Shown piece by piece: positions 1-64,000 of a stretch of 64,000 bases of DNA. How positions within the stretch are numbered: position 1 is the first letter of the stretch; each line of letters opens with the position of its first letter. Made by a program: the position numbers and the translations under genes. The notes under the pieces were generated by a model. That model ran no database searches, had not been told where the DNA came from, and saw nothing but the letters and a program-made list of their open reading frames with translations. The DNA comes from Ignavibacteria bacterium (lineage in GTDB: Bacteria > Bacteroidota > Ignavibacteria > Kapaibacteriales > Kapaibacteriaceae): assembly GCA_947495975.1 (NCBI GenBank), contig CANMBE010000004.1, positions 1-64,000 on the forward strand, written 5' to 3'.

Positions 1-471
1 CTCATAGGCTAACGCCTCATTGAGTTTCTCATGAGCATCGGCGATCAATTCATCCGGCGTCTTCGCGTCGCGCACCAGATGTTCGGAACCGACCACTGCC
101 GGATCTTTTTCCTTCGTACGGTTCGTCGCTTTTTCACGGAATGTCGCGAACTCAGGATAACGCATCAAATAGTTGATCGTTACTCGTTCAGGCGGATTTG
201 AGAGCAACTCCTCTCCCTTGCCTACGATGCGATAGGTAGATCGACTTCGAGATTCGATCAATCCTGCTTGCTTCAAATACGAAAGAGCCCACGCTACTCG
301 ATTATCATACGTTCTCGCGAGTTTACTTGGCAAAAGCTCGGCAAGCTCCTGTTCCGTGAGCCGGTAGTCTACAGCCAACTTCGAGCGAACATCAAGTGAC
401 TTCGATTCACCATGCTCGGAGAGATATCGTAGTACAGGTAGCATCAGTGTTTGAAAGTCAGGGATCGCCAT
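1..471 (-). CDS. Mrr-type restriction endonuclease, N-terminal part (cut by window edge)
   Basis: The minus-strand frame is open from an ATG at 471 to the window edge, giving 157 residues beginning MAIPDFQTLMLPVLRYL. This looks like the Mrr N-terminal winged-helix domain: the opening 'IPDFQ.LMLPVL', the central 'LLPS...YDNRVAWALSYLK', the turn 'AGLIESRSRSTYRI', and 'PPERVTINYLMRYPEF' at the domain end. Mrr proteins are type IV restriction enzymes that cut modified DNA; the catalytic PD-(D/E)xK domain normally follows and would lie outside the window. A charged linker (about residues 110-157) is in place. No methyltransferase is visible next to it, which fits a modification-dependent enzyme. 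Assignment is by motif memory only; the catalytic half cannot be checked. Confidence 0.75.
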   Translation of the reverse strand, partial: MAIPDFQTLMLPVLRYLSEHGESKSLDVRSKLAVDYRLTEQELAELLPSKLARTYDNRVAWALSYLKQAGLIESRSRSTYRIVGKGEELLSNPPERVTINYLMRYPEFATFREKATNRTKEKDPAVVGSEHLVRDAKTPDELIADAHEKLNEALAYE

Positions 472-695
472 GATTTGCAGTCTCTAGATTGTTGTTTGCG
501 AAGATACAACTGCAGTTCTTGGGTGCCACGTATCCAAAGCATTAGATACTACAAAAGCGTGCATCCTAACCTGCCCCCGTTTGTTGGTTCACCAGTAATG
601 TCAGTCATAACGCAGCGAACCTAACAATGGTTAGTTGAATTGATGTGAGCGTTGTTTGCCTGCGGAATTCAGGGGGCGCCAAGGGGCGCGGAATC

Positions 696-1196
696 TCAAT
701 GCGATAGCTGCAATGGATTCAGCTGCCACAAAGAGAACGTTAGTGCTGTGGCAAACGCAACCCACATGAGATACGGGATGAGCAAGGCACCAGCCACTGC
801 GCTCTTGCGCCAGAAAGCGATGACCGTTGCCAGAATCAGCATCCACAAAACGATGATTTCAACAAACGCTACACTCCCTGATCTCATAACGAAGAACAGC
901 CACGTCCAGATGCCGTTTAATACGAGTTGTGCTCCGTAAAACGTTAGCGCCGTTCGTGCTGCAGCAAAGCCGGCCTGCTTCCACACCAGCCACGATGCAA
1001 TGCCCATCAGGATGTAGAGTACGGTCCATGCCGGACCAAACAACCACGCCGGCGGAGCCCACGTTGGTCTATTGAGCTCCATAAAGAAACTACCGGCACG
1101 TGCCGAAGCAAGCCCCCCAAGTGCTGCTGCTACAAACACCAGTGTAAACGAGAAGATGAGTCCGAGGATCTTTTGGGGGTGTGATGGAATGCTCAT
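696..1196 (-). CDS. tspO: TspO/MBR family membrane protein
   Basis: A 166-residue, very hydrophobic protein with about five transmembrane segments. Signature stretches of the TspO/peripheral benzodiazepine receptor family are visible: 'LNRPTWAPPAWLFGPAW' followed by 'LYILMGIASWLVW', and later 'LNGIWTWLFF'. The length matches the family norm (about 155-170). TspO proteins bind tetrapyrroles and act in stress and porphyrin handling in the inner membrane. I chose the ATG giving MSIPSHPQK. An in-frame ATG 39 bases further upstream would add a Cys-rich, unlikely leader; neither start has a clear Shine-Dalgarno. It stands alone, flanked upstream by the divergently transcribed gene at 1310. Confidence 0.85.
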   Translation of the reverse strand: MSIPSHPQKILGLIFSFTLVFVAAALGGLASARAGSFFMELNRPTWAPPAWLFGPAWTVLYILMGIASWLVWKQAGFAAARTALTFYGAQLVLNGIWTWLFFVMRSGSVAFVEIIVLWMLILATVIAFWRKSAVAGALLIPYLMWVAFATALTFSLWQLNPLQLSH

Positions 1197-1309
1197 ACGG
1201 CAAACATCTACAATACATGTGCAACATGCTGACATTACGGGGCCAATGGTCCGTATTTTTGACGCAATGATGCAACAACCATCATTTCATTGAACATTAT
1301 GGAGCCCCT

Positions 1310-2212
1310 TTGACGCAAGAAGTTGTGGATTTTTTTGAGAAGGTGCTTGATCAAACACGCGCCGGAGAGGTTACACATCGAATGGCTGCGATTCAGCGTG
1401 GCGAGTTTGATGCAAACCCGCGTTTGGCTCTGAATCAATCGCGCCGATTTAGGCGATGGTTTGAGCGAAATAATCCGAGCGACGAAGTACGCGAAGCAGA
1501 ACTTCGTGATGCTGCGGCTGAAGCACACTCTGTAACGCTTGATGCTGGTGAGTATAATGTTGTTGTGATAAGTCTGTTTGACTGTGGTGAGTCTGAAACC
1601 GACGAAAGATTTAACGGCGCAACAACGCAAACCGAATGGCTCGCACGGATGTATAGCATTCTTGATGAGACAAAGGCTGAGATTGAAGAATATGTTGCCA
1701 TTGCCGTACAAAAGTGCGAGGATGCTCCAACAGTAGACAAACAACCGGCGAGCAGTAACGTACATGTGACGAGCAACCAGGAAAACAAGATTGCCGTGCG
1801 CAAGGAAAAAACCGAGAAGAAGCTTGTGCACGTTACAGTGGCTAAGCCTGCGCCAAAACCGAGTAGGGCAGATTTCGCATTTGCGCCCGTTGCAAAGTAT
1901 TTTGCAACCTCGCCAGACGATGTGGTACACATCATCCGCAACGGTAATGGAACGATTGAAATGTTAGACCTGGCTTTGCACGAAGCAGGTGAAATTCTGG
2001 GAGCTCTTAAAGAGCATTTCTATCTCGATAGAGATAATGCAAAGAACCTACAGGTAGGCGTATCAGGGCAAGACCCCTGCCCATGGTTTGGCGCTACTGG
2101 CACCATTGAATCTGCTGTATTAGCTGCACGGGGCTCCAGGCAAACGTCTGCCGAGTCTGAAGCGTGCAGACACAAGCTTTTGAATGCGCTGCGCAAGTAT
2201 GACGTGCGCTGA
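1310..2212 (+). CDS. hypothetical protein, unrecognised
   Basis: A 300-residue soluble, highly charged protein that I do not recognise. It starts at TTG, chosen because GGAG lies five bases upstream; the next in-frame ATG would remove 24 residues. Three parts can be seen. The N-terminal helical region (about 1-140) is rich in Arg/Glu and ends in 'TQTEWLARMYSILDETKAEIEEYVAIA'. A Lys/Pro-rich linker follows (about 140-190). The C-terminal region (about 195-300) contains 'DDVVHIIRNGNGTIEMLDLALHEAG' (quoted in two overlapping motifs: DDVVHIIRNGNG and IEMLDLALHEAG) and 'GQDPCPWFGATGTIESAV'. There is no signal peptide or membrane segment. It is monocistronic, 160 bases ahead of the large surface-protein gene. 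Opposite-strand frames over it are long but have no family features. Confidence 0.6.
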   Translation: MTQEVVDFFEKVLDQTRAGEVTHRMAAIQRGEFDANPRLALNQSRRFRRWFERNNPSDEVREAELRDAAAEAHSVTLDAGEYNVVVISLFDCGESETDERFNGATTQTEWLARMYSILDETKAEIEEYVAIAVQKCEDAPTVDKQPASSNVHVTSNQENKIAVRKEKTEKKLVHVTVAKPAPKPSRADFAFAPVAKYFATSPDDVVHIIRNGNGTIEMLDLALHEAGEILGALKEHFYLDRDNAKNLQVGVSGQDPCPWFGATGTIESAVLAARGSRQTSAESEACRHKLLNALRKYDVR

Positions 2213-2372
2213 TTTACTGTTAGACGTCAGATTGGCGAGACACGATAGAGACGTACCGGTAGAATCGCTAAATTGTCTACCAAATAAAAGTCTTTGGATT
2301 ATATATACATATTGGTGGGTTGGTCAGCATTTTGGTGTATGTTTTGAGGCACTTACCAGAAGGAGTTTCTCT

Positions 2373-5300
2373 ATGAAGAAGTTTTTTACTTCTATCGCAG
2401 CAATGTGCATTACCGTATTTCTCATTGGTCAGGCTGAAACCCAGGCACAGTCTTGGGTTGCAGAGGCACAACAGAACGGATTTACGCTCAAGAAAGTTGA
2501 AAGTGATACGGCCATTAAGACGGGCCAGACTTTCTCCTACACTGTATACTTCTCTATACCTGCTGGTGCTACGAACATTACCATTTCAGACGTTCTGCCA
2601 GGCTCATTGCAATTTTTGAGTGCGTCATACACAGCGCCATGTGGTACACCCACGGTTGTGAGTCCGGCTGTTAACGCAATGGGTGGATCCTATTCACTCT
2701 TTTGGGCTTCAACACCAACAGGTTGCACGGGATCGTTTACGATAACAACGCAATTCCCTAATGGTACAACATGCAACGGCACAACAGCCCGAAACCGTGC
2801 GTGTCTTCAGGGCACGATTGGACCTAAAGTAGTAGATTTCTGCACGCCTTTTGTTTCCATTAGTGCCATTGCGTCAGAGCCCTGGAACATTCACAAGTAT
2901 ATTTCTAATGCTTCTTATCAAGGTGGGCCGTGTGCGTATGCCACCTCTGACTCGGTTGTGAACTATCAGGTGTGCGTCTATAAGAACGTTGGTACAACTG
3001 GACAGCTCAATCTTGTTGGTGGTATTGTAACAGATGTGCTTCCAACGGGGGCAATCCTGCAATCTTCTACGTGCGGTGCCACGCAAACAGGTAGCACGAT
3101 AACGTGGACAGTAGGCAACCTCTCTGCACTGCCGATGTACAACCAAGTGTGTTGTCAGTTCTCTGTGCTTTATCCGCGGGTTGCATTCCCCAACGGCACA
3201 ACGATTACAAATAAAGCCGTGTTAACAGGAACTACTGGCTCTGCAAATCAACCGTGTGGCACAATTGCAGATACAAGCAATCAGACATGTGTAGAGATCA
3301 AGTCAATCAACAGTGCTACGCTCAGCAAGTGGGTCTATACGAATGGTCAGCCAGGTTGCACCGGTAAATATCTCGTCTACATTTGCAACAACGGTACTAC
3401 AACGATTGCTTCGTTCACCGTTACCGATACCCCCCCTACAACACTTACTGGCCTATCGCTGGGTACGGTTTCTGCGGGATTAACTGCGAATCTTGCGCTG
3501 GGTGTTGTAACTGCTACAGGAACGTCACTTGCTCCTGGTCAATGCCGCTACTTTGAAGTGAACTTCACAATTCCGGCTACTGCAACAGTTGGATCTACAA
3601 TCACCAATTGCGCATCGTTCACATCACCCGGTTTTGCTCCAATACAGGCATGTGTATCGTTTGTTGTTTCTGCTCCAGCGCCAAAGGCATGTATCTGGAA
3701 AGAAGTGTGTAGCAAGCTGCCTTCATATACACCAGGTCAGACATTTAGGTATCGCCTGCGCGTGCAAAACATTGGTGGACAGGCGTTAACGGGCTCCTCC
3801 ATCACTGATGTCCTGAATTCTAATCTGCAATACGTGGGTAATCCATCGTATTACACCTCTACAGCATGGAATGCCCCTTGCCAGCCAACGTCAAATTGGC
3901 CGGGTGTTGGACTTACAAACAACCCAATAACAAACACGGTAACGGCAACACTGCCATCGATTCCTGCGGTGTGCCAGTCAATTTTCTTTAGCAACTGTGG
4001 TCAGTATGGCACCAACGGTGTTCCATTCTACTTCATCGAATTTGATGTAAAGGTTGTTGACACCTCTGCACTTGGCAACGTGCCAAACCTGTTTACATTA
4101 AGTGGTGGTACACTTCCGGCAACAGTAACATCAAATATTGACTACGTCACTGTTGTTGGCACCGCCGGATTTACACTTACAAAGGGTGTGAAAAAGACAG
4201 GCGCATTATCCTATGCAGTCTCCGCATCGTCTGCTCCAAGTGGTGCAATTTCCTACCGATTACGATTAACCGTTGCAACCGGTAGCGTAGGTCTGAGACA
4301 TATTACGTTTGCAGATCTCTTGCCAAGAGATAACGGCGCGAGTGATCAGCTCATCCTGGGTCCATGCTCGCCGCGTGGCAGTGCATTTGATGTTACGTAT
4401 GCGTCTCCTCTGGCAACGTTACCCGTTGCTTTGCCGTACAACAACCCATTGAGTTTTGCAGCCGTGAACAACTTTGCACCACTAGGCGCGCCTGGTGCAA
4501 TGTTTGTAGGGGGCTGTGGAACGCTTGGAACATGGAGTGGCGGAATCACGTCAGGTGCAAAGAATGCTGGCTACTATTTTGGTGCAACGCCTGTTGCAGC
4601 AACGTTGAATGCAACGGCAGACTTCAATGCCACCGTATCGGCAACGGCTGCAGATGGATTGATTGCCTGTAATACGTTTGCAGCCAACGCGGCAGTTCGG
4701 CACTTGATTGCAAGCACAATCATTTCAGATCAGATTATAGGTCAGCTCGAATCGAACACTGCATGTGTAACGATGAAAGAGGGCGGCTGCATAGACAGCG
4801 TGAGGATGAATGTTGTCTGTGCTGGGAAAGATGCAGTGGGCAATCAACAATACACCTTCAGCATTTCAGGTTGGAATGCGAATGGTGCAGGAGTGTTGAT
4901 GCTCAGTTCGCCACAAGGAACATTTGTACCGTCGTCCTTTGCGCTTGCAGCGGGCGGCTTTGCTATATCAACAACATTTACTGACATCCCACCTGTGAAT
5001 GCGATGATCACATTGCACTATCAGCTTGTGATGAATGGAGTTATTGTGTGCAGAGATAGCATCGTGCGAGATCTGCCGCCGTGTCCAAGTGAGCCACCAA
5101 CAGATTGCTGTAAGGGTTTCACACATCAAGTTGATCACACCAAGATTTCGTACAACAATTCTGGGAATGTTTCTCTGCAGGCATCTATGGTTGCAGGCCC
5201 GGCTCCAATACAGGCATTCTCTGCTACCATCGTTAGTGTGCAGCGGCGAACCGTTTGCAACAATGTGGCATCGCCATGGCAACGGAGTTTTGGCGATATC

Positions 5301-6677
5301 CGTGCTGGCTCAATCAGCACAACACTTGCACCTGGACCGCTCTTCCTACAGCTCTACAGCCGCGAAGCGCGTTGGGGTACGGGAGAATGTATCACCTTCA
5401 TGAACGGCGTGAATTTGCAGCTCAACATGCTGTTCCCTCCTGTTCCTGCCAGCTCCAAGTGTCGCGATACCCTGATCTTCTCCATCAGGTATTCATACAC
5501 AGACTGCAAGTGTGTTACCTGTACAGTTCTTGTGAGAGACACCGTTGTTCGCAAATATTCCTTCATACCGTGGGATTGGGCAAGTACCGGCAATGCAACA
5601 CATGGCTCTGTAAGAAAAGGAACGGAACGTACACAGGCAGATACAGCAACAAGCACTTCTGTTGTTATGGACAATAGCACAGATGGCACCTTGTGGATTC
5701 TGAACCCAGCACGTGCGGACAATACAACAGTTGTTGAAGGCGTAGAAATTTCTTCTCCGCTTGCACCACTTGTATCCCTGGCATCTGGGACCAACACAGG
5801 AGTGCTTAATGAAGCAACAGGATTTGTGGCAATTGATGCACCGCCGGGTACTACCACTGGCGTAAGCATCACGGTATCCAATCCCACAAGACTCACTCAG
5901 TTCCCTGTTGAAGTACGTTACCTCTATAGCGACGGATCGGGATCTGCATCAGAGTTCAGTGAGACAGTAACGTATACCGCACGAACACCTGGCGCTGCTC
6001 CTGATGTTATCGCTGAAGATCCTAAGGAGAAGCCAACCAAGGTTCGAACATTTGCGCTATCCTTCACCAATGCGAACGGCTATAAAATCCCGGTAGCTGC
6101 AGTACGGATACGTTCAACTGGCGAGCAACGCATTCTTGCAGTTGGTCCAGCGAGTGCTGATGCATCATCTGCATTGCTTGCGCTGATTGCAAACGATGTA
6201 GTTGGCCACAGTGTAAGTGCAATGGTTGATGGCTTACGTGGAGTTGATCCGGGCGCTGTGATTCGTCCAATCTACCTCACACTTTCTGGTATTGAAGGCA
6301 CATCTGTAACGCTAGACTTTGAGTCATTCGATGGAGGTGGGGGTCAGATTTCTACCGGTACCTTTACCCTCACAGATCCAATCTCTAAGGTTAGCGACGG
6401 TCCAGATCGTCCGGCAATACAGATCAACAGCGTTATTCCTAACCCTGCTGGATCGCAGCTTACGGTTGCGCTTTCTCTTGATCAGCCTTCAACAGATGCC
6501 GAAGTGCTTGTTGTTGATGTGAGCGGAGCAACATTGCTTACGCTACTGCATCGGCCACTAGACGAAGGCAATCATGTTATCCAAGCTGATGTGCAGGGAC
6601 TACCACAAGGGTCGTACACCATTATTCTCCGCACACCTCATGGAGTAAGCTCTCTGCCACTCCGTATTGTGCGGTAG
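2373..6677 (+). CDS. large secreted DUF11-repeat surface protein with T9SS sorting tail
   Basis: A 1434-residue exported protein. The ATG at 2373 has AGGAG eight bases upstream and opens a signal peptide (MKKFFTSIAAMCITVFLIG, then ETQAQS), so the frame upstream of it is not part of the protein. DUF11-like beta-sandwich modules recur, each marked by an 'I.D.LP...LQ' line: near residue 69 (ISDVLPGSLQFL), 215 (VTDVLPTGAILQ), 348 (VTDTPPTTL), 475 (ITDVLNSNLQYVG) and 643 (FADLLPRDN). The region is unusually rich in Cys and in Thr/Asn/Gly. The last ~85 residues (from VIPNPAGSQLTV to LRIVR) are a type IX secretion sorting domain of the Por_Secre_tail kind. Likely outer-surface adhesin or matrix protein; ligand unknown. 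Confidence 0.85.
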   Translation: MKKFFTSIAAMCITVFLIGQAETQAQSWVAEAQQNGFTLKKVESDTAIKTGQTFSYTVYFSIPAGATNITISDVLPGSLQFLSASYTAPCGTPTVVSPAVNAMGGSYSLFWASTPTGCTGSFTITTQFPNGTTCNGTTARNRACLQGTIGPKVVDFCTPFVSISAIASEPWNIHKYISNASYQGGPCAYATSDSVVNYQVCVYKNVGTTGQLNLVGGIVTDVLPTGAILQSSTCGATQTGSTITWTVGNLSALPMYNQVCCQFSVLYPRVAFPNGTTITNKAVLTGTTGSANQPCGTIADTSNQTCVEIKSINSATLSKWVYTNGQPGCTGKYLVYICNNGTTTIASFTVTDTPPTTLTGLSLGTVSAGLTANLALGVVTATGTSLAPGQCRYFEVNFTIPATATVGSTITNCASFTSPGFAPIQACVSFVVSAPAPKACIWKEVCSKLPSYTPGQTFRYRLRVQNIGGQALTGSSITDVLNSNLQYVGNPSYYTSTAWNAPCQPTSNWPGVGLTNNPITNTVTATLPSIPAVCQSIFFSNCGQYGTNGVPFYFIEFDVKVVDTSALGNVPNLFTLSGGTLPATVTSNIDYVTVVGTAGFTLTKGVKKTGALSYAVSASSAPSGAISYRLRLTVATGSVGLRHITFADLLPRDNGASDQLILGPCSPRGSAFDVTYASPLATLPVALPYNNPLSFAAVNNFAPLGAPGAMFVGGCGTLGTWSGGITSGAKNAGYYFGATPVAATLNATADFNATVSATAADGLIACNTFAANAAVRHLIASTIISDQIIGQLESNTACVTMKEGGCIDSVRMNVVCAGKDAVGNQQYTFSISGWNANGAGVLMLSSPQGTFVPSSFALAAGGFAISTTFTDIPPVNAMITLHYQLVMNGVIVCRDSIVRDLPPCPSEPPTDCCKGFTHQVDHTKISYNNSGNVSLQASMVAGPAPIQAFSATIVSVQRRTVCNNVASPWQRSFGDIRAGSISTTLAPGPLFLQLYSREARWGTGECITFMNGVNLQLNMLFPPVPASSKCRDTLIFSIRYSYTDCKCVTCTVLVRDTVVRKYSFIPWDWASTGNATHGSVRKGTERTQADTATSTSVVMDNSTDGTLWILNPARADNTTVVEGVEISSPLAPLVSLASGTNTGVLNEATGFVAIDAPPGTTTGVSITVSNPTRLTQFPVEVRYLYSDGSGSASEFSETVTYTARTPGAAPDVIAEDPKEKPTKVRTFALSFTNANGYKIPVAAVRIRSTGEQRILAVGPASADASSALLALIANDVVGHSVSAMVDGLRGVDPGAVIRPIYLTLSGIEGTSVTLDFESFDGGGGQISTGTFTLTDPISKVSDGPDRPAIQINSVIPNPAGSQLTVALSLDQPSTDAEVLVVDVSGATLLTLLHRPLDEGNHVIQADVQGLPQGSYTIILRTPHGVSSLPLRIVR

Positions 6678-6698
6678 TAGATTCAACCATCGCTTTAT

Positions 6699-6737
6699 AA
6701 AAAACGCCGCGTCTCTTTCTTGAGGCGCGGCGTTTTT
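6699..6737. terminator. bidirectional Rho-independent terminator
   Basis: A-tract, stem ACGCCGCGTCTC pairing with GAGGCGCGGCGT (one G-T pair) around a short TTTCTT loop, then a run of T. It sits between the convergent surface-protein and beta-helix genes and can serve both. Confidence 0.9.
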
Positions 6738-6756
6738 TCGTATGGGGAAAAGAGCC

Positions 6757-8181
6757 TCACTTCACAACAACAAACTCTGCCACCCCCACTGCCAATCGAT
6801 GTGTACCCTCTGTTAGTTTGCCAGTGCCAATGGCGCGGCCGCGCAGGTCGTACACGATATATATGCGCGTACCTGAGCCAACTGGCAGCGTCACAGAAAC
6901 TTCGGTTGCCGAAAGGCGCACAACGCGTTTTGGGCTGAGGTTTGATTCATCTACACGTGTGGTGCTCGCCCCTTCATACGCTCCAATGGAAGGGGGCGTA
7001 GCATACGGCTGGCCCTGCATGTCTTGGGTGAGGCTGTCAATGGGAATGCCTTTTCCAATTGCTGGACTCGCTTGCTGCAAACGTTGATCGGTTGTTGCGC
7101 CTATGAACTGCGGATCAGAACCATAGATGGAAGCAGTCTCGCTCATCGAAACTAGATTTGGTTGTGACCGAGAAACATCGTCTGATTTGTACCACAGGTT
7201 GTTCGCCAGCGTGAAAGATTCAGGTGCGGTGTTGCTACCAATGTTTACATGTGTTGAAATCGATGTGGTGTAGACGATAATGTTGTTGCGGAAATAATTA
7301 TCTCCACACGATAAGAACCTGCTTGTGTCAACAGTTTCTTGCAGAACGCGGAACACCCAACGAACGGGATTGATAATTGTGTTGTTCTCTACGTGAACAC
7401 GAACACATCCAACAAAACTTATTGGCGCAACGGATCGTACAAAAAGATTTGAATAGACTTGTAGATCTGCAGCCTCGAATGTCGCATTCGGTGGACGGAA
7501 GAATTGAAGTCCAGTGGAGCCACCGAGGTTTACAGCACGCTGACCACCATCGATGAATCGGTTTCCTTCAATCCGAATGTGCTGAGTGCCGCCCTTGGCC
7601 TGTATGCAGTTAGACCCTTGACGTGTGAAGGTATTTCCCTTAAACAGGCCTTTGTGACAGCCCACCATATCTACACCACTACCACCTACGGCCCCATCTT
7701 CAAACGTACAATCCTCTATGGAGAATGTATCAAGCCCAGAGAGTTTTAGCTGATCATTATTACCAGTGGCTGCCATCTGTGTGAATAAAACATTTCGAAC
7801 AACGATGTGATGCGTTGGTGTATCGAGCACACCGCCATCATCGATATTCATTCCATTGCCGGTTTGGCGTGTTACGGTAAAGTTTTCTAGCTGAACATAT
7901 GAGCACTTGGACATATGCATTGATTCGGATCCACCATCAAACACAACGGTGCTGCGGTCTTCGCCACGGATTACAATTGGTAAGCCCGGGCTTCCATTGA
8001 GATCTTCAATCCAAAAGGTACCGAGGTATGTTCCTGCGTGGATGAGAATCGTATCACCAGCAACGGCCATGCGAGAAGCAGTGGCTGGATTTGCATACGG
8101 TCTGCCCGCTCCAACATGCAACACGGTTGCAGACACGTTACGTGCAAGCATCAGCATTAAACACATTGCAAGAATTCTCAT
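6757..8181 (-). CDS. secreted right-handed parallel beta-helix protein
   Basis: A 474-residue exported protein: signal peptide MRILAMCLMLMLARNVSA, then 'HVGAGRPYANPATA' and 'AGDTILIHAGTYLG', the usual opening of secreted pectate-lyase-fold beta-helix proteins. Regular rungs follow: 'HHIVVRNVLF', 'FSIEDCTFEDG', 'GLFKGNTFTRQGSNCI', 'HIRIEGNRFIDGG', 'LQVYSNLFVR', 'VHVENNTI', 'YFRNNIIVY'. 'SPAIGKGIP' and 'PSIGAYE' near the end are typical of this class. The final ~70 residues resemble a shortened T9SS-type tail. AGGAG lies eight bases before the ATG. Probably binds or cleaves polysaccharide, but no catalytic residues can be assigned. Confidence 0.8.
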   Translation of the reverse strand: MRILAMCLMLMLARNVSATVLHVGAGRPYANPATASRMAVAGDTILIHAGTYLGTFWIEDLNGSPGLPIVIRGEDRSTVVFDGGSESMHMSKCSYVQLENFTVTRQTGNGMNIDDGGVLDTPTHHIVVRNVLFTQMAATGNNDQLKLSGLDTFSIEDCTFEDGAVGGSGVDMVGCHKGLFKGNTFTRQGSNCIQAKGGTQHIRIEGNRFIDGGQRAVNLGGSTGLQFFRPPNATFEAADLQVYSNLFVRSVAPISFVGCVRVHVENNTIINPVRWVFRVLQETVDTSRFLSCGDNYFRNNIIVYTTSISTHVNIGSNTAPESFTLANNLWYKSDDVSRSQPNLVSMSETASIYGSDPQFIGATTDQRLQQASPAIGKGIPIDSLTQDMQGQPYATPPSIGAYEGASTTRVDESNLSPKRVVRLSATEVSVTLPVGSGTRIYIVYDLRGRAIGTGKLTEGTHRLAVGVAEFVVVK

Positions 8182-8226
8182 GGCTCTACTCCTGTAGTTT
8201 CAACTTTGGGTTTCTCTGAGTTACAC

Positions 8227-8234
8227 CAAAGCTA
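8227..8234 (-). promoter_or_regulatory. candidate Bacteroidota-type -7 promoter element (TAGCTTTG)
   Basis: On the minus strand TAGCTTTG matches the TAnnTTTG -7 element known from Bacteroidota, with a TTG about 20 bases upstream in the -33 position. It lies 46 bases before the ATG of the beta-helix gene. Confidence 0.4.
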
Positions 8235-8313
8235 CAGTAAAGCGTTACTCTACAACCAACCGCAATTACTACACCATCCAACGTGCACACGTGGGATACA
8301 CCATTGCCGTGGT

Positions 8314-9186
8314 TCAGCGGGAAACGGTTACCACAACGTTTCTTGCACGATAACTACCATAAAGCTGTCCGTGTCGTAATCTCGCCTTGAGCGAAAACGA
8401 GAAGGTGAACGGCTCACTGCTTTGAGATTGTGGAAGGGGCTTACCCTCCAATGACGCCTGTATAGCAATGGTGCCATCGCTGTTGCGCACGGCCGTGAGT
8501 GCAATACTCCGTTTATCGTCGTTCTGGCGGTCCAACGTTCTGATCAACTTTTTATCATACGCTACTAACACGTCATCAAACTCAAATGTCCGAATATCAG
8601 GGATGTGATCAAGAGAATCTACAGACGGCATGTTCAGCCGAATGCCAGTGACGTTGAATTGTATTCCATTCAACAATCCTGTGCGCATCGTCTTCATGTT
8701 AGAAGTTAGTATCTGTGGTTTTGGGATATCAACATTTGCCACCGGAGCTGTAAATGCTTCCGATGTTGTACCAAGCCAATCGGAGCCGCTCCATACCGCC
8801 GCGCTCACAGTAAGTCTCACGGCGCCACGTACAGAGTCTGAGGGCAAAGGAATGATCTTTCCTTCGAGATGCATCCACACAAAAACTTCAGAGCTCAGTG
8901 AGTCTACTGATCGCCATCGAATGCTATCGAGCACAGGTTTGTATCGCGCGTACTCGCCGCCCAATGCTCGCACCGTTGATGTCTTTATAACAGCCTTCAT
9001 CGTATCGATGTGGCCAGTTACAAATATTCTTCGGATAACAAACTCAGGTGATTCGTTGTCACTGATAAACTCAGCGATTGCAGATTTCACATTGATGAGT
9101 GGTGCGGTGTGTACGGTGTGTGCGTGCACCATAGCAGTACACCACACTATGACACAACCAACGAGTGCGATTTGAATTCTCAACAA
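8314..9186 (-). CDS. exported protein of unknown function
   Basis: A 290-residue protein with a clear signal peptide (MLRIQIALVGCVIVWCTAMVHAH). No family is recognised. The mature part alternates short hydrophobic and polar stretches typical of beta-rich periplasmic or outer-membrane-associated proteins, for example 'RRIFVTGHIDTMKAVI', 'LNGIQFNVTGIRLNMPSVD' and 'GQLYGSYRARNVVVTV' at the end. No lipobox and no sorting tail is seen. It lies 29 bases downstream of the TPR-protein gene on the same strand and may be cotranscribed with it; a 132-base gap separates it from the beta-helix gene. Confidence 0.65.
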   Translation of the reverse strand: MLRIQIALVGCVIVWCTAMVHAHTVHTAPLINVKSAIAEFISDNESPEFVIRRIFVTGHIDTMKAVIKTSTVRALGGEYARYKPVLDSIRWRSVDSLSSEVFVWMHLEGKIIPLPSDSVRGAVRLTVSAAVWSGSDWLGTTSEAFTAPVANVDIPKPQILTSNMKTMRTGLLNGIQFNVTGIRLNMPSVDSLDHIPDIRTFEFDDVLVAYDKKLIRTLDRQNDDKRSIALTAVRNSDGTIAIQASLEGKPLPQSQSSEPFTFSFSLKARLRHGQLYGSYRARNVVVTVSR

Positions 9187-9215
9187 TTTTTCTTTAAAAC
9201 TGCGAATGATCGATT

Positions 9216-9743
9216 CTACCTTCTCTCTCTACATCCTTGCGTCATATACCGCAATGCGGTGCTGTCTCCAAGTGCAAACGCTGCACGGTGATCTTGGCAC
9301 GCGCCCGCTGAATCTTTAAAGGCAGCAAGTCTTAATCTACCCCTCAATAAATACGCCTTTGGGAACGTGCTATCTTGGCCGATAACAGTGCTCACATCTT
9401 CTATAGCCATTGGCAGAAGCCCCATTTCTGCCTCCACAACAGCACGTTGCATACGAGCATTGAGAAGCTCCGGCTGGCGCAAAAGGATGTAATCGAGATC
9501 ATCCTTTGCCTTGCTGAAATCTCGCAGTCGCAGATATGCTGACGCCCGGTTGAACCACACGTTCATCGTAAGTGAATCGCGCTCAATACACCGTGTGTAG
9601 AATATCACGGCCTCTCCATAATTGCCTTTATTGAAGGCATTGAGCCCCTTACCAAACAACTCCTGCATCTTGTCCTGCTCGTCTTGAGCGATGACAACAG
9701 CCGATGTGCACACAACGGCACAGATGATGAGTATAAACTTCAT
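9216..9743 (-). CDS. periplasmic tetratricopeptide-repeat protein
   Basis: 175 residues, starting at the ATG that opens a signal peptide (MKFILIICAVVCTSAVVIA); an ATG 36 bases upstream would add a non-signal leader. At least three TPR units follow: 'GLNAFNKGNYGEAVIFYTRCIE', 'WFNRASAYLRLRDFSKAKDDLDYI' and 'YLLRGRLRLAAFKDSAGACQDH' (each given here within 22 letters of the repeat; key residues are the W/G/Y/A/A/P-type positions). TPR proteins act as scaffolds. It begins 38 bases after pntB, so it may be read through from the transhydrogenase operon, but a functional link is only a guess. Confidence 0.75.
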   Translation of the reverse strand: MKFILIICAVVCTSAVVIAQDEQDKMQELFGKGLNAFNKGNYGEAVIFYTRCIERDSLTMNVWFNRASAYLRLRDFSKAKDDLDYILLRQPELLNARMQRAVVEAEMGLLPMAIEDVSTVIGQDSTFPKAYLLRGRLRLAAFKDSAGACQDHRAAFALGDSTALRYMTQGCRERR

Positions 9744-9781
9744 AGTGCGAGAGTGGTACGGTAGAGGCGGCGCCTCCAACC

Positions 9782-11179
9782 TTACAGGGCCTTTACTTCG
9801 TTCACCAGTGCTGCAAGCGACTTCTTAGCATCGCCAAACAACATTGACGTGTTTGGGCGGTAGAAGAGTTCGTTCTCAATACCAGCATAACCGGCCTTCA
9901 TGGAGCGCTTCATTACGATTACCTGGCGCGATGCCTCTACATCAAGAATCGGCATTCCGTAAATCGGCGAGTCTGGATCTGTCTTTGCTGCTGGGTTCAC
10001 CACGTCATTTGCGCCTACAACCAAAACCACATCAGTTGTTGCAAATTCGGGGTTGATTTCTTCCATTTCAACAAGCTTATCATATGACACATCGGCTTCT
10101 GCAAGCAATACGTTCATGTGCCCTGGCATACGTCCGGCCACTGGATGCACGGCATATTTTACAACAACGCCCTTGGCTTCGAGCTCAGTTTCTAGTTGAT
10201 GGCACGTGTGTTGTGCTTGTGCAACTGCCAGGCCATATCCAGGCACAATAACAACTTGCTTTGCATAGGCCATAAGCACTGCAGCATCTGTTGCCGTTAC
10301 CTCTCGGATATTTCCAACAACAGTGCGCGAAGTACCACTCGCAGCCTTTGCGCTCATGAGTCCACCAAACAGAACATTGAACAGCGATCTGTTCATTGCC
10401 TTGCACATGATGATCGTGAGGATCGTACCGGCAGATCCCACGAGAATACCACCGATGAGCATCACCATGTTATCGTAGAGGAATCCGCCGCACGCCGCAG
10501 CAACACCAGTAAATGAATTCAAAAGAGAAATCACTACTGGCATGTCTGCGCCACCGATTGGCATCACGAACAATACACCGTATGCAAGTGCGAGTGCGCA
10601 GAGAACAAGCAGCATCGTAAGACCAGAAACAGAACCTGCGATAAACATGGCAGACAACACTACGATGCCCGCAAGCACGAGAATGTTGATAATCTGCTGT
10701 CCGGTAAAGCTGAGGTCTTTGATCTTCTCTGCCAGTTTCCCAAACGCAATCATTGATCCACTAAATGAAACACCACCAATAACGAGTCCGGCAATGATCG
10801 TGAGCGAATGCACAGGATCGTGTGGCAAAGACATATCACGATTGGCTTCTTCGATCAATGAAATAAGAGCTGCGCACGCGCCGCCCATTCCATTGAAAAA
10901 CGATACCATCTGCGGCATAGCAGTCATCTTCACACGTTTGGCCATCACCATTCCAATGACCGTTCCAACAATCAGGCCACCAAAGATGAGCGGCAGGTTG
11001 CTGAGTGTTTGACCATTGTGCCCCTTATAGAGGAAGATCGTGCCGAAGATCGCAAGACCCATTCCAAAGGCAGCGATAAGATTACCACGTCTGGCAGTTG
11101 CCGGCGAGCCTAGCATTTTTAGGCCAAGCACAAATGAAACCGAGGCAACCAGATACAGGATCGGTAGAATACTGTCCAT
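9782..11179 (-). CDS. pntB: NAD(P) transhydrogenase subunit beta
   Basis: 465 residues, normal length for PntB. The N-terminal ~270 residues hold about nine membrane helices, including the proton channel. The C-terminal domain III binds NADP(H): 'VPGYGLAVAQAQH', 'GRMPGHMNVLLAEA', 'VVLVVGANDVVNPAA' and 'KRSMKAGYAGIENELF' are the signature stretches. With the two upstream subunits it forms the membrane enzyme that uses the proton gradient to reduce NADP+ with NADH. The start codon overlaps the stop of the preceding gene by one base (TAATG), indicating translational coupling. The NADP-dependent isocitrate dehydrogenase at 26198 is the other NADPH source in the window. Confidence 0.95.
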   Translation of the reverse strand: MDSILPILYLVASVSFVLGLKMLGSPATARRGNLIAAFGMGLAIFGTIFLYKGHNGQTLSNLPLIFGGLIVGTVIGMVMAKRVKMTAMPQMVSFFNGMGGACAALISLIEEANRDMSLPHDPVHSLTIIAGLVIGGVSFSGSMIAFGKLAEKIKDLSFTGQQIINILVLAGIVVLSAMFIAGSVSGLTMLLVLCALALAYGVLFVMPIGGADMPVVISLLNSFTGVAAACGGFLYDNMVMLIGGILVGSAGTILTIIMCKAMNRSLFNVLFGGLMSAKAASGTSRTVVGNIREVTATDAAVLMAYAKQVVIVPGYGLAVAQAQHTCHQLETELEAKGVVVKYAVHPVAGRMPGHMNVLLAEADVSYDKLVEMEEINPEFATTDVVLVVGANDVVNPAAKTDPDSPIYGMPILDVEASRQVIVMKRSMKAGYAGIENELFYRPNTSMLFGDAKKSLAALVNEVKAL

Positions 11180-11463
11180 TATTGCCTCTTCTTAAACATT
11201 TCGAGCATACGATTGGTGACGACGAAGCCGCCTACCACATTGAGCGTACCAAGGATTACCGCGATAAAACCAAGAACTTGAGAGAACACATCGGTTGCTT
11301 CTCCCATTACGATAATAGAACCAATGATCACAACACCGTGAATGGCATTGGCACCGCTCATGAGCGGCGTGTGCAATACACTCGGAACGTGAGATATAAG
11401 CTCGATTCCGAGAAAGATCATCAAGATCACGAGATAGAGAATACTTAGCGTTGCTGAATCCAT
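11179..11463 (-). CDS. pntA2: NAD(P) transhydrogenase subunit alpha, part 2 (membrane part)
   Basis: 94 residues with three transmembrane helices, for example 'LSILYLVILMIFLGIELI', 'GVVIIGSIIVMG' and 'VLGFIAVILGTLNVVGGFVVT', ending in the family's 'NRMLEMFKKR'. This is the domain II portion of the alpha subunit, encoded separately here as in the three-gene (PntAA/PntAB/PntB) form rather than as one long PntA. It overlaps both neighbours by one base (TAATG junctions). Confidence 0.93.
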   Translation of the reverse strand: MDSATLSILYLVILMIFLGIELISHVPSVLHTPLMSGANAIHGVVIIGSIIVMGEATDVFSQVLGFIAVILGTLNVVGGFVVTNRMLEMFKKRQ

Positions 11464-12563
11464 TATGCTCGCACCTCAGATTGATAGGTCACTAGTGTTG
11501 CAGCTACAATTGCGTCTTCAAGATCAAATGTGAATCCTTCTGGCTTTGCTACTGCAGCAAGAAAGGCCGTTACGTTCTTTGCGTAAAGTTCGCTTGCATG
11601 TGTTGGCACAGACGAGGCGAGGTTGTTGCAACCAATAATCGTTACACCGTTATGAACAACCGTAGCATCAGGCTGGCTCAGAGCGCAATTGCCACCTGCT
11701 TCGGTTGCCATATCAATGATCACTGAACCACGTTTCATCTTGCTTACTTGTTCAGCGGTGATCAACGTTGGTGCCGTACCACCTGCAACGAGTGCCGTTG
11801 TTATCACAAGGTCAGCAACGATCAGAGACTTTTCTACTGCTTCTTTTTGTTTCGCTAGAATCTCCGGACTCACGGCAGCTACATAGCCCCCTTGCACATC
11901 AACACTATCGAGTCCCTCTACCATGATGAACTTTCCGCCGAGAGATTCAACCTGCTCTTTTGTATCGGGGCGAATGTCACTTACTTCAACAATGGCCCCA
12001 AGGCGCTTTGCTGTTGCCACTGCCTGCAGTCCAGCTACACCGGCGCCATAGATGAGCACCTTCGCAGGTGTTACTGTGCCGGCTGCCGTCATCATGAGTG
12101 GAAAGATTCGGCCCAATGAGTTGGCACCAAGAACAACGGCCTTGTATCCGGCTAGGTTGTTTTGTGACGACAACACGTCCATATTTTGCGCCCTCGATAT
12201 GCGAGGCATGGTATCGAGCGCAAATGTATGTACCCCTTGCGCTGCAAGAGCGCTGAGAACGGCAGCATGGCGCTTTGGATAAATGTAGGACACCAATGAG
12301 GTCCCACTGCGCATCTCGCCAATCTCTGACGGGCTTGGAACAGCTACCCTGATAATGGTATCTGCAGCCGCAATAACCTCGCCTCGGCTTGCCACCAAGG
12401 CCCCAGCCGCTCGATAGGCATCATCGTCGAAGCCGGCGTCTAGGCCAGCCCCCTGCTGAATATGGATGGTGTGACCCTGTTTAGAAAGCTGGAGACAAGC
12501 ACTTGGAACGAGGGCCACACGCCGTTCACCGCTTAATGTCTCTTGGAGTACACCTATTATCAT
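11463..12563 (-). CDS. pntA1: NAD(P) transhydrogenase subunit alpha, part 1 (NAD-binding)
   Basis: 366 residues: the soluble domain I that binds NAD(H), related to alanine dehydrogenase. Visible are 'GVLQETLSGERRVALVPS' at the start, 'DTMPRISRAQNMDVLSSQ' (the 'RAQ.MD.LSSQ' loop), and the Rossmann motif 'IYGAGVAGLQAVATAKRLGA'. 'ATEAGGNC' and 'NNLASSVPTHAS' follow near the end. It is the first gene of the pntA1-A2-B operon. The promoter should lie in the ~110 bases to the operator-like dyad at 12617. Confidence 0.95.
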   Translation of the reverse strand: MIIGVLQETLSGERRVALVPSACLQLSKQGHTIHIQQGAGLDAGFDDDAYRAAGALVASRGEVIAAADTIIRVAVPSPSEIGEMRSGTSLVSYIYPKRHAAVLSALAAQGVHTFALDTMPRISRAQNMDVLSSQNNLAGYKAVVLGANSLGRIFPLMMTAAGTVTPAKVLIYGAGVAGLQAVATAKRLGAIVEVSDIRPDTKEQVESLGGKFIMVEGLDSVDVQGGYVAAVSPEILAKQKEAVEKSLIVADLVITTALVAGGTAPTLITAEQVSKMKRGSVIIDMATEAGGNCALSQPDATVVHNGVTIIGCNNLASSVPTHASELYAKNVTAFLAAVAKPEGFTFDLEDAIVAATLVTYQSEVRA

Positions 12564-12616
12564 GGCAGCAATAGTACGAGTTTTTTTTCACTGCTCACGG
12601 ATAAGGTCGTAGCTAT

Positions 12617-12634
12617 TTAGTTGCACCTAACTTA
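12617..12634. promoter_or_regulatory. operator-like dyad between pntA1 and mntR
   Basis: An 18-base imperfect palindrome, T.AGTT...AACT.A (TTAGTTGCACCTAACTTA), in the divergent intergenic region. It resembles DtxR/MntR-family operators, which carry TAGGTTAGCCTAACCTA-like dyads. A DtxR-family gene starts about 255 bases downstream, so autoregulation is plausible. Only five of nine half-site positions are symmetric. Confidence 0.4.
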
Positions 12635-12675
12635 TCTTAGTGATGTTAATATCATTTTATGTCTCAAAACATATC

Positions 12676-12792
12676 ATGTACATCCTTCGATTCTACTTTT
12701 TTCTGCTCGTTCTGCTGACTCTCCTTGCCTCGTGTGATGCGTTCTACCCGGCCGGGCCAGAAGAAGATGAGTTGCTTGGTTGCGTTCACTGA
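12676..12792 (+). CDS. possible 38-residue lipoprotein
   Basis: A short reading frame starting MYILRFYFFLLVLLTLLASC then DAFYP. The leader has the charge, hydrophobic stretch and 'LLASC' lipobox of a bacterial lipoprotein, leaving a mature peptide of only 19 residues with an acidic PEEDE stretch. It sits between the operator-like dyad and the metal-regulator gene. No Shine-Dalgarno is visible. It could instead be the remnant of a longer lipoprotein gene or chance coding. Confidence 0.35.
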   Translation: MYILRFYFFLLVLLTLLASCDAFYPAGPEEDELLGCVH

Positions 12793-12889
12793 TGTAGTCT
12801 TCACCGCAGCATCCGTACGTGGTCCTACGTTTGTTGCCAACGGCGGCCATACAGTGTGGCCTCTCCACGTATTTCTAAGAGCGCAACCT

Positions 12890-13567
12890 ATGACGATGGG
12901 TCTATCACATAATATTCAAGACTACCTCAAAGCCATCCTGCAACTTGGCAAGGATGAGGCAGCTACTACGTCTGACATCGCAGCACGCTTAGATGTGAGT
13001 CCGGCATCTGTTACCAGTATGCTCAAAAAACTCGATGAACTCAAGCTGGTGAAGCACGAATCATATCGTGGTGCCGTGCTTACTCATGCTGGCCGCAAGA
13101 TTGCTTTAGAGATACTTCGCCACCACCGTTTGATTGAAACCTATCTGGCTCAAGCGCTAGGGTATACATGGGACCAGGTACACGAAGAAGCTGAGCGCTT
13201 AGAACACCACATCAGTGAGGAGTTCGAAGACCGCATCGCAAAGATCCTTGGAGATCCACGGTATGATCCACATGGCGAGCCAATCCCTACAAAAGACGGA
13301 CATGTTCCGCCAACCACATCGGATCGCTTGGCTGATGGTGAATGTAGCGACGTGTTTGTTGTACGGCGTGTAGACAGTCACAACACGTTGATGCTTCAAT
13401 TGCTTGCTCAACTTGGAATCGGAATTGGCACTACACTGCGAATTGTTACTCGCAACGAACAGGTTGGCACATTAACGCTAAAGCACCAACGCAAGAACAT
13501 CGATCTCGCTCTTGAGATCTGTGAACATGTTTTTGTTGAGCGGAAGTCTGACGTAACAAACAAATGA
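12890..13567 (+). CDS. mntR: DtxR/MntR-family metal-dependent transcriptional regulator
   Basis: 225 residues. Start placed at ATG (MTMGLSHNIQDYLKAIL), because the family begins right before 'DYLKAI'; the longer open frame upstream does not resemble it and overlaps the small lipoprotein frame. The winged helix is 'TSDIAARLDVSPASVTSML' with 'KKLDELKLVKHESYRGAVLT'. The dimerisation/metal domain shows 'RHHRLIETYLAQALGY', 'EAERLEHHISEEF' and 'DPHGEPIPTKDG', with His and Glu residues in the expected metal-binding positions. A C-terminal SH3-like FeoA domain follows (about 155-225). It overlaps the NRAMP gene by four bases (ATGA), so it most likely controls Mn/Fe uptake. Mn versus Fe specificity is inferred from the neighbour. 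Confidence 0.9.
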   Translation: MTMGLSHNIQDYLKAILQLGKDEAATTSDIAARLDVSPASVTSMLKKLDELKLVKHESYRGAVLTHAGRKIALEILRHHRLIETYLAQALGYTWDQVHEEAERLEHHISEEFEDRIAKILGDPRYDPHGEPIPTKDGHVPPTTSDRLADGECSDVFVVRRVDSHNTLMLQLLAQLGIGIGTTLRIVTRNEQVGTLTLKHQRKNIDLALEICEHVFVERKSDVTNK

Positions 13568-15468
13568 CATCTATGAAAAAAGCAGCACATATTCCCTCTC
13601 TCGAAGAAGTCCACGGCTCTGTAGAAACGCATATGGTAGGGGGCTTCTGGCGCAGACTCTCTGCATTTATGGGTCCGGCATACCTCATTGCTGTTGGATA
13701 CATGGACCCGGGTAACTGGGCAACTGACATTGCAGGTGGAAGCAAGTTTGGCTATACCCTTCTATGGGTGCTCGTATTGTCAAACATGATTGCACTCTTG
13801 TTGCAATCACTCAGCGCTCGGCTTGGGCTTGTACGCCGAATGGATCTTGCGCAAGCTTCGAGACTTGCCTATCCCCCGTTTGTAAACTACACCTTGTATG
13901 GCCTTGCAGAACTTGCAATTGCAGCGTGCGACCTTGCAGAAGTACTCGGAATGGCAATCGGCGTGCACCTCTTAACAGGCATCCCTCTTTCATGGGCTGT
14001 AGTGATCACACTTGTAGACACAGTGCTTCTGATGCTCATCATGCGCGGCAATGTGCGCCGCATGGAGTCAATCGTATTAGGTCTCATCACAACAATTGGG
14101 GTTGCCTTCTTGTGGCAAGTGATAATGTCTGATCCTCACCTGCCCACGTTGGCTACCGGACTCATCCCGTCCATACCAAACGATGACGCACTCTACATTA
14201 CAATAGGCATCATCGGGGCAACGGTAATGCCCCATAACCTGTATCTGCATTCTGCGTTGGTGCAGACCCGACGTTTTGCGCGGACACCAAAGGGTATCAA
14301 AGAAGCAATCAAGTTTAACTTCATTGATTCTGCCGTGGCGCTCAACCTAGCGCTCTTCGTGAACGGGGCTATTCTTGTTGTAGCTGCTGCTGCATTCTAC
14401 ACAAACGGCTTGCAGAATGTAACAGACATTCAAGATGCGTACCGACTCCTTGCGCCGCTGTTGGGCAATTCCATGGCGCCAATACTATTTGCCATAGCCC
14501 TGATTGCATCCGGACAAAGCAGTACAGTTACTGGTACACTGGCCGGACAAGTTGTGATGGAAGGTTACCTAGGACTGCGAATGCGCCCGTGGATTCGCAG
14601 AATTCTTACACGCAGTATCGCAATCATTCCAGCAGTTCTCGTTATCGTGATTGCGGGCGATGGTGCCGTTGGTGACTTGTTAGTTCTTTCGCAAGTGGTG
14701 TTGAGTTTACAACTTGGATTTGCAATCATACCACTCATTCACTTTGTGAGTGACAAAGTGGCCATGGGCGAGCATGTAATTGGTAGGGTCACCAAGATCT
14801 TCGCATGGCTTAGTGCCGCTATCATCATCGGCTTAAATGCAAAACTTGTGTACGCAGAGATCACGTCGTGGATAACGAATGCATCCACATCTGTGCTTGT
14901 AATATGGCTTGTTGTTATTCCCGTTGTTGTTTTCTGCGTGGTAGTGCTGCTCTATATCACTTTCGTACCGTTATGGGGCAGGCCATGGCGCACCCGTGTT
15001 GCTATGCCACACGCTGATCAACCAACAACGTTTGACTTCACCGAACTACAAACCTTTAGCCGAATTGCAGTAACTGTTGACTTTTCAACAGTTGACTCAA
15101 AGGCATTGCGCTATGCCGTCTCAATGTGTGCACCTTCGAGCACGATTATTCTGATTCATGTAGTAGAGACAGTGAGTTCCATCGTTATGGGGCAGGATGC
15201 ATTGGATGCAGAAACCAGCAGCGACAAACTGCGGCTTGAGGCGTATGCAGCACAGATTGATGCAACCGGACGGCATACAGAAGTTGTGATTGGCCATGGT
15301 AGCCCGCGGCACGTGCTGCCAAACCTTGTGAATGACTCTACTCCTGATCTGTTGGTGATGGCCGGGCATGGACACTCCGGACTTGGAGACTTTGTTCACG
15401 GGGCTACTATTGATGCCGTTCGTCACAAGATTCGTGCACCTGTTATTGTTATCCCGGGCAGGCTATAG
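13564..15468 (+). CDS. mntH: NRAMP metal transporter fused to a C-terminal UspA domain
   Basis: 634 residues. Residues ~30-460 are an NRAMP (MntH) Mn2+/Fe2+-proton symporter with about eleven helices. The metal-site motif 'MDPGNWATD' lies in helix 1 and 'GATVMPHNLYLHSALV' in helix 6, with 'ASGQSSTVTGTLAGQ' later. From ~490 a universal stress protein domain follows: 'FSRIAVTVDFSTVDSKALRYA', 'IILIHVVE', and the nucleotide-loop type ending 'VMAGHGHSGLGDFVHGATID' then 'RAPVIVIPG'. The G-2x-G-9x-G(S/T) pattern is recognisable but imperfect. Standard MntH is ~410-450 residues, so the added cytoplasmic domain may sense nucleotide state. Translationally coupled to the regulator gene. Confidence 0.92.
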   Translation: MTSMKKAAHIPSLEEVHGSVETHMVGGFWRRLSAFMGPAYLIAVGYMDPGNWATDIAGGSKFGYTLLWVLVLSNMIALLLQSLSARLGLVRRMDLAQASRLAYPPFVNYTLYGLAELAIAACDLAEVLGMAIGVHLLTGIPLSWAVVITLVDTVLLMLIMRGNVRRMESIVLGLITTIGVAFLWQVIMSDPHLPTLATGLIPSIPNDDALYITIGIIGATVMPHNLYLHSALVQTRRFARTPKGIKEAIKFNFIDSAVALNLALFVNGAILVVAAAAFYTNGLQNVTDIQDAYRLLAPLLGNSMAPILFAIALIASGQSSTVTGTLAGQVVMEGYLGLRMRPWIRRILTRSIAIIPAVLVIVIAGDGAVGDLLVLSQVVLSLQLGFAIIPLIHFVSDKVAMGEHVIGRVTKIFAWLSAAIIIGLNAKLVYAEITSWITNASTSVLVIWLVVIPVVVFCVVVLLYITFVPLWGRPWRTRVAMPHADQPTTFDFTELQTFSRIAVTVDFSTVDSKALRYAVSMCAPSSTIILIHVVETVSSIVMGQDALDAETSSDKLRLEAYAAQIDATGRHTEVVIGHGSPRHVLPNLVNDSTPDLLVMAGHGHSGLGDFVHGATIDAVRHKIRAPVIVIPGRL

Positions 15469-15491
15469 AACATTGAGAGGTAATTTGCAGG

Positions 15492-17726
15492 ATGAAAAGA
15501 CTTCCATCGATACGAGATCTGCGTGCGGAGATTCTCGAACTATTAAGTTCCGCAAAGAGCCCCATACAGTTACTAGACCTTTCGAAGCAACTGCGCGTGC
15601 GAGCCAACTCTGATGACTACGAGCATATGCGCGAGCTTCTAGAAGTAATGTCAGATGAAGGTGCTCTTGCGCGCCACAGCAAACGGAGATATTCACTTCC
15701 AGTGATTGTTCAACAGGTAGAGGGCCTTCGTGGTGTGCTGTCTACGTATCACGACAATGCAACGGTAAAGACCAACGATCCCGAGATGCCTATTGTCCAC
15801 ATCAAGCGTCAGCATATGCTGACTGCTCTTGATGGCGATATTGTACTCGTACGTCCTCATGCAATTCCTAAGGACCGGAAAGTCAGAGGTGAGGTTGTTG
15901 CGATTGTTGAGAGATCAAATCATCCCATCTCTGGCACAATTGAATACGATGGTGCGTTCTATTATCTGATTCCTGATGAGTCCAAATATCATGTAGACTT
16001 TTTAGTGAGTGAGAAGAATCTTAACGGTGCAAAGCCTGGCGATAAGGCACTTGCAACGTTTGTTCGTTGGGAGCATGCAAACGCATCTCCAGAGGCATCC
16101 GTTAAAGAAGTCTTTGGTATGTCTGGCAAGGCTTCAGTTGAGTTTGAAGCAATTCGCAAAGAATTTCGCCTTCCTGCTACGTTTCCGTCACGCGTTGAAA
16201 CAGAAGCCGCAGCTTACACGCATCCTACATCAATGGTTCCAGCGGGTAGAACGAATCTTTTGGATGAACTGATTATTACGATTGACCCCGTTGATGCGCG
16301 AGACTTTGACGATGCTCTCTCACTGGTTCAATTACCGAATGGCAATGCAGAGTTAGGTGTACACATTGCAGACGTTGCATTCTACGTTACGGAGGGCTCA
16401 GCACTTGATAACGAGGCACTTGCGCGCGGCAACAGCACGTACCTTGTTGACGGAGTTGTGCCGATGTTACCCGAGCATTTGTCCAACGACATCTGTTCAC
16501 TCGTGCCACATAAGCCCCGTTTTGCATACTCTGTTTTTATGGAGTTTACAACACACGGCGAGCGTGTTTCGTATCGTATTGAAGAGACCGTGATTGAAAG
16601 CAAGCGTCGATATTCATACGAAGAGGCGCAGCAGATCATTGAGTCGGGCATTGGTGATAATGCAGACCTCATACTTCGTCTACATACACTTGCCAAGACG
16701 TTGTTTGCACAGCGCATGACGGGTGGTGGCATCGACTTTGAAACGCAAGAGATAAAGTTCATCCTTGATGAAAACAAGATGCCTTTTGAAGCCGTGATTA
16801 AAACACGTACTGATGCTACATCACTTGTTGAAGAATGTATGTTGGCTGCAAATAGAACCGTTGCCGAACACCTGCATGTTCTCAAGACAGAATGGAAGAC
16901 AAAGGAGTTGCCGCCATACGTGTATCGTGTGCATGACCAGCCAGACAAAGAAAAGATGGAAGCAGCCGTTGGTGTGATTCGTGCACTTGGCTTTGACGTA
17001 CCGAGTGGCAGGCTTACACCCACTATCATCAATGGAGTGCTTCGCCAGGCCGCGGACCGTGTTGAAAAGCCAGTGGTTAACACATTGTTATTGCGCTCAA
17101 TGGCCAAGGCCATCTACACCAATCACAATATTGGACACTTCGGTCTTGGCTTTGCAGACTACGCTCACTTCACGTCGCCCATTCGTCGCTACCCAGATTT
17201 GTACGTGCACCGTGCGCTAAAGGAATATGCGAAGGGGCAACCAGATCGCAAACGATGGGTAGAGCTTAAGGAGATTGCAAACAATGTTGGTGAGCAATGT
17301 TCACTCACAGAGCGTGCTGCCGTTGAAGCCGAACGCGCATCTGTGAAATGTGCGCAGGCAATGCTTGCGCGCGAGTACATTGGAACAGATCACATAGGCT
17401 ACATAACAGGTGTTGCACAGTTTGGCGTGTTTGTAACACTGCAAGATCTCAAGATTGAAGGATTGCTTCACATGCGAGATATCAACGACGATTATTATGT
17501 CTTTGACGAAAAGCGAATGCGCTTGTATGGTCGGAAGAACAAACGTGTGTTCAGATACGGCTCACTTGTAAAGGTGCGCATTGCAAAGGCAAACGTAGAG
17601 AAGCGGATGATTGATCTCGTTCTCTCTTTTGATCAGACAGGTGTTGAAGAGAGCATTGAGATTGTAGAGGTGCCGTTGAAGGAAACTACGAGGAACCCCA
17701 TACAACGTATGAAACGAAAACCCTGA
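15492..17726 (+). CDS. rnr: ribonuclease R
   Basis: 744 residues, typical RNase R length. Order: winged-helix N-terminus (1-75, 'RAEILELLSSAKSPIQ'), cold-shock domains (~75-240), the RNB catalytic domain beginning 'IITIDPVDARDFDDALS', whose Asp cluster binds Mg2+, and ending 'YAHFTSPIRRYPDLYVHRAL', then a C-terminal S1 domain ('GYITGVAQFGVFVTL' ... 'LLHMRDI'). It degrades structured RNA 3'-to-5' in mRNA and rRNA turnover. It follows the NRAMP gene by 23 bases and ends just before a strong terminator. The long opposite-strand frame over its middle is a shadow. Confidence 0.96.
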   Translation: MKRLPSIRDLRAEILELLSSAKSPIQLLDLSKQLRVRANSDDYEHMRELLEVMSDEGALARHSKRRYSLPVIVQQVEGLRGVLSTYHDNATVKTNDPEMPIVHIKRQHMLTALDGDIVLVRPHAIPKDRKVRGEVVAIVERSNHPISGTIEYDGAFYYLIPDESKYHVDFLVSEKNLNGAKPGDKALATFVRWEHANASPEASVKEVFGMSGKASVEFEAIRKEFRLPATFPSRVETEAAAYTHPTSMVPAGRTNLLDELIITIDPVDARDFDDALSLVQLPNGNAELGVHIADVAFYVTEGSALDNEALARGNSTYLVDGVVPMLPEHLSNDICSLVPHKPRFAYSVFMEFTTHGERVSYRIEETVIESKRRYSYEEAQQIIESGIGDNADLILRLHTLAKTLFAQRMTGGGIDFETQEIKFILDENKMPFEAVIKTRTDATSLVEECMLAANRTVAEHLHVLKTEWKTKELPPYVYRVHDQPDKEKMEAAVGVIRALGFDVPSGRLTPTIINGVLRQAADRVEKPVVNTLLLRSMAKAIYTNHNIGHFGLGFADYAHFTSPIRRYPDLYVHRALKEYAKGQPDRKRWVELKEIANNVGEQCSLTERAAVEAERASVKCAQAMLAREYIGTDHIGYITGVAQFGVFVTLQDLKIEGLLHMRDINDDYYVFDEKRMRLYGRKNKRVFRYGSLVKVRIAKANVEKRMIDLVLSFDQTGVEESIEIVEVPLKETTRNPIQRMKRKP

Positions 17727-17797
17727 TCAGTGTTCGTGGGGCTCGTGCAACAGATGCCTACCGTGTTGCCAATCGCAACGAGCATTACCGATAAAAC

Positions 17798-17829
17798 AAA
17801 ACGGGGTTCCTCTTTGAGGAACCCCGTTT
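17798..17829. terminator. bidirectional Rho-independent terminator
   Basis: Perfect 14-bp stem AAACGGGGTTCCTC / GAGGAACCCCGTTT around a TTT loop, flanked by A/T on both sides. Lies between the convergent RNase R and NlpC/P60 genes. Confidence 0.9.
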
Positions 17830-17862
17830 GTGATTGCTTGCAATCAGACTTGTTACGGCTAA

Positions 17863-18732
17863 TCAATTAGCCGCTGTTGTGTCGTTTGTTGTTGCTAGAC
17901 GTGTAAGGTCAGATTCACTTAGGCGGCGAGCGCCGATGAGGCGTTTGCTGTAGTATGTTGACTCAAGAGACGAAATCGTAACGCCGTATCGTGATGATGC
18001 ATGTGCAAAGAGATTGTCTCCGAGATACACACCAACATGTGATACATATGCGTGACGCCTTGTGTGGAAGAAGACAAGGTCTCCGAATTGAAGATCTGTT
18101 CTCTTCGTAATTGATCGTCCGATTGATGATTGCTGTGATGCCGTACGCGGCAGTTCTACCTTGGCAACACTTGCATATACCATACGTGTGAATGCCGAAC
18201 AATCTATACCGGCTCGTGCGTGCCCACCAAAATCATAGCGAGTACCAAGCCAATCCATTACTACTTCAATGATGTCTTGCTTAGGAATGCCCCCTTCTGT
18301 GACCTCTGCTCCTTTGCTGTCAACAAATTGAAGCCAGAGCGACCTAAATCCATCAACATCAACAGTAACATCATCTTCGCGCTCGAGTTCGGCGATGTCT
18401 TCGCCTTCGTCTAGCATCAATGTTTGAGGTACTGTGGTGTCTGCAATGATGCTAGCAATTTCATCACCTGTTGAGGTGAATTCCATGCCGGCCATGCGGC
18501 AGAGCTCGGGGCTCTGTGAGCGGACAAGATCGATCGCTTGACGTTTTCCTTCCGCGCGAGCCGTAGGAGAACACTTGGAGCTCCGCAACTTTCTTTTCTT
18601 CTTGCGGGAGGACTTCTTAACGATGCTGCTCTTTGTCCTGGATGCCATCAGTTCCGTAGGAACAATGGTGGTAAGAGTAAACATCGCCACGATCATAACA
18701 CATATGAGGGTCAGGCCAGGAATTCTACACAT
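17863..18732 (-). CDS. NlpC/P60 family cell-wall hydrolase
   Basis: 289 residues. Two ATGs lie near AAGGAGG; the second (MCRIPGLTLICVMIVAMF) has ideal spacing and opens a signal peptide, so I use it. A basic linker (SSRKKKRKLRSSK) follows. The C-terminal NlpC/P60 domain (about 165-270) has 'YDFGGHARAGIDCSAFT' with the catalytic Cys, 'HVGVYLGDNLFAHAS' with the catalytic His and the third polar/His residue, and 'LQFGDLVFFHT'. Such enzymes cut the D-Glu-mDAP peptide bond in peptidoglycan stems. It is 38 bases downstream of the solute-binding protein gene, so the pair may act in uptake or recycling of wall peptides; that link is inference. Confidence 0.88.
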   Translation of the reverse strand: MCRIPGLTLICVMIVAMFTLTTIVPTELMASRTKSSIVKKSSRKKKRKLRSSKCSPTARAEGKRQAIDLVRSQSPELCRMAGMEFTSTGDEIASIIADTTVPQTLMLDEGEDIAELEREDDVTVDVDGFRSLWLQFVDSKGAEVTEGGIPKQDIIEVVMDWLGTRYDFGGHARAGIDCSAFTRMVYASVAKVELPRTASQQSSIGRSITKRTDLQFGDLVFFHTRRHAYVSHVGVYLGDNLFAHASSRYGVTISSLESTYYSKRLIGARRLSESDLTRLATTNDTTAAN

Positions 18733-18769
18733 AGGCATGCCTCCTTTTTTAACGTCGTGAAAAATGCCG

Positions 18770-20464
18770 CTATTTTTCCTTGAACACATGTTCCAGGATG
18801 AGGCGGTCTGATCCGTCAAGGGTAAGCCCCTTAACGTGTGGATGTACAACGCGAAGAACAACGTGATAATAGAGGAATATCCAAGGGGCTTCTTCTACTA
18901 CTATCTGTTCCATGCGCCGATAGAGTGCAGAGCGCTCTTCGAAAGAAAGCCGTGGCGAAAGTGCCTCGGCATAAAGGGAATCCAGATCTCGCCTATCGAT
19001 CCGGGTAGTGTTAGGACCGTTTGGAGCGATGTTAGCGTGAATGAACAAGGCGAGAAAATTCTCAGGATCGGGGTAGTCCCCTATCCAACTTGTTCGCCAA
19101 ATGGCAAGGTCTCCTGCGCGCACCATAGAAAGGTGCTGCGGAAAATCGACCTGACGGAGTTCGACGTTGACGCCGATCTCTTTCCATTGTGCCTGGACGG
19201 CCTCGGCGATCGATGCGGTGCGTTGGCTGTTCCCCAGTTGCAAAAGCAAGGTGGGGAGGCCTTTCCCGTTTGGGTAGCCTGCTAAAGCCAGTAGATGACG
19301 AGCGCGATCCGGATCGTACCTGTACCCCACGATGGAGTCACTAAACCCAGGCATCGCCGGAGGTAAAACTCCATTGAGTGCGGGTATTCCTCTACCGTTG
19401 AGGAGATACGTTACAATGCGGTGTCTGTCTATGGCATAATTCAATGCCTGACGGAGGAAACGATTCCGAACCAATGGCGACGTGCGCCCTACGGGCAGCG
19501 TACTGTCCATAAGAATGCCGTAGTATTCAACCGTGTTAGCGGCCATTCGAAGCACGCGAAAACGATCGTACGGCGGTTTAAGCAGGCCGTTGGGTTCAAA
19601 GACAGTTGACACGAACGATTCATCTACGTTGCTCACAAGATCAAACTGACCTCGTGAGAACTCGAGAAATTCGTTTTTGGGGTCTCGCAGAAATGAGATC
19701 CGTACTGTTTCCAAGTACGGAAGTCGCTTACCAAAAGAATCAATCTTAAAGTACTGCGAGTTTCGCGTCAACGTCAACTCTCTATCTTGGTTCCAGGTAC
19801 CGAGCTTGAACGGGCCCGTACCAACGGGATGTCGTCCAAAATCGGCCCCATACGCTTCGATCGCTTCCCTAGGAATAATCGAGCCGTATGGCATAGTTAG
19901 AACAGCAAGAAATGGAGCAAAAGGCTTTGTGAGTCGGATTCTAACTGTAGAATCGTTGTCAGCAAAGATGCCCGTAATGGTTCCGTCCTTTCCAGCTCGG
20001 GTGGCTTGATGAAACTCATCAGCGCCGAGGATGGTGGTGCGAAACGCCCACAACCCGGTTGACTTCGTACGTGCGTCACAGATGCGCTCGAGACTGTATT
20101 TAACGTCGCGGGCAACAACTCTGCGTGTACCTTTTTGGCCAAAGCATGGATCTGGGTGGAACCACACGTCATTTCTGATCGTGAAGGTCCATTCAATCCC
20201 GGCTTGGTCTACACTCCACGTCCGTGCTATGCACGGTGCTACGCGAAGCGAAGAGTCCAACTCCACTAACCCATTATACAGGTGTGAGCTGGTCCAGAGT
20301 GCACTGCGGTACGAGGCTTGGGATGGGTCAAGGCTAAGGAGCCCATCAGGTTCATTGTAGCAAAATGTTGTGTTGCTCTCAGATGGTGACGGCTTGTGGC
20401 CGACACACGAATGAACCAAAAAACTGCAGATAACAAGTCCAATTGTCAAGGAACGTTGCAGCAA
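18770..20464 (-). CDS. oligopeptide-type ABC transporter substrate-binding lipoprotein
   Basis: 564 residues from a TTG start, chosen because GGAGG lies six bases before it and because it gives a textbook lipoprotein signal (LQRSLTIGLVICSFLVHSC, lipobox VHSC). In-frame ATGs 42 and 72 bases upstream lack a ribosome site. The body matches family 5 extracellular solute-binding proteins (DppA/OppA): 'LDPSQASYRSALWTSSHLYNGLV', here summarised as 'YRSALWTSSHLYNGLVE', then 'VKYSLERICD', 'HPVGTGPFKLGTW', 'VRNRFLRQALNYAIDR' and 'YDPDRARHLLALAGYP', with 'WIGDYPDPENFL' near the end. No permease or ATPase gene is nearby, so it is an orphan binding protein, probably for peptides. The NlpC/P60 gene follows. 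Confidence 0.88.
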   Translation of the reverse strand: MLQRSLTIGLVICSFLVHSCVGHKPSPSESNTTFCYNEPDGLLSLDPSQASYRSALWTSSHLYNGLVELDSSLRVAPCIARTWSVDQAGIEWTFTIRNDVWFHPDPCFGQKGTRRVVARDVKYSLERICDARTKSTGLWAFRTTILGADEFHQATRAGKDGTITGIFADNDSTVRIRLTKPFAPFLAVLTMPYGSIIPREAIEAYGADFGRHPVGTGPFKLGTWNQDRELTLTRNSQYFKIDSFGKRLPYLETVRISFLRDPKNEFLEFSRGQFDLVSNVDESFVSTVFEPNGLLKPPYDRFRVLRMAANTVEYYGILMDSTLPVGRTSPLVRNRFLRQALNYAIDRHRIVTYLLNGRGIPALNGVLPPAMPGFSDSIVGYRYDPDRARHLLALAGYPNGKGLPTLLLQLGNSQRTASIAEAVQAQWKEIGVNVELRQVDFPQHLSMVRAGDLAIWRTSWIGDYPDPENFLALFIHANIAPNGPNTTRIDRRDLDSLYAEALSPRLSFEERSALYRRMEQIVVEEAPWIFLYYHVVLRVVHPHVKGLTLDGSDRLILEHVFKEK

Positions 20465-20595
20465 AGTTCTCCTCCAACTGTGTAGGATTGTTAACACTCG
20501 CTGCATCTTCGGCTGCAAAAATCGGTAATAATGCATTAGAAACCAACTCTATGAGCAAGAGCCTGCTCCCCCGCTACCGCAAGGCATGCTCGTTG

Positions 20596-20627
20596 GCTAA
20601 CTCCGCAACTCCGTATCTCCGTATCTC
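20596..20627. repeat. degenerate 8-bp tandem repeat (four units)
   Basis: Four contiguous octamers GCTAACTC, CGCAACTC, CGTATCTC, CGTATCTC between two minus-strand genes. The same periodicity and a related unit (about YCCGTAAC) recur near 26108 and 31654. Spacers and unit length are unlike CRISPR. Confidence 0.6.
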
Positions 20628-20643
20628 TTTCAATATCCAGCTC

Positions 20644-21906
20644 TTACGTCTTCTGCTTCTTTTTTTTTGCGGCTGGAAAGAGGACGTTGTTGAGAATCAA
20701 CCTGTAGCCGGGCGATGTAGGGTGCAGGGCAAGGTCTGTGGGCGGATCTCCCACGGCATGGCGGTAGTCCTCGGGATCGTGGCCGCCGTACCATGTAAAG
20801 GTGCCCCTTCCTACGTTTCCATGGATGTAACGCACCTGGTCAGTCCCATCGCGCTCACCGAGCACTGTTACGGACTTCTTTACAAGCTCCTTGTGAAAGG
20901 CCGTGGTTTGACCCAGGAAGCCTTTCACCACGTTTACATGACACTGAGTAAGCATGGTAGGAACGGGGTCGTATTTGGCCGAGAAGTTGAAGAGGGTGAA
21001 ATAATCACTTGCCTCGGTCTGAATGATGGTGTTTGCATCAACATCAATGTCTGAGAACTCATATTGCAGGGGGTTCATGGAGACCGTAAAGTTCTCGAAT
21101 GCAAAACATGGAGCATAATCTAGCTTCTCATTTGCATCGCGGTCCATCGGGTCGGCGTCAAAGATTACGTCGCAGATGTCCAGGCTGGAGGCCGCAAGCG
21201 CAATATCGTACGTATCCGTAGCGCTACACATGGCAAACATGAAGCCGCCATTGGCTACAAACTCGCGAATGCGCTCGGCCACAGATCGCTTAAGCTCACT
21301 TACCTTTCTAAAACCAAGCTTCCGGGCAGAGTTCTCAAGCGCCGCAACCTGCTGGATATACCAGCTTTCGCCCGCAGAGCTTGCGTAGAACTTGCCGTGC
21401 TGACCTGTGAAGTCCTCGTGATGCAGGTGCAGCCAATCGTATTCTGTGAGCTTCCCTTTTATCACATCCTCATCCCAAATCTTCTCGTATTTCACCTCTG
21501 CATATTCAAGCACAAGCGTAACGGCATCATCCCATGGCCGAAACCCTGGTGGAGCATAGACGGCAATCTTGGGTGCTTTCTCGAGGCGGACAACATCCAT
21601 GTTGTTCTTTTCAGATTGCACCTCGGAGTACATCGTAGCTGCCGCTGAGCCGTCAATCACATCAAAAGAAACACCACGAATTCTACATTCCGATGCAATC
21701 TCTTGTGAAAAGTCGGTGATGAAGGAGCCCCCTCTATAATTCAACATCCAGTCTACCGGCTGTTCCTTTGTAAGGACCCAGTACACAAGGCCATAGGCCT
21801 TAAGATGGTTTGATTGATCAAGATCCATTGGGATCATAAGTTTTTGTCCAGCCGCTATACCAGCGGCCAGGATGAAAACAAGAACTATGGAACTGAGCTG
21901 TTTCAT
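20644..21906 (-). CDS. conserved exported Bacteroidota protein (family often labelled 'asparagine synthetase B')
   Basis: 420 residues starting with a signal peptide (MKQLSSIVLVFILAAGIAAG). Strongly conserved stretches that I recall from a Bacteroidota family are present: 'LMIPMDLDQSNHLKAYGL', 'VDWMLNYRGGSF', 'KAPKIAVYAPPG', 'YDWLHLHHEDFTGQ', 'FMFAMCSATDTYDIALAA', 'GQTTAFHKELVK', 'YGGHDPEDYRH' and 'GYRLILNNVLFPAAKKK'. Databases often label the family asparagine synthetase B, but I see no glutaminase or AMP-forming synthetase motifs. The repeated His, Asp and 'GGF.FAMC' elements look more like a ThuA/glutamine-amidotransferase-like fold. True function unknown. Divergent from the ketolase gene. 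Confidence 0.8.
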   Translation of the reverse strand: MKQLSSIVLVFILAAGIAAGQKLMIPMDLDQSNHLKAYGLVYWVLTKEQPVDWMLNYRGGSFITDFSQEIASECRIRGVSFDVIDGSAAATMYSEVQSEKNNMDVVRLEKAPKIAVYAPPGFRPWDDAVTLVLEYAEVKYEKIWDEDVIKGKLTEYDWLHLHHEDFTGQHGKFYASSAGESWYIQQVAALENSARKLGFRKVSELKRSVAERIREFVANGGFMFAMCSATDTYDIALAASSLDICDVIFDADPMDRDANEKLDYAPCFAFENFTVSMNPLQYEFSDIDVDANTIIQTEASDYFTLFNFSAKYDPVPTMLTQCHVNVVKGFLGQTTAFHKELVKKSVTVLGERDGTDQVRYIHGNVGRGTFTWYGGHDPEDYRHAVGDPPTDLALHPTSPGYRLILNNVLFPAAKKKKQKT

Positions 21907-21963
21907 TGAGGGTTTGGGTACGAATCTAACACCCACATATTGCGCCGTCGCTATCATTGCATC

Positions 21964-22644
21964 ATGGGACTGTTTCTTTCTTTCGTGATCATCACACTTT
22001 GGCTTGCGCATGTGGCGTATACGCTGATGTATGTGCCTGTTGTGTGGACATCGCCGTGGACCTATATGCACGTTGCTGCGCAGGCCTATCTCTCAACCGG
22101 ATTGTTCATCACTGCGCACGATGCAATTCATGGAACAGTGGTTAAGGGGCGTATGGGCAACAACATGATAGGATGTGTTGCGGCCTTTCTCTTTGCCGGA
22201 CTGTGGTATCCGCGTTTAGTTGTAAACCACCACAGGCATCATCTCCACCCAGCTGATGACTCTCTCGATCCAGACTTTCATCCATCAAACAACCTCGTTG
22301 TGTGGTTTCTGACCTTCATGTGGAGATACACCACTGTATGGCAACTCATCATCATGGCTGCTGCCTATAATCTGCTTGCGCTGCGCATTGAAGAACTCAG
22401 ACTTTGGATCTGGTGGATTGCGCCCGCTTTTATGGGTGCATTTCAACTGTTTTTTGTGGGGACATATGTACCGCACCGTAAGCCCCATACCCATGATATG
22501 CCTCATCGGGCAAGGTCCATGCACCTCAATCACCTTGGGGCCATGTTGGCCTGCTATTTCTTTGGGTACCACTCGGAGCACCACCTTTCACCCGGCACCC
22601 CGTGGTGGCGACTTTGGAGAGAGAAGGAGCGACGGATTTCGTAG
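21964..22644 (+). CDS. crtW: CrtW-like beta-carotene ketolase / membrane fatty-acid-desaturase-fold enzyme
   Basis: 226 residues, mostly membrane helices, with the three His boxes of the di-iron desaturase superfamily: 'FITAHDAIHGTV', 'NHHRHHLHPADDSLDPDFH' and 'FGYHSEHHLSPGTPWWRL', plus 'FFVGTYVPHR'. The order, short length and the 'PHR' and 'TPWW' signatures match CrtW-type beta-carotene 4-ketolases, which make echinenone and canthaxanthin. The first ATG (21940) adds eight residues; the second (MGLFLSFV) is used as more family-like. No other carotenoid gene is in the window, so the exact substrate is inferred. Confidence 0.8.
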   Translation: MGLFLSFVIITLWLAHVAYTLMYVPVVWTSPWTYMHVAAQAYLSTGLFITAHDAIHGTVVKGRMGNNMIGCVAAFLFAGLWYPRLVVNHHRHHLHPADDSLDPDFHPSNNLVVWFLTFMWRYTTVWQLIIMAAAYNLLALRIEELRLWIWWIAPAFMGAFQLFFVGTYVPHRKPHTHDMPHRARSMHLNHLGAMLACYFFGYHSEHHLSPGTPWWRLWREKERRIS

Positions 22645-22845
22645 ATTTAGGCCTATGACCATTTCGCAGACAGACATCAATAGCTGTGTTTCGGTTCTGG
22701 GTGAGCGCGCAACGATCGTTTCTCTCGTCTTGTTGTTGATAAAACCGGCAGCTCTCTTGGCTGTCCTCCAGCTTTCACTGGCGGAGAACCTCATTGAAAC
22801 TCTGTGAATGTACGGCCGAGGCCTGGCCTGGCCACGTCTAAACCA

Positions 22846-23259
22846 ATGCCGCTCCACATTACCGTCACCAATGCCTCAGGCGCCCGTTACCGCGGTCAAC
22901 GTCAGATGATTGCCAGTGTTCAAAAAACACTGAAGGGGCACAAAGTGAACAATGCAAGAGTAGACATCGTGTTGTTGACAGACAGACGCATCCGGACGTT
23001 AAACAAACAGTATCTGAAGCATGATTATGCCACAGATGTGATAACTTTTCCAGTTGAGGATCAGCCGCTGTACGGTGAGATTTACGTTTCACTTGAGACC
23101 GCTCGCAGACAGGCACATGAATATCGCGTAACAGTCGTCAACGAGTTGTGTAGACTTGCTGTTCACGGCGCACTTCATCTTCTTGGATATGACGACGCAG
23201 AGAAAGCAGACCGCGAAGCAATGCATGCATTAGAGAACAAATATATTGTGAGTACCTGA
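22846..23259 (+). CDS. ybeY: endoribonuclease YbeY (rRNA maturation)
   Basis: 137 residues. The start MPLHITVTNAS was chosen over an ATG 42 bases upstream that adds a non-conserved leader. Conserved features are 'LNKQYLKHDYATDVITFP', and the zinc site 'VHGALHLLGYDD' (H-x3-H-x-x-G-x-D type), with a following 'ADREAMHALENK'. YbeY is a zinc-dependent single-strand RNase for 16S rRNA 3'-end processing and ribosome quality control. The Smg gene follows after six bases. Confidence 0.93.
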   Translation: MPLHITVTNASGARYRGQRQMIASVQKTLKGHKVNNARVDIVLLTDRRIRTLNKQYLKHDYATDVITFPVEDQPLYGEIYVSLETARRQAHEYRVTVVNELCRLAVHGALHLLGYDDAEKADREAMHALENKYIVST

Positions 23260-23265
23260 TCGCCT

Positions 23266-23730
23266 ATGAACAATCATTACGCTGTTGAACGAGTAATGGA
23301 CATCATCGCATATATGATAAGTGAAGGCCGGCAAGGGGCTCCACTCAACGCGATTGATACAGCCACATTACAAGCGCAGGGATACACAGACTCCGAAATT
23401 GCTGCTGCACTTTCGTGGATCATGGAACGCCAGGCCGATCGCGATGAAATTGAAGGTCCAGGTAAAGGTACCTTCCGTATTCTTCATGGCATTGAACGCG
23501 AAGTGCTCGAACCAGACGCATGGGGAATGTTGATGACGTACCATCAGCTCGGCTTTTTAGACAGCGATGACATTGAGCAAATCTTAGAGCGCGCCGTTGT
23601 TATGGGCTCCGAACGCTACGTTGGTGTTGCAGAAATTAAAGCCCTCATTGCTGCATACGTTATCCATCAACAACCGCTACCACAAGCCGGCAGCAGAAGC
23701 TTGTTGCTCGGAAGCGACTCAGTTAATTAG
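23266..23730 (+). CDS. smg: Smg family protein (DUF494)
   Basis: 154 residues, acidic and helical. Matches the Smg/DUF494 pattern: 'VMDIIAYMISEG' at the start, 'LQAQGYTDSEIAAALSWI' and 'AWGMLMTYHQLGFLDSDDIEQILERA', given here by its core 'LGFLDSDDIEQILERAV', ending 'IKALIAAYVIHQQP'. The molecular function of the family is not established; E. coli smg lies near def/fmt. Probably cotranscribed with ybeY. Confidence 0.85.
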   Translation: MNNHYAVERVMDIIAYMISEGRQGAPLNAIDTATLQAQGYTDSEIAAALSWIMERQADRDEIEGPGKGTFRILHGIEREVLEPDAWGMLMTYHQLGFLDSDDIEQILERAVVMGSERYVGVAEIKALIAAYVIHQQPLPQAGSRSLLLGSDSVN

Positions 23731-23752
23731 TGAAGAGTTGATCACGTAACAT

Positions 23753-23826
23753 GGCCTCGTAGCTCAGTTGGATAGAGCGACGCTTTCCTAAAGCGTGGGT
23801 CGGAGGTTCGATTCCTCTCGAGGCCA
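23753..23826 (+). tRNA. tRNA-Arg (anticodon CCU)
   Basis: A 74-base cloverleaf. The acceptor stem GGCCTCG pairs perfectly with CGAGGCC. The D-arm is GCTC..GAGC, the anticodon stem ACGCT/AGCGT with loop TTCCTAA, and the T-arm GGAGG-TTCGATT-CCTCT. The anticodon CCU reads AGG. CCA is not encoded. Confidence 0.97.
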
Positions 23827-23964
23827 CAGAATCGTCCTTGCGTCGCCGGCAGATGCAACATTCCCCGATGGGAAACGATTTATTCCATGCAGCACGAACG
23901 CGGTGCGTATGTACCTACACGGAGTGGGCATACTTAGCGAAAGCATACCTGTCTTTGTGTTCCC

Positions 23965-25665
23965 CTACCTCAAAAGCTTCGACACAACCTTTGCGAGATG
24001 TTCTCCAGCCTCCTCTGAGCCCCCTACCTCCCACAAAATTGTTTTACCTGCCCTATCCAAAATCACATGAGTAGGGAATCCGATTACTCCGATCTTTTCA
24101 CAGATTTCTCCGGCATTGGCAATCACATCTGCTGCAAGGGGCGAGCGTGATAAATATTTTTCGAGAGTTCGTTTGTCGTTGAGCGCAATGGACAGGAATA
24201 CAATTCGCTCATCACCGCGGTATTTCAAGCCAAAATCATTGAGGCTCTTGTGCTCAAGAGCACAACCAGCGCAGCCTACGAACCAAAAGTTGAGCACAAC
24301 AATCTTGCCGCGAAGACCAGAAATCGAGTCACGTTTTCCGCTGATGGTCTCGTAAACAAAGCTGGCTACCTCAGGCAAGGTGTATGTACGCAGCTTCGCT
24401 GCTGCGGCTGTATCACCTGCTGCCAGATGCGCCTTTGCTAGCTGTTCGGAAATAGACTGCCGACCATGCGTGTTGCTCGCCAAGCGCATATACTGTTCAC
24501 CACGCTCTGTTGCTTTTTTGTACCGACCTTGTTTTGTAAACGCCACGATCATCTGCGCATGGATACCATCTAGCCTGCCCATACTTCCAAAGATGTTCTC
24601 GCCGTTGCGAAAGCCTGTTTGTTGCACGTTTGAAAGCTCTGCCCTTGTGATGAGTGTTTCTGCTTCAATTGGATTGTACAGAGGAGACGAAGTGTCGAGC
24701 ATTTTCCATCCTAAGGATGACAGCACATCAACATCATACGATGTTGACCAGACGTTGATCACCGTGCGCACAATTGCAGTGTCGAGAGGAGTAATGTCCC
24801 GTAATCGCTCTATCCAGAACTTTGCAAACACAGATTGAGGGTAGGCCTCGGCGAGACGCTGCATAAGCACAAATCGCTGCTCTGCAATAACGAGTGCACC
24901 CTTCTGCATCGATGGGTAATAATAGAAATTCCATAGTCCATCATCTTCGAGAAGAGGCTCATGAGTGCGGTCTCGCAACTGAGCATGAACCGCACTGTCT
25001 AGATAGACGTATTCGAGCGTATCGCCCCCTACCCGAGAACCATATAATAGCGACAGCGTAAAATAGCGATTGAATGTTGTGGCAGGAGAGTTTGTAACAA
25101 CACTGATGAGGCTATCAAGTTTTCTCCACTCCTTTATATATGCAGGAGAGATGAGCTCATCAATGTCCGATGACTTCCAACGCTGCCAATACTGATAATA
25201 GGCATAGTAGTGATGTGGGTAAAGCCTGCACTCAAATCGCAATGCGCTATCAACGTTACTCATCGCATTCAATGCCGTACCAGGCCACATCTGACCACCA
25301 TCAGGAGAAACATACAACGAGAGAATCCCGTCAGGGGCGCGGTCAGTCGGGATGCAAATCTCCACTCGCACAGACGTTGCGGAATCAGGCAACACCAGTT
25401 GAGTTACATATGCATTGTCGGAAATGCGCTGCATAGGCAACACCTGATTTCGTGCGCCACACAACGTATTTATCATCGCCGCACAGAAAAGTGTATCGTC
25501 AAATACATTCGATGCATACACAGAGTTTGACGGTGCTACATATGAAATGCGATACGTGTTCCGAAGCGAATCTAGATGATCAATACGCACATTATCTGCA
25601 GGCTGTGCCCAGACTGGCGTGCTTACGAAGAGCAGAGTCATCGCAATGGCTATGTGAAACATCAT
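23965..25665 (-). CDS. exported TlpA-like protein with C-terminal thioredoxin domain
   Basis: 566 residues. The signal peptide is MMFHIAIAMTLLFVSTPVWAQ. A long N-terminal region (about 25-420) contains TPR-like helical stretches ('RFVLMQRLAEAYPQSVFAKFW', core 'LAEAYPQSVFAKF'; 'AKAHLAAGDTAAAAKL'). The last ~140 residues form an AhpC/TSA-TlpA thioredoxin-fold domain: 'GKIVVLNFWFVGCAGCALE' (redox motif CAGC), 'RIVFLSIALND', and 'IGVIGFPTHVILDRAG' with the cis-Pro loop. Probably a periplasmic thiol:disulfide reductant. It may receive electrons from the DsbD at 54187, but that pairing is inference. Such long TlpA-like proteins are common in Bacteroidota. Confidence 0.85.
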   Translation of the reverse strand: MMFHIAIAMTLLFVSTPVWAQPADNVRIDHLDSLRNTYRISYVAPSNSVYASNVFDDTLFCAAMINTLCGARNQVLPMQRISDNAYVTQLVLPDSATSVRVEICIPTDRAPDGILSLYVSPDGGQMWPGTALNAMSNVDSALRFECRLYPHHYYAYYQYWQRWKSSDIDELISPAYIKEWRKLDSLISVVTNSPATTFNRYFTLSLLYGSRVGGDTLEYVYLDSAVHAQLRDRTHEPLLEDDGLWNFYYYPSMQKGALVIAEQRFVLMQRLAEAYPQSVFAKFWIERLRDITPLDTAIVRTVINVWSTSYDVDVLSSLGWKMLDTSSPLYNPIEAETLITRAELSNVQQTGFRNGENIFGSMGRLDGIHAQMIVAFTKQGRYKKATERGEQYMRLASNTHGRQSISEQLAKAHLAAGDTAAAAKLRTYTLPEVASFVYETISGKRDSISGLRGKIVVLNFWFVGCAGCALEHKSLNDFGLKYRGDERIVFLSIALNDKRTLEKYLSRSPLAADVIANAGEICEKIGVIGFPTHVILDRAGKTILWEVGGSEEAGEHLAKVVSKLLR

Positions 25666-25730
25666 GAAGGAGGCCTAACGGTAAATAGGAATGACTGCTG
25701 GCACAATACAGAGCCTAGCTCAAAGCGCAA

Positions 25731-25958
25731 CTACGCCGAGATCTCCTCCCTATACCAAGCCTCTACCTTCTGACGCGCCCACGGCGTCTTGCGTAGGAAT
25801 GCGAGGCTCGACTTCACAGTAGGACTCGTTGTAAAACAGCGAATGGGAATGCGAATGCCCATTTCTGTCCACCCATGGTGATCCACAAGATATGTGAGGA
25901 TCATCTCTAGTGTTATGCCATGCATTGGGTCATGAGCATGACCCCGAGGAACGTTCAT
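25731..25958 (-). CDS. VF530-family (DUF2132) small DNA-binding protein
   Basis: 75 residues. The core reads '[21 protein letters not shown]', '[30 protein letters not shown]' (cores '[16 protein letters not shown]' and '[16 protein letters not shown]'), a near-complete VF530/DUF2132 signature. Start set at [10 protein letters not shown] with a GGAAG about ten bases upstream; the longer open frame upstream has no family similarity. A VF530 structure suggested DNA binding, but the role is unknown. The protein follows a structured intergenic region shared with icd. Confidence 0.85.
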
Positions 25959-26107
25959 TTGTATGGTGCTTCCGTTTCCTTTTGTAAGCCCTAAACTACT
26001 ATTTGTTGTCGCGATTAGCCCCTTGCCCTTCCTCTGCCATCCAGTAATATTCCCAAACATGACCGTAAAGGAGACCCCACTTCCCCTGTGCACCTTTGGC
26101 TCTGAAA

Positions 26108-26188
26108 AGGTATCTCTGTACCTTCGTGGCTCTGTACTTCTTGCGCGATAGCAGGCTATCGCGCAACCACGCAAACCCCGTAACCTCC
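26108..26188. repeat. 8-bp-period degenerate repeats flanking an inverted repeat
   Basis: Upstream of the isocitrate dehydrogenase gene, octamers TCTGTACC, TTCGTGGC, TCTGTACT and, after a hairpin, CGCGCAAC, CACGCAAA, CCCGTAAC follow each other with an approximate period of eight. The unit resembles those at 20596 and 31654. Confidence 0.5.
26141..26166. promoter_or_regulatory. perfect 12-bp inverted repeat upstream of icd
   Basis: TTGCGCGATAGC, two bases AG, then its exact complement GCTATCGCGCAA. It ends 31 bases before the icd ATG. There is no T-tract, so it is more likely an operator or 5'-UTR hairpin than a terminator. No regulator can be named. Confidence 0.6.
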
Positions 26189-26197
26189 CAAGGACCT

Positions 26198-27427
26198 ATG
26201 AATAAGATCAAAGTGGCTCAGCCGGTTGTTGAGCTTGATGGTGACGAAATGACCCGCATCATCTGGAAATTCATTAAGGATAAACTGATCCTTCCATACC
26301 TGGATGTGGATATCAAGTACTTTGATCTTGGGATGGAATACCGCGATGAAACAGACGATCAGGTTACCATTGATGCGGCAGAAGCGATCAAGAAATACCA
26401 CGTTGGTATAAAGTGCGCTACCATAACTCCCGATGAAGCTCGCGTAGAAGAGTTTGGACTCAAGAAGATGTGGAAGTCACCAAACGGAACGATTCGCAAC
26501 ATTCTTGATGGTACAGTATTTCGCGAGCCTATCGTGTGTGCCAACGTTCCACGTCTGGTGCCTAACTGGACAGCTCCGATCTGCATTGGACGTCATGCTT
26601 TTGGTGATCAGTACCGTGCAACGGACTTCGTTACGAAGGGCACAGGCAAACTCACGATTACGTACACACCAAATGATGGTGGTGAAGTTCAAAGCTTTGA
26701 TGTCTTTGACTTTAAAGGCGATGGTATTGCAATGGCGATGTACAACACTGATGAGTCTATTCATGGCTTCGCACGTGCATGTATGAATCAAGCTGTCAAC
26801 AAGCAATGGCCACTCTACCTCAGTACAAAAAATACAATCCTTAAAAAGTATGATGGTCGTTTCAAGGACATCTTTCAAGATGTCTTCGAAAACGAGTTTA
26901 AGGTAAAGTTTGAAGCTCTGGGTATTACATATGAGCATCGATTGATTGATGACATGGTTGCATCGGCTCTTAAGTGGAATGGCAACTTTGTTTGGGCTTG
27001 CAAGAATTACGATGGTGATGTACAGAGCGATACTGTTGCACAGGGGTTTGGATCTCTTGGCCTCATGACAAGCGTACTTATCACGCCAGACGGTTCAACG
27101 ATGGAAGCTGAGGCAGCTCATGGAACGGTAACGCGCCACTACCGAGATCATCAACAAGGCAAGCCAACGTCAACAAATCCAATCGCATCAATTTTTGCGT
27201 GGACAAGGGGCTTAGAGTTCCGCGGAAAACTCGATGGCAATCAAGAACTCATCAACTTCTGTCAGACACTTGAAAAGGTTTGTGTAGACGTTGTTGAGAG
27301 CGGCCGAATGACCAAGGATCTTGCTGTCTGCATTCACGGCAACAAAGTACAACACGGCGAACACTACCTCTACACGGAGGAATTTCTCGACGCACTAGAT
27401 TCTGAACTAAAAGCTCGTTTAGCCTAG
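26198..27427 (+). CDS. icd: isocitrate dehydrogenase (NADP+), eukaryotic-like type
   Basis: 409 residues, start [20 protein letters not shown] with AAGGA just upstream; the longer frame upstream runs through the intergenic repeats and is not coding. It is the type found in mitochondria/cytosol and several bacteria, not the E. coli form: '[16 protein letters not shown]', '[23 protein letters not shown]' (substrate loop, core '[15 protein letters not shown]'), '[14 protein letters not shown]', '[15 protein letters not shown]', '[14 protein letters not shown]' and '[13 protein letters not shown]'. It converts isocitrate to 2-oxoglutarate and makes NADPH in the TCA cycle. Convergent with the cyclophilin gene, the stop codons overlapping in a CTAG. 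Confidence 0.96.
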
Positions 27428-28860
27428 TACTTTATGAATGTCTGCTGGGCATGGTAATTGCCGGCAACAACACGAATGATATAGAGACCGGGAACAATCG
27501 AAGTGCAGTTCATGCGCAAGGTTGTCTCGGTCTCATTTTTTATGTGACGAGTCTCGCGATAGATTTCATTTCCTTGCAGGTCCATCACAGAAACATGTGC
27601 ATCACCTAACAACTCACAAACAAGTGAAACATCAATGTGATCAATTGCTGGTTGTGGTGAGACGTGCATGTATTGTCTAGAGATACTTTCATCGTCAGCA
27701 CCTGTGCTTGAACCTGTTGTAAACGCAAACGGCTTGCTGTAGATGCTCGTATCGCCATCAACGATGGCCGATGTCCGCCAGTAATACTTTTTGGCTGGCA
27801 AGAGGTTACGTACCGACCAACTTGTTTCATCAATTACGTTTGTGTCTAAGATCAACTGTGTCTTCAGGAATATAGATGACGTGGCTACTTGAACATGATA
27901 TTGGGGATTCAAGCCATTTGCTGGAGCCCAACGTATATCAAGGCTCGTTGGCTGGTTTGTTGCATTGTTACGGGGCTCAAGTAATGTAGGAGTGGCAACA
28001 CTTGTTGTAAGAACAAAACGTGGAGACCACTCGCTATAGCCCCCGCCGTTGTCTCCTCGCACCCGCCAATAGTACGTTGTTACACCCTCACTGAGTTTGA
28101 TATCAGTAGAGAGTGATTCTGATGCGTCAACAAGTACACTTGATGTAAATGTTGAATCTGTACTGACTTCAATGATTGTACGCAAAGCCCCCTGTGCAGC
28201 CGTCCACTGAAACGATGTAAACGCACTCGTTGAAATCTTCCGAGCATTCATTGCGGGCATAAAAGGCATCGGAATGCCGGGGCGCGTGCTATCCTCGCCC
28301 ATGTATGACACGTACATTGACAACTTTACGAGTGGACGATCCGATGAATATCTTGCGCTTAATGCAACGGAGTCTACTACTTCTAGTCCCGAGATTGTTT
28401 CACCAAAAACCGTATAGTTTTTGTCGAGAAACAATGGACTCCCATGACATATATAGAACTGCGATGTTGCACTATTGAAATCATTCCCTCTTGCCATACC
28501 TAAGCGACCACGATCATGACGCACTGTTGTGAACTCTGCATTCACTTTTGGTTGGGAGGGATCGCCGTATCCCCATGTATCCACCGAACCACTGATAGAG
28601 TTTGGATCGCCCCCTTGAATAACAAAGCCAGGCACCACTCGGTGAAATGCCGTGTTGTCAAAACGTCCGGCACGAGCGATACTATCGAAGTTTCTTGCAT
28701 GTAACGGAGTTATGGACGGGAAAAGCCGTATGACAATCGACCCGAGGGTATCTGTTGGAGCACGCACAACAAGCACCCGATACATAGGACGTGTTTGAGA
28801 ACTCACATCCACCAAGATTGATAGGAATATCAGGCACAGTGATATGCATCGAATAGACAT
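27424..28860 (-). CDS. secreted cyclophilin-type peptidyl-prolyl isomerase with fibronectin-like repeats and T9SS tail
   Basis: 478 residues. The ATG used ([21 protein letters not shown]) has GGAG at correct spacing and opens a signal peptide; frames further upstream are unlikely. Residues ~27-190 are a cyclophilin domain: '[20 protein letters not shown]', '[20 protein letters not shown]', and '[15 protein letters not shown]'. The catalytic Arg lies in 'FHRVVPGF' and the 'SQFYI' line is intact. Two fibronectin-III-like segments follow ('[18 protein letters not shown]', 'YHVQVATSS' ... '[11 protein letters not shown]'), then a tail ('[13 protein letters not shown]' ... 'PGLYIIRVV') of the T9SS type. 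A foldase sent to the cell surface or medium is unusual. Confidence 0.88.
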
Positions 28861-28997
28861 ACGTAACTCCATGTACTTCATACGATACAGCAATTGTCCA
28901 ACAATACTGCTGCGAAAGGTTAGAACCAACAATAACAGACCGCCGCCATCCGTTACAGAGCGGTGCTCCACATCAACTTCCACAAACCACTACTGCT

Positions 28998-29648
28998 ATG
29001 GATTCCTCAGAACGCCCCGCCCTGCATTACTTCCAAGACACTCTCTGTGGCTGGTGCTATGGCTTTGGTCCTGTCATACAGCGCCTCCACGAAGTTTGGG
29101 GGGATGCGCTTGAATTCCACGTTTACGCCGGAGGGATGGTTGTGGGAGAGCGCGTGGGAACGCTTGCTCAGAAGGCAGCCTACATCGAAACAGGATACAA
29201 GCAGGTAGAAGAACTCACTGGGATTCGATTTGGTGATGTCTTTGTAAACGATGTGCTTGCAAAGGGTGAGATGATACTTGAATCCACTACGCCAGCGCGT
29301 GCATTGGTTGCATACCGACAGCACAAACTCGATGAGGCAGTGAATTTCTCGCATCGATTGCAACAGGCACTCTACAGAGATGGCCTCAACCTCTCGGATG
29401 ACGATACATATCGTAGGTTAGCAATTGAAGAAGACCTTGATCCCGAAAAGTTCGTTGCTTTCATGAACAGCACTGAGGTTCGCAACGCAGTTGAAGAGGA
29501 ATTCGAATATGTTGCCTCTCTTGGTATAGGGGGCTTCCCTACTGTGCTCTATTCTGTTGATGATGAAGCACACTTGTTGTCGCAAGGGTATACATCGTTT
29601 GATGATATTGATACGATGCTTCGAGTAATCACAAAGACAAAAAAATAG
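28998..29648 (+). CDS. DsbA-family oxidoreductase (FrnE-like, cytoplasmic)
   Basis: 216 residues without a signal peptide. The redox motif sits at the N-terminus, 'YFQDTLCGWCYGFGP' (CGWC), and the cis-Pro loop is 'GIGGFPTVLYS' near residue 185. The helical insertion between them ('QHKLDEAVNFSHRLQQALY') is typical of the DsbA/2-hydroxychromene isomerase superfamily. Lack of an export signal points to a cytoplasmic thiol or glutathione-type oxidoreductase. It starts 137 bases from the divergent cyclophilin gene. Confidence 0.87.
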   Translation: MDSSERPALHYFQDTLCGWCYGFGPVIQRLHEVWGDALEFHVYAGGMVVGERVGTLAQKAAYIETGYKQVEELTGIRFGDVFVNDVLAKGEMILESTTPARALVAYRQHKLDEAVNFSHRLQQALYRDGLNLSDDDTYRRLAIEEDLDPEKFVAFMNSTEVRNAVEEEFEYVASLGIGGFPTVLYSVDDEAHLLSQGYTSFDDIDTMLRVITKTKK

Positions 29649-29659
29649 TCACGAACATT

Positions 29660-29681
29660 CGTTTTCTTCAACATGAAAACG
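29660..29681. terminator. small stem-loop between convergent genes
   Basis: Seven-bp stem CGTTTTC / GAAAACG with an eight-base loop, between the DsbA-like and OsmC-like stop codons. No long T-run, so function as a terminator is uncertain. Confidence 0.35.
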
Positions 29682-29694
29682 ATGAAGAACGCAT

Positions 29695-30114
29695 CTAACC
29701 TAGCATAACAATTTCATGTGTGATTGTTGCTGCTTTGCCAAGCATAGCATTCACACCACAATACTTTGTAGTGGATTTTTCGACTGCTGATTCTACCTGC
29801 GTCCGGAATGATTCATCTGCTCCAACCTCGTACACAACATGCATCGTGGAGTACACTTTGGGATGTTCTTCTGTGAGTTCTGCTGATACTCGCACCAGAA
29901 GCGACGTAAACGGTACTCGCATTTTTGGAAGCATCGCCGCAACATCCATCCCCGTGCATCCTGCTAATGCAGAGAGCAGCATTTGCTTAGGACCGATACC
30001 CATGCCTGTGTCATCATCAGATGTGCTAGACACAAGCGTATACGATCTGCCTTGTTGATGAGCTTCAAACGTTAATCCCTGTTTCCATTCTACGTCTACT
30101 GAGTTTGTTGACAT
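29695..30114 (-). CDS. OsmC/Ohr-family protein
   Basis: 139 residues. The second of two adjacent ATGs (MSTNSVDVEWKQG) is used because AAAGGAG is six bases before it. Typical OsmC features: 'GPKQMLLSALAGCTGMDVAAML' (first redox Cys in 'LAGCTGMDV') and 'STTKYCGVNAML' (second Cys). Members reduce organic hydroperoxides or act as general stress proteins. The 'KYC.V.AML' form is that of YhfA/OsmC-like proteins rather than Ohr. Preceded by two palindromes that may be operators. Confidence 0.88.
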   Translation of the reverse strand: MSTNSVDVEWKQGLTFEAHQQGRSYTLVSSTSDDDTGMGIGPKQMLLSALAGCTGMDVAAMLPKMRVPFTSLLVRVSAELTEEHPKVYSTMHVVYEVGADESFRTQVESAVEKSTTKYCGVNAMLGKAATITHEIVMLG

Positions 30115-30441
30115 CATGAACTCCTTTTCATTCAACAGCAAAAGTGCATGAACATTCATTCATGTTTACGAAGTTCAGTCGAAAACTCGAGATGTACAGT
30201 ACATTCATGATTGCATATCAATATCAATTGTCCACACGAATGCGTATCTTTGTGCGTCAACGAGGAAACAGCACAATGCTGTTATCTCAATTGGTGCATT
30301 TTTTGGCACCACGGTTCCTCTTCTCTCTGCTCCGTCCTCCCCTGTCGTTTGGTGAACGCGGTCGCAACCCAGCAAACTCATAAAGTTTGCGCGAGAGATT
30401 TTGACCGCCTTGTTCATCCATTCCATATGTAGGAGAGGTCT
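30115..30441. other. 327-base divergent intergenic region (OsmC-like / DEAD-box helicase)
   Basis: No protein-coding gene is supported here. It holds two palindromes (described separately), a TATCTTTG sequence at 30245 on the plus strand matching the TAnnTTTG -7 element, and a ~190-base potential 5' leader before the helicase ATG. Long leaders are common on cold-induced helicase mRNAs, but no known motif is recognised. Confidence 0.5.
30147..30204. promoter_or_regulatory. two operator-like palindromes upstream of the OsmC-like gene
   Basis: The first is CATGAA-N6-TTCATG (30147-30164). The second is ATGTAC-A-GTACAT (30192-30204), a perfect 13-base palindrome, followed by another TTCATGA. They lie 33-90 bases upstream of the minus-strand ATG, in the right place for a redox- or stress-responsive repressor. 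The binding protein is not identified. Confidence 0.4.
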
Positions 30442-31569
30442 ATGACCTTTGCTGATTTAAAATTGTGCGCCCAGCTCGAAAAAGCTGTGGCCTCTGCGGG
30501 TTATACCAACCCAACACCTATTCAAGAACAAGCGATTCCTATCGTTATGTCTGGCCGCGACATCTTTGGATGTGCACAGACTGGCACAGGTAAGACTGCT
30601 GCGTTCGCACTTCCGATTCTCGACCGGCTCAACGCTGAAGGCCCTTCAAAGGGTGGTCCAAGAGTCCTAATCCTTGCACCAACTCGCGAACTTGCAATCC
30701 AGATCAACGAAAGCTTCGGCACGTATGGTCGCGGTATGCGCATTCGCTCTGTTGTACTTCTTGGTGGAGTAAGCATTCGTCCGCAGATCGACCAGATCCG
30801 TCGCGGCGTTGATGTTGTAATCGCAACACCAGGGCGCTTACTTGATGTAATCGATCACCGCGCCCTGCGCCTCGATTATGTTCACACGTTTGTCCTTGAT
30901 GAAGCAGATCGCATGCTCGACATGGGATTCATGCCGTCCATCAAGCAAGTTGTGAAGCTCATACCAACACAACGTCAAACGTTGTTCTTCTCTGCAACGC
31001 TTCCGCCTGAGATCCGCTCACTTGCACACACCATCCTAACGAATCCAGTGCACGTTTCGGTTACACCAGAAAATCCAACCACCGCGATGGTTGATCAACG
31101 GTTGTACTTCGTAGAAAAAGATCGCAAGCGTGGCTTGCTCGCACACCTCTTACGTGAGCACCTCGAAGGTTCTGTCTTGGTTTTCACACGCACAAAGCGT
31201 GGTGCAGACCGTGTATGTAAGGACCTCGAAACTGCTGGCGTTAAGGTTGCAGCGATCCATGGGGACAAGTCACAAATGGCTCGTCAACGTGCACTGTCTG
31301 ATTTCAAAACTGGACGCATGCGTGTTCTTGTTGCAACTGACATCGCAGCTCGCGGTATAGACATCAGCGAGCTTCCAACAGTTGTGAACTACGATATTCC
31401 GGATTCACCGGAAACATACGTTCACCGTATTGGTCGTACCGGCCGCGCAGGCAACTCGGGTGTTGCCCTCACGCTCGCTACTCCAGAAGATCGTGGTCAG
31501 CTTCGCGATATTGAGAAGCTCATCAAGATGCGTATACCGGCCGTTCGGGATCATCCGTTCGAAGGATAA
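30442..31569 (+). CDS. DEAD-box ATP-dependent RNA helicase (RhlE-like)
   Basis: 375 residues with AGGAGAGG before the ATG. All core motifs are in order: Q motif 'YTNPTPIQEQAIP', Walker A 'AQTGTGKTAAF', 'APTRELAIQI', 'GG', 'ATPGRLLDV', 'VLDEADRMLDMGF' (DEAD), 'FFSATLPPEI' (SAT), 'VLVATDIAARGIDI' and 'YVHRIGRTGRAG'. It ends almost directly after the helicase core, lacking the basic C-terminal extension of many RhlE/DeaD proteins. Likely role is RNA remodelling in ribosome assembly or mRNA decay. Followed by a strong terminator, hence a single-gene unit. Confidence 0.94.
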   Translation: MTFADLKLCAQLEKAVASAGYTNPTPIQEQAIPIVMSGRDIFGCAQTGTGKTAAFALPILDRLNAEGPSKGGPRVLILAPTRELAIQINESFGTYGRGMRIRSVVLLGGVSIRPQIDQIRRGVDVVIATPGRLLDVIDHRALRLDYVHTFVLDEADRMLDMGFMPSIKQVVKLIPTQRQTLFFSATLPPEIRSLAHTILTNPVHVSVTPENPTTAMVDQRLYFVEKDRKRGLLAHLLREHLEGSVLVFTRTKRGADRVCKDLETAGVKVAAIHGDKSQMARQRALSDFKTGRMRVLVATDIAARGIDISELPTVVNYDIPDSPETYVHRIGRTGRAGNSGVALTLATPEDRGQLRDIEKLIKMRIPAVRDHPFEG

Positions 31570-31610
31570 TCTCAGAAGAAGGTCCTGAGGTACTCAACAA
31601 AAACGACATG

Positions 31611-31644
31611 TAGCGTATTGGTTAGCCCAATACGCTATTTTTTT
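31611..31644 (+). terminator. Rho-independent terminator of the helicase gene
   Basis: Eleven-bp stem TAGCGTATTGG / CCAATACGCTA with a five-base loop followed by seven T. Confidence 0.93.
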
Positions 31645-31653
31645 GACCATAAT

Positions 31654-31701
31654 CTCGTAACCCTGTAGCCCCATAGCCACATAACTCGGCAATCCGATAG
31701 C
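31654..31701. repeat. degenerate 8-bp tandem repeat (six units)
   Basis: CTCGTAAC, CCTGTAGC, CCCATAGC, CACATAAC, TCGGCAAT, CCGATAGC in unbroken register, consensus near CCCATARC. It sits directly between the helicase terminator and the promoter region of the RGG/Q-rich gene. Confidence 0.65.
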
Positions 31702-31709
31702 TCTCTTCG

Positions 31710-31717
31710 TATATTTG
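31710..31717 (+). promoter_or_regulatory. candidate -7 element (TATATTTG)
   Basis: TATATTTG matches TAnnTTTG and is 36 bases upstream of the ATG at 31753, right after the octamer repeat. No convincing -33 TTTG is seen. Confidence 0.35.
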
Positions 31718-31752
31718 CAATTCATTACCGCCCCCAATAGCCTACCTACCTC

Positions 31753-32766
31753 ATGACCCAGTCAGACGATCAAAACAGCGCTCCATCACAACCCTCTTCT
31801 TCTCATGAAGGGGGCTCAGCAGACGGTGAAGGCAGGAATAGACGTCGCAGACGTCGTGGCGGTGGCGGTGGTGGTGGACGGCGTCCAGAAGGACAGCCGC
31901 AAGAGCCGCGCGAGGGTGCACCAGCTGCGGATGACCGACCTTCAATTCGGCACGCTGACACCAGAACAGAACGGCCAACGGATGGCCAGCCAGATTCTCA
32001 GCAGAACCGCCAGCAGGACCCACAGCAGAATCGCCAGCCACTACGTGCCGATGATGGCGCAGGTGATGGTGATGCTCAAGGTGCCGATGCAGACCGCAAA
32101 CGCAAACGTCGTCGTAACAAAAAGAAGCCAGGAGCGGGAGATCCCAACGCGCAGACAGAACAGCGCCAAACATCGGATGCCCCTACTCAGCAGTCTCAAC
32201 AATCGCAACAACCACAGCAGCAACCACAGCAGCAATCGCAATCGGGTCAACGCGGACGCCAGGGTGATCGCAAGCGCCCTGAGCCTGCAGAAAAGAAAGA
32301 ACGAGCACCACGTGGATCAGTGTTGCAACGTCGTGTTACACGTGGCGAATACAATGACGCTCCTGCGCAGAAAGAAGAAGCTGTTGTAGCAACTCCGGTC
32401 AATGCCATCAATGTTGAGGCATACATTGCCCATCATAAGGGATGGCAACGCGAAGTTCTGACAACTCTACGGTCAATCATTCTATCGGCTGGCGGTCAGA
32501 TCGATGAGAGCATTCTATGGTCGCAGCCTGTCTATTCCGCCAATGGTCCGGTCTGCTACCTCAAAGCATTCACAGATCATGTGAACTTTGGTTTTTGGCG
32601 GGGCACAGAACTTGATGATCCTGAGTCGCTGCTCGTGGGCGACATGACGAAGATGCGTCACGTTACCCTTCAGTCAACGAACGACATCAAGGGCGACCTC
32701 TTTGAATCGATGGTTCGTCAGGCTGTGCGCTTAAACCGCGATAAGGGCGACCCAACGCTCTCATAA
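31753..32766 (+). CDS. RGG/Gln-rich disordered protein with C-terminal DUF1801 domain
   Basis: 337 residues. Residues 1-~205 are low-complexity and charged: an Arg/Gly block (NRRRRRRGGGGGGGRRPEG), Gln-rich stretches (QQSQQSQQPQQQPQQQSQS), and basic KRKRRRNKKK. Residues ~215-337 form a DUF1801 (YdhG/YjbR-like) domain: 'IDESILWSQPVYSANGPVCYLKA' (core 'ESILWSQPVYSANGPVCYL'), 'HVNFGFWRGTEL' and 'DPESLLVGDMTKMRHV'. The arm is reminiscent of RNA-binding tails on Bacteroidota helicases and ribosomal factors. An association with the helicase gene next door is a guess. A plus-strand family domain makes this the real frame, although the opposite strand is also open in the N-terminal half. Confidence 0.8.
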   Translation: MTQSDDQNSAPSQPSSSHEGGSADGEGRNRRRRRRGGGGGGGRRPEGQPQEPREGAPAADDRPSIRHADTRTERPTDGQPDSQQNRQQDPQQNRQPLRADDGAGDGDAQGADADRKRKRRRNKKKPGAGDPNAQTEQRQTSDAPTQQSQQSQQPQQQPQQQSQSGQRGRQGDRKRPEPAEKKERAPRGSVLQRRVTRGEYNDAPAQKEEAVVATPVNAINVEAYIAHHKGWQREVLTTLRSIILSAGGQIDESILWSQPVYSANGPVCYLKAFTDHVNFGFWRGTELDDPESLLVGDMTKMRHVTLQSTNDIKGDLFESMVRQAVRLNRDKGDPTLS

Positions 32767-32788
32767 ACAAAGCGTTCGTATTTAGGTA

Positions 32789-33631
32789 CTAACGCAGTGC
32801 TCCCTCCAACGCCGTTCTGGCATCTGTCTTCTCATCCCGATACTTTACGATGAGCGGTGTGCTGATACTTAGGCCATGAGCTCGGCCGTAATCGGAGTTC
32901 ACAGCTCTGCTGCCCGCAACAACAACGGCGCCTTCTGGTATCTCTAACGGTGTATGAGACGTTGAACGCAACACGGTCTCATTCACAAGATCGTAGACGG
33001 GAGTGGATGCATTAAGAACAACGCCACTACCAAGGACTGCGCGATGGCGAATGAGCACACCTTCGTACACGCCGCAGTTGCCCCCTATCATTACATCGTT
33101 TTCAATGATGACGGGACGTGCGCCAGCGGGTTCAAGCACGCCGCCGATTTGCGCGGCTGCACTGATATGCACGTTTGATCCGATCTGCGCACAGGTTCCA
33201 ACAAGTGCATGTGAATCAATCATTGTACCTTCACCAACATATGCGCCAATGTTGATGTAACATGGAGGCATACAGATAACACCATGAGCAAGGAATGCAC
33301 CTGAGCGGATTGTAGTGCCCCCAGGCACAACTCGTACATGATCATCAATGGTAAGGGGCTTTGTAGGCAGTGTGTCTTTATCAAAGAAGCGGAAGTTTGC
33401 ATCTGTAGAAACATCGTGTATGCGACCCTTGCGGAACAACACAAGTATCCCCTGCTTCACCCAAAGATTTACAATCCACGAACCATTTTCATCGAGTTGA
33501 GCTGCGCGAATTGCTCCGGTGTTGAGTGCGTTGAGAAAGTCTGCACAAGCATGCGTTGCGCCTTTATCGTACTGCAGTTCTTGCGCGGGCAAAGCTGCAA
33601 GGCGTTCCATCTCTTGCTGTAATGCACTCAT
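32789..33631 (-). CDS. dapD: 2,3,4,5-tetrahydropyridine-2,6-dicarboxylate N-succinyltransferase
   Basis: 280 residues. The C-terminal two-thirds are a left-handed beta-helix with hexapeptide turns: '[22 protein letters not shown]' (core '[19 protein letters not shown]'), '[21 protein letters not shown]' (core '[14 protein letters not shown]'), '[17 protein letters not shown]'. '[16 protein letters not shown]' precedes it. The N-terminal helical region opens '[14 protein letters not shown]'. This is DapD, the succinyl branch of diaminopimelate/lysine synthesis, which uses succinyl-CoA. It overlaps the upstream ureohydrolase gene by four bases. Confidence 0.93.
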
Positions 33632-34572
33632 TTTGCTGCTTTCTTTGTTGTCTTCTTCATTACCTTCTTTGTTGTGGGCTCTTGAAATGCAAGATTCAAG
33701 ATCTTGTACACAAGTCGCGCAGCCGTCATATCAGGATGTGTGACGCCTTTCACTGGTGCAAGTTCCACAACATCAAAACCAACAATTCTGCGTCCAGATG
33801 CCACCACTGCTCTGATCACATCAAGTGTTTCGCTGTAAAGGAATCCATCGGGCTCAGGTGTGCCTGTTGATGGCATAATTGACGGATCAAGATGATCTAC
33901 ATCAAATGTAATGTAGACGTCTTGCGCCAGCGTCTCAACAACTTTCTGTTGCCAGTTGGAACCGTGGAGCCCCGTACGAATAGCCGAAGCATAGAACGTG
34001 TTGATTGTATTGTCGCGTATGAATTGTGCTTCTTCTACACACAGTGCACGTATACCAACCTGTGTAATGCGGTCCGTTGGAAAGAACTCACAAACACGTG
34101 CCATGAAGGATGCATGAGACCATGGAGACCCGTGATATTCGTGACGGAGATCTGAGTGTGCATCAAAGTGCAACACACTCATCATTGGATATGCACGGTA
34201 GTGAGCAGAAATGGGTGCGGTGGAGATTGTGTGCTCACCACCCAACGTCACAACAAATTTTCCCATCACAATGAGATCTTCAACCTGCTCTTCAATTACG
34301 TCGAGGGCTGCACGATCTACCAACTTTCCAAAGGCAAGGGGCTTCATTGTTACGATGCCTTGATCGAAACAGAGCTCTCTGCGTGTTTCATCGTCGTAGA
34401 ATTCTACATAGGCGCTGGCATCAATGATTGCTTTAGGCCCATTCTTTGCGCCGCCGCCATAGCTCACTGTGTGCTCGTATGGCGCCGAGACAATAGCGAT
34501 TGCAGATGTTTCGAGCTCTGAGTAGCGCTCGTCAATACCGAGGAAGTTCTTCTTTGGGCCCAGCACTTTCAT
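33628..34572 (-). CDS. speB: ureohydrolase (agmatinase/arginase family)
   Basis: 314 residues; ATG chosen with AGGA seven bases upstream ([15 protein letters not shown]). The Mn2+ ligands of the arginase superfamily are visible: 'TLGGEHTIS', '[15 protein letters not shown]' and '[15 protein letters not shown]', plus 'TGTPEPDGF'. '[19 protein letters not shown]' is typical of agmatinases, which form putrescine and urea from agmatine. Related families include formiminoglutamase and guanidinase, so the substrate is not certain. The protein ends in a striking Lys/Thr tail ([15 protein letters not shown]) that the family does not need. Coupled to dapD by ATGA. Confidence 0.85.
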
Positions 34573-34646
34573 ATACGTAGTCCTATGAGTGAGGTTGGCA
34601 AAATACGGGTCACGCATCGAACGCCATGACGCGAGTATATTCGCAC

Positions 34647-35963
34647 ATGAATACACTTCAAAAACAGCGGTTTGGATGGTACGTGTACGATTGGGCCAAC
34701 AGTGCCTTTTCTACCACAGTGGTCACTGTTTTTCTTGGGCCCTACCTTACGAGTGTAGCCGAATCCGCCATGGATGCAAGTGGACGAATTGCTCCGTTTG
34801 GCATAGAAATGCACCCTGGAAGTTGGTTCTCGTACTGTGTTGCGTTTTCCGTTGTCCTGCAGGTCTTTGTGTTGCCGGCCGTTGGGGCAATTGTTGACCA
34901 ATCACATCGCAAGCGCCTCATCCTTGGACTCTGCGTATTGTTTGGTTCAGCAGCTACGATGTCACTCTACGTCCTCTCGTCATCGGCACAGAACTACATC
35001 CTTGGTGGTGGACTCTTCATCATTGCCAATCTCTTCTTTGGAGCAAGCATCGTTGTTTCAAATTCATTTTTGGTTGACCTTGCAAAACCAGAAGAGCGCG
35101 ATGCTGTTTCGTCACGCGGTTGGGCACTTGGATATGTAGGGGGCGGAATACTTCTCCTTATTCATCTCGTGTTGTATTCATCGGCAAAGGAAACAAGTAC
35201 AAATGGAGAACTCGTCATACGCGGTATCATAGCATCAGCCGGACTTTGGTGGGCACTTTTTACAATCGTGCCCTTGCTTACCCTACGCGATCGCATACTC
35301 AATACATCCGGAGTTCTACGCACTAGCACCATCAATTTCAGATCGTCGTTCTCACAACTATGGCAAACACTACAACACCTACGTTCATATCCACAAACAC
35401 TCTTGTTCCTTGTTGCATACCTCCTGTATAACGATGCAGTGCAGACAGTTCTCACAATGGCCAGCGTCTATGGCAACAAAGAACTTGGACTAGGACTTGA
35501 TGTACTTACACAGGCTATTCTCCTCGTGCAATTCGTGGCAATCGCAGGCTCATTACTGTTTGCATGGCTTGCAAACCGTATCAACACGAAGAACGCAATC
35601 ATAGTTGGGCTCCTTGGTTGGTGCTCCGTGTTACTTGCCGCCTTCTTTTGGGTGAGCACTGCAACACATTTCTTTATCCTCGCTTCTGTTATCGCCATCG
35701 TCATGGGCGGCACGCAAGCACTGAGCAGGTCATTCTTTTCTCAGATGATTCCACACGGCAAGGAAGCAGAATATTTTTCATTGTATGAGATTAGCGACAA
35801 AGGCACATCATGGATAGGCCCTCTTGCATTCGGGATTACACTGTCGCTCACCAATAGCTATAGGTGGGCTGTGCTATCGCTGATCATATTTATGGTGGCA
35901 GGTATGGTGGTATTGATGTTTGTAAAACAACCGAAGAATGAGACAGCGGCAATCGTTGGATGA
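34647..35963 (+). CDS. MFS transporter, UMF1 (Atg22-like) family
   Basis: 438 residues with about twelve transmembrane segments. The opening 'FGWYVYDWANSAFSTTVVTVF' (core 'WYVYDWANSAFSTTV') is the hallmark of UMF1/Atg22-like permeases, followed by 'GAIVDQSHRKRLI' and 'RDAVSSRGWALGYVGGGILL' (core 'SSRGWALGYVGGG'), and later 'GGTQALSRSFFSQMIP' with 'AEYFSLYEISDKGTSWIGP'. The yeast relative exports amino acids from the vacuole; bacterial substrates are unknown. Divergent from the ureohydrolase gene, with only 74 bases between starts. The start lacks a Shine-Dalgarno. Confidence 0.88.
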   Translation: MNTLQKQRFGWYVYDWANSAFSTTVVTVFLGPYLTSVAESAMDASGRIAPFGIEMHPGSWFSYCVAFSVVLQVFVLPAVGAIVDQSHRKRLILGLCVLFGSAATMSLYVLSSSAQNYILGGGLFIIANLFFGASIVVSNSFLVDLAKPEERDAVSSRGWALGYVGGGILLLIHLVLYSSAKETSTNGELVIRGIIASAGLWWALFTIVPLLTLRDRILNTSGVLRTSTINFRSSFSQLWQTLQHLRSYPQTLLFLVAYLLYNDAVQTVLTMASVYGNKELGLGLDVLTQAILLVQFVAIAGSLLFAWLANRINTKNAIIVGLLGWCSVLLAAFFWVSTATHFFILASVIAIVMGGTQALSRSFFSQMIPHGKEAEYFSLYEISDKGTSWIGPLAFGITLSLTNSYRWAVLSLIIFMVAGMVVLMFVKQPKNETAAIVG

Positions 35964-35965
35964 AC

Positions 35966-36003
35966 AAAAAAGGCCATTGCATTTCTGCAACGGCCTTTAA
36001 AAA
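35966..36003 (-). terminator. terminator downstream of ftsZ
   Basis: Stem AAAGGCC-A-TTGCA / TGCAA-C-GGCCTTT with a TTTC loop. Read on the minus strand it ends in a T-run, so it best serves ftsZ; it may also serve the convergent permease gene. Confidence 0.85.
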
Positions 36004-36019
36004 CTCTTCAACCCACTAC

Positions 36020-37363
36020 CTAGTCCATAATCTTTCGCAAAAACGCTGGCTGATTACTAGAACCACTGCCGGCTTTACGAATAGGTGGCTGATAGCCCCC
36101 TGCCGCTTGATTTGCATCGGGTTGTACAATTGGCACGCTACCACTCGAAGGAAGCTCCTGACGGGGCACTCCAGATTGTAGACGCTGATCGTTCTCGCGC
36201 TGGCGACGGATATAGGCCGGCACGTTTACGTCGTTTACGTCAACATCTTCTGCAGCACCTTGCAAGATAGTTGGCGATTGTACTGTTGCGGCTGCACGAT
36301 AGGTATCGGTCATGGCGTCAGGTTCTGGAGCCGTGCGAACGATCTCAATGATTGGACTAGACATGATGGAGGAGGTTACCGGAATAACCTTCTTCTCGTC
36401 TTGACGGCGGAAGCCAGTTGCTACAACGGTAATGGAAATTTCATCTTCCATGCTTTCGTCAATCACAACGCCATGTATAAGGTTTACCTCATCACCTGCT
36501 GCCTTTTCAATCGCAGAAACAGCTTCGCTCACTTCGAACATCGTCATGCTTTGTCCGCCCGTGATATTCACAAGCAAGCCTTGTGCGCCGTAGATGGACA
36601 TACCTTCGAGGATTGGTGAGTTGAGTGCATTCTGTGCAGCTTCAATTGCGCGGTGTTCCCCACCCGCAGTACCAATGCCCATAAGTGCATCGCCCATACC
36701 GGCCATAACAGTGCGCACGTCAGCAAAGTCTACATTCACATAGCCAACGCCAGAGATAATATCGGCAATGCCTTTTGTTGCATTGTAGAGCACAGTGTCT
36801 ACCATTGCTAGCGCATTGGCAAACGTTACGTCTTTGTCTACAACGGTTAAGATGCGTTGATTTGGAATCACGATCAATGCGTCTACATGCTCGCGCAAAT
36901 CTTTGATTCCATTTTCTGCGATAGACATGCGCCTCTTTGATTCATAGGCGAATGGTTTTGTGACGATGCCCACAACAAGTGCACCCAGTTCACGACCAAC
37001 GCGCGCGATTACCGGTGCTGCTCCGGTACCCGTACCGCCGCCCATGCCTGCAGTAACAAAAATCATGTCGCTACCCTGAAGTGCATCATAGACATCTTCG
37101 ATGCTCTCCTCTACAGACGCCCGCCCCTTGCTTGGGTCCGCCCCCGCTCCAAGTCCGCGCGTAGCGTCCTGACCTAACTGAAGTTTTATTCCAGCAGGAT
37201 TATTCATGAGCGCTTGGCGATCTGTGTTCGCAGCGATAAATTCAACGCCGTCAAGTCCGCGTGCGATCATCGTTCGCACTGCATTCCCTCCGCCGCCGCC
37301 AACGCCTACCACGCGAATTCGCGCGTCTGACGTAAATGATGTCGTGTCCAACTCGATGGCCAT
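36020..37363 (-). CDS. ftsZ: cell division GTPase FtsZ
   Basis: 447 residues. The tubulin-like GTPase is complete: '[17 protein letters not shown]', '[11 protein letters not shown]', the signature loop '[19 protein letters not shown]', '[16 protein letters not shown]' and '[20 protein letters not shown]' (core '[13 protein letters not shown]'). After a ~100-residue variable linker it ends in the conserved C-terminal peptide '[11 protein letters not shown]', which binds FtsA. It forms the Z ring. It is last in the ftsQ-ftsA-ftsZ run, 40 bases after ftsA, with a terminator just downstream. Confidence 0.97.
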
Positions 37364-37403
37364 GATTCCCCCCGGAATGTGGTCGCGTTGTAGGAATAAT
37401 TAA

Positions 37404-38705
37404 TTACAAATTTTCGAACCAGTCCTTCACATTCTGCAGAAGCCCTCTTTTTTGAGGAGGGGGCTCAGCAATTGCTACGGGCTGGCTAACTACTGGTCTT
37501 GATACCATCGGCGCGCTGCTTACCACGGCACCCCGATGCTCTTCGTCAAACTCACCTTCATGTTCAATGCTGTACAACGCAAGTCCAACGGCAGTTGCAT
37601 GCGCAGGGGTTGTTACTTCCCTTGCAAGTCCATCATGACTAAAACCACGCGGGAGCCCCTTGTTCACAGGCAACCGGAAGGTTCTTTGAGCCAGCATGTC
37701 TGCACCACGGAGATCTGAGCATCCCCCTGTGATTACGATGCCGGCCGCCAATTGATGCGCCAAACCTGAGTCATGAATTCGTTGTAAGACGAATTCAAAA
37801 ATTTCCTCCATACGTGGTTCAATGACCTGACAGAGTATGGTCTTCGATAACTCTGTTGGCCTGCGTCCACCAACACCAGGAACCTGAAAATGTTCGTCGC
37901 GTAAAATGCTGTCTGAGATTGCGTGCCCGTGGTCAACTTTTATCTGCTCTGCATCGCTGTTACGAATACCAAGCACAGTAACGATGTCATCCGTTACCCG
38001 TTGTCCGGCAAGGCCAATCACGCTCACCGATCGCAAAACATTTTCTTTATAGATCGCAAGGTCTGTTGTGCCACCACCGATATCAACGAGCGCTACTCCA
38101 ACTTCGCGCTCAGCGTCATCAAGTACAGCAAACGAGCTCGCGATGGATTGCAAGACAACGGCATCAACATGCAACCCTGCGCGCTCTGCACACTTGTATA
38201 CATTTTCAACTGCGGCTGCAGATGCAGTAACGACCAATGCATTCGCCTCAAGCCTACGTCCGCTCATTCCCAACGGATCAGAAATACCATCTTGACCGTC
38301 GATGATGTAGTCTTGGGCAATCACATGAAGGATTCTTCTATCCGGCGTAACGTGCACCTGACTTAGTTCATCGTGCAAACGCCGTACATCATCTTCGGCA
38401 ATTTCTGATGTGCGCGTTGTTACAATGCCGCGTGTAGTGAATGTAGATACGTGCTCACCACTCACACCAATGACCACACGCGCAAGCTTGTAACCACTTT
38501 GTTGTTCTGCTTTGTCGATGGCCGATTTTATAGCATCTGCTGTCTTGTTGATGTTGGTCACAACACCGCGCTTTAGTCCGTCGCACTCGGCCGTTCCGGT
38601 ACCAAGAACTTCGATGAGTTTCTTTGCGGGGTCAAACGCTGTTACAACAACACAAACCTTTGTGGTGCCAATATCAAGTCCAACGTGGATCTCGGGTGTG
38701 CTCAT
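37404..38705 (-). CDS. ftsA: cell division protein FtsA
   Basis: 433 residues, starting MSTPEIHVGLDIGTTKVCVVV; an ATG 60 bases upstream would extend into ftsQ without similarity. Actin-fold ATPase features are 'VGLDIGTTKV', 'VALVDIGGGTTDLAIYK' and 'IVITGGCSDLRGA'. The 1C domain lies in 'GVVTNINKTADAI' to 'RRILHVIAQDYIIDG'. The C-terminus 'QNVKDWFENL' is a short amphipathic membrane anchor. FtsA tethers FtsZ to the membrane. Overlaps ftsQ by four bases (ATGA). Confidence 0.96.
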   Translation of the reverse strand: MSTPEIHVGLDIGTTKVCVVVTAFDPAKKLIEVLGTGTAECDGLKRGVVTNINKTADAIKSAIDKAEQQSGYKLARVVIGVSGEHVSTFTTRGIVTTRTSEIAEDDVRRLHDELSQVHVTPDRRILHVIAQDYIIDGQDGISDPLGMSGRRLEANALVVTASAAAVENVYKCAERAGLHVDAVVLQSIASSFAVLDDAEREVGVALVDIGGGTTDLAIYKENVLRSVSVIGLAGQRVTDDIVTVLGIRNSDAEQIKVDHGHAISDSILRDEHFQVPGVGGRRPTELSKTILCQVIEPRMEEIFEFVLQRIHDSGLAHQLAAGIVITGGCSDLRGADMLAQRTFRLPVNKGLPRGFSHDGLAREVTTPAHATAVGLALYSIEHEGEFDEEHRGAVVSSAPMVSRPVVSQPVAIAEPPPQKRGLLQNVKDWFENL

Positions 38706-39487
38706 GCAGCACGCTCCGCGAGTGGTGCAACCGCATGGTAGCGCAGCACAACCTGGTTGTGCCACCGCAGGTCTACCTGCGAGACGGTTGTCATGTCTAG
38801 CCGCTGCGACGTCTCACGCCAGAACACATTCATGTCTGCAAATGCAAGTGACGCGCGAGCAGCATTCATCACTCCTAAGCGCCACGTGGTATCGTCGGTG
38901 ACAATTGTTACGGCTTGACTTCTGCGATCAAGACGTACTTCTGAAATTGCTTGGTACAACATTGGATGCAGCGTGCGAGAGCCAGCAACTAAAACCTCAA
39001 CAATGTGCTGCACGTCTTGCGCTGAAAGTTCAACACCATCTGTTGATTGCAAAACAGGCACGTTATGAGCTGTTCTTTCTACTGCGTTTGGGAGCACTAC
39101 TCCAAATGCATCTACATATCGCAATGACCCATCTGCGCGCACAACGTGCGCAACCGGAAGCCGCTCCTCAACTTCAACTGTTACTTCGCGGATTCCTGTG
39201 AAGTACACTGAGGCATTGCGCACATACGGCGTACTCTCCACGCACGCTCGCACATCAGCCAGCGTAAAAGCTTTGAGATATTTGCTCTTGAGTGTATCCA
39301 CTGAACGTTGTACGGCAATGCGACTAAGACCTGTGGCACCAACGACGTTAACCTTTGTTACGCGCTGCCTATCGTGCCACTGCGTTGCCATGAAGCCAAG
39401 AAAAATCACACCGAGGAGGGAGATGACGAGCCCCGACGACCTGTGGCCACCGTTTTGCTTCGAAACATCGCGTCCCTTCTTCGCCAC
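38702..39487 (-). CDS. ftsQ: cell division protein FtsQ/DivIB
   Basis: 261 residues: short basic cytoplasmic start, one membrane helix ('SGLVISLLGVIFLGFMA'), then a POTRA domain ('TKVNVVGATGLSRIAVQRSV' ... 'VRNASVYFTGIREVTVEV') and a beta domain ('RYVDAFGVVLP', 'VSQVDLRWHNQVVLRY'). The fold order and place directly before ftsA support FtsQ, although the sequence is divergent as usual. It links early and late divisome parts. In most bacteria murC or ddlB lies upstream; here there is a non-coding region with DnaA boxes. Confidence 0.88.
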   Translation of the reverse strand: MAKKGRDVSKQNGGHRSSGLVISLLGVIFLGFMATQWHDRQRVTKVNVVGATGLSRIAVQRSVDTLKSKYLKAFTLADVRACVESTPYVRNASVYFTGIREVTVEVEERLPVAHVVRADGSLRYVDAFGVVLPNAVERTAHNVPVLQSTDGVELSAQDVQHIVEVLVAGSRTLHPMLYQAISEVRLDRRSQAVTIVTDDTTWRLGVMNAARASLAFADMNVFWRETSQRLDMTTVSQVDLRWHNQVVLRYHAVAPLAERAA

Positions 39488-39501
39488 TGCTTCTCTCCAG
39501 A

Positions 39502-40294
39502 TGTGGAAAACCCAGCTAAGTTATTAACACATGTGGTTAACTGCCGCTGCGCTGATCTATTTTGAGCTCTATTCGTGCCATCTTCCTACTTGATATCCCT
39601 GCGCTCTACAAGGAGTTACGACCTCGCAAATGTAATACGGATGCATAGAAGAAGCAAGGGGTATGAGGAGGAATAATGCGAGGTTTGTATACAGGTTATC
39701 CACATGGAGTTAACAACTCTTGGAAATCAACTCAAGGATCGTGTCCGTCCCCCATCTACCAAGATGCTCGTACCTGTAATGTAGGACGCCGCGGGAGATG
39801 CGAGAAAGCTAACGGCATTCGCTATTTCTTCTGGCAAAGCAAACCTGCCTAACGGTATTTCATGCTTCATCGATTCGCGAACCTCATCCTCGGAACGCCC
39901 GTGGCTAAGAGCATTTCGAGAGATGATTGCTATGAGCCGATCTGTTTCTGTAGCTCCCGGAAGTACGTTGTTGACAGTAATACCCTTAGAGCCAAGTTCA
40001 TTTGCCATGGTCTTTGACCAACTGGCCATTGCACCCCGAATGGTGTTACTTACCCCAAGCCCATCAATTGGTTGTTTCACAGATGTGGATATGATGTTGA
40101 TTACTCGGCCATATCCGTCAGACGTCATTCCTGGCACTAGAACCTTAGTGAGTTGATGCGCTACAAGTACATGATTTTCAAAGGCTTGTTTGAGGCTTTC
40201 CACAGGGCTTTCCACAAGTAATCCACCGGCAGGTCCAGCCGTGTTATTCACGAGAATGTGGATAACGCCATGCTGATCCACATGGTTATGCACA
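39502..40294. other. DnaA-box cluster, candidate replication origin
   Basis: Three exact matches to TTATNCACA: 39696-39704 (plus), 40257-40265 (minus) and 40286-40294 (plus). Near matches: TGTGGAAAA at 39502, TGTGGTTAA at 39532, TGTGGATAT at 40084, CTTTCCACA at 40196 and 40208, and TGATCCACA at 40274. Part of the cluster is in the 239-base gap between ftsQ and the SDR gene and part inside that gene. By chance an exact box should occur about twice in the whole window. No clear AT-rich unwinding element and no dnaA gene are seen here. Confidence 0.45.
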
Positions 40295-40521
40295 TGCGTC
40301 AACAATGCTACTTCGTCTCGCATATCAACAGCAATAGCGTTGTGGTGTTGCCCGCCATGCACGCTCAACGATACCAAGACATCCCGTAGAAGCTCAGGGT
40401 TGCGCGCAAGCAACGTTACAGAAGCCCCATTTCGAGCTAACTCTTGAGCAGAAGCTCGGCCAATGCCCTGCGAACCGCCGCAAACAAGTGCGCGTTTACC
40501 AGCAAGCGAGAGATCCATCAT
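39727..40521 (-). CDS. short-chain dehydrogenase/reductase with atypical active site
   Basis: 264 residues of the classical SDR fold: cofactor motif 'GGSQGIGRASAQELARNGA' (GxxxGxG), 'VNNTAGPAGG', 'GRVINIISTSVKQP', 'ITVNNVLPGATET', and 'ASYITGTSILVDGG' at the end. In the catalytic segment 'GLGVSNTIRGAMASWSK' the usual Y-x-x-x-K is replaced by S-N-T-I-R, so both catalytic Tyr and Lys are absent, while the upstream Ser remains. I recall similar 'SNS.R' proteins annotated only as SDR. It is divergent from the 3-hydroxyanthranilate dioxygenase gene, 51 bases apart, but a pathway role is unproven. Confidence 0.85.
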   Translation of the reverse strand: MMDLSLAGKRALVCGGSQGIGRASAQELARNGASVTLLARNPELLRDVLVSLSVHGGQHHNAIAVDMRDEVALLTHVHNHVDQHGVIHILVNNTAGPAGGLLVESPVESLKQAFENHVLVAHQLTKVLVPGMTSDGYGRVINIISTSVKQPIDGLGVSNTIRGAMASWSKTMANELGSKGITVNNVLPGATETDRLIAIISRNALSHGRSEDEVRESMKHEIPLGRFALPEEIANAVSFLASPAASYITGTSILVDGGRTRSLS

Positions 40522-40572
40522 GTTCCTTGTACTTTTGTGATGAGCGAAATTACTACGTGAACGAGGACCAAT

Positions 40573-41094
40573 ATGTCAATCCGCCCAGCTTTTAATCTTC
40601 AGTCCTGGATAGACGAGCATCGCCATCTGCTGAAGCCCCCTGTAGGCAATGCAAAGGTGTATGAGGACACGGACTTTATTGTGATGATCGTTGGTGGGCC
40701 AAACGCCCGCAAAGACTATCATTATAATGAAGGTGAAGAATTTTTCTATCAAGTGGAAGGCGACGTGATAGTAAAGATCATCGATGACGGCACTCCTCGA
40801 GATATACACATAAAACAAGGCGACATTTTTCTGTTGCCACCACGCACGCCGCATTCACCACAACGTCTAGCACATACGGTTGGGCTCGTCATCGAACGAA
40901 AGCGCGACACGATAGAGCTTGATGCATTCATGTGGTTTTGCGAAAATTGTGGGACAAAATTGTACGAAGAATCTATGCCACTTACGGATATCGTAACGCA
41001 GCTCCCACCTGTATTTGAGCGTTTCTGGTCCAACATGGATCACCGCACGTGCACTTCCTGTGGCACAATCATCCAGCCCCCTATCAAGGCTTGA
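40573..41094 (+). CDS. nbaC: 3-hydroxyanthranilate 3,4-dioxygenase
   Basis: 173 residues, cupin fold. Iron ligands and substrate Arg are in 'NARKDYHYNEGEEFFYQVEG' (core 'RKDYHYNEGEEFFYQ') and 'LLPPRTPHSPQR'. The C-terminal rubredoxin-like metal site with two CxxC pairs ('WFCENCGTKLYEE', 'RTCTSCGTI') is the form found in bacterial and fungal enzymes. It opens the ring of 3-hydroxyanthranilate to 2-amino-3-carboxymuconate semialdehyde (ACMS), in tryptophan/kynurenine breakdown or NAD synthesis. The stop overlaps the next start (TGATG), and that gene encodes the ACMS decarboxylase. Eukaryotic name HAAO. Confidence 0.95.
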   Translation: MSIRPAFNLQSWIDEHRHLLKPPVGNAKVYEDTDFIVMIVGGPNARKDYHYNEGEEFFYQVEGDVIVKIIDDGTPRDIHIKQGDIFLLPPRTPHSPQRLAHTVGLVIERKRDTIELDAFMWFCENCGTKLYEESMPLTDIVTQLPPVFERFWSNMDHRTCTSCGTIIQPPIKA

Positions 41095-42152
41095 TGATGC
41101 TAAAGATTGACTGCCACTCACATATTCTGCCTGAACGATGGCCTTCATTAAAGGATCGGTTTGGGTATGGTGGCTTTATTGAACTTCACCACTATGCTCC
41201 TGGCAAGGCGCGGATGATGGGCGATGATGGAACCTTTTTTAGAGACATAGACCAAAACTGTTGGGATCCGCTTACCATCCTGAGTGACATGGATGCGAAC
41301 GGTGTAGATGCCATGGTACTCTGTACAGTGCCTGTTTTGTTTTCGTATTGGGCAAAGCCTGACGATACTCTCTATTGGTCACAATTCTTAAACAACCACC
41401 TCGCCGGGGTGGTGAAAGATCATCCACGTAGGTTTATTGGCCTAGGCACGCTGCCCATGCAGGACATTAATCTTGCCATCCAAGAGCTGCGACGATGTGT
41501 AACAGAGCTAGGATTTCCTGGCGTTGAGATTGGCACCAATATCAATGGCAAGAATCTTGACGACAAATCATTGTATCCGTTTTGGGAAGCGGCGCAAGAG
41601 CTTGGCGCAGCAATATTTGTGCACCCATGGGAAATGATGGGTGCAGAGAGAACGAAGAAATATTTTCAACAGTGGCTTGTGGGCATGCCTGCAGAAACCA
41701 CGCTCTCAGTGACGTCTATGATTTTTGGCGGCGTCTTTGACGCCTTTCCTAAACTTCGCGTGATGTTCTCTCATGCAGGGGGCTCCTTCCCGTTTACACT
41801 GGGCCGCATCTCTCATGGTTATCATGCACGTCCAGACTTATGCAACGTACATAACGTGCACGATCCAAAGGAATACATTGGGCAATTCTGGGTGGACTCT
41901 ATCACTCACAATGCAGATGCCCTGCGGTTCTTGTTGGCACTCATTGGCCCCGAAAAGATTGCGTATGGCACCGACTATCCGTTCCCGTTAGGCGACTTAG
42001 AACATGGGAAGTTCATAGGCGAAATGACTGATTTGTCTCCTGCCATCAAGGATCTTCTGTTCTCAGGTGCTGTTCTAGACTTTCTGGGCCTAGACGCCAA
42101 GGACTACGAAATACGGACAAGTCTCTCAGATTCTGAGACCGTTTTCGAATAG
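41094..42152 (+). CDS. nbaD: 2-amino-3-carboxymuconate-6-semialdehyde decarboxylase
   Basis: 352 residues, amidohydrolase (TIM-barrel) fold. The first of two adjacent ATGs overlaps the stop of the preceding gene. Zinc ligands are 'IDCHSHILPERWP' (HxH), 'IFVHPWEMMG', 'VMFSHAGGSFPF' and 'IAYGTDYPFPLG'. 'GFIELHHYAPGKARMMGDDG' is typical of ACMS decarboxylase. It removes carboxylate from ACMS, steering carbon to 2-aminomuconate semialdehyde and away from quinolinate/NAD. Together with the dioxygenase it forms a two-step module; kynureninase and the aminomuconate semialdehyde dehydrogenase are not in the window. Confidence 0.93.
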   Translation: MMLKIDCHSHILPERWPSLKDRFGYGGFIELHHYAPGKARMMGDDGTFFRDIDQNCWDPLTILSDMDANGVDAMVLCTVPVLFSYWAKPDDTLYWSQFLNNHLAGVVKDHPRRFIGLGTLPMQDINLAIQELRRCVTELGFPGVEIGTNINGKNLDDKSLYPFWEAAQELGAAIFVHPWEMMGAERTKKYFQQWLVGMPAETTLSVTSMIFGGVFDAFPKLRVMFSHAGGSFPFTLGRISHGYHARPDLCNVHNVHDPKEYIGQFWVDSITHNADALRFLLALIGPEKIAYGTDYPFPLGDLEHGKFIGEMTDLSPAIKDLLFSGAVLDFLGLDAKDYEIRTSLSDSETVFE

Positions 42153-42192
42153 TCTTGCAATCAAAATCTGAACCTTCCGTAGATTTGCCTCC

Positions 42193-42274
42193 GGAGGGCT
42201 CGCATAATGGTATTGCAGCTGTCTTGAAAACAGCCGGGTTTGCGCCTGTGGGGGTTCGAATCCCTCGCCCTCCG
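42193..42274 (+). tRNA. tRNA-Ser (anticodon UGA)
   Basis: An 82-base cloverleaf with a long variable arm. The acceptor GGAGGGC pairs exactly with GCCCTCC. The anticodon arm is GCTGT-CTTGAAA-ACAGC and the T-arm GGGGG-TTCGAAT-CCCTC. Anticodon UGA reads UCA; the discriminator is G as in Ser tRNAs. CCA is not encoded. Confidence 0.95.
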
Positions 42275-42292
42275 CTCTTTTTTTCAATTAGG

Positions 42293-43060
42293 ATGAACCA
42301 CGTGATCCGTTTAGCAATCTTTAGCGCAGCAACAATACTCGTATTGTCGGCCTGCAGCACTGACCCCGTGACGCCTAATGACACCAGCGTATACGTGGTT
42401 GCCACAAAGGGCACATACTTTATCAATGATAATGTTGTCATCACCATTGACGCTGGTGGAACAAAGGCAGACGTTCCTGCTCCTCAAGACAGCACCTATG
42501 TAAATGGGACAAAGTCAGTGAACGGAAAAACCGCTGTTGAATCCTTCGTGTTCATCGGTGGCGTTGCTACTGACACAACATATGTGGCTCAAGAAGGATT
42601 AAAAGTATCAGCACTCACGCCGTTGCAATTCGTTGTTCTTGGTGCTCCTGTTGATCTTGGTAATAAGTGGGTGCTGACATATGATGCGAATGCAACCACG
42701 TGGACTGCGCTTGACGACACAATTCCTTCGATCTCGATTCAGGCTGGTCCAAGCACATATACGGGCTCGGCAAAGTTGCTCTTTACAGGTAAAAAGCTTG
42801 CGGCTGAAAATATTACGGTGAATGGCTCTGCTCTTTCAGCAGTAAAGACCGAGATGAAGATGCTCATTACACTTTATGTTGACTTCGGTGGTTTTGTTCT
42901 TCCTGTGCCGATTGAGCTTATCCGTAATACGTGGTTTGCAAAAGGTGTTGGCGTAGTGAAGATTGAGCAAGACGCCAAGGTCATCAATGCACCACCTGCC
43001 CCTCCGCTTACGCTTCCTGGGCAACGCATTTCAACCGTTCGCTTTAACATCGCTAAGTAG
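42293..43060 (+). CDS. lipoprotein of unknown function
   Basis: 255 residues. The N-terminus is a lipoprotein signal (HVIRLAIFSAATILVLSACS, lipobox LSAC) followed by a 'TDPVTPND' linker. The rest is beta-rich with no family I recognise: 'TVNGSALSAVKTEMKMLI', 'TLYVDFGGFVLPVPIELI'. I list the ATG; a GTG nine bases later has AGGA at better spacing and would give VIRLAIF. It sits 18 bases after tRNA-Ser and ends before a strong terminator. Probably an outer- or inner-membrane-anchored periplasmic protein. Confidence 0.75.
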   Translation: MNHVIRLAIFSAATILVLSACSTDPVTPNDTSVYVVATKGTYFINDNVVITIDAGGTKADVPAPQDSTYVNGTKSVNGKTAVESFVFIGGVATDTTYVAQEGLKVSALTPLQFVVLGAPVDLGNKWVLTYDANATTWTALDDTIPSISIQAGPSTYTGSAKLLFTGKKLAAENITVNGSALSAVKTEMKMLITLYVDFGGFVLPVPIELIRNTWFAKGVGVVKIEQDAKVINAPPAPPLTLPGQRISTVRFNIAK

Positions 43061-43082
43061 TTAGAAAAACATCGTCAAAGAA

Positions 43083-43116
43083 AAAAAGGGCTCACAGGAA
43101 ACTGTGAGCCCTTTTT
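43083..43116. terminator. bidirectional Rho-independent terminator
   Basis: Perfect 15-bp stem AAAAAGGGCTCACAG / CTGTGAGCCCTTTTT with a GAAA tetraloop, between the lipoprotein gene and the convergent beta-helix gene. Confidence 0.95.
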
Positions 43117-43162
43117 CATTTCTATGGAGCGCCTCGTTCACAACGATGGTTGCCAGATCAAC

Positions 43163-44776
43163 TCAGGGCAAGAGAACGCGGAGCTCAGTCCCATCACCAA
43201 GGGATTGGACCTTGCTATACGCTCTCATAAGGGGCTCGGGGATGGCTTCTGGCGAGCCTGTCCAGAGCAATTGTCCGCGTATGTCATAGATGCGTACAAC
43301 CGCCCTATGGATGCCAATCTGCATCAGATCTGCTACCGACGTTGGTAGGTCATCCTGACACGGACACGTAGCACCACCAGCTGTTTGCCGTGCTCGCGCT
43401 GGGATAGGATCGCGCTGGAAGTCCTCAGGCAGCAACGTATATGCTAAGGAACGTGGTACTGACGTGGTGTCATTGGCCGGCGTGAGGAGTCCCTTAACGC
43501 GATTGCCGATACTGAGCAGACCTGCTCCGCCTGCTGTGAACAAGCCCTTGATCAATGACGTATTCGATATCACGTTCCCCATCACACAGGTGCTATCAGT
43601 TGGTGGTGACGATCCCATGAAGAGTCCATATTCGCGCGCATGGTTTCGCAGGATGATGTTGTGCCATCCATTGGCACCGTGTGAGTTGTCGAGCACGATG
43701 TGTGATACACTATTGCCTTCAACAAGGTTTGCATACACCCAGTTACCGTGCCATACCACATCCCCTGCTGCATCGTTCGGGAACTCCGTCCACCGTGGGT
43801 TCTGCGATGCGTTGTAGCATAGCACGTTACCGTTTGCGCCTGCCTGCATCAGCATGCTATGACGCAACGTCGAGAACACGTTATCTACGATGCGACAATC
43901 ACCTGAAGCGAACTGCAGCACCACACCATAACCACGTCCTCCGCCACCATAGCCATAGCTCTCGGCGATATCACACCGTGTAACAGTGCAATGCATCGCA
44001 TACTCAAACGTGACGTGCGCAAAGTTGGTCTTCCGGCTCCGCACTCCGTCAATCACAATGTCGCGAGCGTACGATACAAAGATGTTCGACACTTGCTGGG
44101 CGGATGAATCACGTTGCTCGATGCTAAGACATCGAATGCGCACGTGCTCAACTGGATTGATGAGCGCCAGATAGGCCTTCCGTGAGGTGTCAACTGTCAT
44201 GCGGAGTGGTTGTGTTGTGTAGATCGAATCACCTCGCACCTCGCGTACCTCAATGATCTGTCCACTCGAACCACGTCCCCAATCGGAGAACATCAGGTTT
44301 GAATCAATCGGGACAATTCGAAGCATTGCACCGCGCTCAGGTTGAAGGCCGGTTCCCGTAATCCACGCATCACCACGGCGAAGCGTGGAGGTGATAGGCA
44401 TGGCAAGACGCGTTACACCGCCCGCAATCACGATCGGATGCGCATCGTTCGGCACATCAGTAACGATACGCGTTACATCAGCGCCGCGTCCCTGGAGCGT
44501 GATGCGTGATCGCAACACAAGTTGCGATCGAAGTAGATACGTGCCTGTGCCAAGGCGAAGCGTGCCACCGTCTGGAAGCAGGGACAACGCTCGCTGAAAT
44601 GCCACGTCAGAAGGGGTTGCACCGGTAGGATCTGCCCCAAGCGTATCGATCTCTACGACTGATGCTGGCTGTACAAAGGATCGTGCACCTGCGCGGTTCC
44701 ATACCGTGGTGTAGGCAGACCACGGTTGTGCGCAGAGCGATGTGGACAGAAGGAGCAGGGCGGTTACACATCGCAT
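43163..44776 (-). CDS. secreted pectate-lyase-superfamily beta-helix protein
   Basis: 537 residues with signal peptide MRCVTALLLLSTSLCAQ. 'VEIDTLGADPTGATPSDVAFQRAL' (core 'LGADPTGATPSDVAFQ') followed by 'LPDGGTLRLGTGTYLLRSQL' (core 'GGTLRLGTGTYLLRS') is the opening of the Pectate_lyase_3/phage tailspike-like family. Beta-helix rungs follow: 'RDIVIDGVRSRKTN', 'HCTVTRCDIAESYG', 'DCRIVDNVFSTLRHS', 'NGWHNIILRNH'. The final ~60 residues ('HRAVVRIYDIRGQLLW') look like a degenerate T9SS-type tail. Probably a surface polysaccharide-active or -binding protein; the enzyme residues cannot be assigned. Codon choice is slightly more GC-rich here. Confidence 0.8.
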   Translation of the reverse strand: MRCVTALLLLSTSLCAQPWSAYTTVWNRAGARSFVQPASVVEIDTLGADPTGATPSDVAFQRALSLLPDGGTLRLGTGTYLLRSQLVLRSRITLQGRGADVTRIVTDVPNDAHPIVIAGGVTRLAMPITSTLRRGDAWITGTGLQPERGAMLRIVPIDSNLMFSDWGRGSSGQIIEVREVRGDSIYTTQPLRMTVDTSRKAYLALINPVEHVRIRCLSIEQRDSSAQQVSNIFVSYARDIVIDGVRSRKTNFAHVTFEYAMHCTVTRCDIAESYGYGGGGRGYGVVLQFASGDCRIVDNVFSTLRHSMLMQAGANGNVLCYNASQNPRWTEFPNDAAGDVVWHGNWVYANLVEGNSVSHIVLDNSHGANGWHNIILRNHAREYGLFMGSSPPTDSTCVMGNVISNTSLIKGLFTAGGAGLLSIGNRVKGLLTPANDTTSVPRSLAYTLLPEDFQRDPIPARARQTAGGATCPCQDDLPTSVADLMQIGIHRAVVRIYDIRGQLLWTGSPEAIPEPLMRAYSKVQSLGDGTELRVLLP

Positions 44777-44790
44777 AAGTATATTCTCAC

Positions 44791-46068
44791 ATGAAATCTG
44801 AATACAAACTAACCATGTTCGATGTCATCATGCTGGTGATCAGCTTAGTGATCGGCATGGGCATCTTCCGTGCTCCTGCGACAGTAGCTCTTCGTTCCGG
44901 CGACATTACGTTGTTTTATGCTGCGTGGATTCTTGGCGGGGTGTTCGCGATAGCTGGTGCACTGACCTTCGCAGCGGCGGGACGTGCGATGCCGGTTACG
45001 GGCGCCTACTATCGCATCTTCGCTGTGGCCTATCACCCGGTGATTGCCTTTGCGATCAACATGATCATCCTCGTGTCGAATGCGGCTTCAGCTGCGGGTG
45101 TTGCCATCATTGGCGCAGAGTACATCACGGGATGGCTACCAGACATACCAACCAGCACCACAGCAACAACCATGATTGTCGTTCTCTTTGGACTCAACCT
45201 CTTGGGTCTTCGCACAAGTACTGCAGTGCAGAACGTGCTCATCGGCATCAAGATTGCGATGCTGGTTGCAATCATCTCTGCATTGGTGTTCGTTGGCGCT
45301 GCCCCGGTAGTTGCAACTGGAATCGCTCCTGTGCATTCCGATGGCATATGGCAATCGCTGGGACTAGCCCTCATCGCGGTGTCATTTACGTTCGGCGGCT
45401 ACCAGAGCACCATTAATTTTGGCGGTGAGATCCGCGATAGTGAACGTCGCATGCCAATCGCCATCGTGCTGGGCGTGCTGATCATCACAGCGATCTACCT
45501 CCTGGCAAACGCGGCGTACGTCCATGTGCTTGGCTTTGACACGCTCGCACACTCGCAGTCGATCGCAGCCTTGGTTGTTGGCAAACTGTTTGGTCCGAGC
45601 GGCGCCAACATTCTCTCGGCCGTGCTCATCATCTCTGTGTTTGGCTTCGTGAACGTTGCGATGCTCTCCAATCCGCGTGTGATTAGAGCAATGAGCACTG
45701 ATGGTGTTTTGCCACGTGCACTATCGTCATCACCACGCATGCAGCACGGGGCGCTGCTGTCCTTCACATTACTCAGCATCGCGAGCGTCTACGTTGGGAA
45801 GTCATTTGAGACGATCCTTAACTATACCATCTTCATCGATGCGATCGGACTCGGCTTTGGTGCTGCTACTGTCTATTGGCTTAGCAAGCAGCGTCTCTCA
45901 ATCACTACACATATCGCAGCAGCCATCTTCATCAGCTCGTGCGTGTTCACGTCAATCAACATCTTCGCATTCGACACAAAGGCAGCCATCTATGGCATTG
46001 CACTTGTTGCAGGCATCTGCGTAGTGGGATGGATCGCCTACCGCATGCGCTCGCAGCAGACAACCTAG
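44791..46068 (+). CDS. APC-superfamily amino acid permease
   Basis: 425 residues, about twelve membrane helices. The first helix carries 'VISLVIGMGIFRAPATVA', the GxGIF substrate-backbone motif of APC transporters, and 'AMPVTGAYYRIFAVAYHP' and 'FTFGGYQSTINFGGEIRDSERRMP' (core 'GGYQSTINFGGEIRD') match the amino-acid/polyamine branch. It begins 14 bases from the divergent beta-helix gene, so both promoters overlap. The amino acid transported cannot be told from sequence. Confidence 0.88.
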   Translation: MKSEYKLTMFDVIMLVISLVIGMGIFRAPATVALRSGDITLFYAAWILGGVFAIAGALTFAAAGRAMPVTGAYYRIFAVAYHPVIAFAINMIILVSNAASAAGVAIIGAEYITGWLPDIPTSTTATTMIVVLFGLNLLGLRTSTAVQNVLIGIKIAMLVAIISALVFVGAAPVVATGIAPVHSDGIWQSLGLALIAVSFTFGGYQSTINFGGEIRDSERRMPIAIVLGVLIITAIYLLANAAYVHVLGFDTLAHSQSIAALVVGKLFGPSGANILSAVLIISVFGFVNVAMLSNPRVIRAMSTDGVLPRALSSSPRMQHGALLSFTLLSIASVYVGKSFETILNYTIFIDAIGLGFGAATVYWLSKQRLSITTHIAAAIFISSCVFTSINIFAFDTKAAIYGIALVAGICVVGWIAYRMRSQQTT

Positions 46069-46122
46069 AGCTTGGTTGCCATCAGGGCCCCACTCTGACT
46101 TCTAGCCAAAAACCGTGTTGGC

Positions 46123-46623
46123 TTAGCGCGTCACAGCGAGGTCAGTTGTTGCAATGGCAACGATCGTGCCGTTGATGATGACCGGCACAGAATAGGTCCG
46201 CATCCAGATCTCGCCGCCGCCTGCATCGAAGTACGGCTCCGTCCACACAGCCGCTCTCTTTGCAAGAGGGTCTGCGAACCACCCCTTTGTGCGTATCTCA
46301 TAGGATGGCACTGCGAGGTCAGCATACGTAAATGACGTACCTGATCGATACCAATACGGACTCAGTCGAACTGTTGAATCGGCGTTCATCACGGCAAGAG
46401 TAGAACCATAGAAGTATGATGGATGACGTTCGAGGTAGGATACTACTCGGTTAGTCACTAAGCTGTCAGTTGGGAATGCGCGCTGAAGCGAATCGACCCA
46501 TGTTGTTACAGCATCTTCAACTTCGCGCATGCGAATGGAGTCAGGAATGACAGGGTTTTCTGATGAGCATGCATTGAGCAAGAGAATCGTGCACGCAAGA
46601 AGGAGAGCTGATAAAGTGCGCAT
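46123..46623 (-). CDS. stand-alone Cache-like lipoprotein
   Basis: 166 residues, lipobox 'ILLLNACSS' after a signal peptide. The remaining part resembles one Cache (PDC) ligand-binding domain: 'STLAVMNADSTVRLSPYWYR' (core 'NADSTVRLSPYWYR'), 'WFADPLAKRAAVWTEPYFDAG', and 'MRTYSVPVIINGTIVAIATTDL' (core 'TYSVPVIINGTIVAIATTDL'). Such domains normally form the outer half of chemoreceptors or kinases; here there is no transmembrane signalling part. It may be a free periplasmic sensor or binding protein. The neighbour upstream is an intergenic gap. Confidence 0.7.
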   Translation of the reverse strand: MRTLSALLLACTILLLNACSSENPVIPDSIRMREVEDAVTTWVDSLQRAFPTDSLVTNRVVSYLERHPSYFYGSTLAVMNADSTVRLSPYWYRSGTSFTYADLAVPSYEIRTKGWFADPLAKRAAVWTEPYFDAGGGEIWMRTYSVPVIINGTIVAIATTDLAVTR

Positions 46624-46767
46624 AGTACGTATGATCTCCTAAACTCGAATCATCGAGTAACATGATGAGAATGATCAACTGAATGGCGGTTCCGTGCCAG
46701 ATCCAGATTCTTTTGACCACTAAACTAACATTTCTCTTCGTAGAATTTTGGGGGAGTAGGTCATGTT

Positions 46768-47643
46768 TTACTCACCGCCTGACAACTTACGCGCGATCCA
46801 TAGGTCCAATCCGCCCGGTCCGCCCGGACGATTGCTGGCAAAAACCTGAGATCCGTCTGGCAGCACAATACAGCCGCTTTCATCAAACTCAGAATTAAGC
46901 CAATCCACTGGTACGGGCTCCTGCCAAGCCCCATTACGAAAAACACTGTAGAATAGATCATACCCGCCCTTGCCACCAAATCCATTAGATGAAAAGAGAA
47001 GTGTATCTGCAGAGATAAAGGCTGGGCTGATCTCTTCATCTGAAGAGTTCACCGTGCGACCCAGATTAATAGGTGAACTCCACGTTAAGTCTACCCGCCT
47101 ATCACTTATCCACAGATCAAGTCCTCCCTCGCCCCCTAGCCTATTGCTAACAAACACAAGCCTTGTACCATCTGGTGATATCGCTGGATGTGACACGAAA
47201 AAGGGGCCATTGACAACCGCAATTGGATGACCCATATTGATTGAGCCGGTCTCGCGTGTGGCGCTTACAATTCCTGGATACGACTGTTCTTCATACGCGC
47301 CATACGCCACGCCAAAAGCCTCACCCGTAGAAGTGAACGAGATGAATGCGCGATGCTGGCTAACAGCATTAAAAGAACCGGGAAAGAGGACTGACGTTGA
47401 GTCGCTTTGTATTGAGGTCCGATAGATACCGGCCGCTCCACCGCGCTCTGAAGTGAAGACCAGAAATTTCATACGCGGATCTATCGACGGTGCGTATTCA
47501 GCCTCAGGCGTATTACACATCCACAATGGAATGGCATGCGATACATTGCTGCTGAGGCGCGACGCGTAACGGTCCTCTTGTGACGTCACATCACTTGCCA
47601 AAGCAAACATCGCGGTGCAGACGATGATTGATCTTTTTATCAT
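46768..47643 (-). CDS. exported PD40/WD40-like beta-propeller protein
   Basis: 291 residues with a signal peptide (MIKRSIIVCTAMFALASDVTS). PD40 repeats are evident: 'FLVFTSERGGAAGIYRT', 'SPDGTRLVFVSNRLGGEGGLDLWIS' (core 'PDGTRLVFVSNRLGGEGG'), 'DTLLFSSNGFGGKGGYDLFY', and 'GSQVFASNRPGGPGGLDLWIA' (core 'VFASNRPGGPGGLDLW'). These blades are common in Bacteroidota outer-membrane complexes, usually fused to an OmpA domain, which is absent here. It starts within queE's stop (ATGA) and is the last gene of the ilvE-META-recG-queE operon. Confidence 0.82.
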   Translation of the reverse strand: MIKRSIIVCTAMFALASDVTSQEDRYASRLSSNVSHAIPLWMCNTPEAEYAPSIDPRMKFLVFTSERGGAAGIYRTSIQSDSTSVLFPGSFNAVSQHRAFISFTSTGEAFGVAYGAYEEQSYPGIVSATRETGSINMGHPIAVVNGPFFVSHPAISPDGTRLVFVSNRLGGEGGLDLWISDRRVDLTWSSPINLGRTVNSSDEEISPAFISADTLLFSSNGFGGKGGYDLFYSVFRNGAWQEPVPVDWLNSEFDESGCIVLPDGSQVFASNRPGGPGGLDLWIARKLSGGE

Positions 47644-48329
47644 ACGCCCCGTGTTTCAGGTGACCAAATGAACTTGTGCATCTGCAATTGAAACCTCACG
47701 TTGAGTTTGTCTTCCAAAATCCATCCTACAAGTTCAAGGAACGTGAGTTTGTTGAATACACATGACATAAGAACGGCAGCAATTTTTGTTTCTAACGCAT
47801 ACTCTCGCACGATATTGCGTGCATATTCATAGTCTGCACGAGAGGCTATCACAAATTTCACTTCGTCATGGGCGCGCAATATGGTTAGGTTTTCGAGTCG
47901 GTTTAAGGTGACCATTTTCGAATCTGGACACTTCACGTCCATAATACATATCACTCGTGGATCAAGCGGGGCTATATCTATATGTCCACCCGTCTCTACA
48001 GCAACCGTATAGCCCGTATCGCAGAGCAGCGTCATCAGCGGCACAACATCAGGTTGCTCAAGGGGCTCACCACCGGTAAACTCCACAAAGGAACATCCAA
48101 TGCGCTGTATCTCTTCAATGATTTCTGAACCAGTCTTTTCAACCGCACGAATGCGATGATCTAGCGCATATGCGGTATCGCACCATACACAGCGCAGTGT
48201 GCAACCTTGCAGCCTAACAAAGACACAGGGCAATCCTGCCCTCGTCCCTTCGCCTTGTATTGAGTAGAATATCTCGCTAAGGTTAAAGACAGAACTGCGT
48301 GGGTCAGACGTGATTGTTAATGTGTTCAT
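47640..48329 (-). CDS. queE: 7-carboxy-7-deazaguanine synthase
   Basis: 229 residues, starting MNTLTITSDPRSS; an upstream ATG would overlap recG and adds a non-conserved leader. The radical SAM cluster motif is intact, 'RLQGCTLRCVWCDTAYA' (C-x3-C-x2-C), preceded by 'FYSIQGEGTRAGLPCVFV', the QueE signature, and followed by 'FTGGEPLEQPD'. It builds the deazaguanine core of queuosine from 6-carboxytetrahydropterin. No preQ1 riboswitch or other que gene is in the window. Ten bases after recG. Confidence 0.93.
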   Translation of the reverse strand: MNTLTITSDPRSSVFNLSEIFYSIQGEGTRAGLPCVFVRLQGCTLRCVWCDTAYALDHRIRAVEKTGSEIIEEIQRIGCSFVEFTGGEPLEQPDVVPLMTLLCDTGYTVAVETGGHIDIAPLDPRVICIMDVKCPDSKMVTLNRLENLTILRAHDEVKFVIASRADYEYARNIVREYALETKIAAVLMSCVFNKLTFLELVGWILEDKLNVRFQLQMHKFIWSPETRGV

Positions 48330-48339
48330 GAGCCGCAAT

Positions 48340-50592
48340 TTACACGCCCGTGAGGAAGCCTGCCCCGTCGAATAATCGCAGCACCTCATTCTTTACTGGT
48401 TGATGCTCAGGAAGTCGCAGATGTGGATCTTTCTCGAGCAGAGCAAATGCATCATCACGAGCGATCATAATGAGGGCAGCATCTGATACCAGATCGGCGA
48501 ACCGAAATTCGGGAAGACCGCTCTGCCGAACGCCTAAAACATCCCCCGGACCTCTTAGCCGTAGGTCCACTTCTGCAATGTGAAAGCCATCTGTGGTCTC
48601 TTCCATCGTCTTTAGCCTGACAATCGACTTTGCTCTATCCTCGCTACTCGAAGGACGGTTAACGTGATAGCGAAAATGATCCTTTGTTGCTAGAAAACAA
48701 TACGACTGATCAGCTCCGCGGCCCACTCGCCCCCTAAGCTGATGAAGCTGAGACAATCCAAAACGTTCAGCATTCTCGATGAGCATAATGCTGGCGTTCG
48801 CTACGTCTATGCCAACTTCAATAACGGTAGTCGATACAAGAATGTCAAATTCTTTATTGAGAAAGGCATGCATCGTGGCCTCCTTCTCTGTCCAATTCAT
48901 TTGCCCATGCAATAGACCAACACGCAAATCGGCGAATGTTGTCTCTCGCAAGAGGTCATAATGTTCAACTGCACTTTTTGCTTCAATCTTCTCGCTCTTC
49001 TCAACGAGTGGATACACAACGTATGCCTGACGTCCAGCATGCACCTCCGAACGAATAAACTGATGCACACTGTTCAACTGAGATTCGAATTCAATTCTTG
49101 TTTTGATTGGCTTTCTGTTGGCCGGCATTTCATCAATCACTGATGCGTCCAGATCACCATACAACGTCATCGACAACGTCCGTGGAATTGGCGTTGCAGA
49201 CATCACAAGGATATGGGGCGTGCGGGGTCCATCAGGATGCGAAGCACGTCCAAGTCTTCGAAGTTCCGCACGCTGCGCAACACCAAATCGGTGCTGTTCA
49301 TCAATCACAATCAAACCCAGCTTATGATACTGAACGTCTGATTCGAACAATGCGTGTGTGCCAACAACAATGTGCGCCTCACCGCTGGCGATAAGCGAAA
49401 GCGACTCGTTGCGCTCTTTCTTCTTCTGTCCACCAACGAGCTGAACTACCGTGATATCTGTCTCACCTAGCATCCTGCGTATACCATGCAGATGTTGCTC
49501 AGCCAGGAGCTCAGTTGGTGCCATGATTAACGTCTGATAGCCATTGTCTACTGCATTGAGCATACACAACAAGGCAACAATTGTCTTGCCAGAGCCAACA
49601 TCGCCCTGTAACAATCGGTTCATTGGCAGACCAGACGTCATGTCGCCAACAATCTCTCGGATTACCCGCCGTTGCGCGCCTGTAAGTGTATATGGCAATG
49701 TTTCAATCAACATTCGAGCGTGCGCACTTTTTGATTGCATCAAAAGTCCAGCCTCAGGATTACGTCGCGATCTTCGCCGAGCAGCAAGCAAAAGCTCAAA
49801 GACAAACAACTCTTCATACTTCATGCGATTCCGAGCGCGATCAACATGAGCTAATGATGTAGGCGTGTGAAGCTCGCGAAGTGCTTCGTGTTTAGACATG
49901 AGTGAGCGCTCATGTATCACGGACGCAGGAAGGGGCTCAACAATATCTGCTAGAGCTTGTTCAAGCGTGTGTTCTACGATAGCACGCATCAATCGCATGT
50001 TTACACCTGATGCACGAAGTCCTTGTGTAAGCGAATATTTTGGAAGTGTTGCACCAGTTCGGAACTGTTCTACATCCTCTGCGTCAATTTCTTCCAACTC
50101 AGGGTGATGAATTGTGAGTTGACCTCTCCGAGGATCATATTCCGGCATGCCACTTACAAGGAAGGTCTTGCCTTCTTTGAGAAGCTTGCTGTAGTACTGC
50201 GTATTGTTCCAAAAAACAAGCTGTGCAGATACATCAGAGCCGTCGCTGATGGTTACATCAAGCATAGCGCGCCCCTTGCCAACAGTCTTTTGGCGGACAT
50301 CTGCAATAGATGCAACAATAGAAATCTCAGATGATACTCGAGCAATGTGGGATGCATCACCAATCCACAAGTCAGGAGCGCGGCATTGTTCCAACAGTGC
50401 CGAAATACTTGGTGCTGCTGTGCGGTCTACGTATCCGCGTGGTACGTTCATCAGCACATCAAGTGGGGTAACAAGTCCCTCCTTAGCCAGAGCTTCGGCG
50501 CGCCGTGGCCCCACCCCCTTTACATACTGAAGTGGGAGGATACGCGCAGGAGCGCTTTCTAATCCTTTGTTGGGATTCGGTACGCTTTGCAT
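48340..50592 (-). CDS. recG: ATP-dependent DNA helicase RecG
   Basis: 750 residues. The wedge/OB domain opens with 'LQYVKGVGPRRAEALAKEGL' (HhH-like, core 'VKGVGPRRAEALAKEG') and 'ISIVASIADVRQ'. Superfamily 2 motifs follow: 'LLQGDVGSGKTIVA' (Walker A), 'MAPTELLAEQH', 'LIVIDEQHRFGV' (DEQH box), 'VMSATPIPRTL', 'STTVIEVGIDVANA' and 'LHQLRGRVGRG'. It rescues stalled forks and branch-migrates Holliday junctions. Its first 34 bases overlap the end of the META-domain gene, indicating coupled translation. Confidence 0.96.
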   Translation of the reverse strand: MQSVPNPNKGLESAPARILPLQYVKGVGPRRAEALAKEGLVTPLDVLMNVPRGYVDRTAAPSISALLEQCRAPDLWIGDASHIARVSSEISIVASIADVRQKTVGKGRAMLDVTISDGSDVSAQLVFWNNTQYYSKLLKEGKTFLVSGMPEYDPRRGQLTIHHPELEEIDAEDVEQFRTGATLPKYSLTQGLRASGVNMRLMRAIVEHTLEQALADIVEPLPASVIHERSLMSKHEALRELHTPTSLAHVDRARNRMKYEELFVFELLLAARRRSRRNPEAGLLMQSKSAHARMLIETLPYTLTGAQRRVIREIVGDMTSGLPMNRLLQGDVGSGKTIVALLCMLNAVDNGYQTLIMAPTELLAEQHLHGIRRMLGETDITVVQLVGGQKKKERNESLSLIASGEAHIVVGTHALFESDVQYHKLGLIVIDEQHRFGVAQRAELRRLGRASHPDGPRTPHILVMSATPIPRTLSMTLYGDLDASVIDEMPANRKPIKTRIEFESQLNSVHQFIRSEVHAGRQAYVVYPLVEKSEKIEAKSAVEHYDLLRETTFADLRVGLLHGQMNWTEKEATMHAFLNKEFDILVSTTVIEVGIDVANASIMLIENAERFGLSQLHQLRGRVGRGADQSYCFLATKDHFRYHVNRPSSSEDRAKSIVRLKTMEETTDGFHIAEVDLRLRGPGDVLGVRQSGLPEFRFADLVSDAALIMIARDDAFALLEKDPHLRLPEHQPVKNEVLRLFDGAGFLTGV

Positions 50593-50984
50593 TCCATCAA
50601 CACGCTATCGCCAGAGAAAAACCGAAGCACGTCATCGTCTCGTTTGACCCTCGTTGTTCTTTCAAAGGCAGTGAGAATCAAGCTTTCTGTATCCCAGCCT
50701 GGGCAGGCGCGTTTTGTCGTGATGAGTGGACCAATTTTTACAACATTCTTTACTTGGGAAAACGTCCCAGAGAATTGATTGCAACCACCATAGCCCATTA
50801 TTCTACTAGAATCCGGTAGGAATCGGAACATGGGTTGCATGGTTGAAAAGTCTCCCTTACCAACTACCTGCCCACCAACCGAGAAAAACGCCCATGCAGT
50901 ATCAGTTAACATGGGAGTGCCACCGCATCCATGTAAAGCAAACGCAAGTGTTACGGCGCACAACAGCTTTTTGAATCTGTTCAT
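50559..50984 (-). CDS. META-domain (HslJ-like) lipoprotein
   Basis: 141 residues. The start MNRFKKLLCAVTLAF overlaps the ilvE stop by four bases and opens a lipoprotein signal with lipobox ALHGC. The META core is visible: 'MGYGGCNQFSGTFSQ' and 'TTKRACPGWDTESLI' with the two conserved Cys, in an N-terminal 'LTDTAWAFFSVGG' context. HslJ-like proteins are heat-shock-linked envelope proteins of unclear function. It overlaps recG by 34 bases. Confidence 0.88.
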   Translation of the reverse strand: MNRFKKLLCAVTLAFALHGCGGTPMLTDTAWAFFSVGGQVVGKGDFSTMQPMFRFLPDSSRIMGYGGCNQFSGTFSQVKNVVKIGPLITTKRACPGWDTESLILTAFERTTRVKRDDDVLRFFSGDSVLMECKAYRIPTKD

Positions 50985-52045
50985 TTTGCCGCCCCATTTA
51001 CGATGTTCATCCATTCTTTTGGATCAGGAATATTCCCGTATCGCAAATCAGTGAGATGTTGCTTGAGTCTGTACATTAATTGGTCTGGAGCGATTTTTAG
51101 TGATAGGTCTTGTCCATCAATCGAGATCACTTCGATTGGTGCAATTGAAGCAGCGGTGCCCACACCAAATGCTTCAGTAACCGCTCCGGTTTGTAGACCA
51201 TCACGTAGTTCGTCAACACTTACTTGACGTTCTTCCACAGCCATTCCTAGCTCCCGAGCAACAGTCAACATAGAATCACGAGTAACGCCATCAAGAATGG
51301 TGTCACTCACTGGCGGTGTTACAATTGACCCTCCAATAACGAACGCCAGGTTCATTGTTCCGGATTCCTCAACGTATGCATGGTCTCGCGCGTCGGTCCA
51401 AATCACCTGATCAAAGCCATCTTGCTGAGCAAGTCTTGTTGGATACATCGCAGCGGCATAGTTACCCGCACACTTGGCAAACCCAGTTCCGCCTTGAGCA
51501 GCGCGGGTGTAGGTGCGCTCAACCCTCACTCGAAGTGGTTTTTGATACAGAGGACGGAACGGACCACCAACAACCATAAAGAGGAACTCATCCGCTGCCT
51601 TTAGCCCCATACGTTCCTCTGAAGCGATGACAAATGGTCTGATGTAATACGCAGCGTCAGGACCCGGCGGCACCCAGTCTCTATCGAGATCAACTAAGGT
51701 GTGAATGGCGTCAGCAAACATCTCACGCGGAACCTCAGGCATGCACATCCGCACCAATGAGCGATTGAACCGTTCATGGTGGCGATCGGTGCGGAATACA
51801 CCAATTCTGTCCTCACTCATTCGGTAGCCCTTCATGCCTTCAAAGACAATCTGGGCATAGTGCAGACCTAGTGAAAGCGGCGCCATTGGAATAGACCTAT
51901 ATGGTTGAATTCGAGCCTTCCTCCACTCACCGTGAGCGAATTCGGCAATGAACATATGGTCTGCGGGCACGTTGGTGAGCTTGTGAGAGACAACGTCTTC
52001 GGCAACGAGACGAGGTGAAATTGTACGGTCGATGGGAATGAGCAT
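50981..52045 (-). CDS. ilvE: branched-chain amino acid aminotransferase
   Basis: 354 residues, PLP fold type IV. 'LHYAQIVFEGMKGYR', 'YYIRPFVIASEERMGL', 'GGTGFAKCAGNYAAAMYP' (carrying the PLP-binding Lys), 'VEESGTMNLAFVIGG' and 'AFGVGTAASIAPI' identify the long IlvE form. It makes or degrades Leu, Ile and Val using 2-oxoglutarate/glutamate. The ATG (MLIPIDRT) is used; a TTG six bases upstream is also open. First gene of a tightly overlapping operon with META, recG, queE and PD40. Confidence 0.95.
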   Translation of the reverse strand: MLIPIDRTISPRLVAEDVVSHKLTNVPADHMFIAEFAHGEWRKARIQPYRSIPMAPLSLGLHYAQIVFEGMKGYRMSEDRIGVFRTDRHHERFNRSLVRMCMPEVPREMFADAIHTLVDLDRDWVPPGPDAAYYIRPFVIASEERMGLKAADEFLFMVVGGPFRPLYQKPLRVRVERTYTRAAQGGTGFAKCAGNYAAAMYPTRLAQQDGFDQVIWTDARDHAYVEESGTMNLAFVIGGSIVTPPVSDTILDGVTRDSMLTVARELGMAVEERQVSVDELRDGLQTGAVTEAFGVGTAASIAPIEVISIDGQDLSLKIAPDQLMYRLKQHLTDLRYGNIPDPKEWMNIVNGAAK

Positions 52046-52053
52046 GTGCAAAT

Positions 52054-52839
52054 CTATGGAGGTCGGGCCTTACGCCATGTTTCGGTTCCATCGCTTATCA
52101 CCACTCCCATGGTTTTAGCCTTCAGTGCCATCTGTGCAGCAAGCTGGTCAGTAACGTAGGGCAACACCCACTCCGGCACGCTACTGGCTTCTCGCAGCAT
52201 CCTTTCTATCAATGGCTCAAAGAATTTTGAGAGCTGCAGAACGTTCCCTGCTGGGTCAAAAAGCACGTACCTCTCACTTCGACATATTCGGCGCAATTGG
52301 TCTCGTAGCATCCGCCTGACGCCTTTTGCTGTGGCTGCAAATGAGGGTAAAGGGGCTCCTTTTGAACTCCCAGTTGGCAAACACGCTACAATACCCACAG
52401 TGCCAGAGACTACATGCGCCTCACGTGCCATATCGGCGAGTGTGAGAAACTGAGAAGCAATCAGGAATGTGTCTCTGCGCAACCACAGCGAATCCCACAC
52501 TGTACTTCGATATCCAAATCGCACGTGCATTACTTCTAGAAGACACGCTAGGTATGCATTTACCCAAAATGCCGTTCGCGAACGTGGCAGGAACGCTGCT
52601 GGCATCGCAGAGGCAAGCGCACCTCTATATCGCGCATAGGCGGTACTCAAACATCCATCAGTGCGCAGCTTGCCTCGGGTAACTGACTCATGCCACAAAG
52701 AATCAAAAGACGTATGGTCAATGACATCTGCCCACTCGTCTTGTGCAATTGGTCCGTTTTGCGCGCGCACGTAGGCCGCCTGACAGCAAACGAGAACTAG
52801 TATGATGATGGTGCAGCTGAACATGATATCTTCGTTCAT
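52054..52839 (-). CDS. DUF547-domain exported protein
   Basis: 261 residues; start MNEDIMFSC, or MFSCTIIILVLVCCQAAY 15 bases later, both leading to a signal peptide. The DUF547 signature 'RTAFWVNAYLACLLEVM' is clear, with 'FDSLWHESVTRGKL' and 'DPAGNVLQLSKFFE' in the expected order. DUF547 proteins are thought to have a thioredoxin/papain-like fold, with function unknown. The ATG lies only two bases from the divergent panC ATG, so their promoters must lie within each other's coding region. Confidence 0.83.
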   Translation of the reverse strand: MNEDIMFSCTIIILVLVCCQAAYVRAQNGPIAQDEWADVIDHTSFDSLWHESVTRGKLRTDGCLSTAYARYRGALASAMPAAFLPRSRTAFWVNAYLACLLEVMHVRFGYRSTVWDSLWLRRDTFLIASQFLTLADMAREAHVVSGTVGIVACLPTGSSKGAPLPSFAATAKGVRRMLRDQLRRICRSERYVLFDPAGNVLQLSKFFEPLIERMLREASSVPEWVLPYVTDQLAAQMALKAKTMGVVISDGTETWRKARPP

Positions 52840-52841
52840 CC

Positions 52842-53726
52842 ATGAGTATAAAACGTGACATCGTTGTAGGAACGACTGTGGCTGAAATGCACCAGATTGT
52901 GGCCGCAGCCCGCCTACATGGGTCAACGGTTGGTTGCATCCCTACTATGGGCTATTTGCATGACGGCCATGCTTCGCTCATCAGAGCTGCCTCAGCAAAA
53001 CATGGACTTGTTGTCGTGTCAATCTTCGTCAATCCAACTCAATTCGGTCCACAAGAAGATTTTGAGAGATATCCGCGAAATCTCGAGCGCGACATACACG
53101 TTGTTACCAACGCTGGCGGCTCCGTGGTCTTTGCGCCAACTGTTGAAGAAATGTATCCCACTGGCGCACAGAGCACCATCCACATTCCACATATTTCGGA
53201 GATTTTGGAGGGGGCTGTCCGGCCAACTCATTTCGACGGAGTTGCAACGGTTGTCTCACGTCTCTTCGAAGCGATGCAACCGGACGAAGCTTTTTTTGGT
53301 CAAAAAGATTTACAACAGACGCTCATTATCAAGCACATGGTTGCGAGCTCATCCATTCCAGAAGTAGGCAAGGTTACCGTAACCGTCTTGCCTACGCAGC
53401 GAGAGCCCAACGGTTTAGCCCGTAGTTCAAGGAACGTCTATCTATCTGTCAAGGATCACGATGATGCCCTGGTTATCTATCGTGCATTGTCAGTAGCGTC
53501 ACACCTCGCGAGGTCTGGCGAATACAGCAAGAAAGCATTAGAGCAGACCATGCTCAATACTCTGGCTACGGTACCTGCCGTAACAGTAGAGTATGCCGTA
53601 GCTGTAGAAGCAGAAACACTTCAGACAAAAGAGTTTTTTCAAAGCGGCGATGAGATCGCTTTTCTGATTGCAGTCACGCTTGGTAGAACACGGCTCATCG
53701 ACAACATGGTTGTCGCAGTCGATTAA
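52842..53726 (+). CDS. panC: pantothenate synthetase
   Basis: 294 residues. The nucleotidyl-transferase motifs are intact: 'GCIPTMGYLHDGHASLI' (HxGH), 'SIFVNPTQFGPQEDFERYPR' (core 'FVNPTQFGPQEDFERYP'), 'GAVRPTHFDGVATVV', 'AFFGQKDLQQTLII' and 'VLPTQREPNGLARSSRN' (KMSKS-like, ending 'SSRN'). It joins pantoate and beta-alanine with ATP for coenzyme A. No panB or panD in the window. Confidence 0.95.
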   Translation: MSIKRDIVVGTTVAEMHQIVAAARLHGSTVGCIPTMGYLHDGHASLIRAASAKHGLVVVSIFVNPTQFGPQEDFERYPRNLERDIHVVTNAGGSVVFAPTVEEMYPTGAQSTIHIPHISEILEGAVRPTHFDGVATVVSRLFEAMQPDEAFFGQKDLQQTLIIKHMVASSSIPEVGKVTVTVLPTQREPNGLARSSRNVYLSVKDHDDALVIYRALSVASHLARSGEYSKKALEQTMLNTLATVPAVTVEYAVAVEAETLQTKEFFQSGDEIAFLIAVTLGRTRLIDNMVVAVD

Positions 53727-53735
53727 GCTCTGCGT

Positions 53736-54185
53736 TTACAATGTGATTCTATAGAGCAGCCATTCATTCATCCACTGCGCGTTGCGCTTTACATAAAAGT
53801 CACGCGCAAGCATATTCCAGTCTAGCACTTGCCAGTCGACTCTGCCACACCCTCTGCTTTGTCCCAACGCTACTACGTGATCAAAGAGTGCCCCACCTGC
53901 GCCCGATGCACGTTTGTCTTCGCGTACAAAGAGGTCCTCGAGATACATTGTGGGTTTCGCTAGAAAAGATGAATACGTCTCAAAACAAATAGCATACCCT
54001 ATGGCAAGATCGTTGTCATCAAGACAGAGGAATGCTTCGTACCTGGGGTTTTCACGAAACGCATCAATGTGCAGTCGCTCAATTGCATCACGTGAGGGCG
54101 GTAATAGTTTTTCATATTTAGCAAGTGCTGATATCAGCGAAACAAATTCATCAAAACGCTCTGGAACCAGTGCTACAATTTCCAC
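53736..54185 (-). CDS. GNAT-family N-acetyltransferase
   Basis: 149 residues with the GNAT fold: 'IGYAICFETYSSF' (beta4), 'YLEDLFVREDKRASGAGGALF' (core 'LEDLFVREDKRASGAG', the acetyl-CoA loop R-x-x-G-x-G/A), and 'RVDWQVLDWNMLARDFYVKRNA' (core 'VDWQVLDWNMLARDFY'), typical of the diamine/spermidine acetyltransferase-like branch. Substrate unknown. It starts one base after the dsbD stop and is probably cotranscribed with it. Confidence 0.88.
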   Translation of the reverse strand: MEIVALVPERFDEFVSLISALAKYEKLLPPSRDAIERLHIDAFRENPRYEAFLCLDDNDLAIGYAICFETYSSFLAKPTMYLEDLFVREDKRASGAGGALFDHVVALGQSRGCGRVDWQVLDWNMLARDFYVKRNAQWMNEWLLYRITL

Positions 54186-54186
54186 G

Positions 54187-56181
54187 TTACAGCGCCTTTT
54201 GCAGAAAGTCTATAAACAGCGAAGAATTTGATCGATACTGATTCTGATATCCAGACTGAGCAACGTATGTGCCATCGCTCTTCAGCAAGACATAGAGCGG
54301 ATTCGCAACGGTGCCAAAAGATTTTAAGATATTCTGGTTGGTGATGTATGGTTCGGTCTTCTTATCCGTGTAAAGTTGCACGAGGATAAATTTTTTGAAT
54401 GTGCTCTGAACTTCAGGTTTTGGGAATACAAGCTTCTCCATTAGTCTGCAGTTCACACATGCAAATCCCGTAAAGTCGATGAAGATTGGTTTGCCTTCCT
54501 GAGCAGCCACCTTTTTTGCTTCATCCAAGTTTGAATACCATTTCAATGTCGCGTGAGAGGCACCTTCCAACATTTTCATTGATGTAGGTCCAACGGCAGC
54601 TGCAGTGCCATTGAATTGATCGATGATCTGATGATAGTTCTCAGGTGGCAATAATGCTTCGAGATCTGCGGCTAGGGGTTTGCCTAAGGCTCCTGCAATG
54701 AACCATATCGTAAGCGTTGCGAAGCACACAGCAAACAGTGCTCGCAAAGCACCTACCTTTTCAAGTTTGGAATCCAGCTTCATCTCAAACGTTCCAACCA
54801 AATAGAGCGTAATAATGAGACATACGCCAGCCCAGATTGACAAGAATACTTCACGGGGCAATAGTCCAAGACCAAAGACAAATTCAGCTGTTGAGAAGAA
54901 CTTAATGGCTGCAGCAATTTCAAGGAATCCCATCACCACTTTGAGATTGTTCATCCATCCGCCAGCTCTTGGCAAACGCACTAACAATGACGGAAACATG
55001 GACAGAGCAACAAATGGAATCGCGAACGCAGTTGCAAAGCCCAGTGTGCCTATTGCAGGATAGAGGATATCTCCACCAGAAGCGCTGAGCAGCAGGGTAC
55101 CTACAAAGGGCACCGTACATGTAAACGATGTGAGCGAAAAGGTAAGCCCCATAAGCAGGATTGAGATACTGCCATCACCCTGTGACTTTTTGTTAAGCGC
55201 ATTCATCAGGGAGATCGGTACTTGAATCTCAAAGGCACCAAAGAGATTAAATGCCAGAACCATGAACAATACTCCAATTCCTAGGTTAAGCCATGCATTG
55301 GCAGCTAGGTCTTGTACAGCGGTTCCGCCAAAAATGAGAGAAGCAATAATGCCCACGGCTGTAAACGTCGAAATGATTCCAAGGCCGAAGAGCATGCTTT
55401 CTTGAATCCCCTTCCCTCGCTTTTTTTCATGTCGCTTGGTAAAGAACGAAACCGTAATCGGAATCATAGGAAACACGCATGGCGTGAGGAGAGCTAAGAA
55501 ACCAATGCCCATAGCATAGAAGAAAAAACTCCATAGGCCTTTTTGCTTCTCCGTTGTTACCTCTGACTCACCACGAGGTATCACAGGCCCAGCACTGATC
55601 ACTTTGGGCGTTGAAATGGGGGCGTCAACTGTGGTATCGCCAACGTCACCTACGAATTCGGCGATGATGAGATATTCAACCGGGAGTTCGATCTCTTCAA
55701 AAGGCATACAACCGGCTGTATCGCACATCTGCACACCAACCGTGATCTTCCCCTTCTGCGATCCCTTTTTGAGTCTTCTCTCTAAGATGACGCGCATCGA
55801 AATCTCAACAGCGCCAGAAAGCTCTTCAATCTTTGTTCCCCACGTGCTATCAAAATGTGTGTAGCCACCCTTTACGATGCGGGGCGCAGCAGCAAGGCGA
55901 GCAATGGACTTGGGACCGGCCGAGATCTCAGTTGGATCTGGGCCTAGCCCATCAGGACCAACGGCTCTGATGAGCCCGTACGTGTGCCAATGCCTGTCAA
56001 TTTTGAATTTCAATGTTACAGGTACAGTGTCGCCCGCGTTTCCGGTAACACGCTCAAGAGGTTGAAGTTTCAGGTGATCTTTACCACTTGGCATCTGTGC
56101 GCGGGATGCCGGCAGCAGCAGCATGAACATGGCAAGAATCAGAATGGCCGCAAAAGGAAGCGATCGAGATTTCATCGTCAT
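54187..56181 (-). CDS. dsbD: thiol:disulfide interchange protein DsbD
   Basis: 664 residues; AGGAAG lies five bases before the first ATG. N-terminal periplasmic domain (30-220) with 'VQMCDTAGCMPFEEIELP', the redox Cys pair. About eight membrane helices follow, with 'LLTPCVFPMIPITVSFF' and 'FSLTSFTCTVPFVGTLLLSAS' (core 'SLTSFTCTVPFVGTL') carrying the transmembrane Cys. The C-terminal thioredoxin domain has 'DFTGFACVNCRLMEK' (CVNC) and 'FGTVANPLYVLL' (cis-Pro region). It moves electrons from cytoplasmic thioredoxin to periplasmic proteins. The TlpA-like protein at 23965 is a possible partner. Confidence 0.95.
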   Translation of the reverse strand: MTMKSRSLPFAAILILAMFMLLLPASRAQMPSGKDHLKLQPLERVTGNAGDTVPVTLKFKIDRHWHTYGLIRAVGPDGLGPDPTEISAGPKSIARLAAAPRIVKGGYTHFDSTWGTKIEELSGAVEISMRVILERRLKKGSQKGKITVGVQMCDTAGCMPFEEIELPVEYLIIAEFVGDVGDTTVDAPISTPKVISAGPVIPRGESEVTTEKQKGLWSFFFYAMGIGFLALLTPCVFPMIPITVSFFTKRHEKKRGKGIQESMLFGLGIISTFTAVGIIASLIFGGTAVQDLAANAWLNLGIGVLFMVLAFNLFGAFEIQVPISLMNALNKKSQGDGSISILLMGLTFSLTSFTCTVPFVGTLLLSASGGDILYPAIGTLGFATAFAIPFVALSMFPSLLVRLPRAGGWMNNLKVVMGFLEIAAAIKFFSTAEFVFGLGLLPREVFLSIWAGVCLIITLYLVGTFEMKLDSKLEKVGALRALFAVCFATLTIWFIAGALGKPLAADLEALLPPENYHQIIDQFNGTAAAVGPTSMKMLEGASHATLKWYSNLDEAKKVAAQEGKPIFIDFTGFACVNCRLMEKLVFPKPEVQSTFKKFILVQLYTDKKTEPYITNQNILKSFGTVANPLYVLLKSDGTYVAQSGYQNQYRSNSSLFIDFLQKAL

Positions 56182-56298
56182 TAATTCTTCCTAAACATAG
56201 AGGTGTCGATTTGTAGTAGACGGCAAGGCGTACCATAAACTTACACAACATCTTCGGTTCGTATCTTTGCTGGGTTATCCCCCACCACGAACTGCGCA

Positions 56299-57732
56299 AT
56301 GGCCTCTCAAACTTCGCTTGACGCGATACTCTCCCTTTCCAAGCGGAAGGGTTTTGTCTACCAATCTTCTGAGATCTACGGCGGCCTTAATGGTTGCTGG
56401 GATTTTGGTCCACTCGGTGTAGAACTCTTGCGAAACATCAAGGATGCTTGGTGGAAGGCAATGACATATCGCACTGATATTGTCGGTATTGATTCGTCGA
56501 TTCTTATGCACCCAAGAGTATGGGAAGCATCCGGACACTTGCAACAGTTCTCCGATCCAATGATCGACAACAAGACATCAAAGGCTAGACATAGGGCGGA
56601 CAACCTCATTGAAGAATATGCCGCGCGGCTCAGAACAAAAGGCAAGACCGATCAGGCCAATATTGTAGAGACGGCACTTCAGGCTGCAACTTCAAACGAA
56701 GACCTTCATGCGATCATCGTAACGCATGCGATTCCTGATCCTGTATCCGGAACAACGGACTGGACCGAAGTGCGCAACTTTAACCTGATGTTTAAGACGT
56801 ATGTAGGACCAGTTGAAGATGTTTCGAATACTGTGTACCTGCGTCCAGAAACTGCCCAGGGCATTTTTGTCAACTTCAAAAATGTCATGGACTCTTCTCG
56901 AATGAAGCCACCATTTGGCATTGCCCAAATAGGTAAGAGCTTTCGGAACGAAATCAACACAAAGAACTTCCTGTTTCGCACGCGTGAGTTTGAGCAAATG
57001 GAGATGCAGTTCTTCGTCAAGCCCGGCACAGAAGGCGAGTGGTTCGAATATTGGCGGCAGGCTCGCTGGGATTGGTATGTAAACGAGCTTGGCATTCATC
57101 CCACACATATGCACCGCAAGCCTCATGAAAAGCTTGCGCACTATGCAGCGGCTGCAGAAGACATAGAGTACCTCTTTCCATTTGGTTGGGGCGAAGTAGA
57201 AGGCATCCACTCGCGCACAGATTTTGATCTTGGTAAGCATCAAGAATTTTCTGGAAAGAAGCTCGAATACGTGGACACCGTTTCAAAAGATCGGTATACG
57301 CCATTCGTTATCGAAACAGCGATTGGCGCAACGCGCACATTTTTAGCCGTGTTGTGCGACGCCTATGCCGAGGAAGAGGTACCCACAGCAGATGGTGGCG
57401 TCGAAACACGTGCCGTGATGAGGCTGAAGCCATCTTTAGCGCCTGTAACTGCAGCGGTTCTTCCTTTGGTGAACAAAGATGGCATGCCGGAGGCAGCAGA
57501 ATCAATCATGAGGAACTTGCAGCGCTCATTCCGTGTAGAATATGACACGAGTGGAGCGATTGGCCGACGGTACAGACGGCAGGACGAGGTTGGAACGCCG
57601 TTCTGCGTTACGGTTGACGGGCAAACGACCTCTGATTCAACAGTGACTTTGCGCGAACGCGATTCGATGCAGCAGATTCGCATCCACACAGATGCACTCA
57701 CGGAAGAAATTCGACGTCGACTTGATGTATGA
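56299..57732 (+). CDS. glyQS: glycyl-tRNA synthetase (single-subunit type)
   Basis: 477 residues, the dimeric class II GlyRS, not the alpha2beta2 type. Motifs: 'GFVYQSSEIYGGLNGCWDFGP' (core 'VYQSSEIYGGLNGCWDFGP'), 'YLRPETAQGIFVNFKNV' (motif 1/2 region), 'FGIAQIGKSFRNEINTKNFLFR' (core 'IAQIGKSFRNEINTKNF'), 'REFEQMEMQFFVKPG'. The anticodon-binding domain lies at the C-terminus. TATCTTTG at 56262, 29 bases before the ATG, matches the -7 element. The stop overlaps the next gene by four bases. Confidence 0.95.
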   Translation: MASQTSLDAILSLSKRKGFVYQSSEIYGGLNGCWDFGPLGVELLRNIKDAWWKAMTYRTDIVGIDSSILMHPRVWEASGHLQQFSDPMIDNKTSKARHRADNLIEEYAARLRTKGKTDQANIVETALQAATSNEDLHAIIVTHAIPDPVSGTTDWTEVRNFNLMFKTYVGPVEDVSNTVYLRPETAQGIFVNFKNVMDSSRMKPPFGIAQIGKSFRNEINTKNFLFRTREFEQMEMQFFVKPGTEGEWFEYWRQARWDWYVNELGIHPTHMHRKPHEKLAHYAAAAEDIEYLFPFGWGEVEGIHSRTDFDLGKHQEFSGKKLEYVDTVSKDRYTPFVIETAIGATRTFLAVLCDAYAEEEVPTADGGVETRAVMRLKPSLAPVTAAVLPLVNKDGMPEAAESIMRNLQRSFRVEYDTSGAIGRRYRRQDEVGTPFCVTVDGQTTSDSTVTLRERDSMQQIRIHTDALTEEIRRRLDV

Positions 57733-59405
57733 AAAGAGTTCTCTTTATAGCAGCGTTAGCCCTGTTTTCTGCGGGCGCCGCAGGCGCAACCGTGCAAGTG
57801 GACGATGCCTCGTTCTATCTGCGGCTCGCACGATCCGTTGAGTCTTTCGGGGCGGTGTTTAGAGAGGTGAACACGACGTTTGTTGACGAAGTAGACCCTG
57901 AAGATCTCGTTGAGGTAGGCATCGACGCAATGTTGCGTCACCTCGATCCGTATTCTACGTACATGAAGCTCGACGAGACAGAAGATCTCGATATGCTTTC
58001 AACTGGCTCATATGTCGGTTTTGGAATTTCTGTTGGCCGTAGAGATAGCATCCTCACTGTTATAGACGTTCGTCAAAGTGGTCCAGCTATGAATGCGGGT
58101 ATCCGTATTGGAGATCAACTCATCGCCATTGATGCCATACGAACTGATACGTTATGGCCACAAGGACTTCGGCCAATTTCGCGAGGTGTAGCTGGCTCAA
58201 CCGCCAAGCTCTTCATTCTTCGTGGCGACCGCCCAGATACGCTAACATTTCTCGTAGCACGTGCAGACCTGCCGGTTGAAACAGTCGGCCACGTAGAGCT
58301 TCTCCCTGGAGACATTGGCTACGTGCGCCTCGCCAGGTTTGCGCGCGGCACAGGTCTTGCATTGCGCAAAGCATTGCGTGGTTTGCAAGATCAGACGGAT
58401 CTCAAAGGATTCATTCTTGACCTGCGCGACAATCCAGGTGGCCTTCTTGATGCTGCGGTAGACGTTGTAGAACTCTTCGTACCTCGCTCGAGTGTTATCG
58501 TTACAACCCGCGGTAGAGGCGGTGAAGATCGTCATCGCTATGTTTCGAATGAAGATCCAATCGAACCAACTCTTCCCCTTGCTGTCCTGATAAACGAGCA
58601 TAGCGCAAGCGCCAGCGAAATTGTTGCTGGTGCAATTCAAGATCTCGATCGCGGCATTATCATCGGAAAACGATCATTTGGCAAGGGGCTCGTACAAACC
58701 GTGGTGCCGCTTCCGAATGAAGCTAGCCTTAAGCTTACAACGTCTCGATATTACACTCCGTCTGGCCGAAGCATTCAGAAAATCGATTACCGAACGAATC
58801 GACCGATGATGACTGAAGCAGGTGCTGCGATCTCGGGTGTGGCCTCAGTTCGCAACACCTATAAAACGATCAACGGCCGGTCCGTAGCCGAGCTTCGCGG
58901 CATCGATCCAGATTCTACGGTAACTGATTCCATTCTACCGGCCACACTGGCGTATTTAGATCAACAGAATGTTTTTGGTCGATTCGCCACGAACTATACC
59001 GCTGACTTGGATTCGCTGCCTGCGTCGTTTACTGCGGATAAGGGGCTTATCGAGCGCTTCGTGCAATTTGTTGACACACTTCCGGCACACAAACGCTCAC
59101 CTTTTCTTGCAGATTTAGCTGCTGCTAGAAAACGGGCGCTAACGAATGGATGGACTGCAGCGTCGCTAAAGGGGCTTGAGCAAGCAGAACGAAGCCTGGA
59201 AAAAGAGATTAGCCGCACCATTCGCCAAAAACAAACTCTGGTCTTCGAACGACTTGAACAAGAAATCCGCGCACGGTTTGGAACCGATGAAATCCGCCAA
59301 TCACGGGCATTGCGAAGTGATCCGATGGTATCTACCGCAAAGATCATTCTGATTTCACCAAAATATCAGTTGATTCTGGCCTCACAAGTCCCGTCAGATC
59401 AGTAA
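57729..59405 (+). CDS. ctpA: S41-family C-terminal processing peptidase
   Basis: 558 residues. A signal peptide (MKRVLFIAALALFSAGAAGA) is followed by an N-terminal helical domain, a PDZ domain ('SYVGFGISVGRRDSILTVI' ... 'AGIRIGDQLIAIDAI'), and the tail-protease core: 'GYVRLARFARGT', 'FILDLRDNPGGLLDAAVDV', 'INEHSASASEIVAGAIQD' (catalytic Ser), and 'GKRSFGKGLVQTVVPL' (catalytic Lys). It trims C-termini of exported proteins. The C-terminal ~130 residues are extended and helical, as in Bacteroidota members. Coupled to glyQS by ATGA. Confidence 0.94.
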   Translation: MKRVLFIAALALFSAGAAGATVQVDDASFYLRLARSVESFGAVFREVNTTFVDEVDPEDLVEVGIDAMLRHLDPYSTYMKLDETEDLDMLSTGSYVGFGISVGRRDSILTVIDVRQSGPAMNAGIRIGDQLIAIDAIRTDTLWPQGLRPISRGVAGSTAKLFILRGDRPDTLTFLVARADLPVETVGHVELLPGDIGYVRLARFARGTGLALRKALRGLQDQTDLKGFILDLRDNPGGLLDAAVDVVELFVPRSSVIVTTRGRGGEDRHRYVSNEDPIEPTLPLAVLINEHSASASEIVAGAIQDLDRGIIIGKRSFGKGLVQTVVPLPNEASLKLTTSRYYTPSGRSIQKIDYRTNRPMMTEAGAAISGVASVRNTYKTINGRSVAELRGIDPDSTVTDSILPATLAYLDQQNVFGRFATNYTADLDSLPASFTADKGLIERFVQFVDTLPAHKRSPFLADLAAARKRALTNGWTAASLKGLEQAERSLEKEISRTIRQKQTLVFERLEQEIRARFGTDEIRQSRALRSDPMVSTAKIILISPKYQLILASQVPSDQ

Positions 59406-59501
59406 CTTTGCAACCCTTGACGCTTTGCGTCATTAATGCACGAAGGGTGGACGTTGTTCGTCCCCCTGCTGCTCCCAATTCCGTTCTACAGAGGTCTGCG
59501 C

Positions 59502-60365
59502 ATGAGGATCACCAAACAGTATACCAATCGCGAGAGTCAGTCGCTCGATAAATACCTCCAAGAGATCGGCCGCGTGGATCTCTTGACTGGTAATGATGAG
59601 ATTGTACTTGCTCAAGCTATTAGACGTGGTGGCTTCGAAGGCTCAATGGCACTCGAACGCCTTGTTAAGGCAAACTTGCGCTTTGTGGTGTCTGTGGCTA
59701 AACAGTATCAGAACCAGGGCCTCTCTCTCGGTGACCTGATCAATGAAGGTAATCTTGGTCTTATCAAGGCTGCGAAGAGATTTGACGAAACGCGTGGATT
59801 TAAGTTCATCTCATATGCCGTGTGGTGGATTCGCCAATCCATCCTTCAAGCACTAGCTGAACAATCCCGCATTGTGCGTCTGCCCCTTAATCGTGTAGGT
59901 GCCCTTAATAAAATTGGCAAGAAGTTCTCTGAACTTGAGCAACAGTATGAGCGCGAACCCACAGCCGCAGAGCTCGCTGAACAACTTGAAATGTCTATCG
60001 CCGAGATCTCTGAGACGATAAAAATTTCTGGACGCCACCTCTCAGTTGATGCTCCATTCGTGCAAGGCGAAGACAATCGCTTGCTCGACATTCTGCCAAA
60101 CGACCAGCAGCCCCCTCCCGATAGTGAGCTCATGCGGGAGTCACTGCGCGTAGAGGTTCAGCAGGTACTCAATACTCTGAGTGACCGCGAAGCAGAAGTG
60201 ATTCGTTTGTACTTCGGCCTTGATGATCAGCAAGCTCTAACGTTGGAAGAAATTGGCGAGAAGTTCAATCTTACTCGCGAACGAGTGCGCCAAATCAAGG
60301 AGAAGGCTATTCGTCGCCTCCGCCATGCATCTCGCTCAAAAGCACTGAGAACGTATCTCGGTTAA
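59502..60365 (+). CDS. rpoD: primary RNA polymerase sigma factor (RpoD/SigA)
   Basis: 287 residues, the short form lacking the large N-terminal region 1.1. Start [12 protein letters not shown] with GAGG upstream. Region 1.2 '[16 protein letters not shown]', region 2 '[20 protein letters not shown]', '[29 protein letters not shown]' (cores '[14 protein letters not shown]', '[15 protein letters not shown]'), region 3 and region 4 with '[20 protein letters not shown]'. This length and start match Bacteroidota RpoD, which recognises TTTG/TAnnTTTG promoters. A TAACTTTG at 59405 lies 90 bases upstream. A small TGACGC-TTT-GCGTCA hairpin is in the leader. Confidence 0.96.
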
Positions 60366-60402
60366 TCTGTAGCACACACGCTACGCATTTCGAGGTACCA
60401 TC

Positions 60403-60951
60403 ATGAGCTCCTACTCTGAATATATCGGCGTTGTTGCTCGCACGCATGGCCTTGATGGCATGGTGCTGCTTATGGACACCATAGGTGCCACGAGCGGACT
60501 CAGCGTTGATTCAACTGTTGCAATCGGGTATTCTCGTGATTTTGCAAAAGTGTATACCATAGATGCGTTCGAATCGTCGCCGTTGCGCACAATCCTGCGC
60601 CTGCGCGAATGTCCAAGCGCAGACTCTGCACAAGCTCTCGTTGAGCAGGCGGTGTATGCACGGCCAAGCGACGTTGGCCTGCGCGAAGATGATCGCCATC
60701 GAATAGGCGATATCGAAGGCTGCACGGTTGTCACTAACGATGGAAATGTAGTTGGCGTTGTTACGGATGTATGGCTCATGCCTGCCAACGACGTGTGGAT
60801 TGTAACTATGCCTGATGGTCGTACTCTCCCACTCCCCGTTATTGATGACGTAGTACTATCGGTGGACGTTGCAGCACGTGTGATCGTAGCATATATTCTT
60901 CCCGGACTTCTAGACCTCAGCACGAACAGCGCTGAAGAGCGAGATGAGTAA
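60403..60951 (+). CDS. rimM: ribosome maturation factor RimM
   Basis: 182 residues. N-terminal RimM domain ('YIGVVARTHGLDGMVLL', then 'STVAIGY' and the barrel), C-terminal PRC-barrel ('IGDIEGCTVVTNDGNVVGVV', 'NDVWIVTM', 'RTLPLPVIDDVVLSVDVA', 'VIVAYILPGLLDL'). It helps mature the 30S head and 16S rRNA. It overlaps trmD by eight bases. The usual first partner rpsP is not upstream; rpoD is, 37 bases away. Confidence 0.9.
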   Translation: MSSYSEYIGVVARTHGLDGMVLLMDTIGATSGLSVDSTVAIGYSRDFAKVYTIDAFESSPLRTILRLRECPSADSAQALVEQAVYARPSDVGLREDDRHRIGDIEGCTVVTNDGNVVGVVTDVWLMPANDVWIVTMPDGRTLPLPVIDDVVLSVDVAARVIVAYILPGLLDLSTNSAEERDE

Positions 60952-61645
60952 GCCTACAATCCGTATCGACATTGTTTGTGTTGTGCCTCAGATCCTTGAG
61001 TCATTCATCACAACATCAATCGTTGGAAGAGGTAAAGCAAAGGGGCTTGTAGAAATTCATCTACATAACCTGCATGACTATGCAACGGACAAATACAAAC
61101 ACATTGATGATTCGCCCTATGGTGGTGGAGCAGGAATGCTCATTCAGTGCGAGCCAGTTTTTGCATGCGTAGAAGGCCTCCGAGAGCAACGCGCGTACGA
61201 TGATGTAATCTATCTCAGCCCAGATGGAAGGCAGCTCGATCAATCTATGTGTAACGAGCTTTCTCTGCACCAATCACTTATACTTCTTTGTGGTCACTAC
61301 AAAGGCATTGATCAACGCATTCGCGATGTGCTCGTTACTCGAGAGATTTCTGTTGGCGACTACGTCCTAACGGGAGGCGAGATTGCTGCCGCCGTGCTCA
61401 CAGATGCGATTGTTAGACTCATCCCCGGCGTTGTGGGTGATGCCGAGAGTGTCCTTGATGACTCGTTTATGAACGGGGTTCTTGATGCGCCCCATTACAC
61501 AAAGCCTGCGGATTTTCGTGGGATGTTGGTGCCAGATGTCTTGCTCCGTGGTAATCATGCTCAGATCCGTGCGTGGCGAGAATCGCAATCCCTTGCCAAG
61601 ACAAAAGAACGCAGACCTGATCTCCTTGAAGGTAGAGACGAATGA
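60944..61645 (+). CDS. trmD: tRNA (guanine-N1-)-methyltransferase TrmD
   Basis: 233 residues. The SPOUT trefoil-knot signatures are 'YKHIDDSPYGGGAGMLIQCEP' (core 'IDDSPYGGGAGMLIQ'), 'LLCGHYKGIDQRIRD' and 'REISVGDYVLTGGEIAAAVL' (core 'EISVGDYVLTGGE'). It methylates G37 of tRNAs to keep the reading frame. It is coupled to rimM and to the hydrolase gene by ATGA; rplS, which normally follows, is absent. Confidence 0.95.
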   Translation: MSKPTIRIDIVCVVPQILESFITTSIVGRGKAKGLVEIHLHNLHDYATDKYKHIDDSPYGGGAGMLIQCEPVFACVEGLREQRAYDDVIYLSPDGRQLDQSMCNELSLHQSLILLCGHYKGIDQRIRDVLVTREISVGDYVLTGGEIAAAVLTDAIVRLIPGVVGDAESVLDDSFMNGVLDAPHYTKPADFRGMLVPDVLLRGNHAQIRAWRESQSLAKTKERRPDLLEGRDE

Positions 61646-62502
61646 CTCTCTTTCCCGAGCAAAACCAAATACTGATAAACCGTAGCGGTGAAGAAATTCA
61701 CACAACGCTCACAGTTCCTGAGCCAACGAGGCAGAAAGCGCCGCTGCTTATCATACTTCACGGGTTCAAAGGATTTCGCAATTATAGTTTCTTTCCATGG
61801 ATGGCTCAATATGCTGCCACTCAAGGAATGATTGCCGTTAGATTCTGTTTCTCAAGAAATGGAATGAATGGCACGTCATGGTTGGTTCAGGATCCTGCGG
61901 CTTTTGCAAGGAACACTATATCTCATGAGGCTGATGATGTACATGATGTAGTGCAGCTGATACGGGAACATGCAAACTTTGCGTCCATTCGCGAACAATG
62001 GGACGGCAGACTTTTTCTCATTGGCCACTCTCGTGGTGGTGGCATTGCTCAAATTGTTGCTCGCGAATTACAAGCGAAGAAAAATGTTGATCTCGTCCGG
62101 ACTGCGGCCTTAAACAGCGTAGGCACGTGGGTTCGCTGGACCCCTCGCCAACGAGAAGAATGGGTAAAAACAGGATTTATTACTGTGCTGAACGAGAGAA
62201 CGAAACAAGAACTGCGCATGGAGCTGTCTTACCTCAACGATATCGAGCAAAACAATGATCGATTATCTTTAGACCAAGCAGCTCGATCCCTCGGAACAAC
62301 GCTTGCCTACATTCATTCAGGAAGTGATCTTACTGTGCCAATTGTAGAGATCAGAGCATCACGAGTTCGGACGGCAACAGAAGCCCCATTCATCATCATA
62401 CCCAATACAACACATACCTTTGGCATGACGCATCCGGTTGATAGAATCACCCGTGGATTTGTAGATGCGATGCATGCAAGTTTTTCCTGGTTGCTCCAAT
62501 GA
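61642..62502 (+). CDS. alpha/beta-hydrolase (serine esterase-like)
   Basis: 286 residues with the alpha/beta-hydrolase fold: oxyanion 'LIILHGFKGFRNYSFF', nucleophile elbow 'LFLIGHSRGGGIAQ' (G-x-S-x-G with Ser in HSR), acid 'IHSGSDLTVPI', and His in 'IPNTTHTFGMTHP'. 'RSGEEIHTTLTVPE' at the start is common to dienelactone-hydrolase/prolyl-oligopeptidase-like proteins. No signal peptide, so cytoplasmic. Substrate unknown. Overlaps trmD and the next gene by ATGA at both ends. Confidence 0.86.
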   Translation: MTLFPEQNQILINRSGEEIHTTLTVPEPTRQKAPLLIILHGFKGFRNYSFFPWMAQYAATQGMIAVRFCFSRNGMNGTSWLVQDPAAFARNTISHEADDVHDVVQLIREHANFASIREQWDGRLFLIGHSRGGGIAQIVARELQAKKNVDLVRTAALNSVGTWVRWTPRQREEWVKTGFITVLNERTKQELRMELSYLNDIEQNNDRLSLDQAARSLGTTLAYIHSGSDLTVPIVEIRASRVRTATEAPFIIIPNTTHTFGMTHPVDRITRGFVDAMHASFSWLLQ

Positions 62503-62927
62503 TTCGCCTTGCCGGTTTCTCTTTTTTCTTTGTGCTTACAATTGTAGGCTGTGAATTGTTTGAGGTGGGAGGGGGCTCTCGGAAGCCTCTACCAATAGAA
62601 CGAAGCCAACGATCATCGCCGGGCGTTGTGCTTTTGTTTACATCAGAACTTGATAGTGGGAACACGGCTGCTGCCACAGAGCTTATGCTCCATCCGTCCG
62701 GCCGACAGCTCCTAGCCGTGGAGAAGTTTGAATTGGCAGACGATCTATTACGCTGGAAGGCAATAATGGCACAAAAGCCAATATCGGAAACGGTAGTTGA
62801 TACGATTTCAGACAACTCACATACCGTGCGCATCACGCTTGACTATTTGCGCGTTATGCAGTTCACAACTCTTCGTACGCAGAACCTCTGGTATGTAACT
62901 CGAATTCAGGACGCTTCGAAACGCTAG
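62499..62927 (+). CDS. small lipoprotein of unknown function
   Basis: 142 residues, lipoprotein signal MIRLAGFSFFFVLTIVGC (lipobox TIVGC). The mature part ('SPGVVLLFTSELDSGNTAAATELM' core 'VVLLFTSELDSGNTAAA', 'RITLDYLRVMQFTTLRT', 'NLWYVTRI') has the length and pattern of a small DUF4878/NTF2-like exported domain, but I am not certain. Coupled by ATGA to the hydrolase and last of the run starting at rimM. Confidence 0.7.
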   Translation: MIRLAGFSFFFVLTIVGCELFEVGGGSRKPLPIERSQRSSPGVVLLFTSELDSGNTAAATELMLHPSGRQLLAVEKFELADDLLRWKAIMAQKPISETVVDTISDNSHTVRITLDYLRVMQFTTLRTQNLWYVTRIQDASKR

Positions 62928-62934
62928 CTCCTCA

Positions 62935-63999
62935 TTATCGAGCAATTACCACCGTCTTCATGGTAGCCACGCCATTGGCAATGGCACGAAGTGTGTATAC
63001 GCCTTGCGGAATATTTGACGTTGTAAGTGAAATACGGCTTGCAGAGCCTGGAACAACAAACGTCCGTAGTGGCTCGATGACCTGCTCACCTGCAACATTC
63101 AATAGATCAACGTCAACGCTCGATGGCTTTTCAACTTCTACGCTGACGATTACTCTGTCATTTGCAGGGTTTGGCATTATGCCCGTTCGAACAACGAAGG
63201 GCAGGTTCTCTTCAACGCCATTTGCTGGGTCAAGATGACGGTGGACAGGACCACCCGTGGGCGCTATGAAGACGTCATTAAACCTCGTTGCTACAACACC
63301 AGTTGCAGATCCATCACCAGCTACACCATCGGTTACAACAACAAACGACTCTCCAAAGTTTGTGCCTCTAAATGGCCCGGAATTCTTTTCCGTTGCTACC
63401 CACATATCGCCATTAGGTCCAAAGGAAATCGCTGAAATGCGATTGTTCGTTACATCTCTGTTATCCCAACCATTGAGCAGATAGGACCACGTCTCGCCAT
63501 CATTTGTTGATTTGATGACAACTGCGTTTGTTGTCTTTGCGGAACCAGGAAGAGCGTTACGGCCCACATAGAGGTTACCATTTACATCGGATGCAAAGGT
63601 CCGGTAGAGGTCATCACTTTCATTTGAATTGCCGTCTCCATTATCAATGCGTTTCCACACTTTACCACTATCAATGCTGCGGAACAGCCCCTTGTTATAT
63701 GCTACTGAAACAAACATTTTGTTTGAATTTGGAGATAAAAAGACCTCGAACAGTGAGGACGTTGCCCCAGGTAATGCAGTAAGTGGAATGGCGATAAAGG
63801 AATTTCCACCGTCATTTGAAAACTGAGCTCTCAAATTGGCCGCTCCTGCATCAATACCCACAAAAACCTGCGTTTCGCCTACGTCAGGAGTTTTTGTGTC
63901 TACAGTAATCCTTGAGTTTGGTCCAATCGTAATCCCAACATTGAGTTTTTGCCATGTTTGTCCGTCGTTCGTTGAACGCAGCACACCGATGCCGTTCAC
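62935..63999 (-). CDS. secreted Asp-box (BNR/sortilin-like) propeller with T9SS tail, 5' end outside window
   Basis: 354 residues are visible; the start lies beyond the right edge. Asp-box repeats of the S-x-D-x-G-x-T-W type are seen: 'LRSTNDGQTWQKLNV', 'QFSNDGGNSFIAIPL', 'FRSIDSGKVWKRID', 'IKSTNDGETWSYLL'. Between them are 'SAISFGPNGDMWVATE' lines. The last ~85 residues ('GIMPNPANDRVIVSVEVE' ... 'IPQGVYTLRAIANGVATMKTVVIAR', core 'PQGVYTLRAIANGVA') are a complete T9SS sorting domain. Likely a surface glycan-related or matrix protein; no catalytic residues seen. Confidence 0.88.
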   Translation of the reverse strand: MNGIGVLRSTNDGQTWQKLNVGITIGPNSRITVDTKTPDVGETQVFVGIDAGAANLRAQFSNDGGNSFIAIPLTALPGATSSLFEVFLSPNSNKMFVSVAYNKGLFRSIDSGKVWKRIDNGDGNSNESDDLYRTFASDVNGNLYVGRNALPGSAKTTNAVVIKSTNDGETWSYLLNGWDNRDVTNNRISAISFGPNGDMWVATEKNSGPFRGTNFGESFVVVTDGVAGDGSATGVVATRFNDVFIAPTGGPVHRHLDPANGVEENLPFVVRTGIMPNPANDRVIVSVEVEKPSSVDVDLLNVAGEQVIEPLRTFVVPGSASRISLTTSNIPQGVYTLRAIANGVATMKTVVIAR

Positions 64000-64000
64000 G

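Follow-up and report, generated by a model that had tools for sequence, protein, structure and literature searches.

What kind of repeat stands before the gene at 31753, and what put it there? The window (the whole stretch of 64,000 nucleotides analyzed here) contains a run of octamers between this gene and its upstream neighbor. The first-pass annotation had described it as six unbroken octamers at 31654-31701, with related arrays at 20596-20627 and 26108-26188, all three being intergenic and beside a promoter. Using our own gene calls, made with a hexamer model or as longest open reading frames and without curated annotation, the three places were indeed intergenic. Proximity to a promoter held at 31654 and was plausible at 26108, but the array at 20596 adjoins the 3′ end of a gene. 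The relevant features were:

20601-20627, plus strand: clearest array of the window, CTCCGCAA CTCCGTAT CTCCGTAT CTC, heading into the 3′ end of the minus-strand gene 20644-21957
26114-26137, plus strand: three-unit array CTCTGTAC CTTCGTGG CTCTGTAC, in the divergent gap before the isocitrate dehydrogenase gene
26141-26166 (26 bp), no strand assigned: hairpin TTGCGCGATAGC-AG-GCTATCGCGCAA, from sequence and folding, outside the octamer array
26176-26183, plus strand: lone unit CCCCGTAA, before the ATG at 26198
31610-31644, plus strand: intrinsic-terminator-like hairpin and T-run (sequence and folding) after an RhlE-like helicase gene, upstream of the 31654 array
31653/31654-31700/31701, plus strand: degenerate array of about six octamers, its pyrimidine strand pointing to the gene at 31753
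31710-31717, plus strand: TATATTTG, a Bacteroidota-type -7 element immediately downstream of that array
31753-32766, plus strand: gene 3′ of the array, encoding a protein Arg/Gly-rich near its N-terminus and with a C-terminal DUF1801

Octamer Arrays of the Window

The six in-register octamers at 31654-31701 (CTCGTAAC CCTGTAGC CCCATAGC CACATAAC TCGGCAAT CCGATAGC) matched at 22 of 40 positions at lag 8, and other lags from 5 to 12 gave 7-15 matches of 36-43. The array is in register but degenerate. In a matrix scan it was matched at 31653-31692 with a score of only 11.7, which is background level (20 hits on real versus 15 on reversed sequence at a cut-off of 12, and 41 versus 33 at a cut-off of 10). 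The array at 20596-20627 was upheld, with identity at 19 of 24 positions at lag 8 and about three and a half better-kept units; it was the only one of the three places reported by Tandem Repeats Finder (20601-20627, period 8, 3.4 copies). The region 26108-26188 turned out not to be one array, since only the three units at 26114-26137 are contiguous and are followed by a separate hairpin and one isolated unit. That hairpin is strong but lacks a T-run, and comparable hairpins adjoin arrays in loci L006 and L027. The gene for a VF530 family DNA-binding protein (25731-26060, minus strand) lies divergent from the isocitrate dehydrogenase gene.

In a window-wide ranking by lag-8 identity, the arrays at 20596 and 31654 took the top two places. 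Against 60 simulated windows (first-order Markov, 1-kb local composition), two regions with at least 17 of 24 lag-8 matches were observed versus a simulated mean of 0.17, two or more occurring in 3% of simulated windows, and one region with at least 20 of 24 versus a mean of 0.0. When the weaker kind was counted over 11 lags (multiples of 3 excluded), 1.37 regions were simulated and 2 observed, both at lag 8. The repeat is thus real but uneven, being sound at 20596, loosely right at 26108, and marginal at 31654 on sequence statistics alone. These expectations, together with the background-level matrix score, would be compatible with 31654-31701 being chance low-complexity sequence, and support for this array must come from orthologs. 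In two other genomes of the genus (G004 and G002), two units occupy the same slot before the same promoter, and the word recurs across the genome (see below), so that a chance origin is very improbable.

The region 31605-31752 did not fold better than shuffled sequences (z -1.35). Searches against Rfam at the gathering score matched two tRNAs and nothing else in the window, both away from the arrays, and likewise nothing but two tRNAs in 11 array loci. Two other readings were discarded. CTCCGTAA has TAA in all frames and could have acted as a three-frame stop signal, but CTCCGTAT, the commonest unit of the genome, contains no stop. The hairpin GCGATAGC was considered as a general partner of the arrays, and a single strict copy, at 26146, was present in 464 kb.

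Recurrence of the Unit in the Genome and the Genus

The unit recurs in the genome to which the window belongs (G000; 2.18 Mb, 24 contigs), where it takes the form YTCCGTAW. The doublet CTCCGTAACTCCGTA, with up to two mismatches, was found at 41 places of the whole genome, several of them overlapping within one array, versus 5 for the reversed control. A profile search, as had been proposed with the original claim, was run on a 464-kb sample (400 kb of contigs C1 and C3, plus the window) and yielded 11 arrays at a score of at least 18 versus 0 on reversed sequence; 20 column-permuted matrices gave a mean of 0.8 and a maximum of 5. The consensus of these arrays was CTCCGTAT. The anticipated lag-8 signal was also detected: clear arrays were present in 6 of 201 intergenic gaps of at least 20 bp, every one of period 8, and the excess in pooled intergenic identity at lag 8 was small (0.265 versus about 0.254). 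The 31654 array was not among the six gaps that the period detector picked in these 201 gaps (464 kb). The array detectors used in this work were applied to the same data on which they had been tuned.

Ten further genus members were analyzed (G001-G010). The sample holds one genome per species, and many of the congener loci were picked for holding arrays. The doublet was abundant in G010 (408 places), G002 (161), G006 (140), G004 (114), G009 (60), and G001 (20), and at control level in G003, G005, G007, and G008 (3, 1, 4, and 4 places versus 8, 6, 3, and 3 in controls). Among the 60 nearest genomes it was abundant in genus members only. A three-unit pattern with up to three mismatches had matches in 6 of 296 phylum genomes, 4 of the 296 being from the genus: G000, G006, and G001 within it, and outside it G103 and G178, from another genus and with CTCTGTAA arrays (8 places versus 4 in the control for G178), and G164, where sequence and control gave one place each. 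The octamer unit is therefore patchily distributed within the genus and seldom seen among the other phylum members sampled.

Arrays of the congeners had periods of 7, 8, and 9 and were present in 13 of 87 gaps in G010, 17 of 80 in G002, 6 of 76 in G007 (five of period 7, one of period 9), and 1 of 66 in G008; samples were of 160-200 kb each, those of G010 and G002 coming from contigs known to hold arrays. Pooled intergenic identity in G010 reached 0.298 at lag 8 and 0.308 at lag 16. The longest arrays have 43 units (G010). In the rich congeners, arrays show 16-base alternating patterns, and some span from gene edge to gene edge with opposite arms; inverted arms often fill the intergenic gap there, and in the loci inspected they are not simple complements. 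Comparing 7-base units (GTAACTA, GTAATTG, GTCATCA) with 8-base ones (GTAAYTCC, GTAATTCA), we see what appears to be a shared GTMAYY core when both are oriented outward.

Contigs C11 and C94 of G010 (L078 and L085) start within long octamer arrays, and arrays may therefore break assemblies and be undercounted. Another intergenic octamer family, CATACTAG/CACATTAG and TAGTGTGC, occurs in G002 (L170:3706-3796 and L176:15759-15829).

Arrays at Orthologous Sites

Upstream of the gene at 31753, the -7 element TATATTTG is conserved in 10 of the 11 genus orthologs and differs by one change in G004 (TATATTAG). The array itself is present in 3 of the 11 genomes, with about six units in G000 and two each in G004 and G002, and absent from the other 8. 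The site before the isocitrate dehydrogenase gene was readable in 10 of 11 genomes. It was occupied by three units in G000, by seven in G004, and by one or two in G002; 7 genomes had no array. The 3′ side of gene 20644 could be read in 10 genomes (85 bp only in G003), G002 being the one in which the gene was not located. Two genomes, G000 and G010, have octamers there, G004 has heptamers and then octamer-like units, and 7 have no array.

A fourth site was provided by lepA, also readable in 10 of 11 genomes, in all 10 of which CCGTA[AT][CT]TT directly precedes the ATG. Upstream of this sequence were octamers (G000, G002), heptamers (G001, G010), longer units (G004, G006), a single copy of the G006 unit followed by masked bases (G009), or no array (G003, G005, G008). 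These four comparisons indicated that promoters stay and arrays come and go. Slippage, one of two processes put forward by the first-pass annotation, is borne out between species, as orthologous sites hold none, two, seven, or at least 20 units and long arrays alternate every 16 bases. The other, selection for an 8-bp spacing, found no support, in view of the different unit lengths beside the same lepA promoter and of the periods of 7, 8, and 9 in congeners. In G010 and G001 (L314, L318), the lepA heptamer arrays have mirrored arms and stop at the conserved promoter; the G001 unit, CCGTAAT, equals the promoter flank. In G004 (L309), a longer tandem repeat containing the hairpin GGTCACGGCATGCCGTGACC adjoins the same promoter.

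Similarity between the Unit and the Promoter Motif

The motif TAnnTTTG was found before genes of G000 at 34 sites versus 3.8 expected. A T9SS sorting domain and TAnnTTTG promoters are both present in this genome and would agree with an assignment to Bacteroidota in the broad sense. In the array-poor genomes G007 (17 sites) and G008 (12 sites), position -1 to the motif is G in 65% and 75% of sites, and position -2 is C in 41% and 50%, respectively. With G before most of these TAnnTTTG sites, and CG before many, the extended motif YCCGTAnnTTTGC contains the unit YTCCGTAN. This similarity was noticed post hoc.

An in-register TA..TT[TG] right after the last unit was found in 8 of 48 arrays running into gene starts and in 0 of 40 running into 3′ ends (p = 0.007). 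With a looser definition of the -7 element (up to one mismatch), the values were 8 of 48 at starts, 1 of 40 at 3′ ends, and 101 of 955 for internal units, and the contrast between array ends at starts and internal units was gone. In a phase count, 16 of 26 cases were in phase 0, a figure biased by the unit itself lying one or two changes from the promoter motif; a re-count gave 7 of 14 in phase 0 and 4 in phase 4. In the window itself, the register of TATATTTG is offset by 4 bp from that of the 31653 array, and this array covers the place where, at the usual spacing, a -33 element would lie. Judged from these motifs, seeding of the arrays by promoters is likely, and only likely, since the strict motif supports a common register, the looser one does not, and the 31653 array is out of register.

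The explanation that we favor, and that we give an even chance of being correct, is that the arrays are slippage-driven intergenic satellites, probably seeded from promoter-like sequence, combined with inverted duplication; this reading points to rapid turnover of repeats and not to a novel genetic system. The promoter, with the upstream half of whose genus motif YCCGTAnnTTTGC the octamer coincides, would be the seed; slippage during replication, or unequal exchange, would add and remove tandem copies in the non-coding slots that border genes; and inverted arms could arise by inverted (fold-back) duplication. Any effect on expression would be a by-product and not the reason for the arrays. Such satellites would account for the patchy distribution, the differences in copy number and period, and the proximity to promoters. 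Within the genus, the number of array places beside conserved promoters ranges from none to hundreds, a natural gradient along which effects on transcription could be measured.

Orientation Relative to Genes

Over all loci, 84 of 110 arrays had their pyrimidine strand running outward, into whichever gene was nearer (p 2.6e-8). By gap type, the counts were 23 of 33 (++), 24 of 31 (--), 17 of 21 (+-), and 20 of 25 (-+). Sorted by edge, arrays at gene starts were outward in 48 of 55 cases and those in convergent gaps in 17 of 21, a strong preference; for 3′ ends in co-directional gaps the preference was weak, with 19 of 34. Orientation counts dropped arrays lying mostly within called genes, and the genes removed were largely array-covered; duplicate loci were removed by sequence in the counts of 110 arrays, of 48 and 40 arrays, of phases, and of cross-phylum pairs. 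The position-blind stretches alone gave 17 of 20 outward; these congener stretches were chosen without regard to array position, yet they come from array-holding contigs and are no random genome sample. For arrays roughly in mid-gap, another count gave 7 facing the nearer gene and 8 facing the other way; for clearly off-centre ones it gave 31 toward and 4 away at starts and 28 toward and 14 away at 3′ ends. Counting all periods, 24 arrays pointed toward the gene, 5 away, and 17 were unassignable, and pyrimidine content alone gave 35 and 11.

Opposite neighbors within one gap of genus genomes, some of them overlapping, were arranged -+ in 15 cases and +- in 1. Within 30 bp of gene edges, summed over five genomes, the core GTMAYY occurred 61 times outward and 2 inward in array gaps versus 21 outward and 25 inward in gaps without arrays. 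If general, this orientation provides a countable rule, with the pyrimidine strand outward into the flanking gene, that slippage alone does not predict; its occurrence in convergent gaps is left unexplained by the satellites proposed above. The same unit at unrelated loci may likewise need a common recogniser or copying process.

Such a recogniser could be a DNA- or RNA-binding regulator whose binding sites, the octamer arrays, would form a genus-specific regulon. The gene-facing orientation, strongest at starts, and the identical unit at unrelated loci agree with this, as does position: the 48 arrays heading into a start within 40 bp end at a median of 11 bp before the start codon, and 23 of them end 8 to 12 bp before it. 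Regulators have also been proposed, in the excerpted texts, for TAACTGA heptamers (PMC4679880) and for paired sites of Geobacter (PMC2700814). A regulator accounts for orientation at starts but not for the poor conservation at orthologous genes, most of which have no array (present in 3 of 11, 3 of 10, and 3 of 10). Arrays also enter 3′ ends nearly as often as starts, 40 versus 48 within 40 bp, 31 of the 40 stopping between -7 and +8 bp, and the unit length changes at the same site. We consequently regard a regulon as doubtful and retain slippage-driven satellites as the better account.

Palindromic Octamer Elements in Other Phyla

An exact scan of a GTDB genome collection for three consecutive copies of CTCYGTRW returned at least 120 stretches. 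Among the matches listed were Cyanobacteria, Bacteroidales, Prevotella, Planctomycetes, Gemmatimonadetes, Acidobacteria, Geobacteraceae, Verrucomicrobia, Cloacimonadota, Spirochaetes, KSB1, Nitrospinota, and others. In the 60 nearest genomes taken together, doublets of CTCTGTGT stayed close to the control; G033 (13 places, control 7) and G011 had a few sites with one mismatch. The octamers of the other phyla are often palindromic, with 48 pairs in 80 of the listed loci. Among loci L178-L297 are palindromes whose arms comprise about three ACACAGAG/CTCTGTGT octamers, for example L197:3311-3368, L231:5684-5757, and L208:4684-4805. The element in L197 has a 29-bp stem (fold z -12.5), and that in L231 a z of -10.4.

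These findings suggested a third explanation, in which the window arrays would be decayed or expanded copies of a dispersing, MITE-like palindrome, 5′-(ACACAGAG)n-core-(CTCTGTGT)n-3′, spread over many phyla. Opposite neighbors in the 120 listed loci were arranged -+ 68 times and +- 6 times, in the same sense as in the genus, and several copies with a common core occur in one genome (L180, L208, L247). For 66 distinct pairs, arm mismatches averaged 3.0 within and 4.2 across elements, and the two bases outside the arms matched as inverted repeats in 82% within versus 39% across elements. Such a palindrome would account for the pairs and for the spread of octamers. The window's genus, however, has another unit (GTAA/GTAT), the number of its units varies widely, and its arms, in the loci inspected, are no simple complements; the three units per arm seen in 165 of 218 arrays are to some extent a product of searching with a three-unit pattern; and several of the cross-phylum pairs derive from the same genomes. 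Descent of the window arrays from this palindrome is thus rather unlikely.

Of the 83 intergenic arrays in the 80 listed loci for which gene context was available, 62 faced outward, a count that leaves aside 47 arrays of at least three units inside crude ORF calls. A Rho site and a hairpin terminator were also considered as readings of the arrays and set aside; 5 of 26 paired gaps in other phyla were divergent. It is conceivable, though improbable, that all these repeats form a single widespread class of outward-facing palindromic intergenic elements, with units of 7-9 bases and a shared right-hand core GTMAYY or YTCYGTRN, occurring in many phyla, tending to face both starts and ends, and copied or maintained by some mechanism; the window arrays would then be a promoter-adjacent, partly decayed branch of it.

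SbcD cuts palindromes, and loss of SbcCD was considered as a cause of array richness. No SbcD above the family cut-off was found in any of the 11 genus genomes, and it was also missed in 6 of 14 control genomes. Because all 11 genomes, array-rich or array-poor, fell below the cut-off, this result did not discriminate and the candidate was rejected.

Comparison with Known Repeats

No published description of octamer arrays in this group was found among the top-ranked literature matches. As far as the excerpted sources go, the closest published items are the class 2 paired sites of Geobacter and the TAACTGA heptamers.

According to the excerpts of MacGregor (2015; PMC4679880), direct repeats of the heptamer TAACTGA occur in Beggiatoaceae, Cyanobacteria, and some Bacteroidetes, and are patchy by species. 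They resemble the window arrays in being short intergenic tandem arrays, mostly start-facing and patchy, but have a 7-base unit of one sequence, whereas the window unit has 8 bases, YTCCGTAW. In BOGUAY, 147 of 170 sets are directed toward a start codon and 12 toward a stop codon, with one inverted repeat only; in F. litoralis, 12 of 14 sets lie between genes in forward orientation ahead of a start, and one directly follows a stop, in reverse; and the 22 intergenic sets of Microcystis comprise 6 forward and 8 reverse to a start and 8 between stops (PMC4679880). In these excerpts, the BOGUAY data are in line with an outward orientation, and the Microcystis sample departs from it. Our octamers share the start-facing tendency, yet 40 of them, as noted, head into 3′ ends.

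Class 2 predicted global regulator sites of Geobacter metallireducens, as excerpted, are multi-copy and have three tandem units with the consensus TCTCCGTS[Y], mostly in opposite-strand pairs at variable distance, with 21 paired sites (PMC2700814). As described there, they are discrete, three-unit sites with another unit end and are not linked to promoters; the window arrays, in contrast, are single, and their units end in GTAT, GTAA, or GTAC. Octamer arrays of congeners do form pairs, with unit numbers other than three. If the outward orientation is general, it joins the Geobacter paired sites, the TAACTGA heptamers, and the CTCTGTGT palindromes into one testable question.

The first-pass annotation had also judged the arrays unlike CRISPR, REP, or microsatellite sequences. 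With respect to CRISPR, which has longer repeats and unique spacers, the window arrays differ in being contiguous octamers without spacers. REP/BIME, ERIC, and MITE-type elements are dispersed intergenic palindromes. The palindromic pairs of congeners and other phyla are likewise dispersed and intergenic, but their arms are variable-number tandem octamers; these arms are inverted, and the bases flanking them match as inverted repeats. Long simple-sequence repeats of prokaryotes have units of 5-11 nt, are scattered across species, and have slippage as their proposed origin (Mrazek et al., 2007, as given in the excerpts of PMC4679880). By that description, the array at 20601-20627 and the G010 arrays qualify and the 31654 array is marginal, and copy number does differ between species at orthologous sites; unlike such repeats, the window arrays are degenerate and oriented relative to genes. 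The original judgment was accordingly fair for the window, but the congener arrays do resemble long simple-sequence repeats.

Follow-up and report, generated by a model that had tools for sequence, protein, structure and literature searches.

A family-conserved cluster of DnaA boxes in front of ftsQ, a probable DnaA-binding control region of ftsQ-ftsA-ftsZ in the Kapaibacteriaceae

The coupling of replication initiation to division in bacteria is still an open question. The nearest known case to the locus described here is the ftsZ promoter of Caulobacter crescentus, in which DnaA controls ftsZ, along with gcrA and mipZ, and binds the promoter region (PMC8203912). In Escherichia coli, three DnaA boxes are found within ftsQA and were demonstrated to have no role in transcribing ftsZ (PMC8203912); boxes near fts genes therefore need not function. 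Elsewhere in E. coli, the dnaA and mioC promoters have several boxes in or near the promoter and are repressed best by ATP-DnaA, and the loci datA and DARS2 contain five and six DnaA boxes, respectively (PMC4585315).

Here, we describe a cluster of DnaA boxes upstream of ftsQ in an Ignavibacteria bacterium of the family Kapaibacteriaceae (GCA_947495975.1), located in a stretch of 64,000 nucleotides of contig CANMBE010000004.1 that is referred to below as the window. As at Caulobacter ftsZ, the promoter of a core division gene would couple replication state to expression, with DnaA binding predicted here from the motifs. Unlike Caulobacter, the organism belongs to another phylum, the presumed target is the ftsQ leader, ahead of ftsQ-ftsA-ftsZ, and four near-fixed box sites surround a Bacteroidota-type promoter, with a second array in the upstream gene. 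The locus resembles E. coli ftsQA in having DnaA boxes near the same genes, but its boxes flank a predicted promoter before ftsQ and are conserved in the family. It shares with the E. coli dnaA and mioC promoters the presence of several boxes within or close to a promoter, here a predicted one; those promoters, however, act on dnaA and on an oriC-adjacent gene, whereas the effect here, if any, would be on division genes far from the origin. Dense arrays outside oriC are also represented by datA, DARS1, and DARS2 of E. coli and by the DnaA-box clusters of Bacillus subtilis, from which this array differs in lacking the E. coli IHF consensus and in standing at fixed distances from a promoter.

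Content of the cluster and density of DnaA boxes

The cluster covers 793 bp (positions 39502-40294; Table 1). A sequence-only reading of the window had reported three exact boxes and about six near-matches in 0.8 kb, and our recount gave three exact boxes and six with one mismatch; two more sites are half-matches to TTTCCACA. The same reading placed several boxes inside a short-chain dehydrogenase (SDR) gene, which indeed holds seven box-like sites, four of them in 51 bp. It named one more exact box in the window, at 47106, as isolated, to which another isolated exact box at 7780 (-) has to be added, and it described plus-strand genes to the right of the cluster, where the gene order is in fact mixed.

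Table 1. Features of the ftsQ region, with positions given in the window
Feature	Position	Strand	Sequence or motif	Details
ftsZ	36020..37363	-		Last gene of the putatively controlled set; Pfam Tubulin 4.8e-46, FtsZ_C 2.6e-29
ftsA	37404..38705	-		Pfam FtsA 4.5e-40; homologues align from residue 1
ftsQ	38702..39487	-		Lies first downstream of the cluster; start codon GTG at 39487
DnaA box D	39502..39510	-	TTTTCCACA	One mismatch; immediately before ftsQ start; at most one mismatch to TTWTNCACA in 21/22 genomes
DnaA box C	39521..39529	+	TTATTAACA	One mismatch; within one mismatch in 18/22 genomes
DnaA box B	39532..39540	-	TTAACCACA	One mismatch; within one mismatch in 21/22 genomes
Conserved start of transcribed leader	39594..39620	-	GTAA..C.TTG....GGGATA	Alignment of 22 genomes
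Predicted -7 element	39627..39634	-	TACATTTG	Bacteroidota TAnnTTTG type; 22-genome alignment
Predicted -33 element	39655..39657	-	TTG	20 bp from -7 element
DnaA box A	39696..39704	+	TTATCCACA	Exact; 38 bp upstream of -33 element; exact in 17/22 genomes
SDR gene	39727..40521	-		Pfam adh_short_C2 1.4e-42
Near-match box in SDR gene	40084..40092	-	ATATCCACA	One mismatch; among the highest synonymous-conservation peaks
Two weak box-like sites in SDR gene	40196..40216	+	CTTTCCACA	Half-matches at 40196 and 40208; no special conservation
Four boxes in 51 bp, SDR gene	40244..40294	+, -, +, +	TTATTCACG, TTATCCACA, TGATCCACA, TTATGCACA	40244 (+), one mismatch; 40257-40265 (-), exact; 40274 (+), one mismatch; 40286-40294 (+), exact

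The 2.18-Mb draft genome contains 65 exact TTATNCACA boxes, approximately 1 per 34 kb, and a complete listing for the genome shows three inside 600 bp at the ftsQ cluster and nowhere else. We scored boxes in a sliding 800 bp, each TTWTNCACA counting 2 and any other box with one mismatch counting 1. The window reached 13 at its best, compared to highest scores between 6 and 9 in 12 simulated genomes of 2.18 Mb each with matched dinucleotide make-up. When 1.23 Mb from this genome and the family relative G014 were ranked, the two ftsQ clusters came first and second with scores of 13 and 11, and the next place scored 7.

The gene assignments next to the cluster are based on protein family matches and alignments of homologues. 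Both Pfam matches of ftsQ, to POTRA_1 (FtsQ-type; 2.1e-5) and FtsQ_DivIB_C (4.1e-5), exceed the curated cut-off, and the start of ftsA was placed at the ATG at 38705, its open frame extending to 38765. The DnaA of this genome matches Bac_DnaA_C (2.4e-27) with an intact GGRDHTTV motif in the box-reading domain; judged from its sequence, it is able to read TTATNCACA.

Conservation of the promoter module and the SDR array

The family comparison included 22 genomes of the Candidatus Kapaibacterium type with FtsA identities of 62-93%; most named family records carry the label Candidatus Kapaibacterium or Ignavibacteria. In the alignment of these genomes, the ftsQ leader has a few conserved islands amid otherwise diverged DNA, namely box A, the TTG with TAnnTTTG, the short transcript-start element, and boxes B, C, and D. 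The combination of TAnnTTTG and TTG is the Bacteroidota promoter pattern (PMC7366714), and both a -7 motif of the form TAnnTT(T/A)G and a 20-bp spacer between it and the TTG are found in 22/22 genomes. The boxes keep their distances from this predicted promoter across genera: box A is 38 bp from the -33 element in 21 of the 22 genomes and 37 bp in one, the -7 element is 85-88 bp from box B in 21/22, and box B is 30-32 bp from box D in 21/22, where each box position is the best match no more than 4 bases from the aligned column, a rule that is slightly biased towards boxes.

Box B is TTATCCACA or TTTTCCACA in many relatives, and box C is TTATTCACA in most members of the genus to which the bacterium belongs. 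The variation among sites tracks the DnaA R-box consensus TTWTNCACA (PMC4585315), in that position 5 varies freely, A or T predominates at position 3, and CACA hardly changes. Single boxes are degraded in some genomes, most extremely in G007, in which three of the four sites are off consensus; these single boxes aside, the layout of boxes around the predicted promoter is kept in all 22 genomes. Analysis of the leader RNA revealed no conserved fold, and the transcript-start element had no match in Rfam.

By tblastn, the SDR gene is upstream of ftsQ in 21 of the 22 genomes. The genome without it, G014, retains boxes A-D and has only weak sites further upstream. The distance between the SDR array and box A varies from 536 to 623 bp, unlike the spacing in the promoter module. 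Constraint on the encoded protein could by itself preserve sites of this kind within a gene. However, synonymous conservation across 21 genomes is 0.67 at codons with the third base in a box versus 0.12 elsewhere (p = 0.001), and 0.56 versus 0.10 when the bacterium's own genus is left out (p = 0.0002). Third codon positions in the SDR boxes vary less than codon usage explains; selection therefore acts on the DNA itself at these sites. A separate synonymous-conservation peak in the SDR gene, at 40169-40178 (FENHVL), overlaps no DnaA box.

In relatives outside the family, the ftsQ box cluster was not found. The box measure upstream of ftsQ is 7-18 in the family and 0-4 in most other relatives. 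An apparent box excess at ftsQ in L132-L134 was ascribed to AT-rich DNA (31-32% GC), together with an upstream gene and box positions unlike those of the family cluster.

Probable control of ftsQ-ftsA-ftsZ by DnaA

We consider it probable that DnaA binds the cluster and through it controls ftsQ-ftsA-ftsZ, linking replication state to division. The near-fixed layout across the family suggests that DnaA helps control division in these bacteria. Retention of the boxes in relatives, the only check proposed in the sequence-only reading to give a positive outcome, favors the second of its two options, a DnaA-regulated region. The predicted promoter is positioned between box A upstream and boxes B, C, and D before the ftsQ start. 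DnaA, as the putative bound protein, would most likely repress transcription of ftsQAZ when ATP-DnaA is high, either by closing a loop between box A and boxes B, C, and D or by blocking polymerase in the leader, which would match ATP-DnaA repression at promoters such as dnaA and mioC (PMC4585315). When active DnaA falls after initiation, the division genes would be released. The SDR array, 0.5-0.6 kb upstream, may serve as a supply for cooperative binding or may hold DnaA. Against DnaA control, the SDR array is too distant for simple promoter control, some boxes are degraded in some genomes, and the promoter is a sequence prediction; the main caution comes from the E. coli ftsQA boxes, which have no effect on ftsZ (PMC8203912). 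The family-wide sequence record of a promoter-linked DnaA-box array at core division genes provides exact sites to mutate.

An alternative interpretation is that the region is mainly a site for titrating or recycling DnaA, comparable to E. coli datA or DARS, and that its neighborhood to ftsQ is incidental. This would be consistent with a dense array whose DNA is conserved within a coding gene and at a distance from any start site, with its ori-distal position in G014, and with the presence of several DnaA boxes outside oriC, as at datA and DARS. Titration, however, would not require boxes A-D to stand at rigid distances from a conserved promoter, and the E. coli consensus WATCAANNNNTTR for IHF, a site expected within the array of a datA or DARS2, is, as the only form searched, absent from the region in this genome and has single hits in 2 of the 22 genomes. 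We regard a mainly titrating role as unlikely. We further speculate that the 0.8-kb region as a whole could work as a single DnaA nucleoprotein switch, both holding or inactivating DnaA in the way of datA and gating the ftsQAZ promoter, such that passage of the fork through the mid-replichore array would be read directly as a division signal; we think this quite unlikely.

Because binding by DnaA is deduced from the motif, a different transcription factor with a similar site might bind there instead. This seems highly improbable, given that the variation allowed at the sites is the DnaA R-box pattern and that similar TNTCCACA pairs are present at the candidate origin.

Location of the replication origin

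The first option of the sequence-only reading was that the cluster represents an unusually placed chromosome origin (oriC), a claim for which none of the proposed tests that were run gave a supporting outcome. Its top density among the DnaA-box clusters of the 1.23 Mb scanned, its conservation throughout the family, and its bipartite form (SDR array and leader array), as in some known origins, would fit an origin. The GC skew, however, does not switch at the cluster in contig C4, to which the window belongs, in G014, or in G017. It is negative in every 10-kb step of C4 (149,403 bp) and unchanged at 40 kb. The draft genome consists of 24 unordered contigs, and the skew was therefore taken from G014, which has a complete chromosome of 2,841,677 bp, in 40 samples of 20 kb each. 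There, most samples at 0.07-1.47 Mb have negative skew and most of those from 1.48 Mb onward have positive skew, a few departing from this trend, and the local cumulative minimum in the contiguous stretch of 1.34-1.56 Mb is at 1,465,929. The ftsQ boxes of G014, at 2,318.8-2,319.3 kb, have positive skew on both sides; the switch is approximately 0.85 Mb away, beside parS, mnmE/mnmG, and serS. These data would place the ftsQ cluster approximately 30% of the chromosome from the replication origin in this one complete relative. In G017, a member of another genus, the skew of a 0.95-Mb contig is positive on both flanks of ftsQ, and the sampled skew in G012 is near zero.

Gene context also argues against an origin at the cluster. 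The dnaA gene, correctly reported as absent from the window, is on contig C1 at 143.7 kb, away from the cluster, and parS and mnmE/mnmG are on C9, so that none of them neighbors it; the parS pairs are at mnmG and not at the ftsQ cluster. No DnaA-trio-like run of at least five triplets follows any box at 39300-40600, and the region is not AT-rich, with a GC content of 0.47 for 39502-40294 and 0.44 for the leader. We judge an origin at this place extremely improbable. The DnaA-box cluster of highest density in a genome thus need not be its origin, a caution for the automated prediction of oriC from this group's draft genomes.

The intergenic region at the 3' end of serS on C9 is a better oriC candidate than the ftsQ cluster and likely the true origin, a good but incomplete assignment. 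The order of serS, mnmG, and mnmE on C9 is the same as in G014, and the 5' end of mnmG bears parS sites at 93,951 and 94,009; G014 has two parS-like sites at 1,477,001 and 1,477,125. The skew of C9 is negative at 20-90 kb and then flat, with a broad cumulative minimum at approximately 90-100 kb. Basal unwinding elements consist of boxes followed by DnaA-trios (PMC8287927). A stricter trio test, [CT]T[AT], gave nothing useful, and the published NAN rule was then applied with a threshold of at least five triplets. In the AT-rich interval (GC 0.36) between an M42 peptidase gene and the 3' end of serS, an element at G000:C9:88068-88119 (L103:8068-8119) begins with the tandem boxes CTTTCCACA and GTTTCCACA, followed by a 4-base spacer and 11 triplets with a middle T. 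Matching elements are at the equivalent place in G012 (103872) and G017 (21725) (also L199 near 7768 and L200 near 2858), and the skew of G008 changes sign at the M42-serS intergenic region. No paired element was found by the same rule in the serS region of G014, G008, or G018, and the oriC assignment therefore rests on three genomes together with skew and parS. Searching the literature for Kapabacteria together with the origin of replication yielded no paper.

Finally, a functionless chance cluster, which might be suggested by the genome-wide count of exact boxes (65, no commoner than the 70 matches to a reversed control pattern), is a negligible prospect, as the cluster scores 13 against a maximum of 9 in the 12 simulated genomes and the conservation of box sites at the same place in 22/22 family genomes already refutes it.

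In the sampled relative G014, the second-strongest kind of cluster has four boxes spread over 0.3 kb, at the 3' end of a lipB-like gene (G014:C1:436073-436344; L036). In the window, a 3-hydroxyanthranilate dioxygenase gene and an amidohydrolase gene, a kynurenine-pathway pair, occupy 40573-42152 and are divergent from the SDR gene. The 5' end of a frame called from a TTG start (42155-43060) overlaps a tRNA gene at 42193-42274, and the true frame is probably shorter.
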